A DNA stretch of 64,000 bases from Deltaproteobacteria bacterium (GTDB taxonomy: Bacteria; Bdellovibrionota; Bdellovibrionia; Bdellovibrionales; JAMPXM01): contig JAFLCB010000004.1 in NCBI GenBank assembly GCA_017302795.1, positions 124,001 to 188,000 of the forward strand. The letters run 5' to 3'. The first letter of the stretch is position 1. The number at the start of each line of letters is the position of its first letter. The notes under the pieces were generated by a model. It worked only from the letters and a program-made list of their open reading frames with translations, made no database searches and was not told where the DNA came from. The translations under genes were made by a program, and so were the position numbers. Positions 1-64,000 of the stretch are shown here, in pieces.

Positions 1-2
1 TG

Positions 3-689
3 TTCCTTGCTATAGGATTTGAGACCACTGCTCCAGGAACAGCAATCCTGCTTAAGAAGCTTCGCGAAAAAATGTTGAAAAACGTTTCAGTCCTTTGCTT
101 ACACGTTTTGACTCCACCTGCCGTTCACGCTGTCATGCACGGACTCGATGAAGGCCTTCGTCCGCAGGCACTGATTGGACCCGGACATGTTTCGCTTGTG
201 ACCGGGACCGAGCTCTACCCAGCAATTGCAAAACAGTATTCCGTACCAGTCGTCATTAGTGGCTTTGAAGGAAATGACCTCATTCAATCGATTTCACTTT
301 GCCTGCATTCACTTGTGAACCGAAAATTCGAAGTCATCAACCAATACACGCGGGCACTCAAAAATTCTCAACAAGAACCACATCGTATGCTGATGAAAGA
401 AGTCTTCCAAACTCGCAAGTCTTTTTCATGGAGAGGCCTCGGGGATGTGCCCGATTCAGCGCTGATGCTGCAGGACGATTGGGCTCCGTGGGATGCAGAG
501 AGAAAGTACTCTCTTCAGTACCGGGAGGTTCCCGAACATCCCGCCTGCCAATGTTCAGAAATTCTTCGAGCGCGAAAATCTCCTAAAGACTGTCGACTGT
601 TTGGCAAGGCCTGCACGCCTAGCCGTCCGTTAGGAGCTTGTATGGTTTCATCTGAAGGAGCTTGCAGTGCCTACTATCAAGCACAATGA
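3..689 (+). CDS. hypD: HypD, hydrogenase maturation protein (5' end cut by window)
   Basis: HypD with HypC carries the Fe(CN)2CO unit that is built for the active site of [NiFe] hydrogenases in the cytoplasm. The reading frame is open from base 3, so only the last 228 residues are present. It begins inside the conserved AIGFETTAP stretch. Near the C-terminus the iron-sulfur cysteines are recognisable (CQCSEIL, then DCRLFGKACTPSRPLGACMVSSEGAC), matching the family. The 3' end overlaps hypE by 23 nt, as expected for a hyp operon. The hydrogenase structural genes are not visible here and would lie to the left. Confidence 0.95.
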   Translation, partial: FLAIGFETTAPGTAILLKKLREKMLKNVSVLCLHVLTPPAVHAVMHGLDEGLRPQALIGPGHVSLVTGTELYPAIAKQYSVPVVISGFEGNDLIQSISLCLHSLVNRKFEVINQYTRALKNSQQEPHRMLMKEVFQTRKSFSWRGLGDVPDSALMLQDDWAPWDAERKYSLQYREVPEHPACQCSEILRARKSPKDCRLFGKACTPSRPLGACMVSSEGACSAYYQAQ

Positions 690-1719
690 ACAGCGACTCA
701 ATATGAACGGGTCAATCACAACAGCCCATGGGACCGGTGGTCCCACCAGCCATCAGCTTATCGACGAGCTTTTCAAAAAACACCTCGCCGGAAAAAATCT
801 ATCCCCTCACGATGCCGCCGCATTCTCCGCAAAAGGCGGAAATGTGATTGTGACCACGGACACTCACGTCGTTGATCCGATTATTTTTCCTGGTGGAGAC
901 ATCGGCCGACTTTCTATCACAGGAGTGGTCAATGATCTTTTAACTCGAGCCGGACAAGCCAAATATATAAGCCTCGGCTTTATTCTGGAAGAGGGTCTTG
1001 AACTCCGAACACTTGAATTCGTCCTCACGAGCATGGGTAAAACCATGCGCGAATGCGGTATCGAACTTCTTTGCGCGGATACCAAAGTGATCGGAGGGCG
1101 CGGCAAAACGCCTGGGATGATGATATCAAGTACACTCTTTGGCGAACCCCTTGCGTCCGGTATTTCAATGACCGGCCCACAGCCCATGGATCAAGTCATT
1201 GTCACCGGACCAGTCGGCTCGCACGGGCTAGCGATCCTTCAGGCACGGGAAGGTCTTCCATTTTCAACGACGATTCATTCAGATTGCGCACCGCTAGTCG
1301 ACTTGATCGCTCCTATTTTGCTCGAATCAAATTCGATTCATTATATGCGAGACCCAACTCGTGGCGGAGTTACCGGAGTCCTTCACGAGCTCGCACGGCA
1401 ATTCAGTCTCAGTTTCGAACTTTTCGAGTCAGGAAATGACGGTGTAGCTCCTACGATTCCTCACGTTCGCGCAGGACTAGAAATTCTTGGATTAGATCCT
1501 CTCGAGGTTGCCAACGAGGGCGTCATGCTGATCTTCGCTTCCCAAGATGATGCCGGGCAATTGGTGTCTCGACTGCAACAGCACCCTCTCGGAAGGCAAG
1601 CCCGCATTATTGGCTCCGTTAAGCCAAAGGGTGAATTTCCGCTCACTCTTAAGACAGCACTTGGCGGTCACCGCCTCGCTCCGTGGCCAGAGGGATTAAA
1701 CCTCCCCAGAATTTGCTGA
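667..1719 (+). CDS. hypE: HypE, carbamoyl dehydratase of hydrogenase maturation
   Basis: HypE dehydrates the carbamoyl group on its own C-terminal cysteine to thiocyanate, the source of the CN ligands of the NiFe site. The 350-residue protein has the N-terminal AHGTGG signature, the central VNDLL and CADTKVIGG motifs, the MRDPTRGGVTGVLHELA motif and ends in PRIC, with the required terminal Cys. I chose the GTG start at 667 because AAGGAG at 655-660 is placed six bases upstream; an ATG at 703 has no such site. The gene is translationally coupled to hypD through the overlap. Confidence 0.95.
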   Translation: MPTIKHNEQRLNMNGSITTAHGTGGPTSHQLIDELFKKHLAGKNLSPHDAAAFSAKGGNVIVTTDTHVVDPIIFPGGDIGRLSITGVVNDLLTRAGQAKYISLGFILEEGLELRTLEFVLTSMGKTMRECGIELLCADTKVIGGRGKTPGMMISSTLFGEPLASGISMTGPQPMDQVIVTGPVGSHGLAILQAREGLPFSTTIHSDCAPLVDLIAPILLESNSIHYMRDPTRGGVTGVLHELARQFSLSFELFESGNDGVAPTIPHVRAGLEILGLDPLEVANEGVMLIFASQDDAGQLVSRLQQHPLGRQARIIGSVKPKGEFPLTLKTALGGHRLAPWPEGLNLPRIC

Positions 1720-1749
1720 CATCCAGTGGACTGATAAGCTTCAATAAAA

Positions 1750-2928
1750 ATGATGCACTCAAAATCCAAGACAGAAAAGTCTTCAGGCATTTCTCCCGCC
1801 AGGAAAAGAGCCATCGTCGCGACGTTTTTGATAATTTCAGTCGTGACGATAGCCGGAGCAGTCCGAAAGGTTCTCGATGGCAATCATGTCGCAAAACCAC
1901 CGGTCAAAGAAGTGCCATCGGGAAAAAATATGTTAGAAGATTCCTCCCCCAAAATTCACGGGCCTAGCCTCAGCGAATCAACGTCGCCGACACCAGTTGC
2001 AAGTGTTGCAAGTCGCGAACCTGATGGTGTTGAGCTGTCAGAAGTGCTTATAAAAGACGACGCCTGCCGACTGATGGCGCTCATTGAAGGAGACAAACAA
2101 ACGCCAGTCGAACTCTACCTTCTCTCGACTCCTTTTCGCGCACTCTACGAAGATTATCGGGAAGTTCTGCTCGGTTACGAAATACCGAGCACAAACCTCA
2201 GCAGATTCTACCTCGGACTCGCCCATGCCGATTTGCTTAATAAAGGTGGATGGAAAAATCCTTTCAAAAAATCGTATGCGCGCGCCGCGCGAATTCTTCT
2301 AGATCTCGCACGTACGGACGCTGGAAATGCCGCCCCCGCCGCTTTTGCGCTCATAGTTCTCGAAGCGGCTTTGATCGAAAATGATTCACAGCTAGGAATT
2401 TCGGAATCAGAAAAAACGGAAGCGATCGAGCTCCTTCTGCAGGCCACAAAGTTTGACTCGTACACCCTTGGCTACGTTCGAAATTTAGCAGCGATTGACG
2501 ATCAGCGAGCGACTTCACTTCTCTTACGCGCACAGCACCTTACCAATCTGGCTATACCAGACTGGGTGGAGTTTAAGACGCGATGGGGCCAGTCTCAAGC
2601 CCTGACGTCAGCAGAGAAGCTAAAAATCGTCGACCTCATTGCAGCGAATGCACAAAACGCAAAAAAGCCTTCTAACCATTTAGGATATTCCTACATGGAA
2701 AGCGCGGTCGCCCGAAGCCTTGCTGGCAGTGCGCGGGCCTACCAAACTCCTGAACAAATCGACAACGCTTTTCCAGATTCGAAAACGACTAATTTGGAAA
2801 CCTTCACTGAAGCCAATACATTTAAAAAGCCTTGCGGCGATCCGAAGACGGATCCTATGACAGTTGCCTTGCGGACCTACGTCAAAGAACTTCACCGTCT
2901 TGATGCTGGCCTTGGAGTTAGCTTTTAG
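1750..2928 (+). CDS. membrane-anchored helical protein of unknown function
   Basis: I do not recognise this 392-residue protein. Residues 21-38 form one hydrophobic segment after a Lys/Arg-rich start, so it is probably anchored in the inner membrane with the bulk in the periplasm. A Pro/Ser/Thr-rich linker follows (about 50-95). The remainder is Ala/Leu-rich and looks like helical hairpins of the TPR kind, which is inference from composition only. It begins 30 nt after hypE on the same strand, so it may be cotranscribed, but nothing ties it to hydrogenase assembly. No good ribosome binding site is seen; adjacent ATG ATG codons open the frame. Confidence 0.75.
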   Translation: MMHSKSKTEKSSGISPARKRAIVATFLIISVVTIAGAVRKVLDGNHVAKPPVKEVPSGKNMLEDSSPKIHGPSLSESTSPTPVASVASREPDGVELSEVLIKDDACRLMALIEGDKQTPVELYLLSTPFRALYEDYREVLLGYEIPSTNLSRFYLGLAHADLLNKGGWKNPFKKSYARAARILLDLARTDAGNAAPAAFALIVLEAALIENDSQLGISESEKTEAIELLLQATKFDSYTLGYVRNLAAIDDQRATSLLLRAQHLTNLAIPDWVEFKTRWGQSQALTSAEKLKIVDLIAANAQNAKKPSNHLGYSYMESAVARSLAGSARAYQTPEQIDNAFPDSKTTNLETFTEANTFKKPCGDPKTDPMTVALRTYVKELHRLDAGLGVSF

Positions 2929-3112
2929 CCGCAGGAATGCCCTCCATCGCTACTTCGGTGCGTATTTACGTCACCCCGGCAATGCTCAAATTCAATTCAT
3001 TTGAATCGACAAACCTCAATCCTCCTCCAGGCGCTGGCCCCGGCTGTGCACTTCCGGATCGTTGATTGAATCGCGACGGCCGCAAACAAATTTTCCAAGG
3101 ACAAAAACTGAT

Positions 3113-3775
3113 ATGAAATCGATTTTTGCATTCTCAGTTATCACTTTTTTGTCGGTTACCAATGCATTTGCTCATATCGGGTTCGGCAATGATTACGAGT
3201 GTGACGATAGCTATGAGAAAAGCTGTTTTCTACAGTTTAATTCCCAACGTGTTGCACGCCTTTTTTTTCGTGGTACACCTGCAGAACTTGGCGAGAATTG
3301 CGACGGTCAAACCTTGAAATTAGGACAGCAAATCCTTGCTGCCGAAAAGCTTCTTGGTCTCAACCGTGGCGATCTCAAGTACAGTGCACCTCATGTTCGT
3401 TTCGAGGGTGAAAATAGAGTCGCCAAGAGACTCGAATGCGCTTACGTCGTGTGGTCCGATCGTAAAGACCTTCGTTTTTCGTTAGAGAAATTGAATTCAC
3501 GCTGGTGGACGAACGCTGAAGAACAAGCGGGCATTTGTATGGACGACGTGCGAAAAGCAGAAGCGATACCGGGCTCAATCGGTGCCGGTCGCGGAATGAG
3601 CGGCTCGCTAACTCAAGGTGAAATGTGTGCAAGCCAATACCTGATGCCAGGACTAGACCGAATCGGAGAAGATCTGAACGGCAATCCAAAGATTATCAAG
3701 TATGGTACCCGTGAATATTCTCAGCCCGATCAAACGAAATCTCAATCAAGGCCTCGAACTGAATATCAGCCGTAA
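3113..3775 (+). CDS. secreted cysteine-containing protein of unknown function
   Basis: A 220-residue protein with a clear Sec signal peptide (residues 1-19, ending NAFA before HIGFG). I start at ATG 3113, which follows an AAGGA-like site and places the signal peptide at the N-terminus; the frame is open further upstream. The mature part has several spaced cysteines (CDD, CFL, CDG, CAYV, CMDD, CASQ), which suggests disulfides in the periplasm or outside the cell. The tail is polar and rich in Gln, Ser and Pro. I do not recognise a family. The gene is monocistronic and ends just before a strong terminator. Confidence 0.75.
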   Translation: MKSIFAFSVITFLSVTNAFAHIGFGNDYECDDSYEKSCFLQFNSQRVARLFFRGTPAELGENCDGQTLKLGQQILAAEKLLGLNRGDLKYSAPHVRFEGENRVAKRLECAYVVWSDRKDLRFSLEKLNSRWWTNAEEQAGICMDDVRKAEAIPGSIGAGRGMSGSLTQGEMCASQYLMPGLDRIGEDLNGNPKIIKYGTREYSQPDQTKSQSRPRTEYQP

Positions 3776-3801
3776 AATAAACTCGAACTAACTCGAAAAA
3801 A

Positions 3802-3832
3802 AAGCCAAGTCAGACTTATGCTGACTTGGCTT
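3802..3832. terminator. bidirectional intrinsic terminator
   Basis: Perfect 12-bp inverted repeat (3802-3813 with 3821-3832) around a 7-nt loop. It has an A tract on the left and a TTTT tract on the right, so it can stop transcription from both the secreted-protein gene on the left and infC on the right, which converge here. Confidence 0.9.
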
Positions 3833-3857
3833 TTCTTCACGTCAAAAAAATCGGCCG

Positions 3858-4769
3858 CTATTCTTTCTCAGCCGACTCTTTTGCTGTCGCAGCGGTTCCT
3901 GCTTCAGCAGGCTTTTCTGCTAGCTTTTTCTTTTCGTACTCTTTGATCTTTGCTGGGTCTGGAGCAAGAAGAACGAAAAGCTGCTTACCTTCCATTTTAG
4001 GATTAGACTCCACCGACGCAATGTCGCCGAGGGCTGCGATTACTTTTTGAAGTAGCCCCATGCCAAGTTCTTGGTGAGCCATCTCGCGACCATAAAAGCG
4101 AAGATTCACTTTTACTTTGTCACCGTCGAGCAAAAAGCCACGTGCAGAACGCATCTTCACATCGAGATCGTGCTGATCCGTACGAGGACGCAGTTGAATC
4201 TCTTTGATCACGATAACCGTTTGATTTTTACGGGCTTCGTGTTCCTTCTTTTTCAACTCATACTTGTACTTACCGTAATCAGTAATCTTACAAGTTGGCG
4301 GCTTCGCGGTCGGAGCGACCTCGATCAGATCGAGACCTTTGGCTTCGGCCATTTTCAAAGCTTCGAACGGAGGGAAAATTCCAAGCATCGTTCCGTCGTC
4401 ATCGATGACGCGAACTTCAGGAGCTCGAATTTCGCGGTTCACACGCGGCCCGTCTTTTTGAACCTGAGGTCCACGACTTCGTGGGCCACGGTCAAACTGT
4501 GGCCGTCCGCCAGCGCCGCCGGGACCACCACTTGGTGCACCGCCACCGCCGAAACCACCGCCGCCACCACCACCAAAGCCGCCGGGACGCGGTCCCTGGC
4601 CTGGCGCAGCTGGCGTAATGGGACTTACTCCACCGCTACCGCTTGGAACTGGACGAATAGGTGAAGAGCCACTGCTGGCGCCTCCTGCTCCTACGGGAGT
4701 AATGGGACTTGGACGTGGTGGACTTTGTCCTGGGCCGCCTGGTGGGCGGTCGAAACCATTCGAACTAAT
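3858..4769 (-). CDS. infC: translation initiation factor IF-3 with long Gly/Pro-rich N-terminal extension, ATT start
   Basis: IF3 binds the 30S subunit, prevents premature joining of the 50S and proofreads the start codon. The canonical two-domain factor begins near residue 109 (RVNREIRAPEVRVIDDDG) and runs to about residue 280, followed by a Lys/Glu/Ala tail. Before it lie about 108 residues of Gly/Pro/Ser-rich low-complexity sequence, making 303 residues against about 180 for the usual factor. The start is assigned to ATT (4769-4767, minus strand) six bases after AGGAGG (4781-4776). Its last T is the first T of the thrS stop TAG. A rare AUU start is known in enterobacterial infC, where IF3 represses its own translation. 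No rpmI or rplT follows; a terminator does. Confidence 0.92.
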   Translation of the reverse strand: MSSNGFDRPPGGPGQSPPRPSPITPVGAGGASSGSSPIRPVPSGSGGVSPITPAAPGQGPRPGGFGGGGGGGFGGGGAPSGGPGGAGGRPQFDRGPRSRGPQVQKDGPRVNREIRAPEVRVIDDDGTMLGIFPPFEALKMAEAKGLDLIEVAPTAKPPTCKITDYGKYKYELKKKEHEARKNQTVIVIKEIQLRPRTDQHDLDVKMRSARGFLLDGDKVKVNLRFYGREMAHQELGMGLLQKVIAALGDIASVESNPKMEGKQLFVLLAPDPAKIKEYEKKKLAEKPAEAGTAATAKESAEKE

Positions 4770-6825
4770 GACGAACCTCCTGGTTGGTTGAAGAACTGCC
4801 TGAAGCTTTTTGAGCTTCCGTCTCGGCAGGCAGAGCCTGCTCGGCAATGAGACTAGCGAGAGTACGTTCTTTTAATTCACGCTCAAGAAGCTGAACGAAT
4901 TGATCAAACGGCATGCCGTTGATATTTCGCCCGTCGTTCAACCGAACTGTGACCGTTCGGTTTTGAACTTCTTGATCGCCCACGACTAGCATGTACGGAA
5001 TTTTCTGCAGCTGAGCTTCGCGAATTTTGAAACCAAGTTTTTCATTTCGCGCATCGTATTCAGCACGGACGCCAAAATCGCGAAGCGTCTTCAAACATTC
5101 ATTTGAATAAAGGTCTTGCTTGTCGGTGACATTCATCACCACCACTTGCACAGGCGCAAGCCATGTTGGAAGTTTGCCGCTAGTGTGTTCAAGATAAACA
5201 CCAATGAATCGCTCAAGCGAACCTAAAATCGCACGATGAAGCATGACCGGGCGATGCGCCTGATTGTCTTCGCCCACATATTCAAGGTTGAAAGCCTCTG
5301 GCAAATTGTAATCAATTTGGATTGTTCCAAGTTGCCAGCTGCGGCCGATGGCATCGACAAAATGAATTTCAACTTTCGGTCCGTAGAAAGCCCCTTCTCC
5401 AGGGCTGATTCCATATTTCAGACCCAAGCTTTCAAGGCCCTTCATCAGAGCTCCTTCAGCTTCATCCCAGATTTCGTCGGTCCCCATGCGGTTCGCGGGG
5501 CGGGTTGCAACGAGAAGTTTGAATTCTGTCATGCCGAGAATTTCATAAGTGCGCATCGTGAGTTTCATGAAGTCCACTATCTCGGACTGCATCTGTGCAC
5601 GCGTACAAAAAATATGGGCGTCGTCTTGGCAGAAAGTTCGGACTCGAGTTAGACCGTGCATAACGCCTGATCGTTCGAAACGATGAAGTCGTCCGAAGTC
5701 AGCAATTCTGAGCGGAAGATCTCGATAGGAATGTTTTTCTGCGCCAAACATCAAACAATGCGAAGGACAGTTCATTGGCTTCATCGAGGCCTGACGTTCA
5801 TCCACACCTTCGACAACATCCTTTTGCGCCGACTTGTCGATCGCCGCAAAATACATATTTTCGCGGTAATTTTGGTAGTGGCCGGAAGTTTTGAAAAGTT
5901 CGATGTCAAAAACCTGAGGCGTGATCACTTCTTGATAACCAAATTCGCGATACAAATCGCGCATCAATGCAACAAGCTGATTGTAGATCATCGCGCCTTT
6001 GCCTGTAAAAAATGGCGATCCAGGCGCGTAGGGATGAAACATGAAAAGCCCTAGATCTTTTCCGAGCTTTCGATGGTCCCGCTTCTTCGCCTCTTCCAAC
6101 CGGGAAAGATATTGATCGAGTTCTTTCTTATCTGCAAATGCCGTCGCATATACACGCTGAAGCTGTTCCCGCTTTTCGTCGGCACGCCAGTAAGCACCAG
6201 CAATCGACATCAACTTCACCGCCTTGATTTGGCCTGTGCGTTGAATGTGCGGCCCACGGCAAAGGTCAAACCACTGATCGCCGTTGTGATAGACACCAAC
6301 AGTCTTTGTCCCCGTCTTCGCAACAATGTCGTCTATCAGTTCAAGTTTGAACTTCTCACCCAATTTTTGAAACGTGGCTTTCGCTTGTTCCGCGGGAATT
6401 TCTTCACGTTTGATTTCAAGATCAGCCGCGATGATTTCCATCATCTTTTTTTCGATCTTTTCAAAATCATCTGGGGAAAAGGTTCGAGGGCTATCAAAGT
6501 CGTAATAGAATCCGTTTTCAACGACCGGACCAATCGTCACTTTCACATCTGGCCAGAGTGCTTGAACAGCTTGCGCCATCACGTGGGCTGCTGAGTGACG
6601 AATGACTTCTAGGCCTTCGGGTGATTTCGAAGTGATGATTTCGATTTTAGTGCCATTGGGAACAGGTGTTCGTAAATCTACAATATCTTTAGTTCCGTTG
6701 AACTTTGCACCCAGCGTCGCCTTCGCAAGCCCTGCACCTATACGCGCGGCCACTTCAAGCACAGTCGGTTGCGAATCAAAGCCAATTTGCTTCCCATCCG
6801 GGAGAGTAATTTGAAATGAGCTCAT
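4765..6825 (-). CDS. thrS: threonyl-tRNA synthetase
   Basis: Class II synthetase that charges tRNA-Thr in the cytoplasm. Order seen: TGS domain (residues 1-60, starting FQITLPDGKQIGF), the editing domain with HSAAHVMAQAV and the CRGPHI motif, the class II catalytic core (GSPFFTGKGAMIYNQL, the MNCPSHCLMF zinc-ligand region, RVRTFCQDDAHIF) and the anticodon-binding domain at the end. I place the start at ATG 6825 (686 residues) because the TGS domain begins at once; ATG 6849 would add eight residues, and neither has a clear ribosome binding site. It is cotranscribed and translationally coupled with infC. Confidence 0.96.
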   Translation of the reverse strand: MSSFQITLPDGKQIGFDSQPTVLEVAARIGAGLAKATLGAKFNGTKDIVDLRTPVPNGTKIEIITSKSPEGLEVIRHSAAHVMAQAVQALWPDVKVTIGPVVENGFYYDFDSPRTFSPDDFEKIEKKMMEIIAADLEIKREEIPAEQAKATFQKLGEKFKLELIDDIVAKTGTKTVGVYHNGDQWFDLCRGPHIQRTGQIKAVKLMSIAGAYWRADEKREQLQRVYATAFADKKELDQYLSRLEEAKKRDHRKLGKDLGLFMFHPYAPGSPFFTGKGAMIYNQLVALMRDLYREFGYQEVITPQVFDIELFKTSGHYQNYRENMYFAAIDKSAQKDVVEGVDERQASMKPMNCPSHCLMFGAEKHSYRDLPLRIADFGRLHRFERSGVMHGLTRVRTFCQDDAHIFCTRAQMQSEIVDFMKLTMRTYEILGMTEFKLLVATRPANRMGTDEIWDEAEGALMKGLESLGLKYGISPGEGAFYGPKVEIHFVDAIGRSWQLGTIQIDYNLPEAFNLEYVGEDNQAHRPVMLHRAILGSLERFIGVYLEHTSGKLPTWLAPVQVVVMNVTDKQDLYSNECLKTLRDFGVRAEYDARNEKLGFKIREAQLQKIPYMLVVGDQEVQNRTVTVRLNDGRNINGMPFDQFVQLLERELKERTLASLIAEQALPAETEAQKASGSSSTNQEVRH

Positions 6826-6930
6826 GAAACGCGTACGCGAATCATGCATGCACTGCTCGGTTTTCTGCAGGGCGCATTTTTTACGGCAAGAAGTTGGTTA
6901 GAAAAATTCATCAATGCAAACATCCGGGAC

Positions 6931-6959
6931 AGAATAGAAGATTTCAATCTAGTTTTCAA
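6931..6959 (-). promoter_or_regulatory. probable sigma-70 promoter for thrS-infC
   Basis: On the minus strand, TTGAAA (6959-6954) is separated by exactly 17 bases from TATTCT (6936-6931), in the divergent gap upstream of thrS. Good match to the housekeeping consensus; no experimental support. Confidence 0.55.
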
Positions 6960-7092
6960 GGCGGTCTGAACTCTCCCGCCTCTGAGTTAAAGATGCAATC
7001 AAAATTCACTCTAAAAACTGGAAAAACTCAATATTTACAAGATGGTGAGAGGTCGATGGACAACACGAGCGCCTAACGCTACCAAACGTCCC

Positions 7093-7545
7093 ATGGACTC
7101 GAAATTGCGCCAGATGAAGCCTGGCTGCCTCGTTGAAGCCAACCGGCTTGCTGAAATTCATGAAAATGCTCCTAGCCAATGGTTAGGCGGCTATGTTCCT
7201 TCCGCCGAAGTCATTGGTCTAAGGACGGAAGAGTTCCTAAAAGTAAGCCAGCAGTTAGATCGAACACTTTTATTGATTGCCGAAAGCAACGGCGAAATTT
7301 CCGGCTTTCATTGGGTTGATAAAGAGGGCCACGCAGCCCATATAAAATCACTATGGGTGGCGGAGTCGCATCGAAAGTCCGGCCTCGCTGCAACACTTAA
7401 AAGTGCCGGTGAAGCATGGGCCAAATCTAGGCACTTGAAGGAAATGGTGACCTCAGTCCACTTCACTAACAAACGAATGCTCGACATCAATCTCAGAAAT
7501 GGCTTTGTTCCTGGCTTCGTTCAAATGACAAAATCGCTTAGCTAA
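7093..7545 (+). CDS. GNAT-family N-acetyltransferase
   Basis: A 150-residue protein of the GNAT fold, which moves an acetyl group from acetyl-CoA to an amine. Visible elements are the strand pair LLLIAESNGEISGFHWVDK, the acetyl-CoA loop region (LWVAESHRKSGLAATLKSAGEAWAK, with a less regular form of the R-x-x-G-x-A/G motif) and the terminal N-x-x-M-L-x-x-N-x-x-x-GF element. The substrate cannot be told. I chose ATG 7093 because the fold begins soon after; ATG 7042 would add 17 unremarkable residues. It stands alone, divergent from thrS and convergent with the act operon. Confidence 0.8.
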   Translation: MDSKLRQMKPGCLVEANRLAEIHENAPSQWLGGYVPSAEVIGLRTEEFLKVSQQLDRTLLLIAESNGEISGFHWVDKEGHAAHIKSLWVAESHRKSGLAATLKSAGEAWAKSRHLKEMVTSVHFTNKRMLDINLRNGFVPGFVQMTKSLS

Positions 7546-7562
7546 ATCGAAATTTCCGAATC

Positions 7563-7589
7563 AAAAAAAAACCCCTGGTCTCCCAGAGG
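7563..7589 (-). terminator. intrinsic terminator of the act operon
   Basis: On the minus strand a 7-bp stem (7589-7583 with 7578-7572, one G-T pair) closes a 4-nt loop and is followed by a run of nine T, 35 nt after the actF stop codon. Confidence 0.8.
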
Positions 7590-7623
7590 CTTCTTTCCAG
7601 TTCATGCCGATTACAAATTTGTT

Positions 7624-8829
7624 TCAGTAGGAAACGTGGTGATGAATAGACTCCTGGATTCGCGGGTCTTTCACAGGAACAAGCTTGTTCTTCGAAAGGA
7701 ACGCCGTGACTGACCACAAGAACAAGCCACCAAACATCAGGAAGCTTCCAATTTCTTGGTAACCAAACTTTGGCGTGTAGGGATCAAGAGTCGGATAAAC
7801 CATCCAGTGAATGTCTACGTACTGCATGATCAAGATCAGCGTTGCCACCATTACTAAATGTCCCGGCGTTCGCTTCGCCCATCGTGGCAAAAGGAGTAAA
7901 AACGGAACAGCGAACTTCAATACCAACAGTGACAATGTGATCGCCATCCACCAGCCATTCGAGCGCGCCAGATAGAAAATGGTTTCCTCTGGCAAGTTCG
8001 CATACCAAATCAAAATGAACTGCGAAAAGCCAATGTAGGCCATAAAGACCGTGAAGCCTTTAAGGAATTTACCGATATCATGCAGGTGATCTTCAGAAAC
8101 CAAGCCTCGAAGCCAGCCTTTCTTCATTGCGTAAACAACAAAGATCACGAACATTGCGAGGAATGATTGAAACAATCCCGCAAAGTTGTAGATGCCCCAG
8201 ATGGTCGAAAACCAATGCGGTTGAAGCGACATCAGGACGTCTACGGTAAAGAGCGAGTACGAAATGGCGAAGAACAATACGAAGCCGATCGAAAGCGGGA
8301 CCGCTTTCAACGTCCATTTTGCGTCACCATCTTGATCTTGCTTAATGGAATTTCCAACGATCAATTTGGCAAAAACAAGCCAAACAGCGAACGCAACGAC
8401 CATTCGAATCGTAAATCCCGTCGCGTTCAAATACGCGGACTTTCCCTGGATGATGGCATCTGTCGCAACCACTTTAGGATCAAGCCACGTGTAGAGGTTC
8501 TTTGATCCAAGCAGCAGGACCACGGCACCTGCGGCCGCAATCGGAAGAAAGGCAGTGAAAGATTCGGCAATCCTTCGGACATTTACCGACCATCCAGCTT
8601 TCGCAATGTGCTGAATCGCCGTAAAGAACAATCCGCCCAACGCCAGATTGGTCCAGTACATGAACGCCGTGAGGTAACCGTGCCATGTGCGATCGTGGTC
8701 TTTGTAAAGGCCAAGAGCTAAAAGTGTGAGACCGATAAAAATCGCGACCGAATAAATCGTTCGAAGGCCTTTGCCCGCTACGAAGTGGCCCGGATTGATA
8801 GAGGCTGTGTGAGTCGACGCCGCTGCCAT
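7624..8829 (-). CDS. actF: ActF, alternative complex III NrfD-like membrane subunit
   Basis: A 401-residue, Trp-rich polytopic protein with about ten transmembrane segments, the last gene of the act operon. In alternative complex III (ACIII) ActC and ActF are the two large NrfD-like membrane subunits; the complex oxidises menaquinol or ubiquinol and passes electrons to c-type cytochromes in place of the bc1 complex. The assignment rests on length, topology and gene order. It starts 9 nt after the actE stop, with a GGAGAGGACA-type ribosome binding site. Confidence 0.88.
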   Translation of the reverse strand: MAAASTHTASINPGHFVAGKGLRTIYSVAIFIGLTLLALGLYKDHDRTWHGYLTAFMYWTNLALGGLFFTAIQHIAKAGWSVNVRRIAESFTAFLPIAAAGAVVLLLGSKNLYTWLDPKVVATDAIIQGKSAYLNATGFTIRMVVAFAVWLVFAKLIVGNSIKQDQDGDAKWTLKAVPLSIGFVLFFAISYSLFTVDVLMSLQPHWFSTIWGIYNFAGLFQSFLAMFVIFVVYAMKKGWLRGLVSEDHLHDIGKFLKGFTVFMAYIGFSQFILIWYANLPEETIFYLARSNGWWMAITLSLLVLKFAVPFLLLLPRWAKRTPGHLVMVATLILIMQYVDIHWMVYPTLDPYTPKFGYQEIGSFLMFGGLFLWSVTAFLSKNKLVPVKDPRIQESIHHHVSY

Positions 8830-8838
8830 TGTCCTCTC

Positions 8839-9495
8839 CTATTTCTTTCCCAGTTTCTGAAGGCTGCGAACGTAGTTCACAATCGCCCAGCGATCATTTT
8901 CGTTAACTAGCTGATAAGCATACGAACTCATCACGCCCTGACCGTCGGTGATGATGTGGTAAACTCCACCATCTGACATTTTAATAATTTTCTCAGACGT
9001 CAACGGTGGTGGCTTCAGCGCCATTTTTGGCGCGACCGGCCCGTCACCAGCGCCTGTGTAGCCATGGCAGACAGCGCAATAGATCTCGAACTTCTTTCGA
9101 CCGAGGTCCAAAACTTCTGCCGACGTGTTTCCCGAGAACGGATTCTTTAACTTCGCTGCCGCTTCCTCTGGATTGCCCGCAAACTTGTAAGGCTTGTAGC
9201 CGACCGGAACTGTCCCCTCCGGAGGAATTCGCGACGACCCTTTCGTTGGGCTTGAAGGCTCATAGTCCTGTGCCTTCAAGCTTGGCTGGTCCATCATGTC
9301 CTGGATCAACTCAATGTTCGGATCTTTCGAAAGCTTCGGCGTGTCGCTTTTTGTGCAAGCAGATGTGAGTGCACCCGCTGTGGCTAACGCAACAACCGCA
9401 ACTAAGACCCGGATTCGATCGCTCGTGCGCAGGGCACCTACGACTGAACGAGCGACTTTCGTGTGTCCCGCATTTCCTTTATTCGACGTCATCAT
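8839..9495 (-). CDS. actE: ActE, alternative complex III monohaem cytochrome c
   Basis: A 218-residue exported haem protein. One haem c site is visible (CAVCH), followed by GYTGAGDGPVAPK and a downstream Met-containing loop (QGVMSSYAYQL) that could supply the axial ligand; the end NDRWAIVNYVRSLQ is typical of class I cytochromes c. A basic N-terminus and hydrophobic segment end near ALTSAC, suggesting a lipid-anchored or membrane-tethered periplasmic subunit. I prefer the ATG ATG pair at 9495/9492, preceded by a purine-rich AGAAAGAAAGA stretch; the frame is open to 9579. It overlaps the end of actD if the longer form is used. Confidence 0.9.
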   Translation of the reverse strand: MMTSNKGNAGHTKVARSVVGALRTSDRIRVLVAVVALATAGALTSACTKSDTPKLSKDPNIELIQDMMDQPSLKAQDYEPSSPTKGSSRIPPEGTVPVGYKPYKFAGNPEEAAAKLKNPFSGNTSAEVLDLGRKKFEIYCAVCHGYTGAGDGPVAPKMALKPPPLTSEKIIKMSDGGVYHIITDGQGVMSSYAYQLVNENDRWAIVNYVRSLQKLGKK

Positions 9496-9544
9496 TTTAG
9501 AATCTTTCTTTCTAGAATCTATATTCAACACAGCTAAAACTCGC

Positions 9545-10078
9545 TTAGTAGCGCGAAAGTTTTTTGATTTCTTTTGCACCCAAGCTTCTTAAAAGCTGTT
9601 CGCAACGTTCAGAGTTGTAAGCCGCATCCTCTTCCGAAATAAAAATCGCAAACTTGTGGCATGTGAGATCCGGATCAATGACTGGCGGATCGATCTTCGG
9701 TAACTTGCACAGCGCAAACAGCGCCCCGACCGAGATCAAAGCTCCAAACAAAATTGTCAGCTCAAACATCACCGGCACGAAGGCAGTTCCCGAAACGAAA
9801 GGCTTTCCCCCGACATTGATTGGCCAGCTTATAGCAGACGTCCAATATTGAAGCCCAGTTCCCGCCATCAATCCAGTTACGGCCGCCACGAACGTCACAT
9901 AGGGAATCGGAGAGCGCTGAATTCCAATCGCCTCTTCCATGCCGTGGACTGGAAACGGTGTGATAGCATCAAACTTTTTAAATCCTGCTTCGCGAACTTT
10001 TCTAGCCGCTTCCACACATTCGTGGTCGTCCAACCAGAGCCCCGCGATGCCGCCTGTTTTACCTTTTGCTGCAGCCAT
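9545..10078 (-). CDS. actD: ActD, alternative complex III DUF3341 membrane subunit
   Basis: A 177-residue protein with two transmembrane segments (about residues 60-78 and 100-125) between a soluble N-terminal part starting GIAGLWLDDHECVEAARKVREAGF and a C-terminal CHKFAIFISEEDA segment. This pattern is that of the DUF3341 subunit ActD. The start ATG shares one base with the actC stop TAA, so translation is coupled. Confidence 0.9.
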   Translation of the reverse strand: MAAAKGKTGGIAGLWLDDHECVEAARKVREAGFKKFDAITPFPVHGMEEAIGIQRSPIPYVTFVAAVTGLMAGTGLQYWTSAISWPINVGGKPFVSGTAFVPVMFELTILFGALISVGALFALCKLPKIDPPVIDPDLTCHKFAIFISEEDAAYNSERCEQLLRSLGAKEIKKLSRY

Positions 10079-11451
10079 TAGTGACCTCCCCCGTGTCCAG
10101 GTCTCTTCTTACCCACATAAAGCACTGGTTTGACTTCCGCGATCGAAATCGCCGGAACGAACTTTAGATAGAGTAAGAAAATCGTCAGGAACATACCGAA
10201 GCTTCCAAACAAAATGGCCGTATCAAACCAGGACCACGCGTACATGCCCCAGTTTGATGGAAGGAAATCTCGATGGAGCGACGTCACTGTGATCACGAAA
10301 CGTTCGAACCACATGCCAATGTTCACGAAGATCGAGATGACGAACATGACCGGTATCGATCGACGGAATCGCTGGAACCAGAAAAGCTGCGGAATGAAAA
10401 CGTTGCACGAGAACATAATCCAATAAGACCACCAGTAGGGTCCAAACGCGCGGTTTGTGAACGCGTAAATTTCGTAGGGGTTACCAGAGTACCAAGCAAT
10501 GAAAAATTCCGAACAGTAGGCATAACCGACCATGAGGCCTGTGGCCATGATGATCTTGTTCATGACTTCCATGTGGTCAATCGTGATGTAATCTTTGAAC
10601 TGCGGGAATCCTATTCTGACCAATGTCAAAAGAGTCACAACCATCCCAAAGCCCGAGAAAATCGCACCGGCAACAAAGTACGGTGGGAAGATTGTCGTGT
10701 GCCAGCCGGGAAGCATCGAGACAGCGAAGTCAAACGAGACAATCGTGTGAACCGACAAAACCAGCGGCGTTGAAAGCCCGGCAAGTAAGAGATAGAGCAT
10801 TTCGTAATGCGACCAATCTCGTGCAGAACCGCGCCAGCCCATGGAAAGCGCACCGTAAATTGTACGACGCAATTTTGTCTTGGCCCTGTCGCGGAGAGTA
10901 GCAAAGTCAGGGATCATGCCGATATACCAGAACACTGAAGATACCGTCGCATAGGTCGAAACGGCAAAAACGTCCCATAGCAGCGGCGAACGGAAGTTCA
11001 CCCACAACGGTCCACGTTGGTTCGGATAAGGCAAAAGCCAAAAATCAAGCCATGGACGACCCGTATGAATGAGCGGAAAAATTCCCGCGGTCATAACGGC
11101 AAACACAGTCATTGCCTCGGCCGTTCGAGCAACTGACGTTCGCCACTTCTGACGGAACAAAAACAAGATCGCCGAGATTAAGGTCCCTGCATGACCAATC
11201 CCGATCCAGAAGACGAACGTGATGATCATCGTGCCCCAGCCAACCGGGTGGTTTACACCCAGAAGACCCATCCCCGTTCCGATGATGTACGCGATGTGCA
11301 GAATGTAAAACACAAAAAGCATCTGCGCGCTCAAGAACATCGCGAACCACTTTTTACCTGGTGGCGCTTCAACAGGAATACAGATGTCGTCTGTGATGTC
11401 TTTGTATGTCTTATTCCCAAGAATCAGGGGGTTTCGTGTGACCGTACTCAT
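10078..11451 (-). CDS. actC: ActC, alternative complex III NrfD-like quinol-binding subunit
   Basis: A 457-residue integral membrane protein of the NrfD/PsrC family with about ten transmembrane helices. In ACIII this subunit sits next to the Fe-S protein ActB and forms the quinol site. A long hydrophilic N-terminus precedes the first helix (about residue 36). Its ATG overlaps the actB stop in an ATGA arrangement and its stop overlaps actD. It ends with a polar tail containing GHGGGH. Confidence 0.92.
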
Positions 11452-14400
11452 ACGAGCTCACCATGTTGCTGATTTGTTTTTGCCGATACTGAATTTTCCA
11501 TTTTTCCATCCACCGGTTGAACCGACGAGTGCTGTCCCCAGCCTTGACCCTTTTGGGGCTCCTTTACCCGAACTGCATTGCGGATTCGAGTTTGGTAAGC
11601 CACGCGCGGAGCCGCATTGAGTTCTTCGAGTAGTTTGTAGGACCGTTTGTCCTGGAACATGCGAGAAACCTTCGAATCTGTATCGTTAAGGTCACCGAAG
11701 ACAATCGCATCTGCCGGACAAGATTCCGCGCAAGCGGGCTTGATATCGCCATCCTTCAACGGACGCTTTTCATCGCGCGCTTTGTTGGTCCCTTTGCGAA
11801 TCCGCTGAACGCAGAACGTGCACTTTTCCATGACACCGCGAGGGCGAACCGTCACATCAGGGTTGTAGGCCATGTGCAATGGCTCTTCGCGCTTCTTCAT
11901 GTAGTTGAACCAGTTAAAGCGACGAACTTTATAGGGACAGTTGTTTGAGCAATAACGAGTTCCAACGCAGCGGTTGTAAACCATGTCGTTCAAACCTTCA
12001 TCATTGTGAACTGTCGCCAAAACCGGGCACACCGTTTCACAAGGAGCATTTTCACAGTGCTGACACATGAGGGGCATGAAGAGTGATTCCGGAGCCTCTG
12101 GAGTGCCTTTGTAATAGCGATCGACGCGAATCCAATGCATCTCGCGCCCTTCCATCACATAACGTTTACCGACCGTCGGAATGTTATTCTCCGATTGGCA
12201 GGCAATCACACAGGCCGAACAGCCGGTGCAAGCGTTCAAGTCAACAGCCAACGCCCACTTGTGCTTCGTGTACTGATGCTGTGGCCAGATCGAAAATATC
12301 TGGTGCTTGTGAATTCCAGCAGACGGGTCAATTTCAAATTGTGCGTTCGTAGCCTCGATGACGATCTTACGACCTTCCATCAAATGATGGTCTTGAGTTG
12401 ATGCGAGCTCGTACCGTCCCGAGGACTTTTTGATCGTCGCTTTCAAACCAGCGAAAACTGGTCGCCCGCCACCGAAACTTGCAAACTGATAGGCATTGAC
12501 GCCGAGATCGTTCGCAACTTTACCGGCGTGTTTTTGACCATAACCGACCGCTAGACCAAGAACGTCGTCGTGAAGTCCCGGCTGGACAAGAACAGGAGCT
12601 TTAACTGTTTTGTTACCGACCGTAAGCTCGACAACATCTCCCGCTTTCAATCCTTCTTTGCGCGCCATCGCTGGAGCCACCGCAAGATAGTTGTCCCAAA
12701 CTACTTTGGAAACCGGGTCAGGAAGCTCTTGTAACCAAGCGATATTTCCTAACCGACCGTCCGCCAACTGAACTGATGGATAGAGAACAAGTTCATAGCC
12801 GTGAGTAATAACTGGCTTTGCAGAGACCGACCCGACGAAACCACGCGCCGAACCCGCACGGTCACGTCGACCCGCCGTCGTGGCGACACCTGCCTGAAGC
12901 ACGGCCGACCAAAAGTCATCGAACGCTAGGCCCCGACCAAGATCGACTTTCGCCTGCACGTCAGATTTCCAAGTCGCCTTAACGTAATCGAGCCAAGATA
13001 CAGAGCTCTTTACCTTTGCGGAAGCCGCTGACGAGACTTGAGTCCAAGACAAAAGCAACTCGCCAAGTGACCGAGTTTTGTATAGCGGCATTATCGTTGG
13101 CTGCTGAATCGAAAAGACGCCGGCTTGAAGTTCGAAATCACCCCAAGTTTCCAAAGACGAGCCTGCCGGTAAAACCCAATGGGCTTGACTGCCGGTGTCG
13201 TCGTTGCGATTACCTGTGTAGATAACCGTCTCTACTTTTTTAAGCGCATCGCGAAGACCGCTGTCCTCGGGCAAAACATATAGCAAATTAATATCATCGA
13301 TCACCAAGGTCTTCACCTTGCCCGCCGCCATATCGGCAATCAGCGCTTGAAGAGCTTCCGGCGAGCCGGCCAAAGTTTCAAACGTCGAAGAGTCATGATC
13401 GATCGTCTTACCGTCATTTCCGAGCATCGAGTTGAGCGCACTGACTGCAATCTGAAGTTCGACCTGCTTTTCGGTCAGCGTTTGCAGTCCGCCTGCAATC
13501 ACTAGCGAGGCACCGCGCAAAGCAAGAAGCTCGGTCGCAATCTGATCAAAATGTTTCCCGTCGAGACCCATCTCAACAGCTGCGTTTTCAAAAAGCTTTG
13601 CCGCCGCTTGAACGCCAGCAGGTATGGTGACGGAACCTTTTGAAAGAGTCGCAACACGCGCAATCAAAGACAAAACTACGTCTAACTGCTGGCTCGCGCG
13701 AATGCGGAATCGATCGTCGGCATTCATGCCGGTTAGCGACAGAATCGACTCGAATGAAACCAAGCGAGCCATGTCCTTTCCGGGTGTACGACGACGCGCC
13801 CACTGCTTGGTAAACTCAACAGGGGAAATCAATGTGCCGAGGAAATCGGCGTCAATCGACACGACCATCTTTGCAGCCTCGAAACGATATCTCGGAAGCA
13901 CCGCGCGTCCGTAGGCCGCCTTTTGTCCAAGTCGAATTGCTTCTGTCGGGAGAGAATCGTACTGAACCCACTTTGCGCCATATGTGCGCGAAAAATCACC
14001 GATCATCGACTTCAAAGATGGTGATGGACGCGAGCCAGAAACAATCGCAACTGAACCCGCTTTTAAAGCTTCAGAAATTTTTCCGTCAGCTTCCTCAAAC
14101 GTTGTGGTGACAGATTCTTTATTTGTGCGCTCCTTATTGAGCAGATTTCGAACCGGACCCTTCAACCGATCTGGATCATAAAGAGATAGAATTTCGGCGT
14201 GGGCCCGCGCCGAGAGTCCACCGAGAGTCATCGGGTGCGCTGGTAAACCTTCCACTTTTATTGGACGGCCTTCCAAAGTCTTTACCAAGAGTCCGGCACC
14301 CTCGAGTCCGTCAAACCAAGTTGATGTGTAGTAGTTGGCTTCGCCGGGGGTGATTTCTTTTGGCGCTTTCGCGTAGGGAATAATGTGGGCCGCAGGACGG

Positions 14401-14666
14401 CGAACGCAGCCGGTCGTTGCGAGCGCGAAACTTGCGCCCATGACCTTCAAAAATTCGCGCCGTGCGAACCCGTCTTTTCCGTCGTCGCTTGCTAGAGGCG
14501 AGGACATAAATTCGTTTTCCAGACGACCCGCCAAAGCTGGATCGCCCGCCCATTGATCAAGGCTCAGCCAATAGCGCTCGCCTTGCTCAAAGCTTTGAAC
14601 TTCGTTACTTGCGTTATTAGCCATGGTAGCCGCTGATTCTTTAGTATCTGTTGTTTGAGAATTCAT
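11448..14666 (-). CDS. actB: ActB, molybdopterin-like/iron-sulfur fusion subunit of alternative complex III
   Basis: A 1072-residue periplasm-facing subunit. A twin-arginine-type signal ([10 protein letters not shown] followed by a hydrophobic run ending TTGC) lies near residues 65-90. The large middle part resembles a molybdopterin oxidoreductase, which in this family has lost its cofactor. The C-terminal 300 residues are a ferredoxin-like module with four cysteine clusters: [37 protein letters not shown] and CTFC with a later CAESCPAD. This fused arrangement is diagnostic of ActB and supplies the Fe-S wire from the quinol site to the haem subunits. Confidence 0.95.
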
Positions 14667-14694
14667 GAGTTGAAAATCCTTACCCGAGTCTCAA

Positions 14695-15306
14695 TTAATA
14701 GTGGCAGGTCGAGCAGCTGACCGGCGCCTGGTTTTCTTTTTCGCGGTGGCAGTTTACACACCAGCCCATCGAGAGACTCGAGTGCTGATACATCACTTCC
14801 ATCGATTCAACTGGGCCATGGCACGTGTGACATGCTTGTGGCGCGCCGTATTTTTCAACGTGGCGTTTATGATTGAATCGTACGTGATCTGGCAACATGT
14901 GGACTTTCTTCCACGCGATGGGAGTGTTGCTGTTGTAGGCCTCGGCAAGCTTCTGAATTTCTGGTTTGTCCGCACCCACTACCAAGTGGCAATTCATACA
15001 AATATTCAAGCTGGGTACAGCGGAATGATTCGCGCGCTCGGCCGACGAGTGACAGTACAAACACTGCATCTTGTACTGACCCGCGTGAAGCTCATGTGAA
15101 AACGCAATCGGCTGCTCTGGCGCATAGCCCTTGTTGTAACCGATCGCGCCCCATTCACATCCCATCGACAGCGCTGCCATCGAGAGGAAAACGGATAACG
15201 TGATAATCGTCGAGAGTCTGTGACTGATAAGATTCCAGATGCTCATGCCTGGTGACCCCAAATAGTTCGTACCGTAGTCGTACAGTAGTTCTTGTGCGGC
15301 GCCCAT
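14695..15306 (-). CDS. actA: ActA, pentahaem cytochrome c of alternative complex III
   Basis: A 203-residue protein with one N-terminal membrane segment and exactly five CxxCH haem c motifs (CLYCH, CMNCH, CHTCH, CVNCH, CSTCH), the hallmark of ActA. It also has scattered His suitable as distal ligands (SHELHAGQ, NHKRHVEKYG). It is the first gene of actABCDEF. The start could also be ATG 15246, which would place the membrane segment directly at the N-terminus. Haem attachment would depend on the nearby CcsA/ResB pair. Confidence 0.93.
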   Translation of the reverse strand: MGAAQELLYDYGTNYLGSPGMSIWNLISHRLSTIITLSVFLSMAALSMGCEWGAIGYNKGYAPEQPIAFSHELHAGQYKMQCLYCHSSAERANHSAVPSLNICMNCHLVVGADKPEIQKLAEAYNSNTPIAWKKVHMLPDHVRFNHKRHVEKYGAPQACHTCHGPVESMEVMYQHSSLSMGWCVNCHREKENQAPVSCSTCHY

Positions 15307-15358
15307 TTGGACGCTCGAAAAAATCTTGTGATGCTATAAGTAATTGATATGCCAACAA

Positions 15359-15377
15359 TTGAGAAACCTTTTCTCAA
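15359..15377. promoter_or_regulatory. inverted repeat upstream of the act operon, possible operator
   Basis: TTGAGAA and TTCTCAA form a perfect 7-bp inverted repeat with a 5-nt spacer, 53 nt upstream of actA in an A/T-rich gap between actA and the HD-GYP-like gene. Position and symmetry fit a repressor or activator site; the protein is unknown. Confidence 0.4.
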
Positions 15378-15507
15378 GGAAATTGAGAGGACTTTGAAAA
15401 CTGAAATGCTTATTTTTAAGGCGTGACTAAGTGCGAAATGATTCGCTCGCCGCTGCCTAATTACCTATGAAAAATCGGCCGACAGATCGATGTGCAACGA
15501 GCGGTCT

Positions 15508-16590
15508 TCATCTAAACTTAACGACCTTCATTTTGATCGCTTCACGGCATTCACGCATGAATTCTTTCATCGGCAGAAGAGGCTGGACTCCAGGATCACG
15601 AGCGAATCGCTCTGAAATGATGTCTTCCAAAATTGCCACTTCATCCTGAAGAGAGAGATCCCGGATTTTTAAAAGCTCCGAAAGCTTTTCGGCCGCTAAC
15701 GGAATTTTGGCCATTCTAAATATATCTAATCCCCGCAAGCCCCGCGGGAATCCTGTTCCCGAAGGCGACTCGTGATGCTGCTGAACAACGAGGCGGAATT
15801 GCTCAGTTACCCCCGGGTAGTTAGAAAGTAGGCGCATCGAGGCCTCCGGGTGTTGATCGTACGCCGGTCTTTCGACAATCGAATTCCTGAACAAGGATAT
15901 ATCTCGAAAATAAGTAGCCAACAAAAAGGCCTGAAAAGTCGGAGCAGGTACACTCTGCATTTTGTGCAAGAGCGCGCCGCCAATCAGCGTGGCGCCGACC
16001 ATCGTACCAACAGAGGCCGGCATTTTCTCTTGCCGATAAGCGACCAAGAGTGGACGAGTTTTATCTTCCTGAATCATAGGAAGCGCGACTTGGAGAATTT
16101 GGTGAACTCGGTCGACTTTCATCGCCAGATTTTCTTTCGAAAATCCGAAAAGAAAGAGGTCGAGACCGGCAAACTCCAATGCCCGCACAACGCCGCGAGC
16201 CCGCACAGCCGGTCCATTCGACGAGTCGGCAGCGAGAGCGAGCATTTCAATAATTCCCACTTCGAAGAAGCCATCTATCGAGTCCACCCGCGCCATCAAT
16301 GCCTCGTCACCTTTCTCAAGGTATCGATCGAATCGGTCGCGTTCGAGAGCCTCGCTCTGCTTAAAGACTCGAACTTGCTTGGATCCGACAATGACATACA
16401 AATCAAAGGGCGCTTTTTGCCCATTTAAAATCGACTCAGGCGGAATCGATATGAATGCCGGACGAGCTTCAGCAACTTCAGGTGCGCCAGAAGCAACATC
16501 TAGCGAGCCACCAGGCACCTCTCCTGAGGGCCCGCCAGCTATGCCTGTATCAATAGTTAAATCGTTAGCCGCAGCATTATCTGATGCCAT
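15508..16590 (-). CDS. degenerate HD-GYP/HDOD-type protein
   Basis: A 360-residue soluble protein. The C-terminal half follows the HD-GYP pattern: a helix with YFRDISLF where the family has HD, then HPEASMRLLSNYPGV, then HHESPSGTGFPRGL, which retains the HHE and the G-x-G-[YF]-P loop, then FRMAKIPLAAEKLSEL where the family has an aspartate. The first metal-binding His is Arg and the last Asp is Glu, so cyclic-di-GMP phosphodiesterase activity is doubtful. The N-terminal 45 residues are Gly/Pro/Ala-rich and followed by a domain I cannot name. It may bind a nucleotide or act as a scaffold. It lies between the ccs genes and actA on the same strand. Confidence 0.65.
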   Translation of the reverse strand: MASDNAAANDLTIDTGIAGGPSGEVPGGSLDVASGAPEVAEARPAFISIPPESILNGQKAPFDLYVIVGSKQVRVFKQSEALERDRFDRYLEKGDEALMARVDSIDGFFEVGIIEMLALAADSSNGPAVRARGVVRALEFAGLDLFLFGFSKENLAMKVDRVHQILQVALPMIQEDKTRPLLVAYRQEKMPASVGTMVGATLIGGALLHKMQSVPAPTFQAFLLATYFRDISLFRNSIVERPAYDQHPEASMRLLSNYPGVTEQFRLVVQQHHESPSGTGFPRGLRGLDIFRMAKIPLAAEKLSELLKIRDLSLQDEVAILEDIISERFARDPGVQPLLPMKEFMRECREAIKMKVVKFR

Positions 16591-16695
16591 GAAGACTTAT
16601 CGGCGCCTAGTCGACAGCAACTTGCGCAAATCTTGTGTTAAACAGCGTAAAGCTAGCGTTAACATCCGCGCCCCATTATGAAACTAGTTTCGGGG

Positions 16696-16714
16696 CGCGA
16701 AGTCTCACTTCGCG
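16696..16714. other. hairpin downstream of ccsA
   Basis: Perfect 8-bp inverted repeat (16696-16703 with 16707-16714, 3-nt loop) in the gap between the ccsA-like stop and the HD-GYP-like start, beside a second short palindrome (GAAACTAGTTTC). There is no T tract, so it is a possible transcript-stabilising structure rather than a clear terminator. Confidence 0.4.
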
Positions 16715-16751
16715 AAGCGCCTTGGAATCTGTTGAACTTGTAGGGCGGAAG

Positions 16752-18548
16752 TCAGGCGGCCGAGGGTGTCATCCGACCGCGGCTCAGCGCATAGGCATAG
16801 CCCACAAAAGCCATGTTCACCAGAATGAAGCCAGACACATATTCAACGCCCCCGGCGCCAAACCCGTAAGAGTGAAGGCCTGCTCCGAGCACAAAGTTAA
16901 CTCCATACCATGCCATAATCACAAGATTGAAAGACGTTACTGCGCCTACTAGCATGCCGACGTGTTTGACCCAGCCAGAAAGACGCGCATGAAGAAGCGC
17001 AACATAGCCGAGAAGCGCAATTAGGGCCCAAGTTTCCTTCGGATCCCAGCCCCAGAAACGACCCCAGCTATAGTCAGCCCAAACGCCGCCCAAAATGGTA
17101 CCTGCCGCCAGCAGAACAACACCAACTTGCATGCAGCGATATATCGCGATGGTAAGTGCGTCGATACGCGGGCTTGAGGGGCCGTCGCCCTTAACAACAA
17201 AAGCTAACCCAAGATTTCCCAACATCCATGCAAGGAAAAATGCCGAGTAAGAAATCGTGATCGTTAAAACATGCACCGTAAGCCACAACGTTGAGCGCAG
17301 AACAGGTTCGAGCGGCTGAAGACTTGCGTCCAAAACATGAGGCACGCTATCGGCGACGATGTTGCAAAGCGTGGCAACAATTGCTCCCGACATCAAAATG
17401 AATTTAACCCTCTGCTTATACTCAAAAAAGAAAGCAAAAAGAATCGTTCCCCACGACACCCATATTACCGACTCATACATGTTCGATACTGGAGGTCGGC
17501 CCGTTAGATAAACTCGCAGACCAAAGCCATAGGTGTGAATCGCAAACGCGATCAACGCAAGCGCCCATCCAGCGGTCGTAAAGCCTTTCCGCGGTGAAAC
17601 CCATGCCATTGCCATCGCAATAGCCGAAAGGACATAAAGAATCCAAGCTAAGCGAAAGGGATGAAGCTCTTCGTAATGAACTTCAATTCCTATTTCTTTT
17701 CCGTCTGGGTAAAGATTCGGGTTTTCCGCCCTCGCGAGCGCTTGAAAGTTTGCGACAGCCACTTCCAAATTGGGTAGCCCTTCGCCAGATGGAGCTGTTC
17801 CGCCAGGAAGTGCACGTATGAAGGATTTCGCAACGATCGCGAATGATTCTTTCATTGGTCCATCAACTTCCGAAATAGCACGCCATCGATCTGGCTCTTT
17901 TGGAAGAAGCGGATCTGTTTTTTCCTTCTCCACCTTGGCTTCTGTCGCAGCGATCGAAGGAGGAATGAATCGAAGCAATGCCCCCTCTTTGATCGCCTGA
18001 TAAACACCAATCTGACTCTCTAAACGCGCAACAGCCTGATAGTAAGGAGTCAGTTTAGCTTTTGTTTCGCGGTATGCAGTCAGATCTTGAAACACCAACC
18101 CAAGCCGTGAATTTGCAAACAGCTCTCGGGGCGTAAATCTGTCTTTCGTCAATTCAAGGTCCAAGGCTTTTTTTACGGCCGCCAGTTTAAGCTCTATTAT
18201 TGGCTGTTCGTCCCAAAACTGAGGCGCCAAAAACCAGGTAACGATGATCTCCATCGCTGGTCGCGACCGGCTATCAGGCTTGCTCGAATCTGATTTATCA
18301 GCTTCAGAATATGATCCTGGTGGCTTTTCTGGGGGGCGATAAGAAGTTCGACCATAAATTAGCTGCAACGATTCGCGAGCAAATGTATCAAACGGCTTTA
18401 TACGACCGGAGTCTTGAATAGGCAGACGCTTCAATGCCTCCATCCCCGACTTCGAGTCTGAGTCCGCCAATACCGGGCCGCTCAATAGTCCGAAAGATAG
18501 TGTTAACAACATTGAAGTTACGACCGACTGAAAAAGAGATGCTTTCAT
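16752..18548 (-). CDS. ccsA: cytochrome c biogenesis protein CcsA/CcmF-like (system II)
   Basis: Haem-handling membrane protein that with ResB (CcsB) exports haem and attaches it to CxxCH motifs on the outside of the cytoplasmic membrane. The 598-residue protein has a signal peptide (1-28), a periplasmic region of about 250 residues, then a polytopic part with the haem-binding WWD-type motif WGRFWGWDPKETWALIALL near residue 490 and flanking His. The long periplasmic N-terminal domain is larger than in plain CcsA of about 300 residues. The preceding gene is its partner resB, 37 nt upstream. Both serve the adjacent act cytochromes. Confidence 0.9.
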   Translation of the reverse strand: MKASLFQSVVTSMLLTLSFGLLSGPVLADSDSKSGMEALKRLPIQDSGRIKPFDTFARESLQLIYGRTSYRPPEKPPGSYSEADKSDSSKPDSRSRPAMEIIVTWFLAPQFWDEQPIIELKLAAVKKALDLELTKDRFTPRELFANSRLGLVFQDLTAYRETKAKLTPYYQAVARLESQIGVYQAIKEGALLRFIPPSIAATEAKVEKEKTDPLLPKEPDRWRAISEVDGPMKESFAIVAKSFIRALPGGTAPSGEGLPNLEVAVANFQALARAENPNLYPDGKEIGIEVHYEELHPFRLAWILYVLSAIAMAMAWVSPRKGFTTAGWALALIAFAIHTYGFGLRVYLTGRPPVSNMYESVIWVSWGTILFAFFFEYKQRVKFILMSGAIVATLCNIVADSVPHVLDASLQPLEPVLRSTLWLTVHVLTITISYSAFFLAWMLGNLGLAFVVKGDGPSSPRIDALTIAIYRCMQVGVVLLAAGTILGGVWADYSWGRFWGWDPKETWALIALLGYVALLHARLSGWVKHVGMLVGAVTSFNLVIMAWYGVNFVLGAGLHSYGFGAGGVEYVSGFILVNMAFVGYAYALSRGRMTPSAA

Positions 18549-18585
18549 CTTCGAACCGTCCTACCTATTTGTTACGCCCTTATCA

Positions 18586-20049
18586 TCAACTGCCAGCTGG
18601 CTTTTTCAGCCAAGCTCGTCGCTTCATATAAAACAAATGAATCGCTCCAAAAACAAGCAGCAGGGAGCCGAAGTATTTCAAGCCGCGCCCAGGATCGCGA
18701 TTTACCGAAAGAATGGAAGCCACAGGACGCCCTGACGGATCACTTTCAAAACTAGCTTGATAAAACGTAAAGCTCGCGTGCTTTAAAGGTTCGTTCATTG
18801 AAATTAAGTGTTCGGTCGCATCGGGAAGAGTAACGACACTTTCATAGCTCGCGGCACGAAGTGTGCCCTGGTACCGGCCAATTCGAAAATCCTTGAGTGA
18901 TAAATCAAAGCCCAGCGGAATTCGGCGGTTGGCGTATGACACAACGTAAACCTGGCCATCCGAAAATAGTTTAAGCAAAGAATTAAGTCCCATCCATTGG
19001 TGGCTGACTTCTTTTTTTCCCGGCGCGCGGTAAGCGACTTTGATCGCAGCAGAGGTCATAGGCGTCGGTTTTTCCAAAGCGCGATAAGTAATGTCTTCTT
19101 TGGCTCTGGGCAGGTATTTGAGCATCCGAAGTTCAAGCCCCATCCACCCGGTCTTGATCGACTCCCCTGCCTTCACGGTTCCTTTTTGAATTCCGGGACG
19201 ACGAGCTGTGTGAACATTGAACTCCAACCGCTCGTCATCGAGGGGTTTAAAAATTATGGCATTCCTGCCACCAAAGTCTCGGGGGAACTGACTGACAATT
19301 AAAACCTGTGCAGGACCTAAATCTTTTGTTTCAACACCATCTTTTGATGGCTGAAGCATCCATTCCGTAATGTTGACATTCGGATTTTGCATTTGAAATC
19401 GAATCGCCGCCCCTGCTTTCGAGTCCGGTTCAGCTTCTACAAACTTTTGTTCGCGAATGGCATATGGCAGCGATTCAACAATTTTAATTTCGCCTTCGGG
19501 GATCGGAATGACAATAGGGATCTTGCCGGCTGGACGCTTCAAGAAGTCGACTTCTCGATCAAAAAGCTTGGCATATTGTGCGCCGTCAAACGACGAATAA
19601 ACAGCAAGGTCCGTTTCACCAACTATGATATTTTTTTGTTTTTCGCCAATTCCAAAACTGATCGAACCGTCGACCCCAAAGCGTTGTGTGATCAATGATC
19701 CCAGAAGAAGAATGATGATGCCGATGTGGGCCAACACGAAGCCGGTGTGTCGTTTTTGCCATGGCCAACGATCAATCATGACCGCCGTCAGACTGATGAC
19801 GAGCAAAACCATCGGTACCCACATCCAGATCGAATCATAGACTAGCTTTTTTGCTGCAAGCGCGTCGAACTGCGCCTCAACAATTGTTCCCCATGCCGTA
19901 ACGATGCCGATCATCACAATGATAACAACCGCTAGTTTTAAACTAGCCAATGCTTTGATAATCTTTCGTATTTTAACGCGCACTTCTGATTGCGTTTCTG
20001 GTAGCGCTTTTGGTCGCGCTTTCGGCGTTTGGTGGTTTTCGGAATCCAT
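18586..20049 (-). CDS. resB: ResB/CcsB-like cytochrome c maturation protein
   Basis: A 487-residue membrane protein with three transmembrane segments near the N-terminus (about 36-56, 77-95, 105-122), a large extracytoplasmic domain and a last membrane segment near residue 465. This is the ResB layout, and it pairs with the CcsA-like protein directly downstream as a system II haem lyase. The sequence around the second and third helices (RWPWQKRHTGFVLAHIGIIILLLG cut short here) contains the conserved membrane His. Confidence 0.88.
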   Translation of the reverse strand: MDSENHQTPKARPKALPETQSEVRVKIRKIIKALASLKLAVVIIVMIGIVTAWGTIVEAQFDALAAKKLVYDSIWMWVPMVLLVISLTAVMIDRWPWQKRHTGFVLAHIGIIILLLGSLITQRFGVDGSISFGIGEKQKNIIVGETDLAVYSSFDGAQYAKLFDREVDFLKRPAGKIPIVIPIPEGEIKIVESLPYAIREQKFVEAEPDSKAGAAIRFQMQNPNVNITEWMLQPSKDGVETKDLGPAQVLIVSQFPRDFGGRNAIIFKPLDDERLEFNVHTARRPGIQKGTVKAGESIKTGWMGLELRMLKYLPRAKEDITYRALEKPTPMTSAAIKVAYRAPGKKEVSHQWMGLNSLLKLFSDGQVYVVSYANRRIPLGFDLSLKDFRIGRYQGTLRAASYESVVTLPDATEHLISMNEPLKHASFTFYQASFESDPSGRPVASILSVNRDPGRGLKYFGSLLLVFGAIHLFYMKRRAWLKKPAGS

Positions 20050-20127
20050 AACCTTAATCTAATCCCATGATGACCGAAATGGCCAAAGAAATAGGCCAAA
20101 GAAGCAATGGGACAACAACAACCGAAA

Positions 20128-21015
20128 TTAAATCGAGCGAAGATCGCCAATATGTAAGGCAATATACTCTAAAATCTGCCCCACTCGAGTTTGAGTTTCT
20201 TCAAACTGTCCCGACATGGGCCGTTTTGTTTCTTCATTCATGTAGAGCTTCCGATTTAGTTCGACCTGAACAGTTTGCCATCCTTCTTGCGGGCGGCCGT
20301 AAGTTTCAGTAATGCGCCCGCCTTTATAGGGCCAGTTTTGCTGCACTGAAAATCCTTGGGAAGCTCCCGCCGCGCAGACCAGTTCAAAGAAAGCCGCAGA
20401 GGAACTTTGACCATCTTGATTTGATATCACAAGGTCAGCGCGCCACTCGCCCGGATCCCGGTGTTCGCTCGTTCCGAAACTGGGCATAGAATGGAGGTCC
20501 AAATGAAAAAGTGGTTTTTCGGCCGACCGCGTTGCCTTCGGACAAACGAATTCAGCGAGTTCTTGGACGCTCGCATGAAACGGAAAAAAACACCGGTTGA
20601 GAATCTTCTGAAACTCGACTTCCGTGACCGGCGCGGGCATCAAACGCTCGCCTTTGGTCGTCATTGACCACAAAAGTCCGCGCGGAAATTTTCCAGCTGA
20701 ATTGGTGCTTCCGACAACACTGTCAGAATCGACATCCGAACTAAGGCGATTGAGGTCACAGGCATAACGATGCCAATGTGTTTTGATCCATCCAAGTTCC
20801 AGGCGATCAAGGGTCGGCTGATAGAGGCGATCGACATAACGATCGACATCAAACATTAATAAGCGCTCGGGAAGGTTCACTAGCCATGGCGCTTCTGGCG
20901 GAATGCGTTCACCCGAATGTGGAATAGTAACAATCAGAGGCAGCCGAGCTTCACCGAAAGATTGGATCCACAAAGATTCATTCGAAGCCGAATTTGAGTT
21001 GACCACCTCGCGCAC
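20128..21015 (-). CDS. N-formylglutamate amidohydrolase family protein
   Basis: Zinc-dependent amidohydrolase family that cleaves N-formylglutamate in histidine breakdown, or related N-acyl amino acids. Motifs seen: IVTIPHSGERIP at the start, DVDRYVDRLY, HRYACDLNR, HLDLHSMPSFG and NWPYKGG...TETYG near the end, in the family order. I prefer the GTG at 21015, preceded by AGGGGG at suitable spacing. An ATG at 21090 would add 25 unlikely residues and overlap the divergent adenosyltransferase gene. No other hut gene is nearby, so the substrate is open. Confidence 0.82.
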   Translation of the reverse strand: MREVVNSNSASNESLWIQSFGEARLPLIVTIPHSGERIPPEAPWLVNLPERLLMFDVDRYVDRLYQPTLDRLELGWIKTHWHRYACDLNRLSSDVDSDSVVGSTNSAGKFPRGLLWSMTTKGERLMPAPVTEVEFQKILNRCFFPFHASVQELAEFVCPKATRSAEKPLFHLDLHSMPSFGTSEHRDPGEWRADLVISNQDGQSSSAAFFELVCAAGASQGFSVQQNWPYKGGRITETYGRPQEGWQTVQVELNRKLYMNEETKRPMSGQFEETQTRVGQILEYIALHIGDLRSI

Positions 21016-21062
21016 GTTTGGCCCCCTGTACCAGTTGAAGAAACAATCAAAGGAACTACCAG

Positions 21063-21731
21063 TTGAACAAACCAAACACTCCAGAATCAAAGTCCGCAGG
21101 CAAAGTCTACACCCGAACTGGCGATCAAGGAACCACGTCGCTTTTTGGAGGCGCGCGCGTCATGAAAGACGACCCCCGCCTTGAGGCCTATGGTTCACTC
21201 GATGAACTTAATAGCGTCATCGGCATTCTCATAAGTGACATCGAAAATGAACGCTGGTCCGGATCAACATTGATGGAGGTCGATCGCGTAAAAACCGAGC
21301 TCGCACTGGTTCAATCAGATTTGTTCGTCTTGGGTTCACATCTCGCAACCGGTGGTGAATTGGCAGAGGATCGCGCAAAAAACCGATCTCTTCTGCCGCG
21401 AATCGAGGAAGCCGTCGTCCTGCGACTGGAAGAAGCGATGGACAGAATGTCGGTCGACTTAACTCCGTTGAAAAACTTTGTCCTGCCGGGCGGAACTCGA
21501 CCAGCGGCGAGCGCTCACTTTGCTCGAACAATTGCCCGAAGGGCCGAGCGAGCAATCGTGGCAAGCCTTCTTGCGAACCCGACTTCTGCTAACGCTTCAG
21601 AGGTCGAAGAGTGGCAGGTTTTAACTGTCACGCAGATCAACCGTCTCAATGATTATTTCTTTGTTTTAGCGAGACATTTGAATCGGCTCGCCCATCGCGA
21701 CGAACCGATCTGGAAGCCGCACAACGGCTAA
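21063..21731 (+). CDS. cob(I)alamin adenosyltransferase, PduO type
   Basis: Transfers the adenosyl group of ATP to cob(I)alamin to make coenzyme B12. The 222-residue protein has the diagnostic start VYTRTGDQGTTSLFGGARV followed by KDDPRLEAYGSLDELNSVIG, and the helical core motif FVLPGGTRPAASAHFARTIARRAER. It is a single gene whose stop codon directly abuts the stop of the convergent FabD-like gene. No cobalamin-dependent enzyme or B12 riboswitch is visible here. Confidence 0.95.
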   Translation: MNKPNTPESKSAGKVYTRTGDQGTTSLFGGARVMKDDPRLEAYGSLDELNSVIGILISDIENERWSGSTLMEVDRVKTELALVQSDLFVLGSHLATGGELAEDRAKNRSLLPRIEEAVVLRLEEAMDRMSVDLTPLKNFVLPGGTRPAASAHFARTIARRAERAIVASLLANPTSANASEVEEWQVLTVTQINRLNDYFFVLARHLNRLAHRDEPIWKPHNG

Positions 21732-22640
21732 TTACTGAGCAATTCCAGCAACTGGACGCATTTGCTTCCAGAACCAGTTGAGCATTGGATCTAAATCGAT
21801 AGAATCGATGATCGTAACCTCATCAGCACCCGTCGATTCCGCAATTTGCTCGTACTCATTTGCGGGAATCGCCGTGCCAGGACCCAAATTAATATAACGT
21901 GTTACGCCCTGATGTTCGACGACTTCACTTACCAGCTTTTTAAGATCCATCACTGGCTGGCCGAGCTCAACCATGGTTCCGTCTTCACTTTTCATGAAGG
22001 CTCGGTACTCGGTCAAACTTAATCCAGCAAGTGAAGGAAGTCCTGAATCTACTTGGGCCAATTGCTCTTGTTGAATGACAGATACCGGGAGCGGCGCGAG
22101 CGGAACCTGCATTCCGGGAATCGGGAGATTCATCGATGAAGAAAACGGAAGACCAACCTGGCCGGCTCCAAGTTTAAGGTCACCTGTTGCGGGAGCACCG
22201 GAGGCCTGAACAATTTGAAGTCTTGGTTTTAAGGTTTGTATGGCTGCTGACTGCAACACCATGGATTCAAAGGTCATTTGACCGGCGCAAACCAGAAGCG
22301 CGGAATCCCCGTTCGAAGAGCCAATTAAAACTTCAGGAGGACGCTGAGATTTCAACAGGCGATTATAAAGTCCTACTTGAACTATAGCCGCTAAGAGACT
22401 CTTGATTTTTATGTTTCGAAAAAAAGATTCGTCGTCCGTTACGATCGCTCCAAGGAGGTCGATTCTCTCGAGATCAAGTCCGTCGAGAATCCGCTGCGCC
22501 TCGCGTAAGCGGAGAGAAACTTCTGGAATCCGAACGGTACCCAACCGAAGCTCCAGAAAATCTAGTCCGTTTCGCCCCGCAAACACGACGCCCGTTGATT
22601 GTGAGAATACTGATTTAAAACCCTCATGAACCGCTGTCAT
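21732..22640 (-). CDS. FabD-like acyltransferase-fold protein, probably degenerate
   Basis: A 302-residue protein with two regions that recall malonyl-CoA:ACP transacylase. VLIGSSNGDSALLVCAGQMTFESMVL aligns with the GHSLGE nucleophile elbow, keeping a Ser in the right place. VTRYINLGPGTAIPANEYEQIA aligns with the terminal EVGPG element. The middle segment where FabD carries its catalytic His reads LPVSVIQQEQ, with no His. The malonyl-binding Arg is also not evident. It may be a non-catalytic relative or act on another acyl group. I infer the family from pattern only. The gene stands alone, with a nested inverted repeat in its upstream region. Confidence 0.5.
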   Translation of the reverse strand: MTAVHEGFKSVFSQSTGVVFAGRNGLDFLELRLGTVRIPEVSLRLREAQRILDGLDLERIDLLGAIVTDDESFFRNIKIKSLLAAIVQVGLYNRLLKSQRPPEVLIGSSNGDSALLVCAGQMTFESMVLQSAAIQTLKPRLQIVQASGAPATGDLKLGAGQVGLPFSSSMNLPIPGMQVPLAPLPVSVIQQEQLAQVDSGLPSLAGLSLTEYRAFMKSEDGTMVELGQPVMDLKKLVSEVVEHQGVTRYINLGPGTAIPANEYEQIAESTGADEVTIIDSIDLDPMLNWFWKQMRPVAGIAQ

Positions 22641-23116
22641 GTATCGCCCCTTTTCCCCGTCTTCGGCTTCGAAATTCTTCCAGACCCCTGGTGCCGTCGA
22701 TCGTCACTTAACAAGGTACTCAGCATCTGGCGTGCCAGCCCATTTGCACTCAAGTGACGATGAACCGATAGAGGGAAACTGGGGACAAAAAGAAACTGAA
22801 TCCGACAGGCGAGACTATAGGCTGTAATTAAACCGACAATCAGCTCGAAAACATCGTTGAATCATTGCCCGCCGAACACTGGGCCGAAGCCCCCACTCGT
22901 CGACATTCTAGACACGCTCCATGAAGGGAATTCAGACCTAGTTGAAAGTGTCTCTCGGACATCTGGGAAGCCTCCGACTGGCTTTAGGTACAGGTCGATC
23001 AAAGTCCTGTGCGACTGAAATCCAGTGCCGGGACCAGCCTCCAGTCTGCTAGTCTTGCGGTATGCATCGCAGAACGCGTGGTTTGACGCACATCATGGAG
23101 AGAGGCAACTACCAGC
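22641..23116. other. 476-nt non-coding region between divergent fabD-like gene and gsp operon
   Basis: No credible gene: the short open frame at 22639-22827 lacks a ribosome binding site and family resemblance. It holds the nested inverted repeat at 22700-22761 and, on the minus strand, a weak promoter-like pair (CTGATT 22843-22838, TATAGT 22819-22814, 18-nt spacing). The gsp promoter must lie in its right half, but I could not pick convincing boxes. Confidence 0.5.
22700..22761. repeat. nested inverted repeat in the fabD-like leader
   Basis: A 10-bp perfect inverted repeat (22700-22709 with 22752-22761) encloses a second hairpin, CTGGC-GT-GCCAG (22727-22738). It would fold in the 5' leader of the minus-strand transcript. 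Function unknown; a leader structure or a protein-binding site are both possible. Confidence 0.5.
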
Positions 23117-24010
23117 ATGAATTCTCAGCGCCCAGGGCTTGAGACTGCAGCCGTCATCACGTTGATCCTTTTATTAGGATACGCATTTGCGGATCTCGGT
23201 ATTCTTTATTTCCGCGATCAGCTTCTTCCGACCGAGCCACCGACAATTCGACCGGCAATGACAATGAGCCGAAGCTCGGTGGAAAAATCCAAATTCCAGG
23301 TCATCACAAATAGAAATATATTTTCACGTGACCAAAAAATCGCGGACCCAATTGGCGGTGCGCCGACGAAAACCGACGACGGTCAACCCGTACCTACTCA
23401 GCTCGCGATTTCACTCATAGGAACTCTGGTCCATGCAAACCCCATGCGCTCGGTCGCGACATTAAATTTGAAATCTAAAAATGATGTTATTGCTGTCCGC
23501 GTGGAAGGTGAAATCCCAGAGGGGCTCGGTACGGTCACAAAAATCGAGCGCTCCAAAATGATTTTTAGAAACAATGCCAGCGGACGCCTCGAGTACGTTC
23601 AGATGCTCGAGGAGGGATCCGCACTCGGCTTCAACGTGGTTTCAGCGACAGCTGTCGCACCTGGCATCTTGGCGACATCAGAGAACGATCGCTCCGTTAA
23701 ACGGGACGATCTAAATCGCTACCTACAAGATCTTCCGTCCATTTTACAACAAGCCCGCGCGGTTCCTCGCACAGGCGCAAATGGAATGATTGAATGTTTT
23801 AATATTGCAGAACTTCAAGCGGGCAGCGTCCTTGAAGCTCTTGGTATTCGACGCGGCGATTGCATTGAAACAGTGAACGGAGAGCGGATTGATTCACCGG
23901 GAAAAGCGATGGAGCTATTCCAAGCGCTTCGCGGATCAGCTTCGCAAATCAGTTTAGGGTTCGAGCGCGGTGGACGTAAGGATACTTCCACCTTCTCGAT
24001 CGTTGAATAG
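23117..24010 (+). CDS. gspC: type II secretion protein GspC
   Basis: Inner-membrane protein that links the T2SS inner platform to the secretin. The 297 residues comprise a single transmembrane segment (about 11-31), a periplasmic HR region containing NIFSRDQK and a beta-rich stretch (LAISLIGTLVHANP), and a C-terminal PDZ-like domain (about 215-297; GSVLEALGIRRGDCIETVNGE). First gene of a 12-gene collinear operon on the plus strand. Confidence 0.92.
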   Translation: MNSQRPGLETAAVITLILLLGYAFADLGILYFRDQLLPTEPPTIRPAMTMSRSSVEKSKFQVITNRNIFSRDQKIADPIGGAPTKTDDGQPVPTQLAISLIGTLVHANPMRSVATLNLKSKNDVIAVRVEGEIPEGLGTVTKIERSKMIFRNNASGRLEYVQMLEEGSALGFNVVSATAVAPGILATSENDRSVKRDDLNRYLQDLPSILQQARAVPRTGANGMIECFNIAELQAGSVLEALGIRRGDCIETVNGERIDSPGKAMELFQALRGSASQISLGFERGGRKDTSTFSIVE

Positions 24011-24082
24011 TAAGCCAAAAGTTACAGTTAGTTACGGCAGAGACAGTTAGCAGAGACAGTCAGAAGAGACAAGGATGTCCAA

Positions 24083-26599
24083 ATGAAAAAAGTAAGCGGG
24101 CCGCAGGCTTTTTCCACAGCCTATTCTTTGTGTTCACCTCGGAAGGTTCTAATCGCAACACTTGCGGTGATCTTCGCTCTCTCATCGATGCCCGTGCACA
24201 CCTTCGCGCAAAACAATGAAGAGATCGACCGGCTCTTTGATGACGAAGAATTGGACGAGACCGTCGGAAATTTTAATCAAGCCCCGCCCGCTCCCCCCGC
24301 CACTCCGCCGGACTTCGGCGGAAGCGATGCCGGCCTTCCGCCGGATCCTGGACCGACCTTTGGTTCAGGTGGATCAGAGGATAGCTCTGGTGGTCGCACC
24401 TTCCCTCGGGTCAATGGCGGCGCTAGCGGCAACGCTGATTCTGGCTCAGCTGGAAGCGGCAATTCTTCTGGTACTCCTGGATCTGCGCCAACAAAATCCC
24501 CGGGAGCTCCATCACTAGCGAACGCACAAATCGAAGACATGACCGACGAAAACTACCCAGATCTTGTCGAGGCCAACTTTCCCAACGCGGAAATCACCGA
24601 CGTTATTAAGGCGATCGGTCAATTGACGGGGAAAAATTTTATTATTGATCCAGGCGTACGTGGAAAGATTTCGATCATTGCGCCTTCGAAAGTCACAACT
24701 GCCGAGGCCTACAAGGCGTTTTTAGCAGCTCTTGCGATCAATGGCTTCACTGTTGTGCCTTACGGGAAATTTTTAAAAGTGAAAGCCTCGCGAAATGCGC
24801 AACGTGACTCGATCGAAACTTACACCGGCGCCTATGCGCCGACGAGTGATATCTACATCACGCGCATCATTCACTTAAAACACATCTCCGCCGAAGAAGT
24901 GAACAAACGCCTTCGCGTTCTTCCATCAAAAGATGGCGAGATGACACCTTACGAGCCCACGAATTCGCTCCTGATTACGGACTATGGTGCCAACGTCGAG
25001 CGAATGGTGAAGATCATCAAAGAACTTGATCGTCCAGGATTCGAAGAACAGTTATCGGTGATTCCAATTCGCTATGCAAAGTCAAAAGATCTCGCCGATC
25101 TGATCAACCAGATCATCAATAAAGATCCACGAGGCGCCGGCGGTGGAGCACCGGCCTTTGGCGCCAACGTCCCGCGGTTTCGCTCGCGTGGCGGCACAGC
25201 TGCCGGCGGCACGCCGGAAGAGTTATCTTTGGTCGCTCCGGATGATCGCACCAATGCGTTAATTGTGGTCGGCAACCGCGCGGGTATTGAAAAGGTTCGC
25301 GATTTGGTTAAGAAACTCGACTACAAACTCGACCCAGCTGAAGCGGGCGGCGTTTTTGTTTACTACGTTCGCTATGGCGAAGCGGAAAAAATCGCGCAAA
25401 CTATTGGCGGCCTTGCAAGCGGATCTTCTTCTTCAGGTGGAGCTGGCTCGAGTCCACTGGGCGGCGCATCGAACTCCCCTTTCGGCGCAGCCACACGCCC
25501 GGCTTCGCCACTTGATCGACAGAATATTTTTGGCGGTGACGTAAAAATCAATCACGACAAAAATACAAACTCGCTTGTTATCACAGCTTCAAAACAAGAC
25601 TACGACACCGTTCGTTCACTTCTCGCAAAAATCGATATCCCGCGCGATCAAGTTTTTGTCGAGACGATCATTATGGAAATGAACGCCAACAAAACCCGTT
25701 CTTGGAATCCGACCTACTATTACCTCGATCCAGGATCGAAAGGCGTTGGCCGAGCTGGTTTTTCCAGCTCAGGATCTCTGGCCAATATTCTTAACCCCGG
25801 CAGCGACAGCGGGGCTGTGTTAGGATTCGGCAGCGGCGCCACGGTGGATTTCACTGTTCCCGGCACATCTACGGTCGTGAAGGTTCCTTCCCTTCTCGCT
25901 TTCATAAAGTTCCTCCAGTCGAACATCGAGTCCAACATTCTTTCTACTCCTAGGATTATGGCTCTCGATAACGAAGAGGCGGTCATTGAAGTTGGGGACA
26001 AAGTTCCCGTGGCCACCAATTCGACCAGCACAGCGGCAGGAACCACTTCGACAACGCAATTTGAGCCTGCGACCATCAAGCTTGAACTGACGCCTTACAT
26101 CCGTCCAGATTCGGACGTCGTCAGAATGAAACTTGCGCAAAGTGTTCGCCAGGTAAATCCAAATGCGGGCGTTGCAGACGCGCTTAAAAACGTTGCAACT
26201 ACGATTTCAGACAGAACAATTAAAACAAATATCGTTGTGAACTCTGGCGACACGGCCGTACTTGGCGGTTTGATTCGCGACGAAGAGGCCGTCGACGAAA
26301 CGAAAATCCCGGTTCTCGGCGACGTCCCGGTTCTCGGCTGGCTCTTTAAGTCGCGTAGCCGGACCAAAAAGAAAATCAACCTGGTCGTTTTCATCACTCC
26401 TCGCATCATCCGCAGCGTTCGCGACAGCCAGAAGCTGACAAGCGAAAAAGTGAACGAGCGAATCGACTGGGTAAAACGAAACTTTGACGGACGCGACCCA
26501 CATGGTGCGAAGATGGACTCGTTGCCAAAGACTTCCAAGCGCGGTGAACGCCGCGCGAAAAAGTCCAATAGTGACGAACCAGTGAATTTGAACCGCTAA
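24083..26599 (+). CDS. gspD: type II secretion secretin GspD
   Basis: Forms the outer-membrane channel. The 838-residue protein has a signal peptide (through about residue 42, ending HTFAQ), an unusual Gly/Pro/Ser-rich linker of about 90 residues, then N0 (NFPNAEITDVIKAIGQLTG), N1-N3 repeats with NSLLITD, NALIVVGN and NSLVITA signatures, and the secretin domain (VPSLLAFIKFLQSN, TPRIMALDNEEAVIEVG, VLGDVPVLGWLFKS). N2 and N3 each carry an extra Gly/Ser-rich loop. The C-terminal tail is basic. No pilotin gene is recognised nearby. Confidence 0.97.
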   Translation: MKKVSGPQAFSTAYSLCSPRKVLIATLAVIFALSSMPVHTFAQNNEEIDRLFDDEELDETVGNFNQAPPAPPATPPDFGGSDAGLPPDPGPTFGSGGSEDSSGGRTFPRVNGGASGNADSGSAGSGNSSGTPGSAPTKSPGAPSLANAQIEDMTDENYPDLVEANFPNAEITDVIKAIGQLTGKNFIIDPGVRGKISIIAPSKVTTAEAYKAFLAALAINGFTVVPYGKFLKVKASRNAQRDSIETYTGAYAPTSDIYITRIIHLKHISAEEVNKRLRVLPSKDGEMTPYEPTNSLLITDYGANVERMVKIIKELDRPGFEEQLSVIPIRYAKSKDLADLINQIINKDPRGAGGGAPAFGANVPRFRSRGGTAAGGTPEELSLVAPDDRTNALIVVGNRAGIEKVRDLVKKLDYKLDPAEAGGVFVYYVRYGEAEKIAQTIGGLASGSSSSGGAGSSPLGGASNSPFGAATRPASPLDRQNIFGGDVKINHDKNTNSLVITASKQDYDTVRSLLAKIDIPRDQVFVETIIMEMNANKTRSWNPTYYYLDPGSKGVGRAGFSSSGSLANILNPGSDSGAVLGFGSGATVDFTVPGTSTVVKVPSLLAFIKFLQSNIESNILSTPRIMALDNEEAVIEVGDKVPVATNSTSTAAGTTSTTQFEPATIKLELTPYIRPDSDVVRMKLAQSVRQVNPNAGVADALKNVATTISDRTIKTNIVVNSGDTAVLGGLIRDEEAVDETKIPVLGDVPVLGWLFKSRSRTKKKINLVVFITPRIIRSVRDSQKLTSEKVNERIDWVKRNFDGRDPHGAKMDSLPKTSKRGERRAKKSNSDEPVNLNR

Positions 26600-26634
26600 A
26601 ATAGATTGAGTTGAATTGAAGGAATAAGGAAAAA

Positions 26635-28326
26635 ATGGCCGCTGTTCAGATCGATAGCATTTTGATCAAAAACACAAGTTTAAGCGAGGACCAGGTCAAC
26701 CTTCTCCTCGAGCAAACTTCGGCCAGCGGCACACCCATGCGCGATCTTTTGACCAGAAAAGACGGAATGACGCCCGACGAGATTCTATCTGATCTCGCCG
26801 CCCAATTGGGCCTTACCTACATGAAGGACATTCCCGTGAACGAGATCAATGCCGATCTCGTTCGCGACATCGCCATCGGCTTTGCAAAAAAACATGAGGC
26901 TCTTCCGCTCAAGGAAGATAGCTATTCTGTCCAGGTCCTAGTTACAAATCCACTGAATACGCGAATCCTTGATGACCTCCGAGTGATTTTCAACAAACGC
27001 ATCGTTCCGATCATGACCTCAAAAAGTCGAATCATCGATGCGATCAACAAGGTCTACGAAAAAAGCACAGCCGGCATGGGGGGTCTCGATGGAATTGAGG
27101 ATGAAGACCTCGACTTTGATGATCAGATCATCGATCTCTTGGAAGCTGGCGACGACGACGCGCCGGTCATTAAGCTCGTCAACACACTTTTGTTTCGCGC
27201 AGTTAAAGAAAAAGCGAGTGATATCCACATCGAACCCTACGAGCGCGACATGGCGGTTCGGTTCCGTATTGACGGTGTTTTGTTTGATATCTTTAAGCCA
27301 GCAAAAAAACTGCAGAACTCGATCACTTCACGCATTAAAGTTATGGCGAATCTGAACATCGCTGAAAAGCGACTTCCTCAAGATGGTCGCATTCCCTTAA
27401 AACTTGGCGGCAAAGACATCGACGTTCGTCTGTCGACCGTGCCGACGGCTTTTGGTGAACGCATTGTTATGCGTCTTCAGGATCGTTCGAACGTCGTCCT
27501 TCAGCTGGAACAGCTCGGTTTTAGCGAAAACACTCTAGAACATTTACGAAATGATCTCTTAAAAAGGTCTTACGGCATTATTCTCGTCACAGGCCCCACG
27601 GGATCCGGTAAGTCGACAACGCTCTATGCGTCACTCTCACGAATCAACAATTCGGAATTGAACATCCTGACTGTTGAAGACCCCGTGGAACAGCGAATTC
27701 ATGGCATCGGCCAAGTCCAAGTGAATTCAAAAATTGGGCTCACATTTGCCGCTGGATTAAGAAGCTTTCTTCGTCAAGATCCAGACGTCATTATGGTGGG
27801 TGAGATTCGCGATCTTGAAACCGCCGAACTTGCCGTACAGGCTTCACTCACCGGTCACTTGGTTTTCTCGACCCTTCACACCAACGATGCCGCCGGCGCC
27901 TTCCCTCGTCTCATGGATTTTGGCTGCGAACCGTTTTTGATCGCGACATCGATTCAAGGTGTGATTTCGCAGCGACTGGTTCGTGTTCTTTGCCAGCACT
28001 GCAAACAGCCGCATGTTGCAACGGATCCAGAATTGGTTTCGCTGGGCTTAACGCGCGAACAAGTGCGTGGCGCAACCATGTACAAAGCCATTGGCTGTGA
28101 TCATTGCAACGGCAAAGGTTACAGTGGTCGAACTAACATACAAGAACTCCTACTTGTGACCGACGAGATCCGATCGATGATCATGCAAAGAAAAGATGGC
28201 GGAGCGATTAAAAAGAAAGCCATTGAGCTAGGCATGGTTACATTCCGCGATCATGGAATCGATAAGGTACTAAAGGGCATCACGACGGTTGAAGAAGTTC
28301 TTTCAAGCACTCAGGTCGACCTCTAA
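26635..28326 (+). CDS. gspE: type II secretion ATPase GspE
   Basis: Cytoplasmic hexameric ATPase that powers pseudopilus assembly. Seen in the 563 residues: an N-terminal GspE_N domain (1-150), an acidic linker (GIEDEDLDFDDQIIDLLEAG), the Walker A GPTGSGKST, the Asp box around TVEDPVEQ, the Walker B region DPDVIMVGEIRD with LTGHLVFSTLHTNDA, and a CxxC...CxxC zinc knuckle (CQHC and CDHC). All catalytic elements are intact. Confidence 0.97.
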   Translation: MAAVQIDSILIKNTSLSEDQVNLLLEQTSASGTPMRDLLTRKDGMTPDEILSDLAAQLGLTYMKDIPVNEINADLVRDIAIGFAKKHEALPLKEDSYSVQVLVTNPLNTRILDDLRVIFNKRIVPIMTSKSRIIDAINKVYEKSTAGMGGLDGIEDEDLDFDDQIIDLLEAGDDDAPVIKLVNTLLFRAVKEKASDIHIEPYERDMAVRFRIDGVLFDIFKPAKKLQNSITSRIKVMANLNIAEKRLPQDGRIPLKLGGKDIDVRLSTVPTAFGERIVMRLQDRSNVVLQLEQLGFSENTLEHLRNDLLKRSYGIILVTGPTGSGKSTTLYASLSRINNSELNILTVEDPVEQRIHGIGQVQVNSKIGLTFAAGLRSFLRQDPDVIMVGEIRDLETAELAVQASLTGHLVFSTLHTNDAAGAFPRLMDFGCEPFLIATSIQGVISQRLVRVLCQHCKQPHVATDPELVSLGLTREQVRGATMYKAIGCDHCNGKGYSGRTNIQELLLVTDEIRSMIMQRKDGGAIKKKAIELGMVTFRDHGIDKVLKGITTVEEVLSSTQVDL

Positions 28327-28386
28327 CGGCGGGCGTTTGACGTAAATTCCTTGCCTGCTGCAGCCAAGCGGCGCGATGATGTTCGT

Positions 28387-29607
28387 ATGCCTGTCTTCGA
28401 ATACAAAGGCCTCAATAAAGCCGGCAAGTCAGTCAAGAACACGATCGATGCGGACAACATCAAGACGGCACGTGCACGATTAAAAAAAGACGGCGTTTAC
28501 GTCACGGAGATTCTCGATAAGTCAAAAGCGATGGCCGCTAAGTCTCGTGGAAAAAAGTCCACCGGCGGAAAAGTCTCGATTCAAGATCTCGCCAATCTCA
28601 CTCGCCAGCTATCTACTCTTTTGAAAGCGAATATACCGCTAGTCGACAGCTTAATCGCGGTCGCCGATCAAATGGAAAATCCAGTTTTGCGCGACACTAT
28701 CAATGACGTCAAAAATCAGGTCAACGAAGGCTCGACGCTGAACAAAGCGATGGCAAAGTATCCCAATGTTTTTTCAAACATCTACATCACGATGTGCGAA
28801 GCCGGTGAAGCCACTGGTACGCTCGACATTATTTTGGTCCGGTTGGCAGAGTTCACCGAAGCACAAAACGAGCTGATGGCAAAAGTTCGCTCGGCGATTC
28901 TTTATCCGATCATTATGACTGTTTTTCTTTTGGGAATGCTGTCCGTGATTTTCATTTTCGTCGTTCCGAAAATGACAGCGATTTTCGAGAGCGCCGAAAT
29001 GGAGCTTCCTTGGTACACCGAGCTCGTGATCGCGATGAGCGGATTCTTTGTCGAGTATTGGTTCGTAATTGTCGGTTTAGTGATTGTCGCCTACACCCTG
29101 TTTCGCAATTGGAAGAGTACGCCGTCTGGCTCTCGACGCTGGGACCAAATCGTTTTGAAGTTGCCACTCGTAGGCCGTCTGTCGCGAATGATCGCAGTCT
29201 CGCGATTTGCCCGGACACTTTCGACCTTACTCGCAGGGGGCGTCGCAATGCTTCAAGCGATGGATATTGTGCGCAACGTTGTCGGAAATGCAGTTCTCGC
29301 AGAAGCGATCGATGAGGCTCGCAATAACATTCGCGAAGGGGAATCTATCGCTGCCCCGCTGAAACGAAGCGGTCAGTTCTTCCCAATTGTTATTCACATG
29401 ATAGCGATTGGCGAAAAGACAGGCGATCTCGAGCAAATGCTAACCCAAGTGAGCAACAGTTTTGATTTTCAAGTAGACACAGAAATCGAAGGCCTAACTT
29501 CGGCACTTGGACCGCTTCTGATTGTCGTCATGGGTGTTCTCATCGGTAGCATTGTCTTTGCGATCATGGTCCCGATTTTCGAAATGTCGCAGGCCGGTGG
29601 TTCGTAA
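28387..29607 (+). CDS. gspF: type II secretion inner-membrane platform protein GspF
   Basis: Polytopic platform protein. A family-typical start MPVFEYKGLNKAGK fixes ATG 28387 (406 residues); an upstream TTG at 28351 is open but unlikely. It contains two copies of the T2SSF domain, each with LxRQLSTLLKANIPLVDSL-type (first) and FARTLSTLLAGGVAMLQAMD-type (second) segments, and three transmembrane segments near residues 170-195, 215-240 and 375-400. Confidence 0.95.
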   Translation: MPVFEYKGLNKAGKSVKNTIDADNIKTARARLKKDGVYVTEILDKSKAMAAKSRGKKSTGGKVSIQDLANLTRQLSTLLKANIPLVDSLIAVADQMENPVLRDTINDVKNQVNEGSTLNKAMAKYPNVFSNIYITMCEAGEATGTLDIILVRLAEFTEAQNELMAKVRSAILYPIIMTVFLLGMLSVIFIFVVPKMTAIFESAEMELPWYTELVIAMSGFFVEYWFVIVGLVIVAYTLFRNWKSTPSGSRRWDQIVLKLPLVGRLSRMIAVSRFARTLSTLLAGGVAMLQAMDIVRNVVGNAVLAEAIDEARNNIREGESIAAPLKRSGQFFPIVIHMIAIGEKTGDLEQMLTQVSNSFDFQVDTEIEGLTSALGPLLIVVMGVLIGSIVFAIMVPIFEMSQAGGS

Positions 29608-29641
29608 TTTTCAAAAACTTCAGTCCTAACGCAATCTGTCA

Positions 29642-29661
29642 CCAGCTCGGGTGTTGAGCTG
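29642..29661 (+). other. hairpin in the gspF-gspG gap
   Basis: A 6-bp inverted repeat (CAGCTC 29643-29648, GAGCTG 29656-29661) lies in the only sizeable gap (113 nt) inside the gsp operon, just before the major pseudopilin. It could protect a 3' or 5' end and so raise gspG expression; it lacks a T tract. Confidence 0.35.
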
Positions 29662-29720
29662 AACCCGCTTAGCCGATAAACTACCTCGAGCTTTAGTTAT
29701 CCAGTCATGAGGAAACCACC

Positions 29721-30176
29721 ATGTTAAATCTAAATCCAAAGTCTCCTGCTCTCTCTCTCAATAACCAGCGCGGTTTAACATTGATTGAGATCATGGTCGT
29801 CATCGTCATTATCGGCGGACTCGCTGCCGTCCTAGGACGAACTGTGTTTAGCAATTTAGGAAACGCGAACGTCAAAACGACTCGCGCGCAGTTTGAGGAA
29901 ATCGGCAAGCAGTTAGAAATGTACAACGCCGACTGCGGCGGCTTCCCGACGACGGATCAAGGCCTTCAGGCACTCACGACCGATCCTGGAAAAGATGTCT
30001 GCGCCAATTGGGGTCCCAACCCCTACCTCAAGGGCATTCCCAAAGATGCATGGAATCGCCCGCTGCTATATGATTCAGATGGATCAACCTTCGAACTTCG
30101 CTCACTCGGATCTGACCGCAAAGACGGCGGCGACGGCACTGCGAAAGATCTTTCTAGCAACGACACATCCAAATAG
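29721..30176 (+). CDS. gspG: major pseudopilin GspG
   Basis: Major subunit of the T2SS pseudopilus, 151 residues. The prepilin peptidase site is NNQRG|LTLIEIMVV with Glu at mature position 5 and Leu rather than the usual Phe or Met at position 1. The globular part keeps the GspG pattern LEMYNADCGGFPTTDQGLQAL and the calcium-loop region near DSDGSTFELRSLGSDRKDGGDG. It has a 17-residue leader peptide. The processing peptidase GspO is not encoded in this window. Confidence 0.96.
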   Translation: MLNLNPKSPALSLNNQRGLTLIEIMVVIVIIGGLAAVLGRTVFSNLGNANVKTTRAQFEEIGKQLEMYNADCGGFPTTDQGLQALTTDPGKDVCANWGPNPYLKGIPKDAWNRPLLYDSDGSTFELRSLGSDRKDGGDGTAKDLSSNDTSK

Positions 30177-30227
30177 AACTTCCATTTTAAAGGTACCGCG
30201 TTCAAAAACGCGTGTTAACATAAGTTC

Positions 30228-30830
30228 GTGAGAAACGAACGCGGATTCACTTTGATTGAAATCATGGTGGTGATTCTCATCATGGGTGGAGTTTTGGCAT
30301 TGGGTGGCACACGGCTGTTCAATCCAAATGAAAATCGTCGCAGCCAAATTCGAAAAATCGCAATTCAAACCAAAGAACTGCGCACATCCGCCCGTCTTCA
30401 GCACGCTACCTTTCGCCTTGTCCTCGATCTCAACGATGAGAAGGGACATAGCTATTGGGTCGAGAGCGCTGGCGGCCAGGCTCTTCAACTTTCCGAAGCT
30501 CAGGAAGAAGAGCTCGAGAAGCTGACGGAAATTCAAAAAGAAGAGTCGCTCAAAGGGCGTAGCAAATTCGTTAAAGATCCAAAGCTCGGCAAAGTCGTCA
30601 CGCTAAATGGCGGACTCGTAATTGAGGGTGTGGAAATTGCCGGACGAAAAAAGGAAGTCACCTCTGGACTCGCCTACATCCATTTTTTCCCGCAGGGGCT
30701 TTCTGACGAAGCATTGATTAAAATCGGCGATCGCAAAGAACAACATTGGACGATCGCCATTCACCCGCTAACTGGTGCAGCTGAAATCTTTAACCGCACC
30801 ACCACTCTTAAAGAGATGAAGGCGCAATGA
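30228..30830 (+). CDS. gspH: minor pseudopilin GspH
   Basis: Minor pseudopilin, 200 residues, with GTG start giving a very short leader MRNERG before FTLIEIMVVILIMGG; Glu5 is present. The frame downstream is a soluble domain with an amphipathic Glu/Lys-rich helix (about 85-115). Assignment as H is by position between gspG and gspI plus the class III leader. It overlaps gspI by 4 nt. Confidence 0.85.
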   Translation: MRNERGFTLIEIMVVILIMGGVLALGGTRLFNPNENRRSQIRKIAIQTKELRTSARLQHATFRLVLDLNDEKGHSYWVESAGGQALQLSEAQEEELEKLTEIQKEESLKGRSKFVKDPKLGKVVTLNGGLVIEGVEIAGRKKEVTSGLAYIHFFPQGLSDEALIKIGDRKEQHWTIAIHPLTGAAEIFNRTTTLKEMKAQ

Positions 30831-31417
30831 TCAACGTCAATGCACCTTCAAGAAACAATCAATTAGGTTTTACGCTTATGGAGACTTTGGTTGCCGTCAT
30901 GATCATGACTGGTGGCCTTATTGTTATTGGAAGCTCTTGGAGTGGAAACCTGATGCGCATTGAAAAAGCACGAGTCAATGCCAATATGGCCGCACTGTTA
31001 GAACGAAAAATGACAGAACTCGATCTTCTTTATCGCGGAAAACCTCTGGCAGAAATCAAAGAAGAAGACGCAGGCGAATTTGAAGGTGATTTAAAAAGCT
31101 ATCGTTGGGAGATGCGTTCGAAAGAGTTCGAGATGCCCGACATGACGGCGGCTATTGGCGGCCAAAATCAAGGGCAAGGACAGAACAACGAAATTCTATT
31201 ACTCATCGCCCGCACTGTTACCGAGTACGTGAAAACCGCCGTCAAAGAAGTCACTGTCACTGTTTTCTACAAAAGCAAACGTGCCAAATCAAAAGAAGTT
31301 AAGCAGTCCGTCTCAACTTATTTCATGGACTACAGCACGCCGATCACCATTAGCGGTCTTCCTGGCGGCGCAACCGCACCGACGCCAACTCCTGCGCCAG
31401 GGGGATCTACCCCGTGA
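30827..31417 (+). CDS. gspI: minor pseudopilin GspI
   Basis: A 196-residue prepilin-like protein with leader ending NNQLG before FTLMETLVAVMI, typical of GspI, including Glu5. The C-terminus carries an extra Pro/Thr/Gly-rich tail (about 15 residues) that usual GspI lacks. It overlaps both neighbours by 4 nt. Confidence 0.88.
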   Translation: MINVNAPSRNNQLGFTLMETLVAVMIMTGGLIVIGSSWSGNLMRIEKARVNANMAALLERKMTELDLLYRGKPLAEIKEEDAGEFEGDLKSYRWEMRSKEFEMPDMTAAIGGQNQGQGQNNEILLLIARTVTEYVKTAVKEVTVTVFYKSKRAKSKEVKQSVSTYFMDYSTPITISGLPGGATAPTPTPAPGGSTP

Positions 31418-32331
31418 TCACCTGCAAAAGCCAACGGGGCTTCACCTTAATTGAAGTGATGGTAGCACTCTTGATTCTTGCAGGACTCAGTGTGCTGATG
31501 GCTCAGTCCGTTCGTTCTGGCTTACAAAATCGCCAAAAGGTTCAAAAGCAAATCGCCGAGGAATCGATCATTCGCGATGCAATGCGAATTGTGGCGTCAG
31601 ATGTCGGAGCCGCTTTTCACCACCGCGATTACACCGTGGCGACCTACAATAAGATTTTGGAACTTCGAAAAAAGAAAGCAGCTAGTGCAACTGGCGGAGG
31701 CACCCCTGCCCCAGGCGCGCCAACGCCGACACCAGGAGTTGCTGCCACGCCTGCACAGCCTGATCCGCTCGCTAGCGCAACTCCGCTTCCGACGCCGCAG
31801 CAACTGACAGCTTTTGTCGGAAACGGTGAGCAACTGACCTTCACTGTTCGCAATCATGTTCGACGTTATCTAGACGCCAAAGAAAGTGATCAGGCGACAG
31901 TATTTTATTTTTTAAGAAGTTGTCGATCCGGAGAAAATAACAAGTATTACTCTTCGTGTTTGGTGCGCTTGGAACGCACAGAACCGACAAATGAATTTCC
32001 ACTTTCGCCCAGAGATGAAGCAGACAGCCAAGCCCAGGTTCTTGTTCCCTATGTGACCGAGTTCAAACTTCGCTACATCGCAGCTGGAATGTCAGACTTT
32101 ACCGATACCTGGGATTCGCGGACCGAAAGTACCAGTGCGGCCACGCGTGGAAACTTTCCCGATGCTGTCGAGGTTACTCTGACCGTACAAAACAAAGAGG
32201 ACAAAAATTCGAAAGCGAGAAGTTTGACTTGGCTTGCACCAGTGCGACATTCCAACAATCCCGATGAGTCCGAAAAGACTGGAAGCGGCACTCCCCGCCC
32301 TGGCGCTACTCCCACGGGGGCTCAACAATGA
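31414..32331 (+). CDS. gspJ: minor pseudopilin GspJ
   Basis: A 305-residue minor pseudopilin with GTG start and short leader (CKSQRG) before FTLIEVMVALLILAG. The soluble domain matches GspJ position and general pattern (EFKLRYIAAGM, DAVEVTLTVQNKEDKN). It is longer than usual because of a Pro/Ala/Thr-rich insertion near residues 90-130 and a similar tail. Overlaps gspI and gspK by 4 nt. Confidence 0.88.
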   Translation: MITCKSQRGFTLIEVMVALLILAGLSVLMAQSVRSGLQNRQKVQKQIAEESIIRDAMRIVASDVGAAFHHRDYTVATYNKILELRKKKAASATGGGTPAPGAPTPTPGVAATPAQPDPLASATPLPTPQQLTAFVGNGEQLTFTVRNHVRRYLDAKESDQATVFYFLRSCRSGENNKYYSSCLVRLERTEPTNEFPLSPRDEADSQAQVLVPYVTEFKLRYIAAGMSDFTDTWDSRTESTSAATRGNFPDAVEVTLTVQNKEDKNSKARSLTWLAPVRHSNNPDESEKTGSGTPRPGATPTGAQQ

Positions 32332-33617
32332 TTTTTAGCCGGATTAGAAATGAAAAGTCAGAGCGAGGCGCAGCCCTTATGCTTGCGCTTTTTGCGACGA
32401 CGCTTCTGATGGTGATCGCAACCGAAATTATGTACGAAACAAGCGTTGAATATATCGTATCGACTCAATCGGTGAACCAAGTCCGCGCCTATTGGGCTGC
32501 GCGCGCTGGAACCGAGATGAGCCTCCTTAGGATTCACATTTATCGACAAGCTCTTGCTATGGGCGCCAGCCAATTACCAGATCCTAAGATTCTTGATGAA
32601 ATCTGGCGCCAGCCGTTTCTATGGCCCCCGCCGATACCTCAGTCGATGACCATCGCCGAAGGGGACGACATTAAAAAGGCCGTTCAAAGCAGCGACCTAA
32701 CAACGTTGAAGGTGAGTTATCTTTCGACCATTGAAGCCGAGGGCGCAAAGGTGGATATAAATGACCTTGGTTCGCCTTCTAAAATTATGGCCGAGGCGGC
32801 AAGAAAGCAGCTCCGGCAAATTTTCAGCCAAAAAGTTGAAAACGACGAGGAATTTTCCAAACGCTTTCGGGGTTTCGACTTTGAGGAAGTCATCAACAAC
32901 ATCGCTGATTGGATCGATTCCGACGACGCCGCAAGGAATGGTGGATCTGAACGCCAAGCTTATTCAGATCAATCTAGGTCGACCTTCATGCCCCCAAACC
33001 AACCGCTAAGAACTCTTCCCGAACTTCACCAAGTTGCAGGTATGACGGATGAACTCTATGACCTGATCTCACCGTCCGTCACGTTGTATGGAGGAAAAGG
33101 GATCAGCGTTAACCAGGCCACCAAAGATGTCTTCAAAGCTTTCGGAACAGGCTTTACCGACGAACGGATTGATCGGATCATCGCGGACCGACAAGACCCA
33201 AAGCGCGGACCCTTTAAAGACGAAGAAGATTTCACACAATACTTAAGTTCCATCGGGATTACGGGAAATCCCTTTGATCTAGGCGAAGGCGCAAAAGTTC
33301 CCCTAGTCTTTGAGCCAGAAACCATTTTTAAAATTCGCTCTACCGGGAAATCCGGCCAAGCCCAAAGCGACATTACGGCCATCGTTTATGACGCTGATAA
33401 AGTGCGTAGTAGGCTTGAAAAAGCCCTTGTAGACGAAGCCACCAAAGCCACTGCTGGCGCTGGTTCTGGCGCAAATGGCGCTTCGGGATCTGGCGCTACG
33501 GCCGATGGTAAAGATGGAAAATCGTCGACAGCCGACGGCAAAGATGCGAACAAGGCCGATAGTCCAGCTGCGCCCCCGCTAAAACGGCCAAAGATTGTCT
33601 ATTGGAACGAGCAGTAA
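32328..33617 (+). CDS. gspK: minor pseudopilin GspK
   Basis: Tip subunit of the pseudopilus, the largest minor pseudopilin (429 residues). The leader ends SERG before AALMLALFATTLLMVIA; the lack of Glu5 is normal for GspK. The helical insert has SKIMAEAARKQLRQIF and IADWIDSDD, and the helix-hairpin-helix-like region LPELHQVAGM...INQATKD-type motifs are present. About 55 C-terminal residues are Gly/Ala/Ser/Asp/Lys-rich with repeated ADGKD, not part of the usual fold. Confidence 0.92.
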   Translation: MIFSRIRNEKSERGAALMLALFATTLLMVIATEIMYETSVEYIVSTQSVNQVRAYWAARAGTEMSLLRIHIYRQALAMGASQLPDPKILDEIWRQPFLWPPPIPQSMTIAEGDDIKKAVQSSDLTTLKVSYLSTIEAEGAKVDINDLGSPSKIMAEAARKQLRQIFSQKVENDEEFSKRFRGFDFEEVINNIADWIDSDDAARNGGSERQAYSDQSRSTFMPPNQPLRTLPELHQVAGMTDELYDLISPSVTLYGGKGISVNQATKDVFKAFGTGFTDERIDRIIADRQDPKRGPFKDEEDFTQYLSSIGITGNPFDLGEGAKVPLVFEPETIFKIRSTGKSGQAQSDITAIVYDADKVRSRLEKALVDEATKATAGAGSGANGASGSGATADGKDGKSSTADGKDANKADSPAAPPLKRPKIVYWNEQ

Positions 33618-33637
33618 ACTGCGTTTAGACTAACGAC

Positions 33638-35341
33638 ATGAAGTGCCTTGGCGTAGACATCGGCAGCAGCAGTATCAAGATTGCAGAAATTGATTCTTCC
33701 GGAAGATCTGCAACTCTCAATCAGGTTTGGGAGCTAAACCTTTCGGCAGATCCCACTCGAGACCAAACAGTTGAAGTCATTGAGAAACTGCGCGGATTTT
33801 CAAGTCAGTACATGATGGCGACGGCAAAACCCGGTGACATTCGATGGATCATTGGCGTTCCGCAGAAATCGGTCGCTTCCCGACTTCGCCGCCTTCCATT
33901 TACAGACCGTCAAAAAATTTTAAAGGTTCTATCATTCGAACTTGAAGAAGAGATCCCTTTTGATCCAAGCGAGACTGTTTTTGATGCACGAATCGTCGAA
34001 GTGTTTCCCAATGGCGCGGACGTCGTCGTTGTGGCTTGTCCTCACGCTCCAATTGAACGCGCACTTCAACAAGCCAAAGACGGCGGATTTGAACCCAGCT
34101 TGATTACCTCCGAGGGGTTGGCCCTCGCCAACGTACTCGATACCTGGTGGATGCCTCCGGCTACAAATCCAAGCCAAGCTGTCATTGGCGACGAATCCGT
34201 TCGGGCGCACGATGTACACGAGGCATATGCGCTTGTGCAGATCGGCCACACGCAGACGAACGTTATTGTTTTCCGAGATAAACATGTCGTAGCCATTCGG
34301 TCGATCCCGTGGGGCGGACATGATGTGGCACTTACTATCGAATCTGTTTTCAAAGTTCCTTACATAGAGGCGATGAAGGTCTTGCAAACGAAGAGCTTCG
34401 TTTTGCTTAACACAAATGGCGTTTCACGCGATCAATTGGCGATGCACAAAGCCGTGTCGGAAGCAGCGGCACCACTACTTCGTGAAATTCGCACGACCAT
34501 TTTGGATGTCAGAACTTCAGCGGGTTCTGAAATTCGATCGCTGAGATTAACCGGCGGAGCTAGCCAAATTCAAAACTTCGGGCCATGGCTAACTCAGTCG
34601 CTGGATGTGGCCACCAATCAACTTGAATACTTCAATCACCTCAACGCATCTGCAAAGATCCAAGTTCGAGTGGCTCAAAGCCCAGAGATCGAGAATGTTG
34701 CCGCTTCCGCAATTGGCCTCGCGATCGAAGGACTTCGGAAATCAGTAAATCCCGCTATCAACTTGCGCCGTGGGATCTTTGCAAAATCAAATGATAGTGT
34801 CAGAGTTTTCCTCGAAAACTGGGGCACGACCCTACAGCTTGCGGTGGCTATATTCTTGGTCTTTTTAGTCTACTCGGTCCTTCGCGATGGCACCACTCTG
34901 ACGCTTGCCGAGCAGTCAGATGATATCGTCACGACCGCAGCCAAAACGCAGGCCGGGCTAAAGAATGCTCAAGCAAATGCGAGTGGAATTAGCCGCTATA
35001 TTCAAACCGAACTCCGATCGATTAAGAATCGTGAAACTTTGGCGCAAATGGACGAGTACATTTCGGCCCTCGATTTCGTTATTAAAATGGCAGAAAAATT
35101 TCCGGTTCAAATTCCGGTCAAGGATGGCCGTGGATTTGATATCGATCATGTTTCTCTCGACAATGACGAACTGATCATCGAAGGCCGGGCGCAAGGCGCG
35201 GATCTCTTGGCCGCAATCGAAAAAGAGCTTCGAAGCATGGCTAGAAAAGGCACTGTGAAATCGTCTCAACCGACAAACTTACGAAGCGGTGCCCCGGGGC
35301 AACCATTTGGTTTCACGATGAAGCTTGATCGAAAACCGTAG
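33638..35341 (+). CDS. gspL: type II secretion protein GspL
   Basis: Bitopic protein that couples the ATPase GspE to the membrane. The 567 residues have an N-terminal actin-like cytoplasmic domain of the PilM/GspL kind (GVDIGSSSIKIAEID, LSFELEEEIPFDPSE, LTGGASQIQNFGPWL), one transmembrane helix near residues 399-416, and a periplasmic ferredoxin-like domain. The N-terminal DIGSSSIK resembles PilM closely, more so than enterobacterial GspL. Confidence 0.9.
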   Translation: MKCLGVDIGSSSIKIAEIDSSGRSATLNQVWELNLSADPTRDQTVEVIEKLRGFSSQYMMATAKPGDIRWIIGVPQKSVASRLRRLPFTDRQKILKVLSFELEEEIPFDPSETVFDARIVEVFPNGADVVVVACPHAPIERALQQAKDGGFEPSLITSEGLALANVLDTWWMPPATNPSQAVIGDESVRAHDVHEAYALVQIGHTQTNVIVFRDKHVVAIRSIPWGGHDVALTIESVFKVPYIEAMKVLQTKSFVLLNTNGVSRDQLAMHKAVSEAAAPLLREIRTTILDVRTSAGSEIRSLRLTGGASQIQNFGPWLTQSLDVATNQLEYFNHLNASAKIQVRVAQSPEIENVAASAIGLAIEGLRKSVNPAINLRRGIFAKSNDSVRVFLENWGTTLQLAVAIFLVFLVYSVLRDGTTLTLAEQSDDIVTTAAKTQAGLKNAQANASGISRYIQTELRSIKNRETLAQMDEYISALDFVIKMAEKFPVQIPVKDGRGFDIDHVSLDNDELIIEGRAQGADLLAAIEKELRSMARKGTVKSSQPTNLRSGAPGQPFGFTMKLDRKP

Positions 35342-35368
35342 AAGGCTTTGCTCGAAAGTGAGGACACG

Positions 35369-36010
35369 TTGGCTTTAGAAGATTTAAAAGATCAAGCGCT
35401 GGAAGCAATGCAAATTGCGAAAGGCAAGCTCGACGAATTTGAACCGTATCTCAAAGTTCGTGAAGCCTACGATTCACTGCCGGGACTACTTCAAAAATTG
35501 GTTCTCGGCTCGATAGGGTTTCTTATTTCTTTGATGTTTTTAATGATCCCCTACTCATTCTATAGTTCCGGATCTGAGAACTTGGCACTGTTCGAAGAAA
35601 ATCGTGATCTTGTTTTGGACTTGTACCGAGTGAAGAGAAAGATCCTGTCTTCTCCCCAAGCTCCTCCCCCCATGGATCCCTCGTCTCTAGAGAGCTCTGC
35701 GCGTTCTGCCGTAAATGCCGCCCGAGTGCAGCCCGAACAAATCAAAGCCATTTCCTTTGTCGACGGTTCAACTTCAAAACCGAGTACCGCCATACCAAAA
35801 TCTGTTCGACAAAATCTTGTGGAAATTCGCCTAGCAAACCTGAATCTCGCGCAAGTTGTCGACATCGGGCATGCTCTTTCAAATATTCAGTCTACAAAAG
35901 TCATGTCGTTTGATGTCCGCCCAGGTTCGGCTCAAGGAAACTATTTTGATGTTATGTTTAAAATTGTAAGTTTCGATATTCCCGTCGCTCCGGTCGCTAA
36001 GGGAAAGTAG
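35369..36010 (+). CDS. gspM: type II secretion protein GspM
   Basis: Partner of GspL. About 213 residues: a cytoplasmic N-terminal helix, one transmembrane segment (IGFLISLMFLMIPYSFY), a coiled region and a small periplasmic domain. I chose TTG 35369, preceded by GTGAGG at five bases; another TTG at 35348 is possible (220 residues). Sequence similarity is low, as usual for GspM, and the call rests on position after gspL, topology and size. Confidence 0.8.
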   Translation: MALEDLKDQALEAMQIAKGKLDEFEPYLKVREAYDSLPGLLQKLVLGSIGFLISLMFLMIPYSFYSSGSENLALFEENRDLVLDLYRVKRKILSSPQAPPPMDPSSLESSARSAVNAARVQPEQIKAISFVDGSTSKPSTAIPKSVRQNLVEIRLANLNLAQVVDIGHALSNIQSTKVMSFDVRPGSAQGNYFDVMFKIVSFDIPVAPVAKGK

Positions 36011-36021
36011 AGGTCGCACAT

Positions 36022-37041
36022 ATGGGTTCAGTTTCGAGCGCGATAAGCGGACTACTTAGTTTTTTCAGAAACAATATGGGCAAGCTTTTTCTACTTCCGT
36101 TTGTTGTCTTGCTATGGGTTCCCTTCATTTTTCCATACGGAGATTTGCGTGCGGTAGTTGCAACTACAGGTTCGCGCCTAATGGGCGAGGGTACAGCGAT
36201 CGACTTTGATACAATGTCTCTTGGCCTCGGATTTCCTATTTCCTTTGATTTCGAAGGATTTGAATTCGTACGAACTGGGCTTCCAGTGCTTTCTGCCGAT
36301 CGCCTGACTGCCACGCCCAGTCTTGGCGCACTGATTACCCGAAAACCCGGCGGCAAAGTTGAAGCCGACGGTTTTTTCAACGGACAGGTCAAAGCGTCTC
36401 TTTCGCCAGGTGCCGCAATCAAAGAAAACGCCGGCAACAAGCATGACATCACGGCAAACATTTCTGGAATTCAGCTTGGCCTCCTCACGACAGCGTTAAA
36501 ACGAGCTGGAATTTTAAACTTTACTGCTCAAGGTTCTATCGATTCACAAGCAACCGCGACGATAGACCCCACATTTGGAGACCAGCCGATAGCGGATTTA
36601 AATCTCTCGGCTAATACGGTCTCGGTCCCGTCGGTGTCGGTACCTATTCCCGGCATGGGACCTGTTCAAACACCATCACTGCAATTCGCTAAACTTGATT
36701 TCAAAGGGAAACTGCAAGAGGGCAAACTGCAAATTGAGGATTTAACTTTCGGCCAAAGTACGGACAGCCTATCTGGACGAGTGCGCGGCGAGCTCGGCTT
36801 AAGTTTGAAAAACGACGGCGGTCGCATTCGGGCGATGACTGGGGCAATGGACCTGAGAGTGGAGCTAAGCGTCTCCCAATCGATGATGGACGCTATGACA
36901 AAATCGGGGGTCGCATTGGCCCTTTTGCTGGTCGAAAAGTTTAAAACCGTGTCTGGCGACAACCTCAAATATGGCTTCCGCGTCCAGTCGACTGTGAATA
37001 GCCCAAACCCGAAACTCCTCCCTCTCTCCTCTGGGGGCTAA
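36022..37041 (+). CDS. gspN: type II secretion protein GspN
   Basis: Last gene of the operon, 339 residues: one N-terminal transmembrane segment (about 19-38), then a beta-rich periplasmic domain with AsmA-like character (LSADRLTATPSLGALI, LDFKGKLQEGKLQIEDLTFG). This matches GspN, found in a subset of T2SS and common in deltaproteobacteria-related lineages. Starts 11 nt after gspM. Confidence 0.82.
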   Translation: MGSVSSAISGLLSFFRNNMGKLFLLPFVVLLWVPFIFPYGDLRAVVATTGSRLMGEGTAIDFDTMSLGLGFPISFDFEGFEFVRTGLPVLSADRLTATPSLGALITRKPGGKVEADGFFNGQVKASLSPGAAIKENAGNKHDITANISGIQLGLLTTALKRAGILNFTAQGSIDSQATATIDPTFGDQPIADLNLSANTVSVPSVSVPIPGMGPVQTPSLQFAKLDFKGKLQEGKLQIEDLTFGQSTDSLSGRVRGELGLSLKNDGGRIRAMTGAMDLRVELSVSQSMMDAMTKSGVALALLLVEKFKTVSGDNLKYGFRVQSTVNSPNPKLLPLSSGG

Positions 37042-37214
37042 TAGGCCTATTTCGCGCCGAGTTATTTACCCCGAGACACTTCGCAGGATTGCTCGCGCCA
37101 ATTCTTACCTTTAGGCTACGACCCTACTAAACATTGGGTTTCCGGCACCCGAGCTATTTTACCAAACGTTGTTATCGAACGTTTTTAACAGCGCCGGCAA
37201 AGAGGGGTACACAC

Positions 37215-37697
37215 ATGGCAGGAGTCAATAAAGTCATCATCGTCGGACGATTGGGAGCAGATCCTGAAATTCGCCAGGTAGGCAATGGCGGCAATGTGGC
37301 TCGCCTCAGTGTTGCGACAAGCGAAAACTGGGTCGACAAAGAGGGACAAAAACAAGAGCGCACCGAATGGCATCGCATTGTAGTTTGGGGCAAGCTTGCA
37401 GAAATCTGCGGTCGTCACCTTTCAAAGGGGCGCCAAGTTTACATCGAAGGTCGTCTTCAGACTCGTTCTTGGGAAGACCAAGGCGTAAAAAAATACTCGA
37501 CTGAAATCGTCGCCAATACGGTTCAATTCTTAGGTGGACCAAACGAACGAGCAGAAGGCTCGGCTTCGTATGGTGGCGCTAGTGGCGGCGGAGCAGGCCG
37601 AGCAGCAAGTCGACCAGCAGCTGACGACGCTGGCGGCGGCTTCCAAGACTTTAGCCCCGAGCCAAGTTTCGACACATCAGAAGACATTCCGTTCTAG
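37215..37697 (+). CDS. ssb: single-stranded DNA-binding protein
   Basis: Binds single-stranded DNA in replication and repair. The 160-residue protein begins [20 protein letters not shown], with the OB-fold motifs [20 protein letters not shown] and [15 protein letters not shown] Gly/Ser/Ala-rich linker leads to the acidic tip SEDIPF that recruits partner proteins. I start at ATG 37215 after AGAGGGG; the frame is open to 37134. It is separated from gspN and followed by the repeat array. Confidence 0.97.
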
Positions 37698-38102
37698 AAG
37701 TCTATTTTGTCGCTACGGCCTCCGGCCTGCGTCTCGGGTGAGCCTCGCTCCTTCGAAGCTCTCACCCTCGTTTCGATGCAGGGGCATCGAAAGATAAGAC
37801 AGGTCGCTACGGCCTCCGGCCTGCGCTGCTTTCGATGCGGGGGCATCGAAAGATAAAGACAAGGTCGCTACGGCCTCCGGCCTACGCTGCTTTCGATGCA
37901 GGGGCATCGAAAGATAAAGACAGGTCGCTACGGCTTGGCGACCCTCCATAGGGGGGGCCCCGCCAAGAGCCTCCTCGAATTTTTCTTATGTACCGCGATT
38001 CTTGTTGAGTCGCGATACATACCGACAATTGTCCTGCTACTACTCCGATTCTGATGCCTCTTCGCACCAGCTACCCTTAGAATAATGGAAGCGAGGTCAT
38101 CC
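37698..38102 (+). other. 405-nt gene-free gap holding a palindromic repeat array
   Basis: The left half (37709-37978) consists of four consecutive units of the two-hairpin repeat; the right half contains only the upstream region of the next gene, with no gene of its own and no promoter that I can name with confidence. Confidence 0.7.
37709..37978 (+). repeat. array of four two-hairpin palindromic repeats
   Basis: Units start at 37709, 37802, 37863 and 37923, each with GTCGCTACGG. Units 2 and 3 are nearly identical and repeat with a 60-61 nt period. The basic unit has hairpin 1 (GGCC-TCC-GGCC) and hairpin 2 (TTTCGATGC/GCATCGAAA) followed by GATAA. Unit 1 carries a 39-nt insert between the hairpins. 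Unit 4 replaces the inner part by CTTGGCG...CGCCAAG with a nested hairpin. Related copies occur at 39033, 50721, 55443 and inside rbfA. There are no unique spacers, so it is not a CRISPR. Confidence 0.85.
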
Positions 38103-39029
38103 ATGCGTCGAACATCATTTATGAAATTCCTATCTCTTCTATCCGAAGTTGTTTTCGCTGTAGTTTCGACCACAACGATGATGACGATTGGCTTCAGCGA
38201 AAGCGCCGCCGCCGCTACCGTAGAAAAAGTAAAGGGCTCGGCCGCAATAATCTCTTACGGCGAAGACGAGACTCAGCCCGCTAAAGGCGACAAAGTTTTC
38301 GCAACAGAGAATGGGAAACGCAAAGCCCTAATGGAAGTCGTCCAGATTAAAAATGGAAAAGCCAAAGTTAAAATCACAAAAGGAAAAGTAAAAGAAGGCA
38401 TGGAAGTCGTAGCCGGGAAGGCGAAAGCGACTGCGGACTCTGGAGACGGCGAGGAAGATCCAGAAGCTGCGGCTGACGAATCGGCCGGCAAAAAGAAGCG
38501 GCCACGATCAGCTGGTGCCGCCACACTATTCAAAGACATGACCGTTGGATTTCTTGGTGGTTACGCAATGGATTCACAGAGTGTGACAATTACTGGATCG
38601 GCAGCACAAGCCATGACCGGATCGGGTTTCAGCGTGCGCGGATTTGCAGATATTCCAGTAGCAGGAAGCCTCGCTCTTTTGACTCGCGTGGGAGCAGAAC
38701 AGTTCAACGTAAAAAAAGACGATTTTAAAAGCGAGATCCTGTACGCAGTCGTAGATCTGATGCTGAAATATTCATTCGCATCAACGGGTTTCGTTCCCTT
38801 TGCGATGGGTGGACTTGGACTTCATTTTCCAATCTCTAAAGCGTCTAACATTCTTGATGTAAACCGTGTTTCGTCAACAACCGTATTCTATGCCGGCGGC
38901 GGGTTTAACTTCGTGATGGGAAGCTCGAGCTACATGCAGTTAACGGCAGAATACGGAATGTTTCCGCCATCTAACGATGTGTCGACCACTCTCATCGCAA
39001 TTCGCGGCGGCATCGGCTTCCGCTTTTAA
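38103..39029 (+). CDS. secreted outer-membrane beta-barrel-like protein
   Basis: A 308-residue protein I cannot name. Signal peptide in the first 37 residues (ending ESAAAA), then a Lys-rich region of alternating strand pattern (residues about 40-105, GKAKVKITKGKVKEGMEVV), an acidic Ala/Glu linker, and a C-terminal half with alternating hydrophobic strands and Gly/aromatic turns that ends in GGIGFRF, a terminal Phe as in outer-membrane barrels. I start at ATG 38103 after GCGAGG. The repeat array lies upstream and another copy directly downstream. Confidence 0.75.
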   Translation: MRRTSFMKFLSLLSEVVFAVVSTTTMMTIGFSESAAAATVEKVKGSAAIISYGEDETQPAKGDKVFATENGKRKALMEVVQIKNGKAKVKITKGKVKEGMEVVAGKAKATADSGDGEEDPEAAADESAGKKKRPRSAGAATLFKDMTVGFLGGYAMDSQSVTITGSAAQAMTGSGFSVRGFADIPVAGSLALLTRVGAEQFNVKKDDFKSEILYAVVDLMLKYSFASTGFVPFAMGGLGLHFPISKASNILDVNRVSSTTVFYAGGGFNFVMGSSSYMQLTAEYGMFPPSNDVSTTLIAIRGGIGFRF

Positions 39030-39032
39030 GGC

Positions 39033-39146
39033 GTCGCTACGGCTTGGCGACCCTCCGCAGGAGGGCCCCGCCAAGGGCCTTCGTCTCGGGCGAGCCTCGC
39101 TCCTTCGAAGCTCTCACCCTCGTTTCGTGCAGTGGCGCGAAAAGAC
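39033..39146 (+). repeat. composite copy of the palindromic repeat
   Basis: Begins GTCGCTACGGCTTGGCGACC with nested stem CTTGGCG/CGCCAAG around CCCTCC-GCA-GGAGGG, like the unit at 37923. It continues into the same 39-nt segment found inside the unit at 37709 (one base different over most of its length), and ends with a TTTCG...CGAAA hairpin and AAGAC. It lies three bases past the stop codon of the barrel-like gene. Confidence 0.8.
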
Positions 39147-39169
39147 TTTCCCCGTCCCCCCATCCAAGG

Positions 39170-39263
39170 CAGCCCATGGCTTTTTCGGAAGCTCTTGCGC
39201 GGCAGGATGCCGGTTCCTCGCAAGGAGGCCAGGATGGCCGTCTTCCGAAAAAGCCATGGGCTG
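39170..39263. repeat. 94-nt branched inverted repeat abutting the spoT stop codon
   Basis: Two 22-bp arms, perfectly complementary (39170-39191 and 39242-39263), enclose 50 nt. Inside are a stem CTTGCG/CGCAAG containing CGGCA-GGA-TGCCG, and a second hairpin GGCCA-GGA-TGGCC, giving a three-way junction with two GGA loops on the plus strand. The right arm ends one base before the spoT stop codon. Probably a 3' structure or a small mobile palindrome; no T tract typical of a terminator. Confidence 0.75.
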
Positions 39264-39264
39264 A

Positions 39265-41499
39265 CTAAAATCTTTCGACCGCGATAATACCTGGAATTTT
39301 TTGAAGATCAGCCATCACTTGTGTGAGGTGACTTTTATCGCGCACAGAAATTTCAAACTGACAGACAGCCTTTTTGTCTTTCGTCGTTCTTGCCTGAACA
39401 TTCAAAATATTTGCACTTCTCGAAGCAAAGGCCTCCGACATGCTCTTCAGCAAACCCGGAATATCTTGGCTCACAACCCGCAAGCGAACGTTTCGGGTTT
39501 GACCCTCGGGAGTTGTCTCCACAGTCCAACCGACATCAATACGGCGTTCATTATCAACTTCAAACGCTTTTTCACAATCGGACCGGTGCACGGTAATGCC
39601 ACGGCCGCGCGTAATAAATCCCAAGATCGGATCGCCTGGAATTGGATTGCAACAGCGAGCAAACCGAACCAAAAGATCGTCCATGCCGTCGACCTTGATA
39701 ATCGACTTCGACTTCAAATTCTTTTTCGACGCGTTTACGTTTGAGAATACTTTTTCCAAAAAAGATTTTGGTTTTTCCGGTTCAACTGAAGAGGCCGCCG
39801 CTATTTCCGCAAGCTTGATTCCTGGCTCAAAAGCCTGAATCACTGCCAGAGCAGTGATTTTTCCGTAGCCAATCTGCACGTGGATATCGTCTAAATCATG
39901 AGTTTTAAAATGTCTTACGACTCGGTCAAGCTCCTGCGAGGGACGAAGGTATTTGTCTTTCGTAAGCTTGTACTTCGCAAATTCTTTTTCCAAAATATCT
40001 TTGCCAAGTTCGCCCGCCCGCTTTCTTTCCTGCGCGGTAACATACCATCGAATCTTCGACTTCGCTCTGGTAGTGACACAGTTCTTCAGCCAATCCTTTG
40101 ACGGCTGCTGGTTGGGGTTGGTCGTGATTTCTACCGTATCGCCATTTCTTAGTTTATGTTTCAAAGGCACAATACGGCCATTTACTTTTGCACCCGAGCA
40201 ACGCGTGCCAACATCCGTATGGACAGCGAATGCAAAGTCAATCGGAGTCGCTCCATCCGGCAGCTCACGAACTTCGCCTTTCGGCGTGAACACATAAATC
40301 TCCCGATCAAAGAGATCTTTTTTTACGGTCTCTAAAAATTCATCGGGGCTACCGACTTGCTGGTGAAGAGAGACGAGATCTCTCAACCAATCAAACTTCT
40401 TCTCGTCGTTGTCAGGACGTCCACCTTCTTTGTATTTCCAGTGGGCCGCGATCCCTCGCTCGGCTACCATATGCATTTCTCGAGTCCGAATCTGAATTTC
40501 GATTCGCTCGGCGCCCGGCCCGAACACAGTCGTGTGTAGCGACTGATAGTTATTCACTTTAGGCATGGCGATAAAATCTTTGAATCGCCCTGGAACCGGC
40601 TTCCAAAGCGAATGTACGTGACCAAGAACTTCATAGCATTCGCTGACGGAACCAACCACGACGCGAAACGCGAGAAGATCATGGATCTGTTCGTAATCGA
40701 GTTGTCGAGTCTGCATTTTCTTGTAGATGGAATACAAATGCTTCGGCCGACCAAACACTTCAAATTTTAATTTTGTCCTCAAAGAAATTTCATTCGACAA
40801 AAGTCGTTTCACGTCATCGATGTATTTTTCGCGCTCAGTTTTTCGCTTCGCAACCGCCTGAGCCAACTGATAATACATGTCCGGTTTCGAGTACCGAAGC
40901 GACAGGTCCTCGAGCTCGATCTTGAGAGACATTATCCCCAACCGACCAGCCAGCGGTGCGTAGATATCTAAAGTCTCTTGCGCAATCCGCACCTGTTTTT
41001 CATACGGCATGTGCGTCAGTGAGCGCATATTATGAAGCCTGTCTGCAAGCTTCACCAAAACAACGCGAACATCTTTCCCCATCGCAACAATCATCTTCCG
41101 AATATTTTCGCCCTGCTTTTCGTGCGTGTTGCGGAATCCAAGTCGCGAAATCTTTGTCACACCATCGACAAGTTCACAGACCGTCCGACCAAACTCGCGT
41201 TCGACGTCCTCAAGAGTGGCATGGGTGTCTTCGACGGTATCGTGCAAAAGACCTGTAATGACCGTTGCTGTGTCTAAGCGAAGTTCAGCGAGAATGCCCG
41301 CTACTCCCAAAGGATGGGTGACATAGGGCTCGCCGCTTCGGCGAAATTGACCTTCATGGGCTTTTTCGGAAAATTTGTACGCCTTCGTGATCAACTCGAA
41401 GTCAGCAGACGGGTCGTAGCCGCGAACACGCTCGAGGAGGTCCTCGAGTGTCTCGGTCACACCTTGTGGAATCAATTCCGCTGTTGCGTGATCAACCAT
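39265..41499 (-). CDS. spoT: bifunctional (p)ppGpp synthetase/hydrolase (Rel/SpoT)
   Basis: Makes and degrades the stringent-response alarmone. The 744 residues show an intact HD hydrolase domain (THPLGVAGIL, LLHDTVEDT), a synthetase domain (FGRPKHLYSIYKKM, YEQIHDLLAFRVVV, RFKD, IEIQIRTREMHMVAERGIAAHWKYK), a TGS domain (VFTPKGEVRELPDGATPIDFA), the zinc-finger/helical region (FARCCNPIPGDPILGFITRGRGI) and a C-terminal ACT domain. The RFKD form of the synthetase motif is usual for bifunctional enzymes. It is the last gene after gmk and rpoZ. Confidence 0.96.
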   Translation of the reverse strand: MVDHATAELIPQGVTETLEDLLERVRGYDPSADFELITKAYKFSEKAHEGQFRRSGEPYVTHPLGVAGILAELRLDTATVITGLLHDTVEDTHATLEDVEREFGRTVCELVDGVTKISRLGFRNTHEKQGENIRKMIVAMGKDVRVVLVKLADRLHNMRSLTHMPYEKQVRIAQETLDIYAPLAGRLGIMSLKIELEDLSLRYSKPDMYYQLAQAVAKRKTEREKYIDDVKRLLSNEISLRTKLKFEVFGRPKHLYSIYKKMQTRQLDYEQIHDLLAFRVVVGSVSECYEVLGHVHSLWKPVPGRFKDFIAMPKVNNYQSLHTTVFGPGAERIEIQIRTREMHMVAERGIAAHWKYKEGGRPDNDEKKFDWLRDLVSLHQQVGSPDEFLETVKKDLFDREIYVFTPKGEVRELPDGATPIDFAFAVHTDVGTRCSGAKVNGRIVPLKHKLRNGDTVEITTNPNQQPSKDWLKNCVTTRAKSKIRWYVTAQERKRAGELGKDILEKEFAKYKLTKDKYLRPSQELDRVVRHFKTHDLDDIHVQIGYGKITALAVIQAFEPGIKLAEIAAASSVEPEKPKSFLEKVFSNVNASKKNLKSKSIIKVDGMDDLLVRFARCCNPIPGDPILGFITRGRGITVHRSDCEKAFEVDNERRIDVGWTVETTPEGQTRNVRLRVVSQDIPGLLKSMSEAFASRSANILNVQARTTKDKKAVCQFEISVRDKSHLTQVMADLQKIPGIIAVERF

Positions 41500-41642
41500 T
41501 ACTTTGTGCCCAATACCGCTAGTCGGCAGTCCCCACTATCAGAGCCATGCCGGGTGTATCAGCTTATCGGAGTTTCCGGAAAATTTCTCGATAGAATAAG
41601 AAGCAGATATGAAGCTCCGAGCCTCACAAAAACCGGTTCAAA

Positions 41643-41876
41643 TTATCGGTTTAGATCTTTTTCGACCTGTGCGATCTGGTCGGCATCATCAACTTCTTCA
41701 AATCGAACCGATCCAGCCGCAACTTCACGGAGTGAAGTTACGATGTACTTGTTTCGACCTGAAACAGTTGGGCTAGCTCCTTTGAGCAGCTGTTTTGAAC
41801 GCTTGGCTACCAATAGGACCAGTGCAAAGCGATTTTCTACTTTATCTAAACAGTCTTCTACCGTGACGCGTGCCAT
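41643..41876 (-). CDS. rpoZ: RNA polymerase omega subunit
   Basis: A 77-residue protein with the omega pattern [29 protein letters not shown]. Omega helps fold and hold the beta' subunit and forms part of one ppGpp site in proteobacterial polymerase. It lies in the conserved order gmk-rpoZ-spoT, 11 nt after gmk. Confidence 0.95.
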
Positions 41877-41887
41877 AGGGAGGAAAC

Positions 41888-42469
41888 CTAACGTCCTGCG
41901 ATCAGAGATTCAACCAGTTTCTTAAATTCGCCAAAAGACCGCTCAAAATCGTCGTTAACCACTTGATGATCAAATTCCCCTGCTTTTGCAATTTCACGAC
42001 TGGCGTTGGCCATTCGAACTTCAAGATTTTGAGTTCTACCCTTGTCACGCTTTTCGACGCGTCGCCGTAACTCATCGATAGAAGGTGGTAAAATGAAAAT
42101 TGTCGAAGCATCCGGGTACTTCATCTTGAAGGTCTCTGCGCCCTGGACATCCACGTCCATGATCACGACTTTGTTCTCTGCCCACGCCTCTTCTAACTGA
42201 TAGAGGGGAGTGCCGTAGAGGTTCGTGTGTACTTCGGCCCATTCGACAAAAAACCCACTGGCGACCAGTTCTTGAAACTTGGCGCGGCCGACAAAATAGT
42301 AGGGCTTACCTTCTGACTCGCCTTCCCGCATTGCACGGGTGGTGTAGGTCACCGTGTCTACCAGAACCGATAGCTCTTTCGTCGCTCGCTCGACGAAACT
42401 CGATTTGCCGGCACCACTTGGTGCAGCGACGATGATCATTCTTGTGCCAAGCCGGCCAGGCTGATTCAA
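41888..42469 (-). CDS. gmk: guanylate kinase
   Basis: Phosphorylates GMP to GDP. The 193 residues contain the P-loop APSGAGKSS, the GMP-binding [20 protein letters not shown], the [14 protein letters not shown] segment and [14 protein letters not shown]. Normal length. It begins 12 nt after yicC. Confidence 0.96.
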
Positions 42470-42481
42470 TTTCGCCTCCCC

Positions 42482-43504
42482 TTACTCGACATTTTGAACC
42501 TGTTCGCGAATCTTTTCCACGAGAGTCTTTGCTTCAACTACAATCCTCGTCAATTCGGCAGTCTGGCTCTTTGAACCGACTGTGTTCACTTCGCGCAATA
42601 GCTCCTGAGCGTAAAAGTCCAAGGTTTTGCCGATCGGTGTGAATTCAGAATCAGAGTCATTGCCTTCAGCTCGTTTAGAATTTTTAGCAACTCCTCGACC
42701 ACCGACTTTTGTCCCAGTCGATTTCACGTTCGGTGAAACGAGCTCCCGGTACACTTTTAAGTGTGCTTTCAAACGCGCAATTTCTTCTCGAATGTCACCA
42801 CGATCAACCAAAAGGGCAACTTCGTGATGAAATCTCGCGTCCTCTTCCATTGGTGCTTTTAATCCTGTCGCTCCCAACCGGTCCATGCGAGTTTTCAGCC
42901 TAGATCGCAAATCCTCTGGCGCCTCCGAAGCAAGGCGCTCAACTTTTTCAACAACTCCATCAAGATTGCTAAGAAGCTCCAGAAGTTCTTCTTGAATGGC
43001 GCTCCCTTCACGGCTTTTTTCAAGGTCAAGCGCCGCGAGGGCTTCTTCAGCCAAATTTAAAATTAATCCCTTTTCGGAATCGGTCATCTGGAAATCACTG
43101 ACCACACGAACAACATCCGGAGCGCGCGCAATCATTTCGAAAGGAATTTCCTGGCCCTTGAGCCCTGTCGCCTTCGCCAATTTTTTTAATGCCTGAACCC
43201 ACTCGGATGCCAACTTTTCGTCAATCTCAACATGCGATTGTTCACTCGTTCCTCGCACTCGATTGACATGCAGATCAACTGTTCCCCGCGAAAGTCTGCT
43301 TTGAGCCTTTTTGCGAATCTCTGGCTCTAGTTCGGCCCACTCTCTAGGCAAATGAACTCGCACTTCAAGAAATCTTCCGTTCACGGACCGTACCCAGGCT
43401 TCGGCGAAACCGGAAGGAGTCGTGCGATGGAGCGCGGCTTTTGAACGCGCGGCTTTTTGTGAAACCGACTTTTTTGAACGACCATACCCGGTCATGCTCT
43501 TCAT
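42482..43504 (-). CDS. yicC: YicC-family endoribonuclease
   Basis: The YicC family (YicC_N plus DUF1732) are metal-dependent endoribonucleases linked to small-RNA decay. Starts MKSMTGYGR, continues with VRSVNGRFLEVRVHLPREW, and ends with the conserved EFTPIGKTLDFYAQELLREVNTVGSKS. At 340 residues it is about 50 longer than usual; the additions are a basic Ser/Lys segment after residue 9 and a Gly/Lys-rich insert before EFTPIGK. Lies in its frequent place before gmk. Confidence 0.92.
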   Translation of the reverse strand: MKSMTGYGRSKKSVSQKAARSKAALHRTTPSGFAEAWVRSVNGRFLEVRVHLPREWAELEPEIRKKAQSRLSRGTVDLHVNRVRGTSEQSHVEIDEKLASEWVQALKKLAKATGLKGQEIPFEMIARAPDVVRVVSDFQMTDSEKGLILNLAEEALAALDLEKSREGSAIQEELLELLSNLDGVVEKVERLASEAPEDLRSRLKTRMDRLGATGLKAPMEEDARFHHEVALLVDRGDIREEIARLKAHLKVYRELVSPNVKSTGTKVGGRGVAKNSKRAEGNDSDSEFTPIGKTLDFYAQELLREVNTVGSKSQTAELTRIVVEAKTLVEKIREQVQNVE

Positions 43505-43533
43505 AGCGCGGAATCCTCTAGCCGATCGACCAT

Positions 43534-44493
43534 TCAGTCAATCGTATTCGCGGTAAAAAACTTAAACGCAAACTGACTGGCGATATCCAACTCTCGTTCA
43601 ACGTCCACCCAAAATGTATTTGGATCTCTGGCAAACCACGTGCGCTGTTTTTTCGCCAGCCGCATCGTCCCTTTTACTATACTTGCCCTTAAATCAGACA
43701 AGCTCGCCGGAGTCTTTAAATGTTCCAAGGATTCTCGGTATCCGACAGACTGAAGGGCCGGCCGATCGGAAAAGCCTGCGTCAACAAGACCCTTCACTTC
43801 GTCGAGTAGACCCAGTTCTAGCATCCTCGCGGTGCGAGCCTCGATCCTCACCTCTAAAGACGGGCGATCGATTTTCAGTCCAAGAGTCGCTACTTTTCGC
43901 CCAGGAAATCGAAACCGGCTTGCGTCTTCAAAACGCCGCTTGATGTCGGAAAGCTTTTCGCCGCCTTGCGACTCCATAATTTCCAAGGCCCGCACGATTC
44001 GATATCGATCCTGTTCCGCAATGGTCTTTGCGGCCTCAGAATCTTTTGCTACGAGCTCGCGATAGACGGCAGGTAGGCCTTCGGCATCGATCCGTCGTTC
44101 AATTCTAGTTTGAATTTCAACATCCGCTTTTTCAATTGGATACATTCCCTTCATCAGAGCTTGGACATAAAATCCGCTTCCGCCACAAACGATGTAAGAC
44201 CGATTGGGATTGGAGCCGATTAGACCGAGCGCCTCGCGCTCGAAAGTGCCTGCAGTATATTCATCGGCAACGGAAACATGGCCGACAAAATGATGTCGCA
44301 CTTCCAACAATTCCGTTGGTGAAGGTCGAGCAGAGCCGATAATTAACTCACGATACACTTGAACGCTGTCGCTAGAAATTATCTCTGCGCCGAACTCTTT
44401 CGCCAGTTTGATCGCTAACGCGGTTTTTCCTGCCGCTGTAGGACCTACCAAAAAAAGCAAGCTAGGATGAACAGTGGTGTCACTTCCGATCAC
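43534..44493 (-). CDS. miaA: tRNA dimethylallyltransferase
   Basis: Adds the isopentenyl group to A37 of tRNAs that read U-starting codons. The 319 residues include the P-loop VGPTAAGKTALA, ISSDSVQVYRELIIGSARPS, GGSGFYVQALMKGMYP, the DRYRIVRALEIME motif and the C-terminal MRLAKKQRTWF motif. Follows mutL with a 3-nt gap, a common pairing. Confidence 0.96.
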   Translation of the reverse strand: MIGSDTTVHPSLLFLVGPTAAGKTALAIKLAKEFGAEIISSDSVQVYRELIIGSARPSPTELLEVRHHFVGHVSVADEYTAGTFEREALGLIGSNPNRSYIVCGGSGFYVQALMKGMYPIEKADVEIQTRIERRIDAEGLPAVYRELVAKDSEAAKTIAEQDRYRIVRALEIMESQGGEKLSDIKRRFEDASRFRFPGRKVATLGLKIDRPSLEVRIEARTARMLELGLLDEVKGLVDAGFSDRPALQSVGYRESLEHLKTPASLSDLRASIVKGTMRLAKKQRTWFARDPNTFWVDVERELDIASQFAFKFFTANTID

Positions 44494-44496
44494 GAC

Positions 44497-46413
44497 CTAA
44501 ACCGTTCGTCCGAAATCGCGCTCTAGCTTCGAGAACGGATACTCGACGCTCACCGGTCGGCCATGAGGACAGAAACTGGACATGGGAAATTCGTCCATCT
44601 GGTTAAGCAATTCGCGCATTTGTTCTCGAGACAAAGTTTGCCCTGCACGCACGACTGAATGACAAGCCATGGTCGCAAATATATCGCCAATCTTTTCTTC
44701 GATCAAAAAACTTCCCCCGCGGTCAAGCGAAGCACTTGCCACATCCTTCAGTGCTTTTGCAACGACGGCTTCCTTCAAGATCACGGGAAGCTCTTGTACA
44801 GCAACGGTTCGTGGCCCGACTTGCTCAATCGAAAACCCAATCTGGTGAAGATCACTCTGATGCTTCATTAACGCTTCCAACTGATCGTCTTCGATATTAA
44901 TCAATATTGGAATAAGCAGACTTTGAGTTTCCAGTTTACCCTCTTGTCCCTTCGCCTTCCACGCTCTCATTAATCTCTCGAACGCAACACGCTCATGGGC
45001 TGCGTGCTGATCGATAAAAACAATTTTCCCAGCTTCCTGACAAACGATGTAAGTCTGGTCAGCTTGCCCGATAACATCCAAGCGAGACCAGACGCCGACG
45101 CCGGTGTTCACCGACAGTACCGGAAACGTTTTCTCTTTTACTTGAGTCTTTAACAAATCGGACGAAGAAAATTCGAACGAGAGCGACGCAGGGGTTACAA
45201 CTTCGCTGTTGGGCTGATAGGGTCGGCTAAAGTCTTTTACTGAGTAGCTTTGTACGGCACCACTCGCAGACGCCGATCCCCTACTTATGCCGCTGCTGGT
45301 GCCCATAGCTGGGTGAATACTTGGCGTGTTTTCACCCGACTTTGCGCTTCCATCTAACCAAGGTGCTTTTTCAAGAGCGGACCGAAGTGTTCTAGCGACA
45401 GCCCGGAAAGCCCGAGAAGGATCGCGAAACTTTACCGCCGATTTCGTGGGATGTATGTTCACATCTACTTCACCATTGGGAGCTTTTAGTTTAACGGCGG
45501 CCACGGGAAATTCGCCGTGCATCAATAGGCCACGATAGCTTTCGACGACTGCCGCTTGAAGCGAACGATCTTGAATCCATCGGTCCTGCACGAAAAACCA
45601 AAGTCCCTTCGAATTTCCTGTGACGTCTTGCGGGCCTGAAAAAGCGATTTTAACTTCGATTCCTTCAAACTCCCCCTCAGCCAAATGTAACTTTACTCCC
45701 AGCGCCGTTTGGCAACGCGCTAGAAAGTCTTCACCCTTTTTAAATGCAAACTCAGGTTTAGCACCAGTGCTTCCGCCCGATTGCGCTTTCGAGCGAAGTC
45801 GTATTCCTACCGAAGGATGGCTGATTGCAATCGCTCTCAAAACGTTTTTAATTTGAGCGCCTTCGGCAACTTCGGACTTCATAAACTTAAGGCGGGCCGG
45901 AACATTTTCGAACAGTTCACTGATTTTGACGACCGTTCCGAAATTACCGGAACTTGGCATGACCTCTCCGATCCGGCCAAAATCAGACTCAATTTTGGAA
46001 GCCGAGCCTGACGAGACCTTTTCGGAAGTTCGCGGTCTTGATTGAAGCTCCAATCGACTGACCGCCGCAATAGAAGCCAGCGCCTCTCCGCGAAAGCCAA
46101 AACTTTGCAACGACCAAATCTCATCGGCTGCCTGAATCTTGCTGGTCGCGTGTCTCGCCAACGCTTTAGGTAAATCTTCAGCGACAATTCCAGCGCCATC
46201 ATCAACTACCCGCACATACCGGCCACCATAATCGAATTCGACTTCTATTTCGCGCGCCCCGGCATCGATCGAGTTTTCAACTAGCTCTTTCACCAAGTGC
46301 GACGGGCGCTCGACAACTTCACCGGCCGCGATTTGATCGACCACATGAGACTGCAAAACATTGATAGCTTTGGGTACCATCATATCTTGTGTCGATAGCG
46401 TGTTACTTTCCAC
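44497..46413 (-). CDS. mutL: DNA mismatch repair protein MutL, endonuclease type
   Basis: GHKL ATPase that couples MutS to strand incision. N-terminal motifs: QIAAGEVVERPSHLVKELVENSIDAGA, DDGAGI, GFRGEALASIA. The C-terminal domain has DQHAAHERVAFE, which fits DQHA(x)2E(x)4E, with ACHSVVRAG and CPHGRP, the metal sites of MutL enzymes that nick DNA themselves. This implies a MutH-independent pathway. 638 residues, with a Ser-rich linker between the halves. Confidence 0.96.
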   Translation of the reverse strand: MESNTLSTQDMMVPKAINVLQSHVVDQIAAGEVVERPSHLVKELVENSIDAGAREIEVEFDYGGRYVRVVDDGAGIVAEDLPKALARHATSKIQAADEIWSLQSFGFRGEALASIAAVSRLELQSRPRTSEKVSSGSASKIESDFGRIGEVMPSSGNFGTVVKISELFENVPARLKFMKSEVAEGAQIKNVLRAIAISHPSVGIRLRSKAQSGGSTGAKPEFAFKKGEDFLARCQTALGVKLHLAEGEFEGIEVKIAFSGPQDVTGNSKGLWFFVQDRWIQDRSLQAAVVESYRGLLMHGEFPVAAVKLKAPNGEVDVNIHPTKSAVKFRDPSRAFRAVARTLRSALEKAPWLDGSAKSGENTPSIHPAMGTSSGISRGSASASGAVQSYSVKDFSRPYQPNSEVVTPASLSFEFSSSDLLKTQVKEKTFPVLSVNTGVGVWSRLDVIGQADQTYIVCQEAGKIVFIDQHAAHERVAFERLMRAWKAKGQEGKLETQSLLIPILINIEDDQLEALMKHQSDLHQIGFSIEQVGPRTVAVQELPVILKEAVVAKALKDVASASLDRGGSFLIEEKIGDIFATMACHSVVRAGQTLSREQMRELLNQMDEFPMSSFCPHGRPVSVEYPFSKLERDFGRTV

Positions 46414-46444
46414 AAATCCCCTCTAAGCGAAAAAATCAATCTGA

Positions 46445-47329
46445 CTAAAAGACAGTACCAAGCGAAAATAAAAATTGCGGGTAGGATTTCCCCTCGATCA
46501 CGTATCTTGCGTCTATTCGCGTAGCAATTTCGTCGAAGCGCATACCAGCCGTAAGACTTAGCGCCGCGCCTATGCGCGCATCTAAACTATCGCCAGCCGA
46601 CAAGCCTTGAGAAGTCTGAATGCTCGACAAAGTTAAAACCGGGCCGGCCGCGGCCGAGATTAAGGAGTCGTTCCGCATCCGAAGGGGCATCACCAAAAGG
46701 GCATCTACCCAAACAACAAATCCAGAAGGTTTCGTTGACGACAAATTGTCGTAATAAGTCGGCGCGCCGTAATGCAAAAGAAAGTTGAGATCTACAACTG
46801 GCCCCTGAATTAAAACGTCCGGGCCAGAAATTTTGAAACCGTAAACAGTTAAACTCTCTTGGCGGCCCACACCATCAACATCTTCCTGGAAATCGACGAG
46901 TCCAAATACCAAGCTGGCCGACTGAGAAAACACATAAGGGTTTTTAGCGCTTGCGGCTTGGTTTTCCTCGGCCTCGTTTTCGGCGGCGAAGGGACCTTTT
47001 TTCGGTTTTTTCCCTTTTGCTTTTGCGATTGCCTTTCGAACCTCGGCCTCTGGCCTTACATCAATCGTTAAAACCCAACCAAGCTTTCCTTGAAATCGAG
47101 TTCTATAAAACTTTTGATATTCTCCACGAGTCCCTTTGGAAACCGGGATTCTGGTCCCCTGAGGCAAGATTGCAAACGGTTTCGAATCAAGGTCCGGCTT
47201 CTCGTAGACCAAAGTTTCCGGAGCAACGACAACCGAGTGTCTAGATGAAGCGACTTTAATAGCTTTGCCTGAAACACATTCAGCAAAAAATACCGTGGTG
47301 ACGAAAAATATCAGCGCGGTGATCTTCAT
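46445..47329 (-). CDS. secreted protein with SH3-like domain and beta-barrel-like C-terminus
   Basis: A 294-residue protein. Signal peptide to about residue 21; residues 30-95 look like a bacterial SH3 domain (VYEKPDLDSKPFAILPQGTRIPVSK and GKLGWVLTIDVRP); a basic Lys/Gly linker; then alternating beta strands ending FSLGTVF with a terminal Phe as in outer-membrane proteins. It may bind peptidoglycan or another envelope part. The start ATG 47329 overlaps the stop of the glycosyltransferase gene (ATGA), so the two are coupled. Confidence 0.72.
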   Translation of the reverse strand: MKITALIFFVTTVFFAECVSGKAIKVASSRHSVVVAPETLVYEKPDLDSKPFAILPQGTRIPVSKGTRGEYQKFYRTRFQGKLGWVLTIDVRPEAEVRKAIAKAKGKKPKKGPFAAENEAEENQAASAKNPYVFSQSASLVFGLVDFQEDVDGVGRQESLTVYGFKISGPDVLIQGPVVDLNFLLHYGAPTYYDNLSSTKPSGFVVWVDALLVMPLRMRNDSLISAAAGPVLTLSSIQTSQGLSAGDSLDARIGAALSLTAGMRFDEIATRIDARYVIEGKSYPQFLFSLGTVF

Positions 47330-48066
47330 CCGAAGCGCATGCCCCAAACTCGTCCAAAGGCTTCAAATACTATTCTCGCATTCATCTTGCTTTGGCCAAC
47401 TCGGCGATCTTCAAAGTGAATGGGAACTTCTCGGCCTTTGAATCCGGCTTCGAGACTGCGGTACTTAAGTTCAATCTGAAAACTATAGCCTTCTGACTTT
47501 ACTCGCTCGAGTCCGATCCCTTTCAGCGTTGACGCTTTCCAGGCATTGAAACCACCCGTCCAATCATTCAGCGGGTGACCCAAGATTGTTCGACTATATA
47601 GGCTTCCACCACGACTGATAATTTTTCGACCGAGTCCCCAGTTCCGCGTTCCGCCGCCTTCAACGTAGCGCGAACCGACAGCGAAATCTGCGCCATCTAA
47701 CATGGCTTTCAACAATTTGACTAAATCGACCGGGCGATGAGAAAAGTCGGCGTCCATTTCAACCAAGACGTCGAAACCTCGCTCGAGCCCCCACGCAAAG
47801 CCCGCCAGGTAGGCTTTTCCTAAACCCTGCTTTCCGGGGCGCGATAAAAGACTCAGCCTCGAGCCGAACGAAGAGGTTTTCTGAATGTCTCGAACAGCAT
47901 CATCGGTCCGATCAGGAGAGTTATCGTCCACGATTAGAGCTTCGAACTGAAGTCCGTTCAATTCTCCACTGCCGATCGCAGCATCGACGGTCTTAAAGAT
48001 TTCCGCCGTCAGCGGACGGACGTTTTCCAGTTCATTGTAGGTAGGAATAATTACGAGAGCTCGCAT
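47326..48066 (-). CDS. family 2 glycosyltransferase, dolichol-phosphate-mannose synthase type
   Basis: Transfers a sugar from a nucleotide to a polyprenyl phosphate at the cytoplasmic membrane face. The 246 residues show IIPTYNELENV, the DDNSPD nucleotide-binding motif, the catalytic MDADFSHRP and GSRYVEGGGTRNWGLGRKIISR, all typical of Dpm1-like enzymes without C-terminal membrane helices. The acceptor and sugar are not known here. Coupled to the downstream SH3-like gene. Confidence 0.88.
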   Translation of the reverse strand: MRALVIIPTYNELENVRPLTAEIFKTVDAAIGSGELNGLQFEALIVDDNSPDRTDDAVRDIQKTSSFGSRLSLLSRPGKQGLGKAYLAGFAWGLERGFDVLVEMDADFSHRPVDLVKLLKAMLDGADFAVGSRYVEGGGTRNWGLGRKIISRGGSLYSRTILGHPLNDWTGGFNAWKASTLKGIGLERVKSEGYSFQIELKYRSLEAGFKGREVPIHFEDRRVGQSKMNARIVFEAFGRVWGMRFG

Positions 48067-48169
48067 GGGCGGAGCCTAGCGAAACCTCCCCCCATCGGTC
48101 ATTTGCAGAGCCAGAAATCCGATGTTTTTGACATGGTGCGCATTAAACCCGTCTTCAGCACTTCTGCTC

Positions 48170-48583
48170 TCAAACCTGCGGGGGTAGTCGACGATCGCGA
48201 TCGCTCTGCTTCCGACTGCCCACAGCGCGGACCGGGGTCGCAAGCAACTTCATGGGGTCTTCTGCGCGGCGGGCAATGTGGGCCTTAACTAACTTCGATG
48301 CCTCGTCATGGGAACGGCGATAAACAATCGGATCAAATCCACATCGTCCACAGCTTAGACTCATTCGGTGTCGAAGCACGGTGAACACTTCACTTATGCC
48401 AACGAAAATCGCTGCCACTCCAAGGCCTCTCGCATCGATCCCTCCGGCAATCGGAGCGAACACCATGAAGCCTAGAAAAATCGAAACGGCGACATCGAAA
48501 AAGGACACATGGGATTTAGAATAAATCCGGTGCTGGTGACCGCAAAAGGCACAGAATCGAATGTCATTCTTTTTTCGCCGCAT
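48170..48583 (-). CDS. zinc-ribbon membrane protein of unknown function
   Basis: A 137-residue protein starting MRRKKNDIRFCAFCG. It has two CxxC pairs (CAFC near residue 11 and CGRC near 80) that could bind one zinc, separated by two hydrophobic segments (about 27-44 and 50-68). The tail is basic. I do not recognise a family. The frame extends to an ATG at 48604. It lies alone between the glycosyltransferase and a divergent secreted-protein gene. Confidence 0.6.
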   Translation of the reverse strand: MRRKKNDIRFCAFCGHQHRIYSKSHVSFFDVAVSIFLGFMVFAPIAGGIDARGLGVAAIFVGISEVFTVLRHRMSLSCGRCGFDPIVYRRSHDEASKLVKAHIARRAEDPMKLLATPVRAVGSRKQSDRDRRLPPQV

Positions 48584-48742
48584 GAACTTCAGAATACAGC
48601 ACATTGACAGCGCCCCACGAGACCAGAACCGTTCGAATAATTTCAGCGACTAGACCGTGGTCCAGAACTCCATCGCGAAACGCGACCAAAGGCCCTCACC
48701 GGAAGATCTTCAATGTTAGTCTTATAGAAGGAGGTCTCCTCA

Positions 48743-49432
48743 ATGAACAAAGCCACAAGTACACGATTATTTTTCATCGTGAGCCTCATAATGTCTTCGA
48801 CGGCCTACTCGCAAATCAATGAAGCAAGCGAAGAAGACGACTACGTTTCGTATGAAAAAATTGTTGATGATCTCCAGTCCCGAACAAAAAAGCAGCCGGC
48901 TTCACAAAGCTCGACTCGTTACTCCTCGGGACGAGATCCGTTTGAGAATGTTTGGATCCACGCCGGTGTCGGAATTGCGCAAACCACTCAAAATATTGAT
49001 CTGCCAAACGGAGCCACTGTTTATATGGCAGGACGCGGAGTGCAGGCCACACTTGGAATCGATATTTTAGGACCCAACCTATCTGCCGAGGGAAGCGTAA
49101 GAAACTTTGGCGAGTCCGAGGATTCGCCAATGGGAGTAGCTACGAAAACCGCGCTCAAAGAATTTGATCTGAAAGTCTTAGTGAAAACCCGCGAGGGACG
49201 TTTTGGTTTCAAGGGCGGCGGTGGTTTATCGGCTCGATACATGACTGTTCGATCTGGACTCGAGACATTTGACATCACGACACCAGCGAGTGTTTTGCAA
49301 GTCGGCGGCGACTTTTACCTTTCACAAACCGTCAGTCTAGGTGTGGATCTCGCAGTCCGCACGGCCATGATAACTGAAACTTTTGACCGAACGAGCTACG
49401 ACGGAACCCTTCGCCTCGACACTCACTTCTAG
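48743..49432 (+). CDS. small outer-membrane beta-barrel-like protein
   Basis: A 229-residue protein with signal peptide (1-23, ending AYSQ), an acidic/polar spacer, then about eight alternating beta strands with Gly-rich turns (VWIHAGVGIAQTT, GVQATLGIDILGPNLSAEGSVR) and a C-terminal Phe (RLDTHF). This fits an eight-stranded OmpA/OmpW-like barrel. An excellent AGAAGGAGG ribosome binding site precedes the start. Ligand unknown; 15 nt before the next gene. Confidence 0.75.
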   Translation: MNKATSTRLFFIVSLIMSSTAYSQINEASEEDDYVSYEKIVDDLQSRTKKQPASQSSTRYSSGRDPFENVWIHAGVGIAQTTQNIDLPNGATVYMAGRGVQATLGIDILGPNLSAEGSVRNFGESEDSPMGVATKTALKEFDLKVLVKTREGRFGFKGGGGLSARYMTVRSGLETFDITTPASVLQVGGDFYLSQTVSLGVDLAVRTAMITETFDRTSYDGTLRLDTHF

Positions 49433-49447
49433 AAGAGGGATCCACCA

Positions 49448-50047
49448 GTGTCTAGCTTCTGGCATTCACCTTGGATTGTCTTCGTCATCGCAAGCGCGGG
49501 TGCCGGTTTGGCATTCGTACTCTTCGTGTTAGTCACACAAATGGCACTCCGGAATCGCCGAATAAAGAGGTTCCAGGATCTCGAACTGATTCCCAACATT
49601 CTTCTAACTCAACACCCTGTATTGTTCATCGGCCGCAACCGATCGCTGTTTCGCCTTGCCGGCGATTTTCTAGAACTTCCAATTTATTTGAAGGAGCACG
49701 GGTTTCAGGTCGAGGAAGTTGAACTTCAAACTCGCGGTTTGAATTCAGCTGCGATTCTCAAAGTTATTTCATCCCTCTTACGATCCTCCGCAGCGTCGAA
49801 AACTCACCTCTTCTTGCCGGCGGACTTTGCGGAGTTGGCGCTCGATCTTGCTTTCAACGGTCACCCAGGACTCGCAAGCTTAACCGTCATCGGTTCGCAA
49901 AAAATGAGTCCGATGCAACTTCGCCCGCCCCGAGTTCCGCTTCACGTTCGACCCGATTTAAAGCCGCAAATTGCTAAATTCGACTTTCAAACCGAGCGCT
50001 CAGCACTTGACCATGTTGTTTCCCTTGCCGAATTCGATCTGCGATGA
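49448..50047 (+). CDS. membrane-anchored protein resembling a lipase without its nucleophile
   Basis: A 199-residue protein with GTG start and one N-terminal transmembrane segment (about 9-31). The soluble part has the rhythm of an alpha/beta hydrolase: HPVLFIGRNRSLFRL where lipases have VHG, LPIYLKEHGFQVEEVEL, and THLFLPADFAELALDLAFNGHPGLASLTVIGSQ, where a lipase would have H-S-x-G-G. No Ser nucleophile elbow and no oxyanion HG are present, so catalysis is unlikely. The fold call is inference from pattern. Confidence 0.5.
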   Translation: MSSFWHSPWIVFVIASAGAGLAFVLFVLVTQMALRNRRIKRFQDLELIPNILLTQHPVLFIGRNRSLFRLAGDFLELPIYLKEHGFQVEEVELQTRGLNSAAILKVISSLLRSSAASKTHLFLPADFAELALDLAFNGHPGLASLTVIGSQKMSPMQLRPPRVPLHVRPDLKPQIAKFDFQTERSALDHVVSLAEFDLR

Positions 50048-50059
50048 TGCTATCAGAAC

Positions 50060-50719
50060 ATGGCGCCTACAGATCACGGCTCTAAAAAGTCCGACAAGCC
50101 AACGCACCCGAAAGGGATCGGCATTTCAGACGCAACCACAGAAACAATTCTCGACGTCTCCGCCCAGATTTCTCACGAAATTGTCGACGGCGCCAAAGAT
50201 CGAGCAAATGAGCTGTTTCATCTGCCGATGATGGTATTGAAATTTTTGATTAATCCTTACCGATTCATTCGGACGACACCCGATTTAAGAACGGTTTCCT
50301 GGGTCGTACTGGCCATCTCAAGCGGAATTCTTGGCGCAGTCGTCAACGCAGTGATCTACCAAAGTGCCTGGCGTTTCTTGATGGCAGTTTTGATTTTGCC
50401 GGTGGGTGCTTTTTTATCTGTATTTGCGACGAATTCGATTCTTAAGCTGGTTTTCCGTGGTGCACATGGGATTAAGTATCGATATCGTTCCGGCGCTAGC
50501 ATCTTTGCCTTTGCAAATTTATTTTGGTGGATTCCAATTGGCGCAGCAGAAAAACTTCCAGCGGTCGCACTCATTGGATTTTTCGCGGCACTCTCCATAG
50601 CGGCTGTCGGCTATACCGAAAAACTCGGACTGCCAAAATACCTAGTTCTGCGATGGTTTGCCGTGATTGCGGTCGCGCACACGGCTCTTTGGTCCATTGG
50701 TAGATTCATCAGTGATTAA
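50060..50719 (+). CDS. Yip1-like multi-spanning membrane protein
   Basis: A 219-residue protein with a polar N-terminus of about 60 residues and five hydrophobic segments (about 76-95, 100-120, 140-160, 163-180, 190-210). Length and topology recall the Yip1 domain family, but the sequence match is too weak to be sure. It begins 12 nt after the lipase-like gene and probably shares its transcript. Confidence 0.6.
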   Translation: MAPTDHGSKKSDKPTHPKGIGISDATTETILDVSAQISHEIVDGAKDRANELFHLPMMVLKFLINPYRFIRTTPDLRTVSWVVLAISSGILGAVVNAVIYQSAWRFLMAVLILPVGAFLSVFATNSILKLVFRGAHGIKYRYRSGASIFAFANLFWWIPIGAAEKLPAVALIGFFAALSIAAVGYTEKLGLPKYLVLRWFAVIAVAHTALWSIGRFISD

Positions 50720-50720
50720 A

Positions 50721-50747
50721 AGCAGCGCAGGCCGGAGGCCGCAGCGA
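50721..50747 (-). repeat. partial copy of the palindromic repeat
   Basis: Reads GTCGCTGCGGCCTCCGGCCT and on to GCGCTGCT on the minus strand, i.e. hairpin 1 of the repeat found at 37802, with one change. It fills the 33-nt gap between two convergent genes and may act as their shared transcript end. Confidence 0.75.
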
Positions 50748-50752
50748 CACAC

Positions 50753-51253
50753 TTAGTTGCGTACGCCAGTTGAACCAAACCCTCCGGCGCCACGATCGGT
50801 GCTCGAAAGCTCATCAACGACTTGTATATCCGCTTGAACAACGGGGCACAAAACAAACTGAGCAATTCGGTCTTGATCCCGAATCTCGACCGCCTTGTCG
50901 CTAAGGTTAATCACAATCACTTTCACCTCGCCGCGATAATCAGCGTCGACAGTTCCCGGAGTATTTAAAACAGTAATACCCTGTTTGGCCGCTAAGCCAC
51001 TTCGAGGGCGAACCTGGATTTCGTAACCCGGGGGAATTTCCATCGAGAGCCCTGTTGGAACCATCACACGAGCCATAGGCTGAAGGATCATAACCTCGTC
51101 AAGCGCAGCTCTCACGTCGAGACCAGACGCGTAGGTCGTCTCATAGCGCGGGAGCTCACCCTTGAAATTAGGAAGTGTTTTGATTTTCAATGGTACTTTA
51201 AGAAACGCAAAGCCCCGATTGGCAGTCGATCCCATATTCGATGTCGGTTCCAT
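50753..51253 (-). CDS. dut: dUTP pyrophosphatase
   Basis: Trimeric enzyme that splits dUTP to dUMP and pyrophosphate. The 166 residues show all five motifs: ASGLDVRA, RPRSGLA, NTPGTVDADYRGEVKV, DRIAQFVL and RGAGGFGSTG. About 15 extra residues at the N-terminus. It is the last gene of the long minus-strand operon, 21 nt after the M16 peptidase gene. Confidence 0.96.
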   Translation of the reverse strand: MEPTSNMGSTANRGFAFLKVPLKIKTLPNFKGELPRYETTYASGLDVRAALDEVMILQPMARVMVPTGLSMEIPPGYEIQVRPRSGLAAKQGITVLNTPGTVDADYRGEVKVIVINLSDKAVEIRDQDRIAQFVLCPVVQADIQVVDELSSTDRGAGGFGSTGVRN

Positions 51254-51274
51254 TTCTCCTCCAGAATAATAAAA

Positions 51275-52732
51275 TTACGTCAGTTTCAATTTCACTTTTG
51301 AAGATCGAAGTAGCTTTACTCGCGATCCCTTAGTCTTGGAACGCTTCGCCCGCGTCTTCTTACTTCGCGCTTTTGCTGCCGCTGACATCTGAGAACCTTT
51401 TCCAGATCGCCCAGCCTTCGACCATTTAGTTCGTTGCTTTTCGATCCACTCTGCCATGGGTTTTTCAGGCATCGGACCCATGATCGTGACACCTAAAGAA
51501 TCCGTGCGTAAAACCTCATTGGCCATTTCCCGCACATTTTCGGACTTTACCCGACTGTATTCCGTGAGGACTTCGTCAAGTGAACGATAGCGGCCGAAAA
51601 CTTGTTCGTTAATGGCAATGGATTGCATCCGACTTTCAGGATCATCAGAACCAAGAATTGTCGCCGAGCGAACTTGCGCTCGAACCATTTCCAACTCTTC
51701 TTTATCAAAACCACCGGTTCGAAGCTTGGTGAGCTCCTCAAAAATGACGGAAAGCGCCTCAGGGGCTTTCGTTGGTTCGGTGGCCGCGTACATCATCATA
51801 GTTCCTGCATCTACAAAAGAATACAGATGCGAATAGACCGAATAAGCAAGACCTCGATTTTCTCGAACCTCCTGGTAAAGGCGCGAAGTTAAACCTCCGC
51901 CTAACATTCCATTCAGCATTATCGATTCAAATCGCTGATGATCTCGAAAACCAGGCGACTTTGTACCGACAAGAATATGAGCCTGTTCAGCGCGCCTGCG
52001 AATCACCTTAGTGAAGCGTTGCGCATCGACGGAACCCAAAGCTGTCCCTGCAGGAAGCTCTTGTTTCGTGGTTCCGCGGAGCTCGCCCACGTGTTTATTC
52101 ACCAACGCACAAAGTGAGTCATGGTCGACACGTCCCGCAGCCGCTATGACCATGTTTTGGTTTACATATTGGCGACGATAAAACTTTAAAACTCGCTCCC
52201 TGGTCATCGACGAGATTGACTCCATCGAGCCTAAAATCGGAAGTGCCAATGTCGATCCCTTGAATGCATTCTCGAAATGTCGATCATAAACGCAATCATC
52301 CAACTGATCTTCGCTCGAGCGAATTTCTTGAATGACGACATCTTTTTCCATCGTCACGTCGTTAGCAGTAAATGTAGGGCGGGTTACGACATCACACAGG
52401 ACATCAACATATCGAGGCAAGTATTCTGGAAGGCCAAAGGCGACAAACGACGTGCCCTCGCGAGAGGTGAACGCATTGATATCAGCACCCACTTCTTCCA
52501 TATCTCTCGAGATTTCAAAGGCATTGCGATTCTTTGTGCCTTTAAAGACCATGTGCTCAACGAAGTGAGCCAGCCCCGCTTCGTCTTTGGCTTCGTCGCG
52601 GGTTCCTTTGCTGACGAATACACCAATCGAAACCGCAACAGCGCTTGGGTGGTTTTCGGTAACCACCCTTACGCCACTTGGAAGCGTCGACTTTTTATAC
52701 CGATACTTCGTCCAAGGATTCTTACTCACCAT
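51275..52732 (-). CDS. M16 family zinc peptidase (insulinase/PqqL/YmxG type) with basic tail
   Basis: Zinc metalloprotease of the processing-peptidase family. The inverted zinc motif HFVEH lies at about residues 52-56 (GLAHFVEHMVFKGTKNR), and the second conserved region is ENRGLAYSVYSHLYSF. Length 485 residues, of which the last 55 are strikingly rich in Lys, Arg and Ser and lie outside the fold. Position after pnp is common for this family (YmxG-like). Its start shares one base with the pnp stop. Confidence 0.92.
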   Translation of the reverse strand: MVSKNPWTKYRYKKSTLPSGVRVVTENHPSAVAVSIGVFVSKGTRDEAKDEAGLAHFVEHMVFKGTKNRNAFEISRDMEEVGADINAFTSREGTSFVAFGLPEYLPRYVDVLCDVVTRPTFTANDVTMEKDVVIQEIRSSEDQLDDCVYDRHFENAFKGSTLALPILGSMESISSMTRERVLKFYRRQYVNQNMVIAAAGRVDHDSLCALVNKHVGELRGTTKQELPAGTALGSVDAQRFTKVIRRRAEQAHILVGTKSPGFRDHQRFESIMLNGMLGGGLTSRLYQEVRENRGLAYSVYSHLYSFVDAGTMMMYAATEPTKAPEALSVIFEELTKLRTGGFDKEELEMVRAQVRSATILGSDDPESRMQSIAINEQVFGRYRSLDEVLTEYSRVKSENVREMANEVLRTDSLGVTIMGPMPEKPMAEWIEKQRTKWSKAGRSGKGSQMSAAAKARSKKTRAKRSKTKGSRVKLLRSSKVKLKLT

Positions 52733-54855
52733 CAGTTTGGTGCGTCGGTGAGAATAGCGCGACGAGAAAGCTTAATGCGACCTGCGCGGTCAATATCAAG
52801 AACCTTTACGTCAATCAGATCACCCTCTTTAAGAACATCCGTCACCTGACGAATACGTTCGTTCGAGATTTCAGAAATGTGCAGAAGGCCTTGGTTATTC
52901 GGCATGATTTCAACAAACGCACCGAAGTCCATAATCTTCACGACTCGGCCGTTGTAAACGCGGCCTACTTCTGCTTCCGCACAAATTCCCTGAATGATTT
53001 CGATCGCACGTTTTGTTTTCAGTGGATCTGAAGATGCGATATGAATGCGACCATCATCTTCGATGTCGATCTTCACACCCGTTTCTTCAACAATCGCTTT
53101 GATCACTTTTCCGCCGGCGCCGATGACTTCGCGCACTTTTTCTGGCTTGATCTGGATCGTTTCAATTCTTGGTGCATAAGGGCTGATTTCGCCACGCGGA
53201 CGTGTAATCGCTTTTTCCATCTCACCTAAGATGTGCAAACGGCCATCTCGTGCTTGAGTAAGAGCTTGCTCCATCACTGCGAACGAGATCGAGTCGATCT
53301 TGATGTCCATCTGCAGTGACGTGATTCCTTCGCGCGTTCCCGCAACTTTGAAATCCATATCGCCCAAATGATCTTCGTCGCCTAAGATATCCGTCAAAAC
53401 TGCAACTCGGTCGCCTTCTTTGATAAGACCCATCGCGATTCCCGCGACGTTTCCTTTGATCGGAACGCCGGCATCAAGAAGCGCCATGATTCCAGAACAG
53501 ACTGTACCCATCGAAGACGATCCGTTTGATTCCAAAACTTCGCTCACGATTCGGATCGTGTATGGAAACTTTTCTTGATCTGGGATGACAGCTTTGATCG
53601 CGCGTTCAGCCAAGTTTCCGTGGCCGATTTCACGACGGCTTTGTCCACCCATGCGGCCTGTTTCGCCAACCGAGAATGGTGGAAAGTTATAGTGAAGAAG
53701 GAATTTCTTCTTCACCATGCCGCCAAGCGCGTCGATCATTTGCTCGTCATCACCTGTGCCAAGAGTCACGGTGCCCAAAACTTGAGTCTCACCGCGAGTA
53801 AACAATCCCGAACCGTGCGCACGCGGAAGGATCGCAACTTCGCAAGCGATCGGGCGAACAGTTTTCATATCACGACCATCAATTCGAATCTTGTCGTCTA
53901 AGATCATCAATCGAGCGGCTTTGTACTTGATGTTTTCTACGATAGTTCCAAGTTCTTTGGCGCGTTTCGCTTGAGCCTTTTCGTCAGTTACAGAATCGAC
54001 GAATTTCGCTTTCGCTTCTTTCTTCGCTTCGTCGGCGGCTGCATAGCGCGCCATTTTTTCCCGAATGCGAAGAGCCGCATTGATTTTTGGCTCAAGGAAC
54101 GCGGTCACTGTCGCTTCGAAATCTGTGTCCATTGCGGGCGGGGTGAAAACACGCTTTGGCTTCGAACCAGTTTTCTTTCGAAGTTCGTCAATCGCATCCA
54201 TAATTGGAGTCATCGACTGATGACCGAATTTAAGTGCCGCCAATGCATCCGCTTCAGAAATAAACTGCGATTCGCCTTCGACCATTAAGATCCCGTTTCG
54301 CGTTCCAGCGATCACGATATCCATGTCTGCGCCTTCAAGCTGAATAGCAGAAGGATTCAATACAAATTGACCACCGATGCGACCGATTTGAATGGCGCAA
54401 GTTGGACCATTGAAAGGGATGTCAGAAATATGAAGAGCTGCTGAAACGCCGATCGACGCCAACATTTCAATTGGGAATGTGCCATCATACGAGAGAGTTG
54501 TCGCAACGACTTGCGTTTCGTAGCGGTACCCTTCTGGGAAACAAGGACGAATTGGGCGATCGATCAAACGGGCTGTGAGCGTCGCGTTGCCAGTTGGTCG
54601 ACCTTCGCGTTTGAAATAGCCGCCAGGAATCTTCCCTGTCGCGTAGAATTTTTCTTGATACTCGACTGTTAACGGAAAGAAATCGAGGGTCGATTCTTTC
54701 TTTGACGACACGACCGTCACAAGAACCATGTTGTTGCCAGATGTCACCAATACGGCGCCATCAGCTTGTTTCGCTAGGCGGCCGGTTTCAATTGTGATGG
54801 CTTTGCCACCAACGGTAGTCGTAACGGTCTGAGTGTTAAACGTGAGTGATGACAT
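52732..54855 (-). CDS. pnp: polynucleotide phosphorylase
   Basis: 3'-5' phosphorolytic exoribonuclease of the RNA degradosome. The 707 residues contain two RNase PH domains (first: GKIPGGYFKREGRP and LIDRPIRPCFPEGY; second: LPRAHGSGLFTRGETQVLGT and SRREIGHGNLAERA), an all-helical linker, a KH domain (VREVIGAGGKVIKAIVEETG) and an S1 domain (GRVVKIMDFGAFVEIMP). Normal length. Follows rpsO, as in many bacteria. Confidence 0.97.
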   Translation of the reverse strand: MSSLTFNTQTVTTTVGGKAITIETGRLAKQADGAVLVTSGNNMVLVTVVSSKKESTLDFFPLTVEYQEKFYATGKIPGGYFKREGRPTGNATLTARLIDRPIRPCFPEGYRYETQVVATTLSYDGTFPIEMLASIGVSAALHISDIPFNGPTCAIQIGRIGGQFVLNPSAIQLEGADMDIVIAGTRNGILMVEGESQFISEADALAALKFGHQSMTPIMDAIDELRKKTGSKPKRVFTPPAMDTDFEATVTAFLEPKINAALRIREKMARYAAADEAKKEAKAKFVDSVTDEKAQAKRAKELGTIVENIKYKAARLMILDDKIRIDGRDMKTVRPIACEVAILPRAHGSGLFTRGETQVLGTVTLGTGDDEQMIDALGGMVKKKFLLHYNFPPFSVGETGRMGGQSRREIGHGNLAERAIKAVIPDQEKFPYTIRIVSEVLESNGSSSMGTVCSGIMALLDAGVPIKGNVAGIAMGLIKEGDRVAVLTDILGDEDHLGDMDFKVAGTREGITSLQMDIKIDSISFAVMEQALTQARDGRLHILGEMEKAITRPRGEISPYAPRIETIQIKPEKVREVIGAGGKVIKAIVEETGVKIDIEDDGRIHIASSDPLKTKRAIEIIQGICAEAEVGRVYNGRVVKIMDFGAFVEIMPNNQGLLHISEISNERIRQVTDVLKEGDLIDVKVLDIDRAGRIKLSRRAILTDAPN

Positions 54856-54942
54856 TCTAAAAGATTCCTTTTTTGTAGACTTCTATCGGATTACTTTCAT
54901 CGAATCCGATTATTATTTTTGTACTCTTCTATTCCTGTAAAT

Positions 54943-55006
54943 AAAAAACCAACCCGCTTACTGGTCGCCGTTTAATCAGGCGTCCGCGGGTTGGCTTGCG
55001 GACGCC
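54943..55006 (-). terminator. terminator/attenuator with two overlapping hairpins after rpsO
   Basis: On the minus strand, stem 1 is 9 bp (55006-54998 with 54987-54979). Stem 2 is 9 bp (54994-54986 with 54957-54949) and is followed by TTTTTT. The 5' arm of stem 2 lies in the loop of stem 1 and shares two bases with it, so the stems either exclude each other or, with stem 2 reduced to 7 bp, form an H-type pseudoknot. It lies between rpsO and pnp. Confidence 0.75.
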
Positions 55007-55024
55007 ACTAGCGATTGGGCATCC

Positions 55025-55294
55025 TTACTTGCGGAGTTCGAGGTCCGCGATTACTTTCGTATACTTTTCTGGTGCTGTGTTACGAAGGTAGTTAAGAAGT
55101 TTTTTGCGGCGGTTAACCAACTTCACAAGTCCGTAACGGCTGTGATTGTCTTTTTTGTGCGCTTTGAAATGCTCTGTGAGATCTTTAATGCGAGCGGTGA
55201 TCAACGCGATTTGTACTTCCGATGAACCTGTGTCCATTGTTGTACGTTGGAATTTCTTAACGATTGCGGCTTTTTGGTATCCGAAAACTGCCAT
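55025..55294 (-). CDS. rpsO: 30S ribosomal protein S15
   Basis: Binds 16S rRNA early in 30S assembly. 89 residues, standard length, with the family pattern TGSSEVQIALITARIKDLTEHFKAHKKDNHSRYGLVKLVNRRKKLLNYL. The full pattern is shown only by its key residues TGSSEVQ, HxxHxKDNHSR and RRKLLxYL. It lies between truB and pnp. Confidence 0.97.
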   Translation of the reverse strand: MAVFGYQKAAIVKKFQRTTMDTGSSEVQIALITARIKDLTEHFKAHKKDNHSRYGLVKLVNRRKKLLNYLRNTAPEKYTKVIADLELRK

Positions 55295-55442
55295 TATTTC
55301 TCCCTTTCAATTGGAGTGTTTTGATTCCTTCAGGACCTCGTTCGCGTCATGGCTGTCGACGAACAAAGTTTTCTGAAAAACGCTGTTAAAACGTTGAACT
55401 AGGGGTACCGAAGATAGCGCGAAATGTCTAGAAAGAATCGCC

Positions 55443-55502
55443 CGAGTCGCAGGCCTTTGCCGGGGGCCCTGCCTCACGGAGGGGATCGCCAGGCCGCAGC
55501 GA
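55443..55502 (-). repeat. diverged copy of the palindromic repeat
   Basis: On the minus strand it begins GTCGCTGCGGCCTGGCGA and continues with CCCCTCC...GGGCC and CCGGCAAAGGCCTGCGACT, the layout of the units at 37923 and 39033. It lies in the gap between truB and rpsO. Confidence 0.6.
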
Positions 55503-55521
55503 CGCAATAGCTTCAAGCCCA

Positions 55522-56481
55522 TTAGGGCTGGAAAACACGTCGGATTTTATAAAACTCTCCAGGTTCGGCCGCCAGAAGCGCTAAAAGGCGATTTTCCTCA
55601 CGGTCTATAACCCGTATGGGAGCTGGCTGAGTTCCAAGCTGAATTTTTCGCAAAAGTTCAGCCTGAACAGCTTTCGAAATCTGGCCATTTTTTAGCAAAG
55701 CGGCATCTTGACCCGCTACTTCAATTCGTCCGAAATGCGGAAGCGCCTCGTCAAGTGGCACCCAAGACGAGCCCAGCACCTCGCCGGACCTCCCCTTTCG
55801 ATTCTCCCAAAGGTCGGAAATCGTCCCCAGCCGCTTCGCTTTCGCCACATTGAAAGGCGCGCTCTCGACGCGGCGGAGAGCACTCACCGTGCCGCCAAAC
55901 CCTAGTAATCCTCCCACGTAATTCGCCCAGGCTCGAATAAAACTGCCTTTACTACACGAAATTCGCATTGTGAACTCAGCCGTTTCCGGCGACCAGCTTA
56001 ACCATTGAAGTCCATAAAAGGTCATTTCGCGAACTGGAACTTCTTCGGGACGTTCGCCCTTGTGCGCAAGCTCATAAAGTTTTTTCCCGCCGACTTTTAC
56101 CGCAGAGTGCACAGGAACTTCTAAACTCAATACGCCGGTCGCAGACAAGGAGACTTCCCGCACCCTGGCTTCTGACACTTCCTGAAGAAACTGTCCTTGC
56201 GAGTCGCGAAGCGAAGTTTCTTTTAAAACTTTCCCCGTGATGTCCATCGAGTCGGTTTCTAAGCCCATTCGAACTGTGACTTCGTAGGACTTGTCGCCGT
56301 TAAGAAGATAATCGGAAATCTTCGTAGCTTCGCCAACCAACAAAAGCAGCAGCCCAGAGGCGAGGGGATCAAGAGTTCCAGCGTGACCGATGGAACGAAT
56401 ACCAAGCGTGCGCCTTGCTCTCGCAACGACGTCGTGACTGGTCATTCCTGGTTCTTTATCAACCAAGAGAACGCCGTTCAC
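55522..56481 (-). CDS. truB: tRNA pseudouridine-55 synthase
   Basis: Makes pseudouridine 55 in the T-arm of tRNAs. The 319 residues start MNGVLLVDKEPGMTSHDVV, with the catalytic Asp in GHAGTLDPLASGLLLLLVGEATK and the SKGSFIRAW motif. The N-terminal core is normal and the C-terminal part has a PUA-like end. Its start overlaps the rbfA stop by 4 nt. Confidence 0.96.
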   Translation of the reverse strand: MNGVLLVDKEPGMTSHDVVARARRTLGIRSIGHAGTLDPLASGLLLLLVGEATKISDYLLNGDKSYEVTVRMGLETDSMDITGKVLKETSLRDSQGQFLQEVSEARVREVSLSATGVLSLEVPVHSAVKVGGKKLYELAHKGERPEEVPVREMTFYGLQWLSWSPETAEFTMRISCSKGSFIRAWANYVGGLLGFGGTVSALRRVESAPFNVAKAKRLGTISDLWENRKGRSGEVLGSSWVPLDEALPHFGRIEVAGQDAALLKNGQISKAVQAELLRKIQLGTQPAPIRVIDREENRLLALLAAEPGEFYKIRRVFQP

Positions 56482-56999
56482 TCTGACTCTCCGTTTGTGT
56501 CGCTTTGGGCTCCGCCCTTCGCTGCTTTCGGTGCAGGAGCACCGAAAGATTGGGGAGATTCCTCATTGGTGTCGCTTTGGGCTTCGCCCTTCGCTGCTTT
56601 TGCTTCATTGGGTTTGGTGGGGCGAACGCTGTCGAGAATTCCCGAAAGACGAGCCATTTTCTCAAGACCCGTATCGAGAATGAATTCGAACTTTGGAATG
56701 TTTTTTAGACGAAGTTGTTTGTTGACGTCGCGAACGAGTTCTTGCGTTGAGTCCTCAAGTGCTTGAAATATGCGCTCGATCATATCGTCTTTTTTCGCTT
56801 CGCTAGCACCATCGGGAGTAAAAACCGAAACATAGACCTTGGCGATTTTGAAATCGCGAGTCACATCCACGCGAGTGATTGTGACCGGTCCCCTTGGCAC
56901 ATCGCCCAGACCTCTGATGATCCGATTGGCAATAATGTCGCGGAGGGTTTTCGCCACCCGCGACACTCGTACATCATGATCTTGGCCGCCAGAGCTCAT
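56478..56999 (-). CDS. rbfA: ribosome-binding factor A with repeat-derived C-terminal tail
   Basis: RbfA helps mature the 16S rRNA 5' end in cold or stress. The first 120 residues are the normal KH-like fold (RVAKTLRDIIANRI, VTITRVDVTRDFKIAKVYVSVF). The last 45 residues are an added tail that contains two similar peptides, KAAKGEAQSDTN and KAAKGGAQSDTN. Their DNA (56499-56550 and 56571-56601) is the palindromic repeat found elsewhere in the window, read in frame. The infB stop abuts the rbfA start. Confidence 0.94.
   Translation of the reverse strand: MSSGGQDHDVRVSRVAKTLRDIIANRIIRGLGDVPRGPVTITRVDVTRDFKIAKVYVSVFTPDGASEAKKDDMIERIFQALEDSTQELVRDVNKQLRLKNIPKFEFILDTGLEKMARLSGILDSVRPTKPNEAKAAKGEAQSDTNEESPQSFGAPAPKAAKGGAQSDTNGESE
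56499..56601 (+). repeat. palindromic repeat copies inside rbfA
   Basis: A full unit at 56499-56550 and a half unit at 56571-56601. Compared with the unit at 37802, hairpin 1 reads GGGC-TCC-GCCC instead of GGCC-TCC-GGCC and hairpin 2 reads GGTGC...GCACC instead of GATGC...GCATC, so paired bases have changed together. Both are translated as part of RbfA. Confidence 0.8.
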
Positions 57000-59900
57000 T
57001 TAGAACTCACGCGCGATCGATTCCATCTGGAACGCTTCAATCACATCGCCAACTTTAAGATCGTTGTAGTTTTCGATGCTCATACCGCACTCGTAACCTT
57101 GTGCGACTTCTTTTGCGTCATCCTTAAATCGCTTCAAGCTGCCGAGGCGACCCGTGTAGATGATTTTTCCGTCGCGGACGAGGCGAACCTGCGCCGAGCG
57201 AACGATTTTTCCATCGACTACAGAACAACCGGCGATCGTTCCAACTTTTGGTGCATTGAAGATGTTGCGAACTTCCGCACGACCCAATTGTGTTTCTTTG
57301 GACTCTGGAGTGAGAAGTCCGGAAAGGGCCTTCTTCATGTCATCCATCAGTTCATAGACAATCGTGTAAAGCTTGATTTCAACGCCAAGTCGTTTTGCTT
57401 GTGACTGCGCTCCACCGTCGGGACGAACATTGAAACCAACTACAATCCCATTGGCGGTCGAAGCCAAAAGAACGTCGGATTCATTGATACCGCCAACCGC
57501 ACTGTGAACGAGCTTCAGCTTCACTTCGCTCGACGCCAACTTTTCGAACATTCCTTTGATCGCTTCCGCAGATCCAGCAACGTCCGATTTCAAAATAATC
57601 GGAAATTCTTTAACGGCGCCAGCTTTCAGTTTATCGAAGATCGCTTCCATCGAAACTTTCGTTCCTTTGTTCGCGTCATCAAATGCCTGTTTGCGAACTC
57701 CAGCGATTCGAACTGCATCCTCATCTGATTGAACGATATCAAAGCGGTCGCCTGCGTTGGCAACCGCATTTAAACCTAGAATCTCAACCGGACAACTTGG
57801 GCCAGCTTCTTGAACACGCTCGCCGCGATCATTGATCAACGATCGAACACGTCCCGGAACAGAACCAACAACAATTGATTGTCCGACTTTCAAAGTCCCG
57901 TCTTGAACCAAAAGCGTGGCAACTGGTCCACGGCCTTTATCCATACGCGACTCGATGACCACCCCTGTAGCTGAGCGTTCGAGGTTCGCGTCTAGCTCTT
58001 CGACTTCCGCGATCAGCGAAATATGATCTAGAAGTTCCGACAGACCTTCCTTTTTAAGCGCTGAAACCGGAGCGTAAATCGTTGTTCCGCCCCATTCTTC
58101 AGGAACGAGCTCAAACTCTGTCATCTGTTGTTTGATTTTGTCCGGGTTAGCGCCTGGCTTATCCATCTTATTAATCGCAACGATGATCGGTACACCGGCC
58201 GCTTTCGCATGATTGATAGCTTCTGCTGTTTGCGGCATCACACCGTCGTCCGCTGCGACAACAATGACCACGATGTCAGTGACATTCGCTCCGCGAGCAC
58301 GCATTGCCGTAAAGGCTTCGTGGCCCGGCGTATCGATGAAAGTGATGACTCGACCACCATCTGTGGTCACTTGGTACGCGCCAATGTGCTGCGTGATTCC
58401 GCCCGCTTCACCTTCGGCAACTTTGGCTTTGCGAATAGCATCCAAAAGTGAAGTTTTACCGTGATCGACGTGTCCCATGATCGTGACTACTGGTGGTCGC
58501 ACGATTCGCGACGCATCCAGTTTTCCGAACGCAGTCGATTCGATCATTTCCTCTACGGACTCGTGCACGTTTTGCGCTTCGAATCCAAATTCAGGAACGA
58601 TGAGAGCAATGGTATCGAAGTCGAGATCCGTCGACATCGTTGCCATCACTCCTTGAGTCATCAAAGTTTTCGTAATCTGCGCGGCCTTTAAGCCCATTTC
58701 TTGCGCGAGATCAGAAACCTTCATTGTTTGGTTTACTTTAACGACGCGCTTCGAAGCGCGTGGAGTTGTTTTTTGTGTAGAGAGGCCCGCACGGGACAGC
58801 ATTCCCTTTTTCTTTTTTGGTTGGAATACCATTTCGCGTTTACGGAATTCGGTCGACGAGAACGCTGCAACTTCTTCTTCTTTCGTTGCAGCTCCGCCTG
58901 CTCCAACTCGCTTTTCGCGTTTTACTTCAAATTTCTTTTTATCAAGCATGTCGTCAAACGGGTTTCCACCCGCTGATGGCATGACCGGTGCCGAGACAAA
59001 GCCCGCACGAAGCGGTCGAGCTCCGCCGACTCCGCCACTACCGAAACCAGTACCGACAGGGCGTGGTCCACCGCCACTTTGGAAACCTACTGGTCGTGGT
59101 CCACCACTTTGAAATCCACCTGGGCCGGCCGGTTGCGGACGGGGCCCTGCCGGTGCCTGCACACGGGAAAGGTCCATGCGACCAACAATGTTGCGACGAG
59201 GTTCAGACCGAATTCCACTTTGAGGCCCATGTGCTGTCATAACAACTTCGCGCTTTCGCGCGGGCGTTGCCGGGCCACCAACAACTTCCGCTCCACTCGC
59301 TGGTTCAACAGAAATCGTGTCGCCTCCAATTGATACCGGATCGAGAGCTACTGAAGCTCCAGCTACTTGAGCCGCAGGCGAGGAAGTCACTTGGGTCGAT
59401 ACCTGGGCATTTGCAACTACGTTCTCTTCGATCTCGTCAGCACCGGAATCTCCAGGCTCGACAGTTGCGACACCAAGGTTTTCGCTACCGACGTCGACAC
59501 TTCCCGCATGAGCCTGTTCACTGCCTGGATCCAAATCGATTGAATCTGTTTGCGGTTCGTCGAGACCTGGATCGTCCACATCATCGCCGTCGGTTTTCTT
59601 CCGAACGACAACTTTCGAAGCTGCCTTTTTGACAACTATACCGGTTTTTTTTGCTGCCGTTGCCGGCGCAGAGGCAACCGCCTCAGACTTCACAGTCTTG
59701 GTCGTTGTTTTTGCCGCTACTTTTTTTACTGCAGCACCAGCCGATTTCGCGGTGGTTCTAGCCTTAGCAGCTACTTCGTCGGCATCAGCACCTTCCGAAG
59801 TCGCTTTTTTGGCGGCTTTCTTCGTCGCCTTCTTGGCATTTGATCCGGCTGATTCAGAATCTCCGCGAAGCTTCGTTCGAATTTCTTCGAGCATCTCGCT

Positions 59901-60032
59901 GTCGAGATCCGCCATGTGACTTCGAACGGGAAGCTTCCACTCACGGATCTTATCCATAAGTGCGAGCGTCTCCATGCCGATCTCTTTGGCAAATTCGAAA
60001 ACCTTCACTTTGCGTCCTTCCACTTGTACCAC
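57000..60032 (-). CDS. infB: translation initiation factor IF-2 with long low-complexity N-terminus
   Basis: GTPase that brings fMet-tRNA to the 30S subunit. In 1010 residues: an IF2-N-like start ([22 protein letters not shown]), about 330 residues rich in Ala/Lys and then Gly/Pro ([17 protein letters not shown]-type repeats), a second IF2-N module ([21 protein letters not shown]), the G domain with [30 protein letters not shown] and NKMD, and domains II to IV. All G motifs are intact. Begins 27 nt after nusA; no ylxR-like gene lies between. Confidence 0.97.
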
Positions 60033-60059
60033 TCGTTCATTCTCATTTCGTAAGCCGGC

Positions 60060-61511
60060 TTACTCTGCGCTCTCCGGAGCTACTTCTCCGCTAGAGTCTT
60101 TGTGTGTTTCTTGTTGATTCAATGCTGCCAATTCAGCTCGCAGACGTTCGTCAGCTTGCGACTTCGCACTGCCAACTGGGGTCACGGCCTGGATCTTCAC
60201 GGGTGCTGCTGGCACTGGCAGACCTTCTTTTTTGTACTTTTCAACCAAACCTTTTGCGTCTGAGATGAGTTTTTCGGCTGCCTCGGGCGAATCGTAGCCC
60301 GGGATCGCCATGACGTCAGTTGCCTTTGCATCCGCTAAAGATTGGAAACTTCCAAATCCAGACTGGAACACGTTCTGCGCCATTGTTTCGCTCATGCCAG
60401 GGAGCAAAAGAAGATTGAAAATCGCATCCGCTGTTTTTTGTGCCGCTGAAGATTCGCTGAGAATATCCAATTTCCAAGTCGTGATTTTCGAAGCAAGGCG
60501 AACGTTTTGTCCTTTGCGCCCGATAGCTAAACTCAACTGCGTATCGGGAACGACAATTTCCATTTCTTTGTTTGCCTCATCAACGAACACCCGCGAAATC
60601 TCCGCCGGTGCAAGCGCATTACAAGCAAAGCGAGTAATATCCTCATCCCAATTGATGATATCGATTTTTTCGCCGCGCAACTCCTGGACAACCTGCTGAA
60701 CGCGACTTCCTTTCATACCAACACATGCGCCAACTGGATCAACTGCTGGATCCTTCGAAACCACGGCGATTTTCGCTCTCGCGCCAGGTTCGCGGGCGGC
60801 TGCGACGATTTGAACAATTCCATCGTAGATTTCAGGAACTTCTTGTTCGAAAAGCTTAATTAAGTACTGCTCGCAGGCACGAGACATAATGATCTGCGGG
60901 CCACGCGTAGTTTGGCGAACATCCAAAAGATACCCTTGAACTCGGTCGCCAGGCTTGTAGACCTCGCCTGGGATCTGTTCGCGAAGAGGAATAAATGCTT
61001 CCGTTTTTCCGAGATCAACGACGATCATCCCACGTTCAACCCGGCGAGCGATCCCCGAGGCCACTTCGCCTCGGCGCTGTTCGAATTCATTGTAGATGAT
61101 TTCACGTTCGGCATCGCGAACTTTTTGAGTGATGATCTGCTTTGCCGTTTGGGCCGCAATGCGCCCTAGTTCGGTTGCATCCATTTTGATCCCGATCGAA
61201 TCGTTGACCTGAATATCAGGATTCAATTCGCGAGCTTCATCTAGTTTAATCTCAATTTCTTCGTCGATGAAGTCTTCGGGCATGACGACTTCTTTGAACT
61301 CATAAAGTTCAACCTCACCGGAGTCTTCGTTATATTGAGCTTCGATTTCACGATAGGTGCCGTATTTTTTACGCGCCGCTACCAGCATGCCTTGAATAAC
61401 CGCATCAATGACGAGTTGCTTATCAATGCTTTTTTCTTTCGAAACCGCATCAATCATCCGGCTCAAGTCTGAAAAATTATCGCCTGCCATCTGGTCCTCC
61501 AGAGTACTCAC
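60060..61511 (-). CDS. nusA: transcription termination/antitermination factor NusA
   Basis: Binds RNA polymerase and modulates pausing and termination. The 483 residues have the N-terminal polymerase-binding domain, an S1 domain (RRVERGMIVVDLGKTEAFIPLREQIPGE begins it), two KH domains (DPVGACVGMKGSRVQQVVQEL and LAIGRKGQNVRLASKI), and one C-terminal helix-hairpin-helix repeat. Shorter at the C-terminus than E. coli NusA. Second gene of the rimP-nusA-infB operon. Confidence 0.96.
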   Translation of the reverse strand: MSTLEDQMAGDNFSDLSRMIDAVSKEKSIDKQLVIDAVIQGMLVAARKKYGTYREIEAQYNEDSGEVELYEFKEVVMPEDFIDEEIEIKLDEARELNPDIQVNDSIGIKMDATELGRIAAQTAKQIITQKVRDAEREIIYNEFEQRRGEVASGIARRVERGMIVVDLGKTEAFIPLREQIPGEVYKPGDRVQGYLLDVRQTTRGPQIIMSRACEQYLIKLFEQEVPEIYDGIVQIVAAAREPGARAKIAVVSKDPAVDPVGACVGMKGSRVQQVVQELRGEKIDIINWDEDITRFACNALAPAEISRVFVDEANKEMEIVVPDTQLSLAIGRKGQNVRLASKITTWKLDILSESSAAQKTADAIFNLLLLPGMSETMAQNVFQSGFGSFQSLADAKATDVMAIPGYDSPEAAEKLISDAKGLVEKYKKEGLPVPAAPVKIQAVTPVGSAKSQADERLRAELAALNQQETHKDSSGEVAPESAE

Positions 61512-61710
61512 TCACGCTCGTCAAACCTTTGGCGAATCTGCCAGAGGCGAACTTGCGCTCGTTTACATTTACTTCTTCAATTCCAACATAACAAAAACGT
61601 TTCGAAGCTAAGTAACCATTCAGTTCAACTAAATCAGCGCAACTAAATCAGAGCCATCAAGTCACTACATTCACCCGCGGTTCAAGCCTCCTCAAATGGG
61701 ATGCCTCAAC

Positions 61711-62481
61711 TTACTTGTGTTTGCCGTGGACTTTGCCGCCTTTTTCCGCTGACTTACTTTGCTTCTTCTCGTGTTTTTCAAAAATAAATACGGTGCTCGC
61801 CTTCGTGATCTTGCCAAGTGGCACTTTCACACGAACGACATGCCCGCCATTTTCAGCATCAAAAACCAAACGTGCGGATTTTTCGTCTGCTGCTGAAATA
61901 ACGCTTTCTCCGCTCGCACTTTCAAGTCCAACGATGATCCCCTCAAGTTGCTTCGCTTTTCCCAATTTTACTCTCAGTGCTTCTTCTAATTGGGGATTGA
62001 GCTCCGCAAACGATTCGAAGGCTTTAACTTGAACCCGCTTGCCGATCGCACGTATAAAGTGGGCCGCAGTCCGAAGCGATCGTTCAAGACCGGGACTCGA
62101 AACTTCAAGGTTGTACGCTCCTCCAGGAATCACATCATCGACATCCAAAAGCAGGTTCAAACCGCGAGATACATTGCTACAATCTTCGATGGAAACTCCG
62201 CCTTCACCAATCTTATCGATGTAAACGCGCAACGCCCGACTGCCGCCAGCACCTACGAACTCGAAATCATAAATTTCGCAAGTCTCACGAGCCGCCACTT
62301 CCGTGGCCATCTTTAATACTTTTTCACGCCACCCAAGCGATTCCCCTTCAACTTCGTCGATCGGAGTTTCGTCGGTGTTTTCGTGGGTTTCGAGCTCTTC
62401 ATGATCAGAACCCTGACCACCCTCGAGGCCTTCATTTTCAATCCTAGAATTTTCGTTCTCAATATCGAATTTCAAAAACAT
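61711..62481 (-). CDS. rimP: ribosome maturation factor RimP with acidic N-terminal extension
   Basis: Assists 30S subunit assembly. The fold begins near residue 50 (WREKVLKMATEVAARETCEIYDFEF) and shows RVYIDK, VSIEDCSNVSRGLNLLLD and YNLEVSSPGLERSLRTAAHF, typical of RimP. The first 48 residues are rich in Glu, Asp and Asn; a later start (ATG 62310) would cut into the fold. The C-terminal tail is Lys-rich. First gene of the translation operon. Confidence 0.92.
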   Translation of the reverse strand: MFLKFDIENENSRIENEGLEGGQGSDHEELETHENTDETPIDEVEGESLGWREKVLKMATEVAARETCEIYDFEFVGAGGSRALRVYIDKIGEGGVSIEDCSNVSRGLNLLLDVDDVIPGGAYNLEVSSPGLERSLRTAAHFIRAIGKRVQVKAFESFAELNPQLEEALRVKLGKAKQLEGIIVGLESASGESVISAADEKSARLVFDAENGGHVVRVKVPLGKITKASTVFIFEKHEKKQSKSAEKGGKVHGKHK

Positions 62482-62547
62482 CCCGTTCTAAACATGTCGC
62501 TGCAGCCGCCGGCATCCGTAGCAATAGCCACGGCCATAGCCATAGCC

Positions 62548-62573
62548 AAAAAAAAATGGCCTTTTGGGGCCAT
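62548..62573 (-). terminator. intrinsic terminator after the GNAT gene
   Basis: On the minus strand, ATGGCC-CCAAAA-GGCCAT (6-bp stem, 62573-62556) is followed by a run of eight or nine T. It separates the GNAT/SurA-N-like genes from the rimP operon. Confidence 0.82.
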
Positions 62574-62654
62574 CTGACGGCTTTGTTCGTAACAAACCTC
62601 TTACCGAAAGGCAAACTCCGCGAGCTGTTTAAACAAGAGACATGGCCCAGGTGG

Positions 62655-63236
62655 CTACTGCTTTACTAGACGCCCAGTGTACCGCTGCCGCCTAGCAGAC
62701 ATCAAAACTGCGTCGATAGGCCCAGAAACCGAGCCCGAATAGTAGCCCTTGCGGCGCCGCTGCTCAATAAATCCGCACCTCTCGTAACAACGGAGGGCTG
62801 ATAAATTATCGGCACTCACCTCGAGGCCCACTTCAATGGCTGGCGCCTCAATGGTTGCGGAGTCGACGACGTGCGGCGCGCTGCCGGCGGATTGAATCGA
62901 CTCGATATGGGAGAAAAGAGAATCGATTAAAGTTCCCGCCAATCTGTGACCCCGTATAGGCCCCAGCGTTACAATTAGCATAATCTCCCAGAGCGGGCCC
63001 GGGGGACGAAAGCAAAGAAATGCCTTTAATCGGTGATCGTGCTGCCCCAGCGCTACGAGTGTAGATCCTTGCGAAAGCTCAGCCTGAACAGAGGCCACGG
63101 TCCACGAACCGACCCACGCCTCTCCCCGACTTCGAGCATCGGCAATCTCTTGCTCGATTTCCAATTTTATCAGTGCTTGGATTGATTCCTCTAAAGCATT
63201 CAGCAGAGCAATTCTATATTGAGGTTCAACGTTCAC
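62655..63236 (-). CDS. GNAT-family N-acetyltransferase, RimI-like
   Basis: A 193-residue acetyltransferase-fold protein. It shows WTVASVQAELSQGSTLVAL, a central strand LWEIMLIVTLGPIRGHRLAGTLI that corresponds to the acetyl-CoA loop, and VSADNLSALRCYERCGFIEQRRRKGYY, the typical RimI-type end with N, YE and GF. It could acetylate a protein N-terminus, but the substrate is unknown. It begins 6 nt after the SurA-N-like gene. Confidence 0.85.
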   Translation of the reverse strand: MNVEPQYRIALLNALEESIQALIKLEIEQEIADARSRGEAWVGSWTVASVQAELSQGSTLVALGQHDHRLKAFLCFRPPGPLWEIMLIVTLGPIRGHRLAGTLIDSLFSHIESIQSAGSAPHVVDSATIEAPAIEVGLEVSADNLSALRCYERCGFIEQRRRKGYYSGSVSGPIDAVLMSARRQRYTGRLVKQ

Positions 63237-63242
63237 AATCGC

Positions 63243-63929
63243 TTAGGCTCCAACAAAATTTCTGACGCGGTACTTGCGCCGTAATACCGATCGCCATTCA
63301 AAAAGACGGCGTTCCGTTTGGCTTCTGACGAGCGCCGACTTGATATTGTCCTTGAAATTTTCAAACGGCATGTTGCCGAAGCGAAGGCGATTTTTTTTAT
63401 AATATTGAAGCGCCTCGGCGTCAGTCACATTGACGAGCGATGCGTCGCTTTTGAGACGCTCCAAATTCTGCGCGACTAGCTTTCGCTCGACGATATCCCG
63501 GATCTCGGTGACCGATGGTTCAATTTTATCCCATTCCAAATTTGATTTCCAACCATCAGCAACGGCTTTGGCAAGCCTCTGGATTTCGGCTTTGTCTGTC
63601 GCTTTCGAGTCGATCTCGCCCGCCTCCAAAAAAACGGTCCACTCATCCAAGACGCGAAGCACCTGGTTCGGAAAGTTCGGGTCGGTCGCACCTAAAACCC
63701 GCTTTAGCGATGGAGCGCCTTGAAGCACCTGGCCGATCGCTTCGTTCATCCGAACTTCTCTCGAAGTAACAATCCGCGGTCCGACTTCACCCACTACGCG
63801 GGTCACCGTTTCCGGCTTGTTTTCTATTTTCGGGGTAGGCGTCGAGTTCGCCGCCGGTCCCTGCGCATTCGCCTGGGTCAACGTAAACAAAAATAGCGGT
63901 ACAACTAGAATGCTCACTGAGATCGACAT
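63243..63929 (-). CDS. secreted SurA-N-like protein without PPIase domain
   Basis: A 228-residue exported protein: signal peptide (1-22, ending QANA), Pro/Thr-rich spacer, then VVGEVGPRIVTSREVRMNEAIG, similar to the start of SurA/PpiC chaperones (VNDxxITxxE). Helical segments follow, with EALQYYKKNRLRFGNMPFENFKDNIK near the end like the final SurA_N helix. No parvulin domain is present. A periplasmic chaperone-like role is inferred. ATG 63929 is chosen so that the signal peptide starts at once; the frame reaches 63947. Confidence 0.65.
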   Translation of the reverse strand: MSISVSILVVPLFLFTLTQANAQGPAANSTPTPKIENKPETVTRVVGEVGPRIVTSREVRMNEAIGQVLQGAPSLKRVLGATDPNFPNQVLRVLDEWTVFLEAGEIDSKATDKAEIQRLAKAVADGWKSNLEWDKIEPSVTEIRDIVERKLVAQNLERLKSDASLVNVTDAEALQYYKKNRLRFGNMPFENFKDNIKSALVRSQTERRLFEWRSVLRRKYRVRNFVGA

Positions 63930-64000
63930 AAAGTGATTATGTTCCACGAGGATTGAAATTCAAGTCGCGAATAAAAAAAGAGCTGCGGGTCATTACACCA

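Follow-up and report, generated by a model that had tools for sequence, protein, structure and literature searches.

A genus-specific hairpin repeat as the probable source of the C-terminal tail of RbfA in an uncultured member of the Bdellovibrionota

A duplicated peptide in the C-terminal tail of RbfA in the genome analysed here (G000, a draft of 39 contigs) is encoded by a full and a half copy of a palindromic repeat that otherwise lies almost exclusively between genes. With a probability of about 85%, we attribute this to a genus-specific, REP-like repeat that inserted at the rbfA/truB junction, survived there in frame and was then duplicated in situ. Positions refer to the window, the stretch of 64,000 nucleotides that was analysed. 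The following genes are concerned.

57000..60032, minus strand: infB, upstream of rbfA in the same operon
56999-56478, minus strand: rbfA, 173 aa (TIGR00082, 56.9 bits; PF02033, 70.8 bits), with the fold at residues ~4-125 and the tail at residues 126-173
55522..56481, minus strand: truB (TIGR00431, 187.6 bits), with a GTG start that overlaps the TGA stop of rbfA

A profile search ends the Pfam RBFA domain at residue 121. Beyond residue 125, the predicted model has no secondary structure (pLDDT ~43-61), and the tail is predicted to be disordered. The protein ends in ...PNEA-KAAKGEAQSDTN-EESPQSFGAPAP-KAAKGGAQSDTN-GESE, the final 40 residues being those from KAAKGEAQSDTN through GESE; GGAQSDTNGESE is a peptide from this C-terminal region. 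The peptide KAAKG(E/G)AQSDTN occurs twice (residues 134-145 and 158-169), and its copies differ at one of 12 residues. The earlier note, made from the sequence alone, had described a duplicated peptide outside the normal fold, and this description holds. It had also placed the end of rbfA just before a coupled truB start. The junction is indeed coupled, but the stop and the start overlap (TGA/GTG, 56481-56478). This overlap is intact and is also found in G001, G002 and G003.

The repeat copies within rbfA are organized as follows.

56499..56550, plus strand, antisense to rbfA: full 52-nt repeat unit with two hairpins (R1, 78.9 bits, E-value 6e-16; covariation), encoding residues ~150-167
56571..56600, plus strand: half copy with the first hairpin only, encoding KAAKGEAQSD (residues 134-143)
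56491..56498, plus strand: CCGTTTGT, which resembles the CTGTTTGT-like leader before other copies and, by flank composition, is a probable insertion edge
56485..56535, plus strand: copy 1 of a tandem duplication, in frame, at a spacing of 72 nt
56557..56607, plus strand: copy 2 of this duplication, 82% identical

The repeat block (56499-56600) comprises 102 nt, which is 34 codons. On the plus strand, the full unit is GTCGCTTTGGGCTCCGCCCTTCGCTGCTTTCGGTGCAGGAGCACCGAAAGAT and runs from GTCGCT to AAAGAT. Compared to one 30-mer, the full copy has no mismatch and the half copy has one, while shuffled sequences lead to an expectation of 0 matches. The tail DNA had been taken for a full and a half copy of the intergenic repeat, read in frame, and it belongs to the same family as the other copies in the window. 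These are listed below.

37709..37960, plus strand: array between genes with three copies, one of which has an additional module, followed by a partial copy
39033..39146, plus strand: copy between genes that has two additional hairpin modules and lies 3 nt downstream of a stop codon
50719..50748, minus strand: half copy between genes, 4 nt past the stop codon of a dut-like gene (named by eye from its C-terminal motif)

In the first two of these regions, the extra modules are nested hairpins (CTTGGCGACCCTCC..GGAGGGCCCCGCCAAG and TCTCGGGCGAGCC..CTCTCGCCCTCG), so that some copies have a modular build. A degenerate related element is found on the minus strand at 55433-55503, about 18 nt past truB, which is thus bracketed by two copies.

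The 52-nt unit is well defined. Ten genome copies align without gaps. Both hairpins are backed by compensated changes: with 44 copies, taken from three species, there are 115 cells that are changed on both sides of a stem, as compared to a mean of 33 in shuffles and to 11-19 with slid partners. In most copies, the first stem is imperfect, with three mostly mismatched columns, while a few have a perfect one. This stem starts with G-C, followed by C-G or U-A; the far end is TGC, followed by the second hairpin. The full-plus-half build seen in rbfA is a common architecture of this repeat and not a special degeneration, as a loose count puts its share at about half of all arrays. In many arrays, a spacer and a flank have short common ends, a pattern that would suit a target-site duplication but also a tandem duplication. 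The repeat has no match in Rfam, and the repeat region of rbfA has none in the plasmid collection.

All five genomes of the genus contain the repeat, and the eight other genomes of the family lack it; one genome per species was compared, and the family genomes are MAGs of varying completeness. The stretches around matches in G000-G004 contain 128 matches, which form 97 arrays. As called with a home-made simple hexamer gene finder rather than a standard program, 95 of these are intergenic and two are inside a CDS, while random placement would put 77% inside a CDS. The view that this element is normally found between genes is thus borne out. In 46 of the 97 arrays, the GTCGC end lies no more than 15 nt past a stop codon of the same strand (random intergenic positions: 3.3%), and in 37 arrays the distance is only 1-4 nt. 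Of 39 counted arrays that closely follow a gene, 35 do so after a TAA or TAG stop. A convergent stop is close to the GAT end in 15 arrays, and nearness to starts is rare. Copies away from stops have a leader like CT[A/G]TTTG[T/C] ahead of GTC. The unit in rbfA is antisense to the operon, whereas elsewhere the GTCGC end is often in sense orientation after a stop; the opposite orientation reported for rbfA is therefore real.

Several placements recur between genomes. Divergent copies are found 2 nt after the infB stop in G001 and G003 (L125, 2725-2772; L137, 1672-1728), that is, at the infB-rbfA junction, which makes two separate junctions of this operon that have been hit. In G000 and G004, copies are found after what seems to be the same tRNA-Leu 3' end, CACCA[G/A]TTAT (L102, 3748-3927; L124, 12070-12149), possibly a shared site. 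In G001 and G003, copies are located just ahead of the start of the same FliQ-like gene (L131, 2083-2132; L069, 1501-1550).

Among the family genomes with an RbfA match, only G000 has a repeat match inside rbfA. The RbfA proteins of 11 family relatives have short, mostly acidic, unrelated tails devoid of these peptides, and the repeat has no match in their rbfA-truB junctions. Had a relative without the repeat possessed such peptides in a tail of the same length, this would have spoken against the earlier note, but none of these 11 does. Beyond ILDSV, RbfA of G000 has 48 residues, as compared to 17 in G004, 15 in G001, 19 in G003 and 7 in G002. When the 34 repeat codons are subtracted, 14 residues remain, so that the length seen in relatives is restored. 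Relative to these proteins, the tail thus differs by one unit of 34 codons. Judged from these comparisons, the tail is a lineage-specific in-frame insertion, although an in-frame length by itself has a 1-in-3 chance of occurring. The boundaries of the insertion can be placed to within about 9 nt. An insertion would explain the pattern rather than a loss in all relatives.

The two copies in rbfA are part of a 51-nt direct repeat (82% identity) which has a spacing of 72 nt and extends into the flank. Other arrays mostly have a period of 57-64 nt. Both copies in rbfA have TT at unit positions 7-8, which is seen in no other copy of this genome. Because of the shared TT and of the 72-nt spacing that reaches into the flank, we read this as one insertion followed by tandem duplication, and the tail was probably extended by an in-frame duplication of 72 nt.

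A second case was encountered in G004. There, a full and a half copy (L120, corresponding to G004 C7:18700-22900; 2072-2123, minus strand) accounts for most of the leader (MKGLLRRFGRWPALLFAQKRETISLRRFGRSGLRSEKGAALILAL...) in a GspK-like protein (type II secretion K-like). No other ATG, GTG or TTG precedes the conserved KGAALI of this ORF. The orthologs from G000 (window 32328-33617), G001 and G003 have short leaders. Similarly to rbfA/truB, the start of the gspK-like gene and the stop upstream of it overlap (ATGA). On the basis of sequence, the gspK-like gene of G004 is a second case in frame, independent of that in rbfA. Open frames that continue through other copies and on into the following gene were also considered. 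As a start codon lies after the repeat, most of these are not taken as coding.

These data suggest the following course of events. A genus-specific, REP-like double-hairpin repeat, which accumulates at the 3' ends of genes, would have landed at the rbfA/truB junction. Since the rbfA stop overlaps the truB start, there is no spacer, and this insertion was bound to end up within an ORF. It would have been kept because it was an in-frame multiple of three within a dispensable, disordered acidic tail. Translation through the unit is easy, as each of its six reading frames is open in 79-105 of 111 copies, and we assume that the tail is translated. The in-situ, in-frame duplication with its 72-nt period would then have doubled the peptide. 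The tail would be neutral or nearly neutral, and the repeat may be mobilized in trans by an enzyme. The two cases may reflect a general route: where ORFs overlap and leave no non-coding room, the surviving insertions would be those that are in frame and in dispensable termini.

An alternative is that the element was domesticated at the RNA level, its hairpins in the rbfA-truB mRNA being kept to tune truB expression or to protect the upstream mRNA, with the peptide as a by-product. Such hairpins had been proposed, and folding predictions agree, as the transcribed 102 nt yield a strong fold (-39.6 kcal/mol, z -3.85). From earlier work, E. coli REPs near stop codons are described in PMC12306157 as stalling ribosomes and as able to alter translation. 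Nevertheless, we consider this explanation unlikely. The predicted openness of the truB start is unchanged by the insert (0.50 with it, 0.49 without), a terminator-like site was not found at the rbfA repeat, and the unit is opposite in orientation to the usual stop-proximal copies. In addition, ribosomes that translate rbfA would melt the hairpins, as is their established general behaviour.

The tail might instead be functional as a peptide, the KAAKGxAQSDTN segment conferring a new binding or regulatory property on RbfA. The in-frame duplication and the near identity of the peptide copies are in line with this, but the DNA copies are nearly identical too, so that a recent duplication explains the identity of the peptides. 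As the segment is predicted to be disordered and relatives do without it, a selected function of the tail is quite improbable. Even less probable, to the point that we hardly take it into account, is that chance convergence or a misassembly of this MAG produced the repeat-like sequence in rbfA. The draft status of the genome leaves room for this, but the E-value given above, the insert length being a multiple of three and the undisturbed stop/start overlap argue against it. The TT which no other copy of the genome shares indicates that the segment was not pasted from another array by misassembly. The insertion of a REP-like repeat with subsequent duplication in situ thus remains the preferred reading.

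In-frame insertion of palindromes is not without precedent. Rickettsia palindromic elements (RPE; Ogata et al.) are described in a review (PMC10969869) as palindromes that are frequently inserted in frame into protein-coding genes, and RPE-1 is located within truB of R. conorii (PMC3733652). The present repeat resembles them in being a short dispersed palindrome that occurs in frame in unrelated genes (rbfA in G000 and the gspK-like gene in G004) and is read as an extra peptide. When RPEs are compared by that description, they differ in being frequently located within genes (close to half of the first reported set, versus two of 97 arrays here) and in their length (~150 bp versus 52 nt). Intragenic REPs tagged with GTAG or CGTC occur in frame in ORFs, some of them at ORF ends; truB genes are among their targets, and no transposase is linked to the CGTC type (Di Nocera et al. 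2013, PMC3733652). The text of that paper makes no mention of Bdellovibrio. Among the copies counted here, 112 have a [C/T]GTC tag (TGTC in 82, CGTC in 30), as in the CGTC super-family, in which the tag at one end may also be TGTC or CCTC. However, two different hairpins form a fixed pair in the present unit, its tandem arrays are built head to tail, and two features of the CGTC REPs, a stem of 8-9 bp that starts with two AT pairs and a CCA tail, are absent. As a short, dispersed, mainly intergenic palindrome that is often close behind a stop codon, the repeat is a REP in the broad sense. In this respect it is similar to E. coli REPs, which, according to PMC12306157, can stall ribosomes when within 15 nt of a stop codon; its spacing is, however, much tighter, its sequence is different, and the copy in rbfA is antisense and within the ORF.

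Mobilization by a RAYT, as for GTAG REPtrons, was considered and rejected. REP insertions inside RAYT genes that leave the frame undisrupted have been reported, and the hairpins of GTAG REPtrons by definition carry the tetranucleotide GT[AG]G at their foot (PMC6006769), whereas the foot is GTCG in 113 copies of the present repeat and GTAG in one. Y1_Tnp/REP_Tyr-like proteins exist in the genus, but 20 Y1_Tnp loci have no repeat within ~1.5 kb. Another Y1 match (G004 C45) is ~0.4 kb from a repeat copy. A protein resembling a REP-associated tyrosine transposase (L030, 1252-2103, on G000 C3; NF047646, 56 bits with a cut-off of 80) is not flanked by the repeat. Among the loci checked, a consistent link between the repeat and a transposase gene was not found. 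It is tempting to speculate that this is a mobile hairpin element which recognizes the 3' ends of genes (stop context CTA[A/G], fixed offset of 1-4 nt) via an undescribed enzyme, and that overlapping stop/start junctions are a regular route to new tails and leaders in the genus; we regard this as possible but doubtful.

No literature tying such repeats to Bdellovibrio was found in the part of the literature that was covered, and the repeat family appears to be new. The kind of event is known, as in-frame insertions of REPs and of Rickettsia palindromes have been published, with truB as a recurrent target. An uncultured lineage of the Bdellovibrionota thus joins the short list of bacteria whose intergenic palindromes become protein sequence. 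The two cases suggest a rule: a repeat that is tolerated just after stop codons may turn into coding sequence where the next start overlaps the stop. The tight offset of 1-4 nt from the stop makes it testable whether this placement is due to targeting or to selection.
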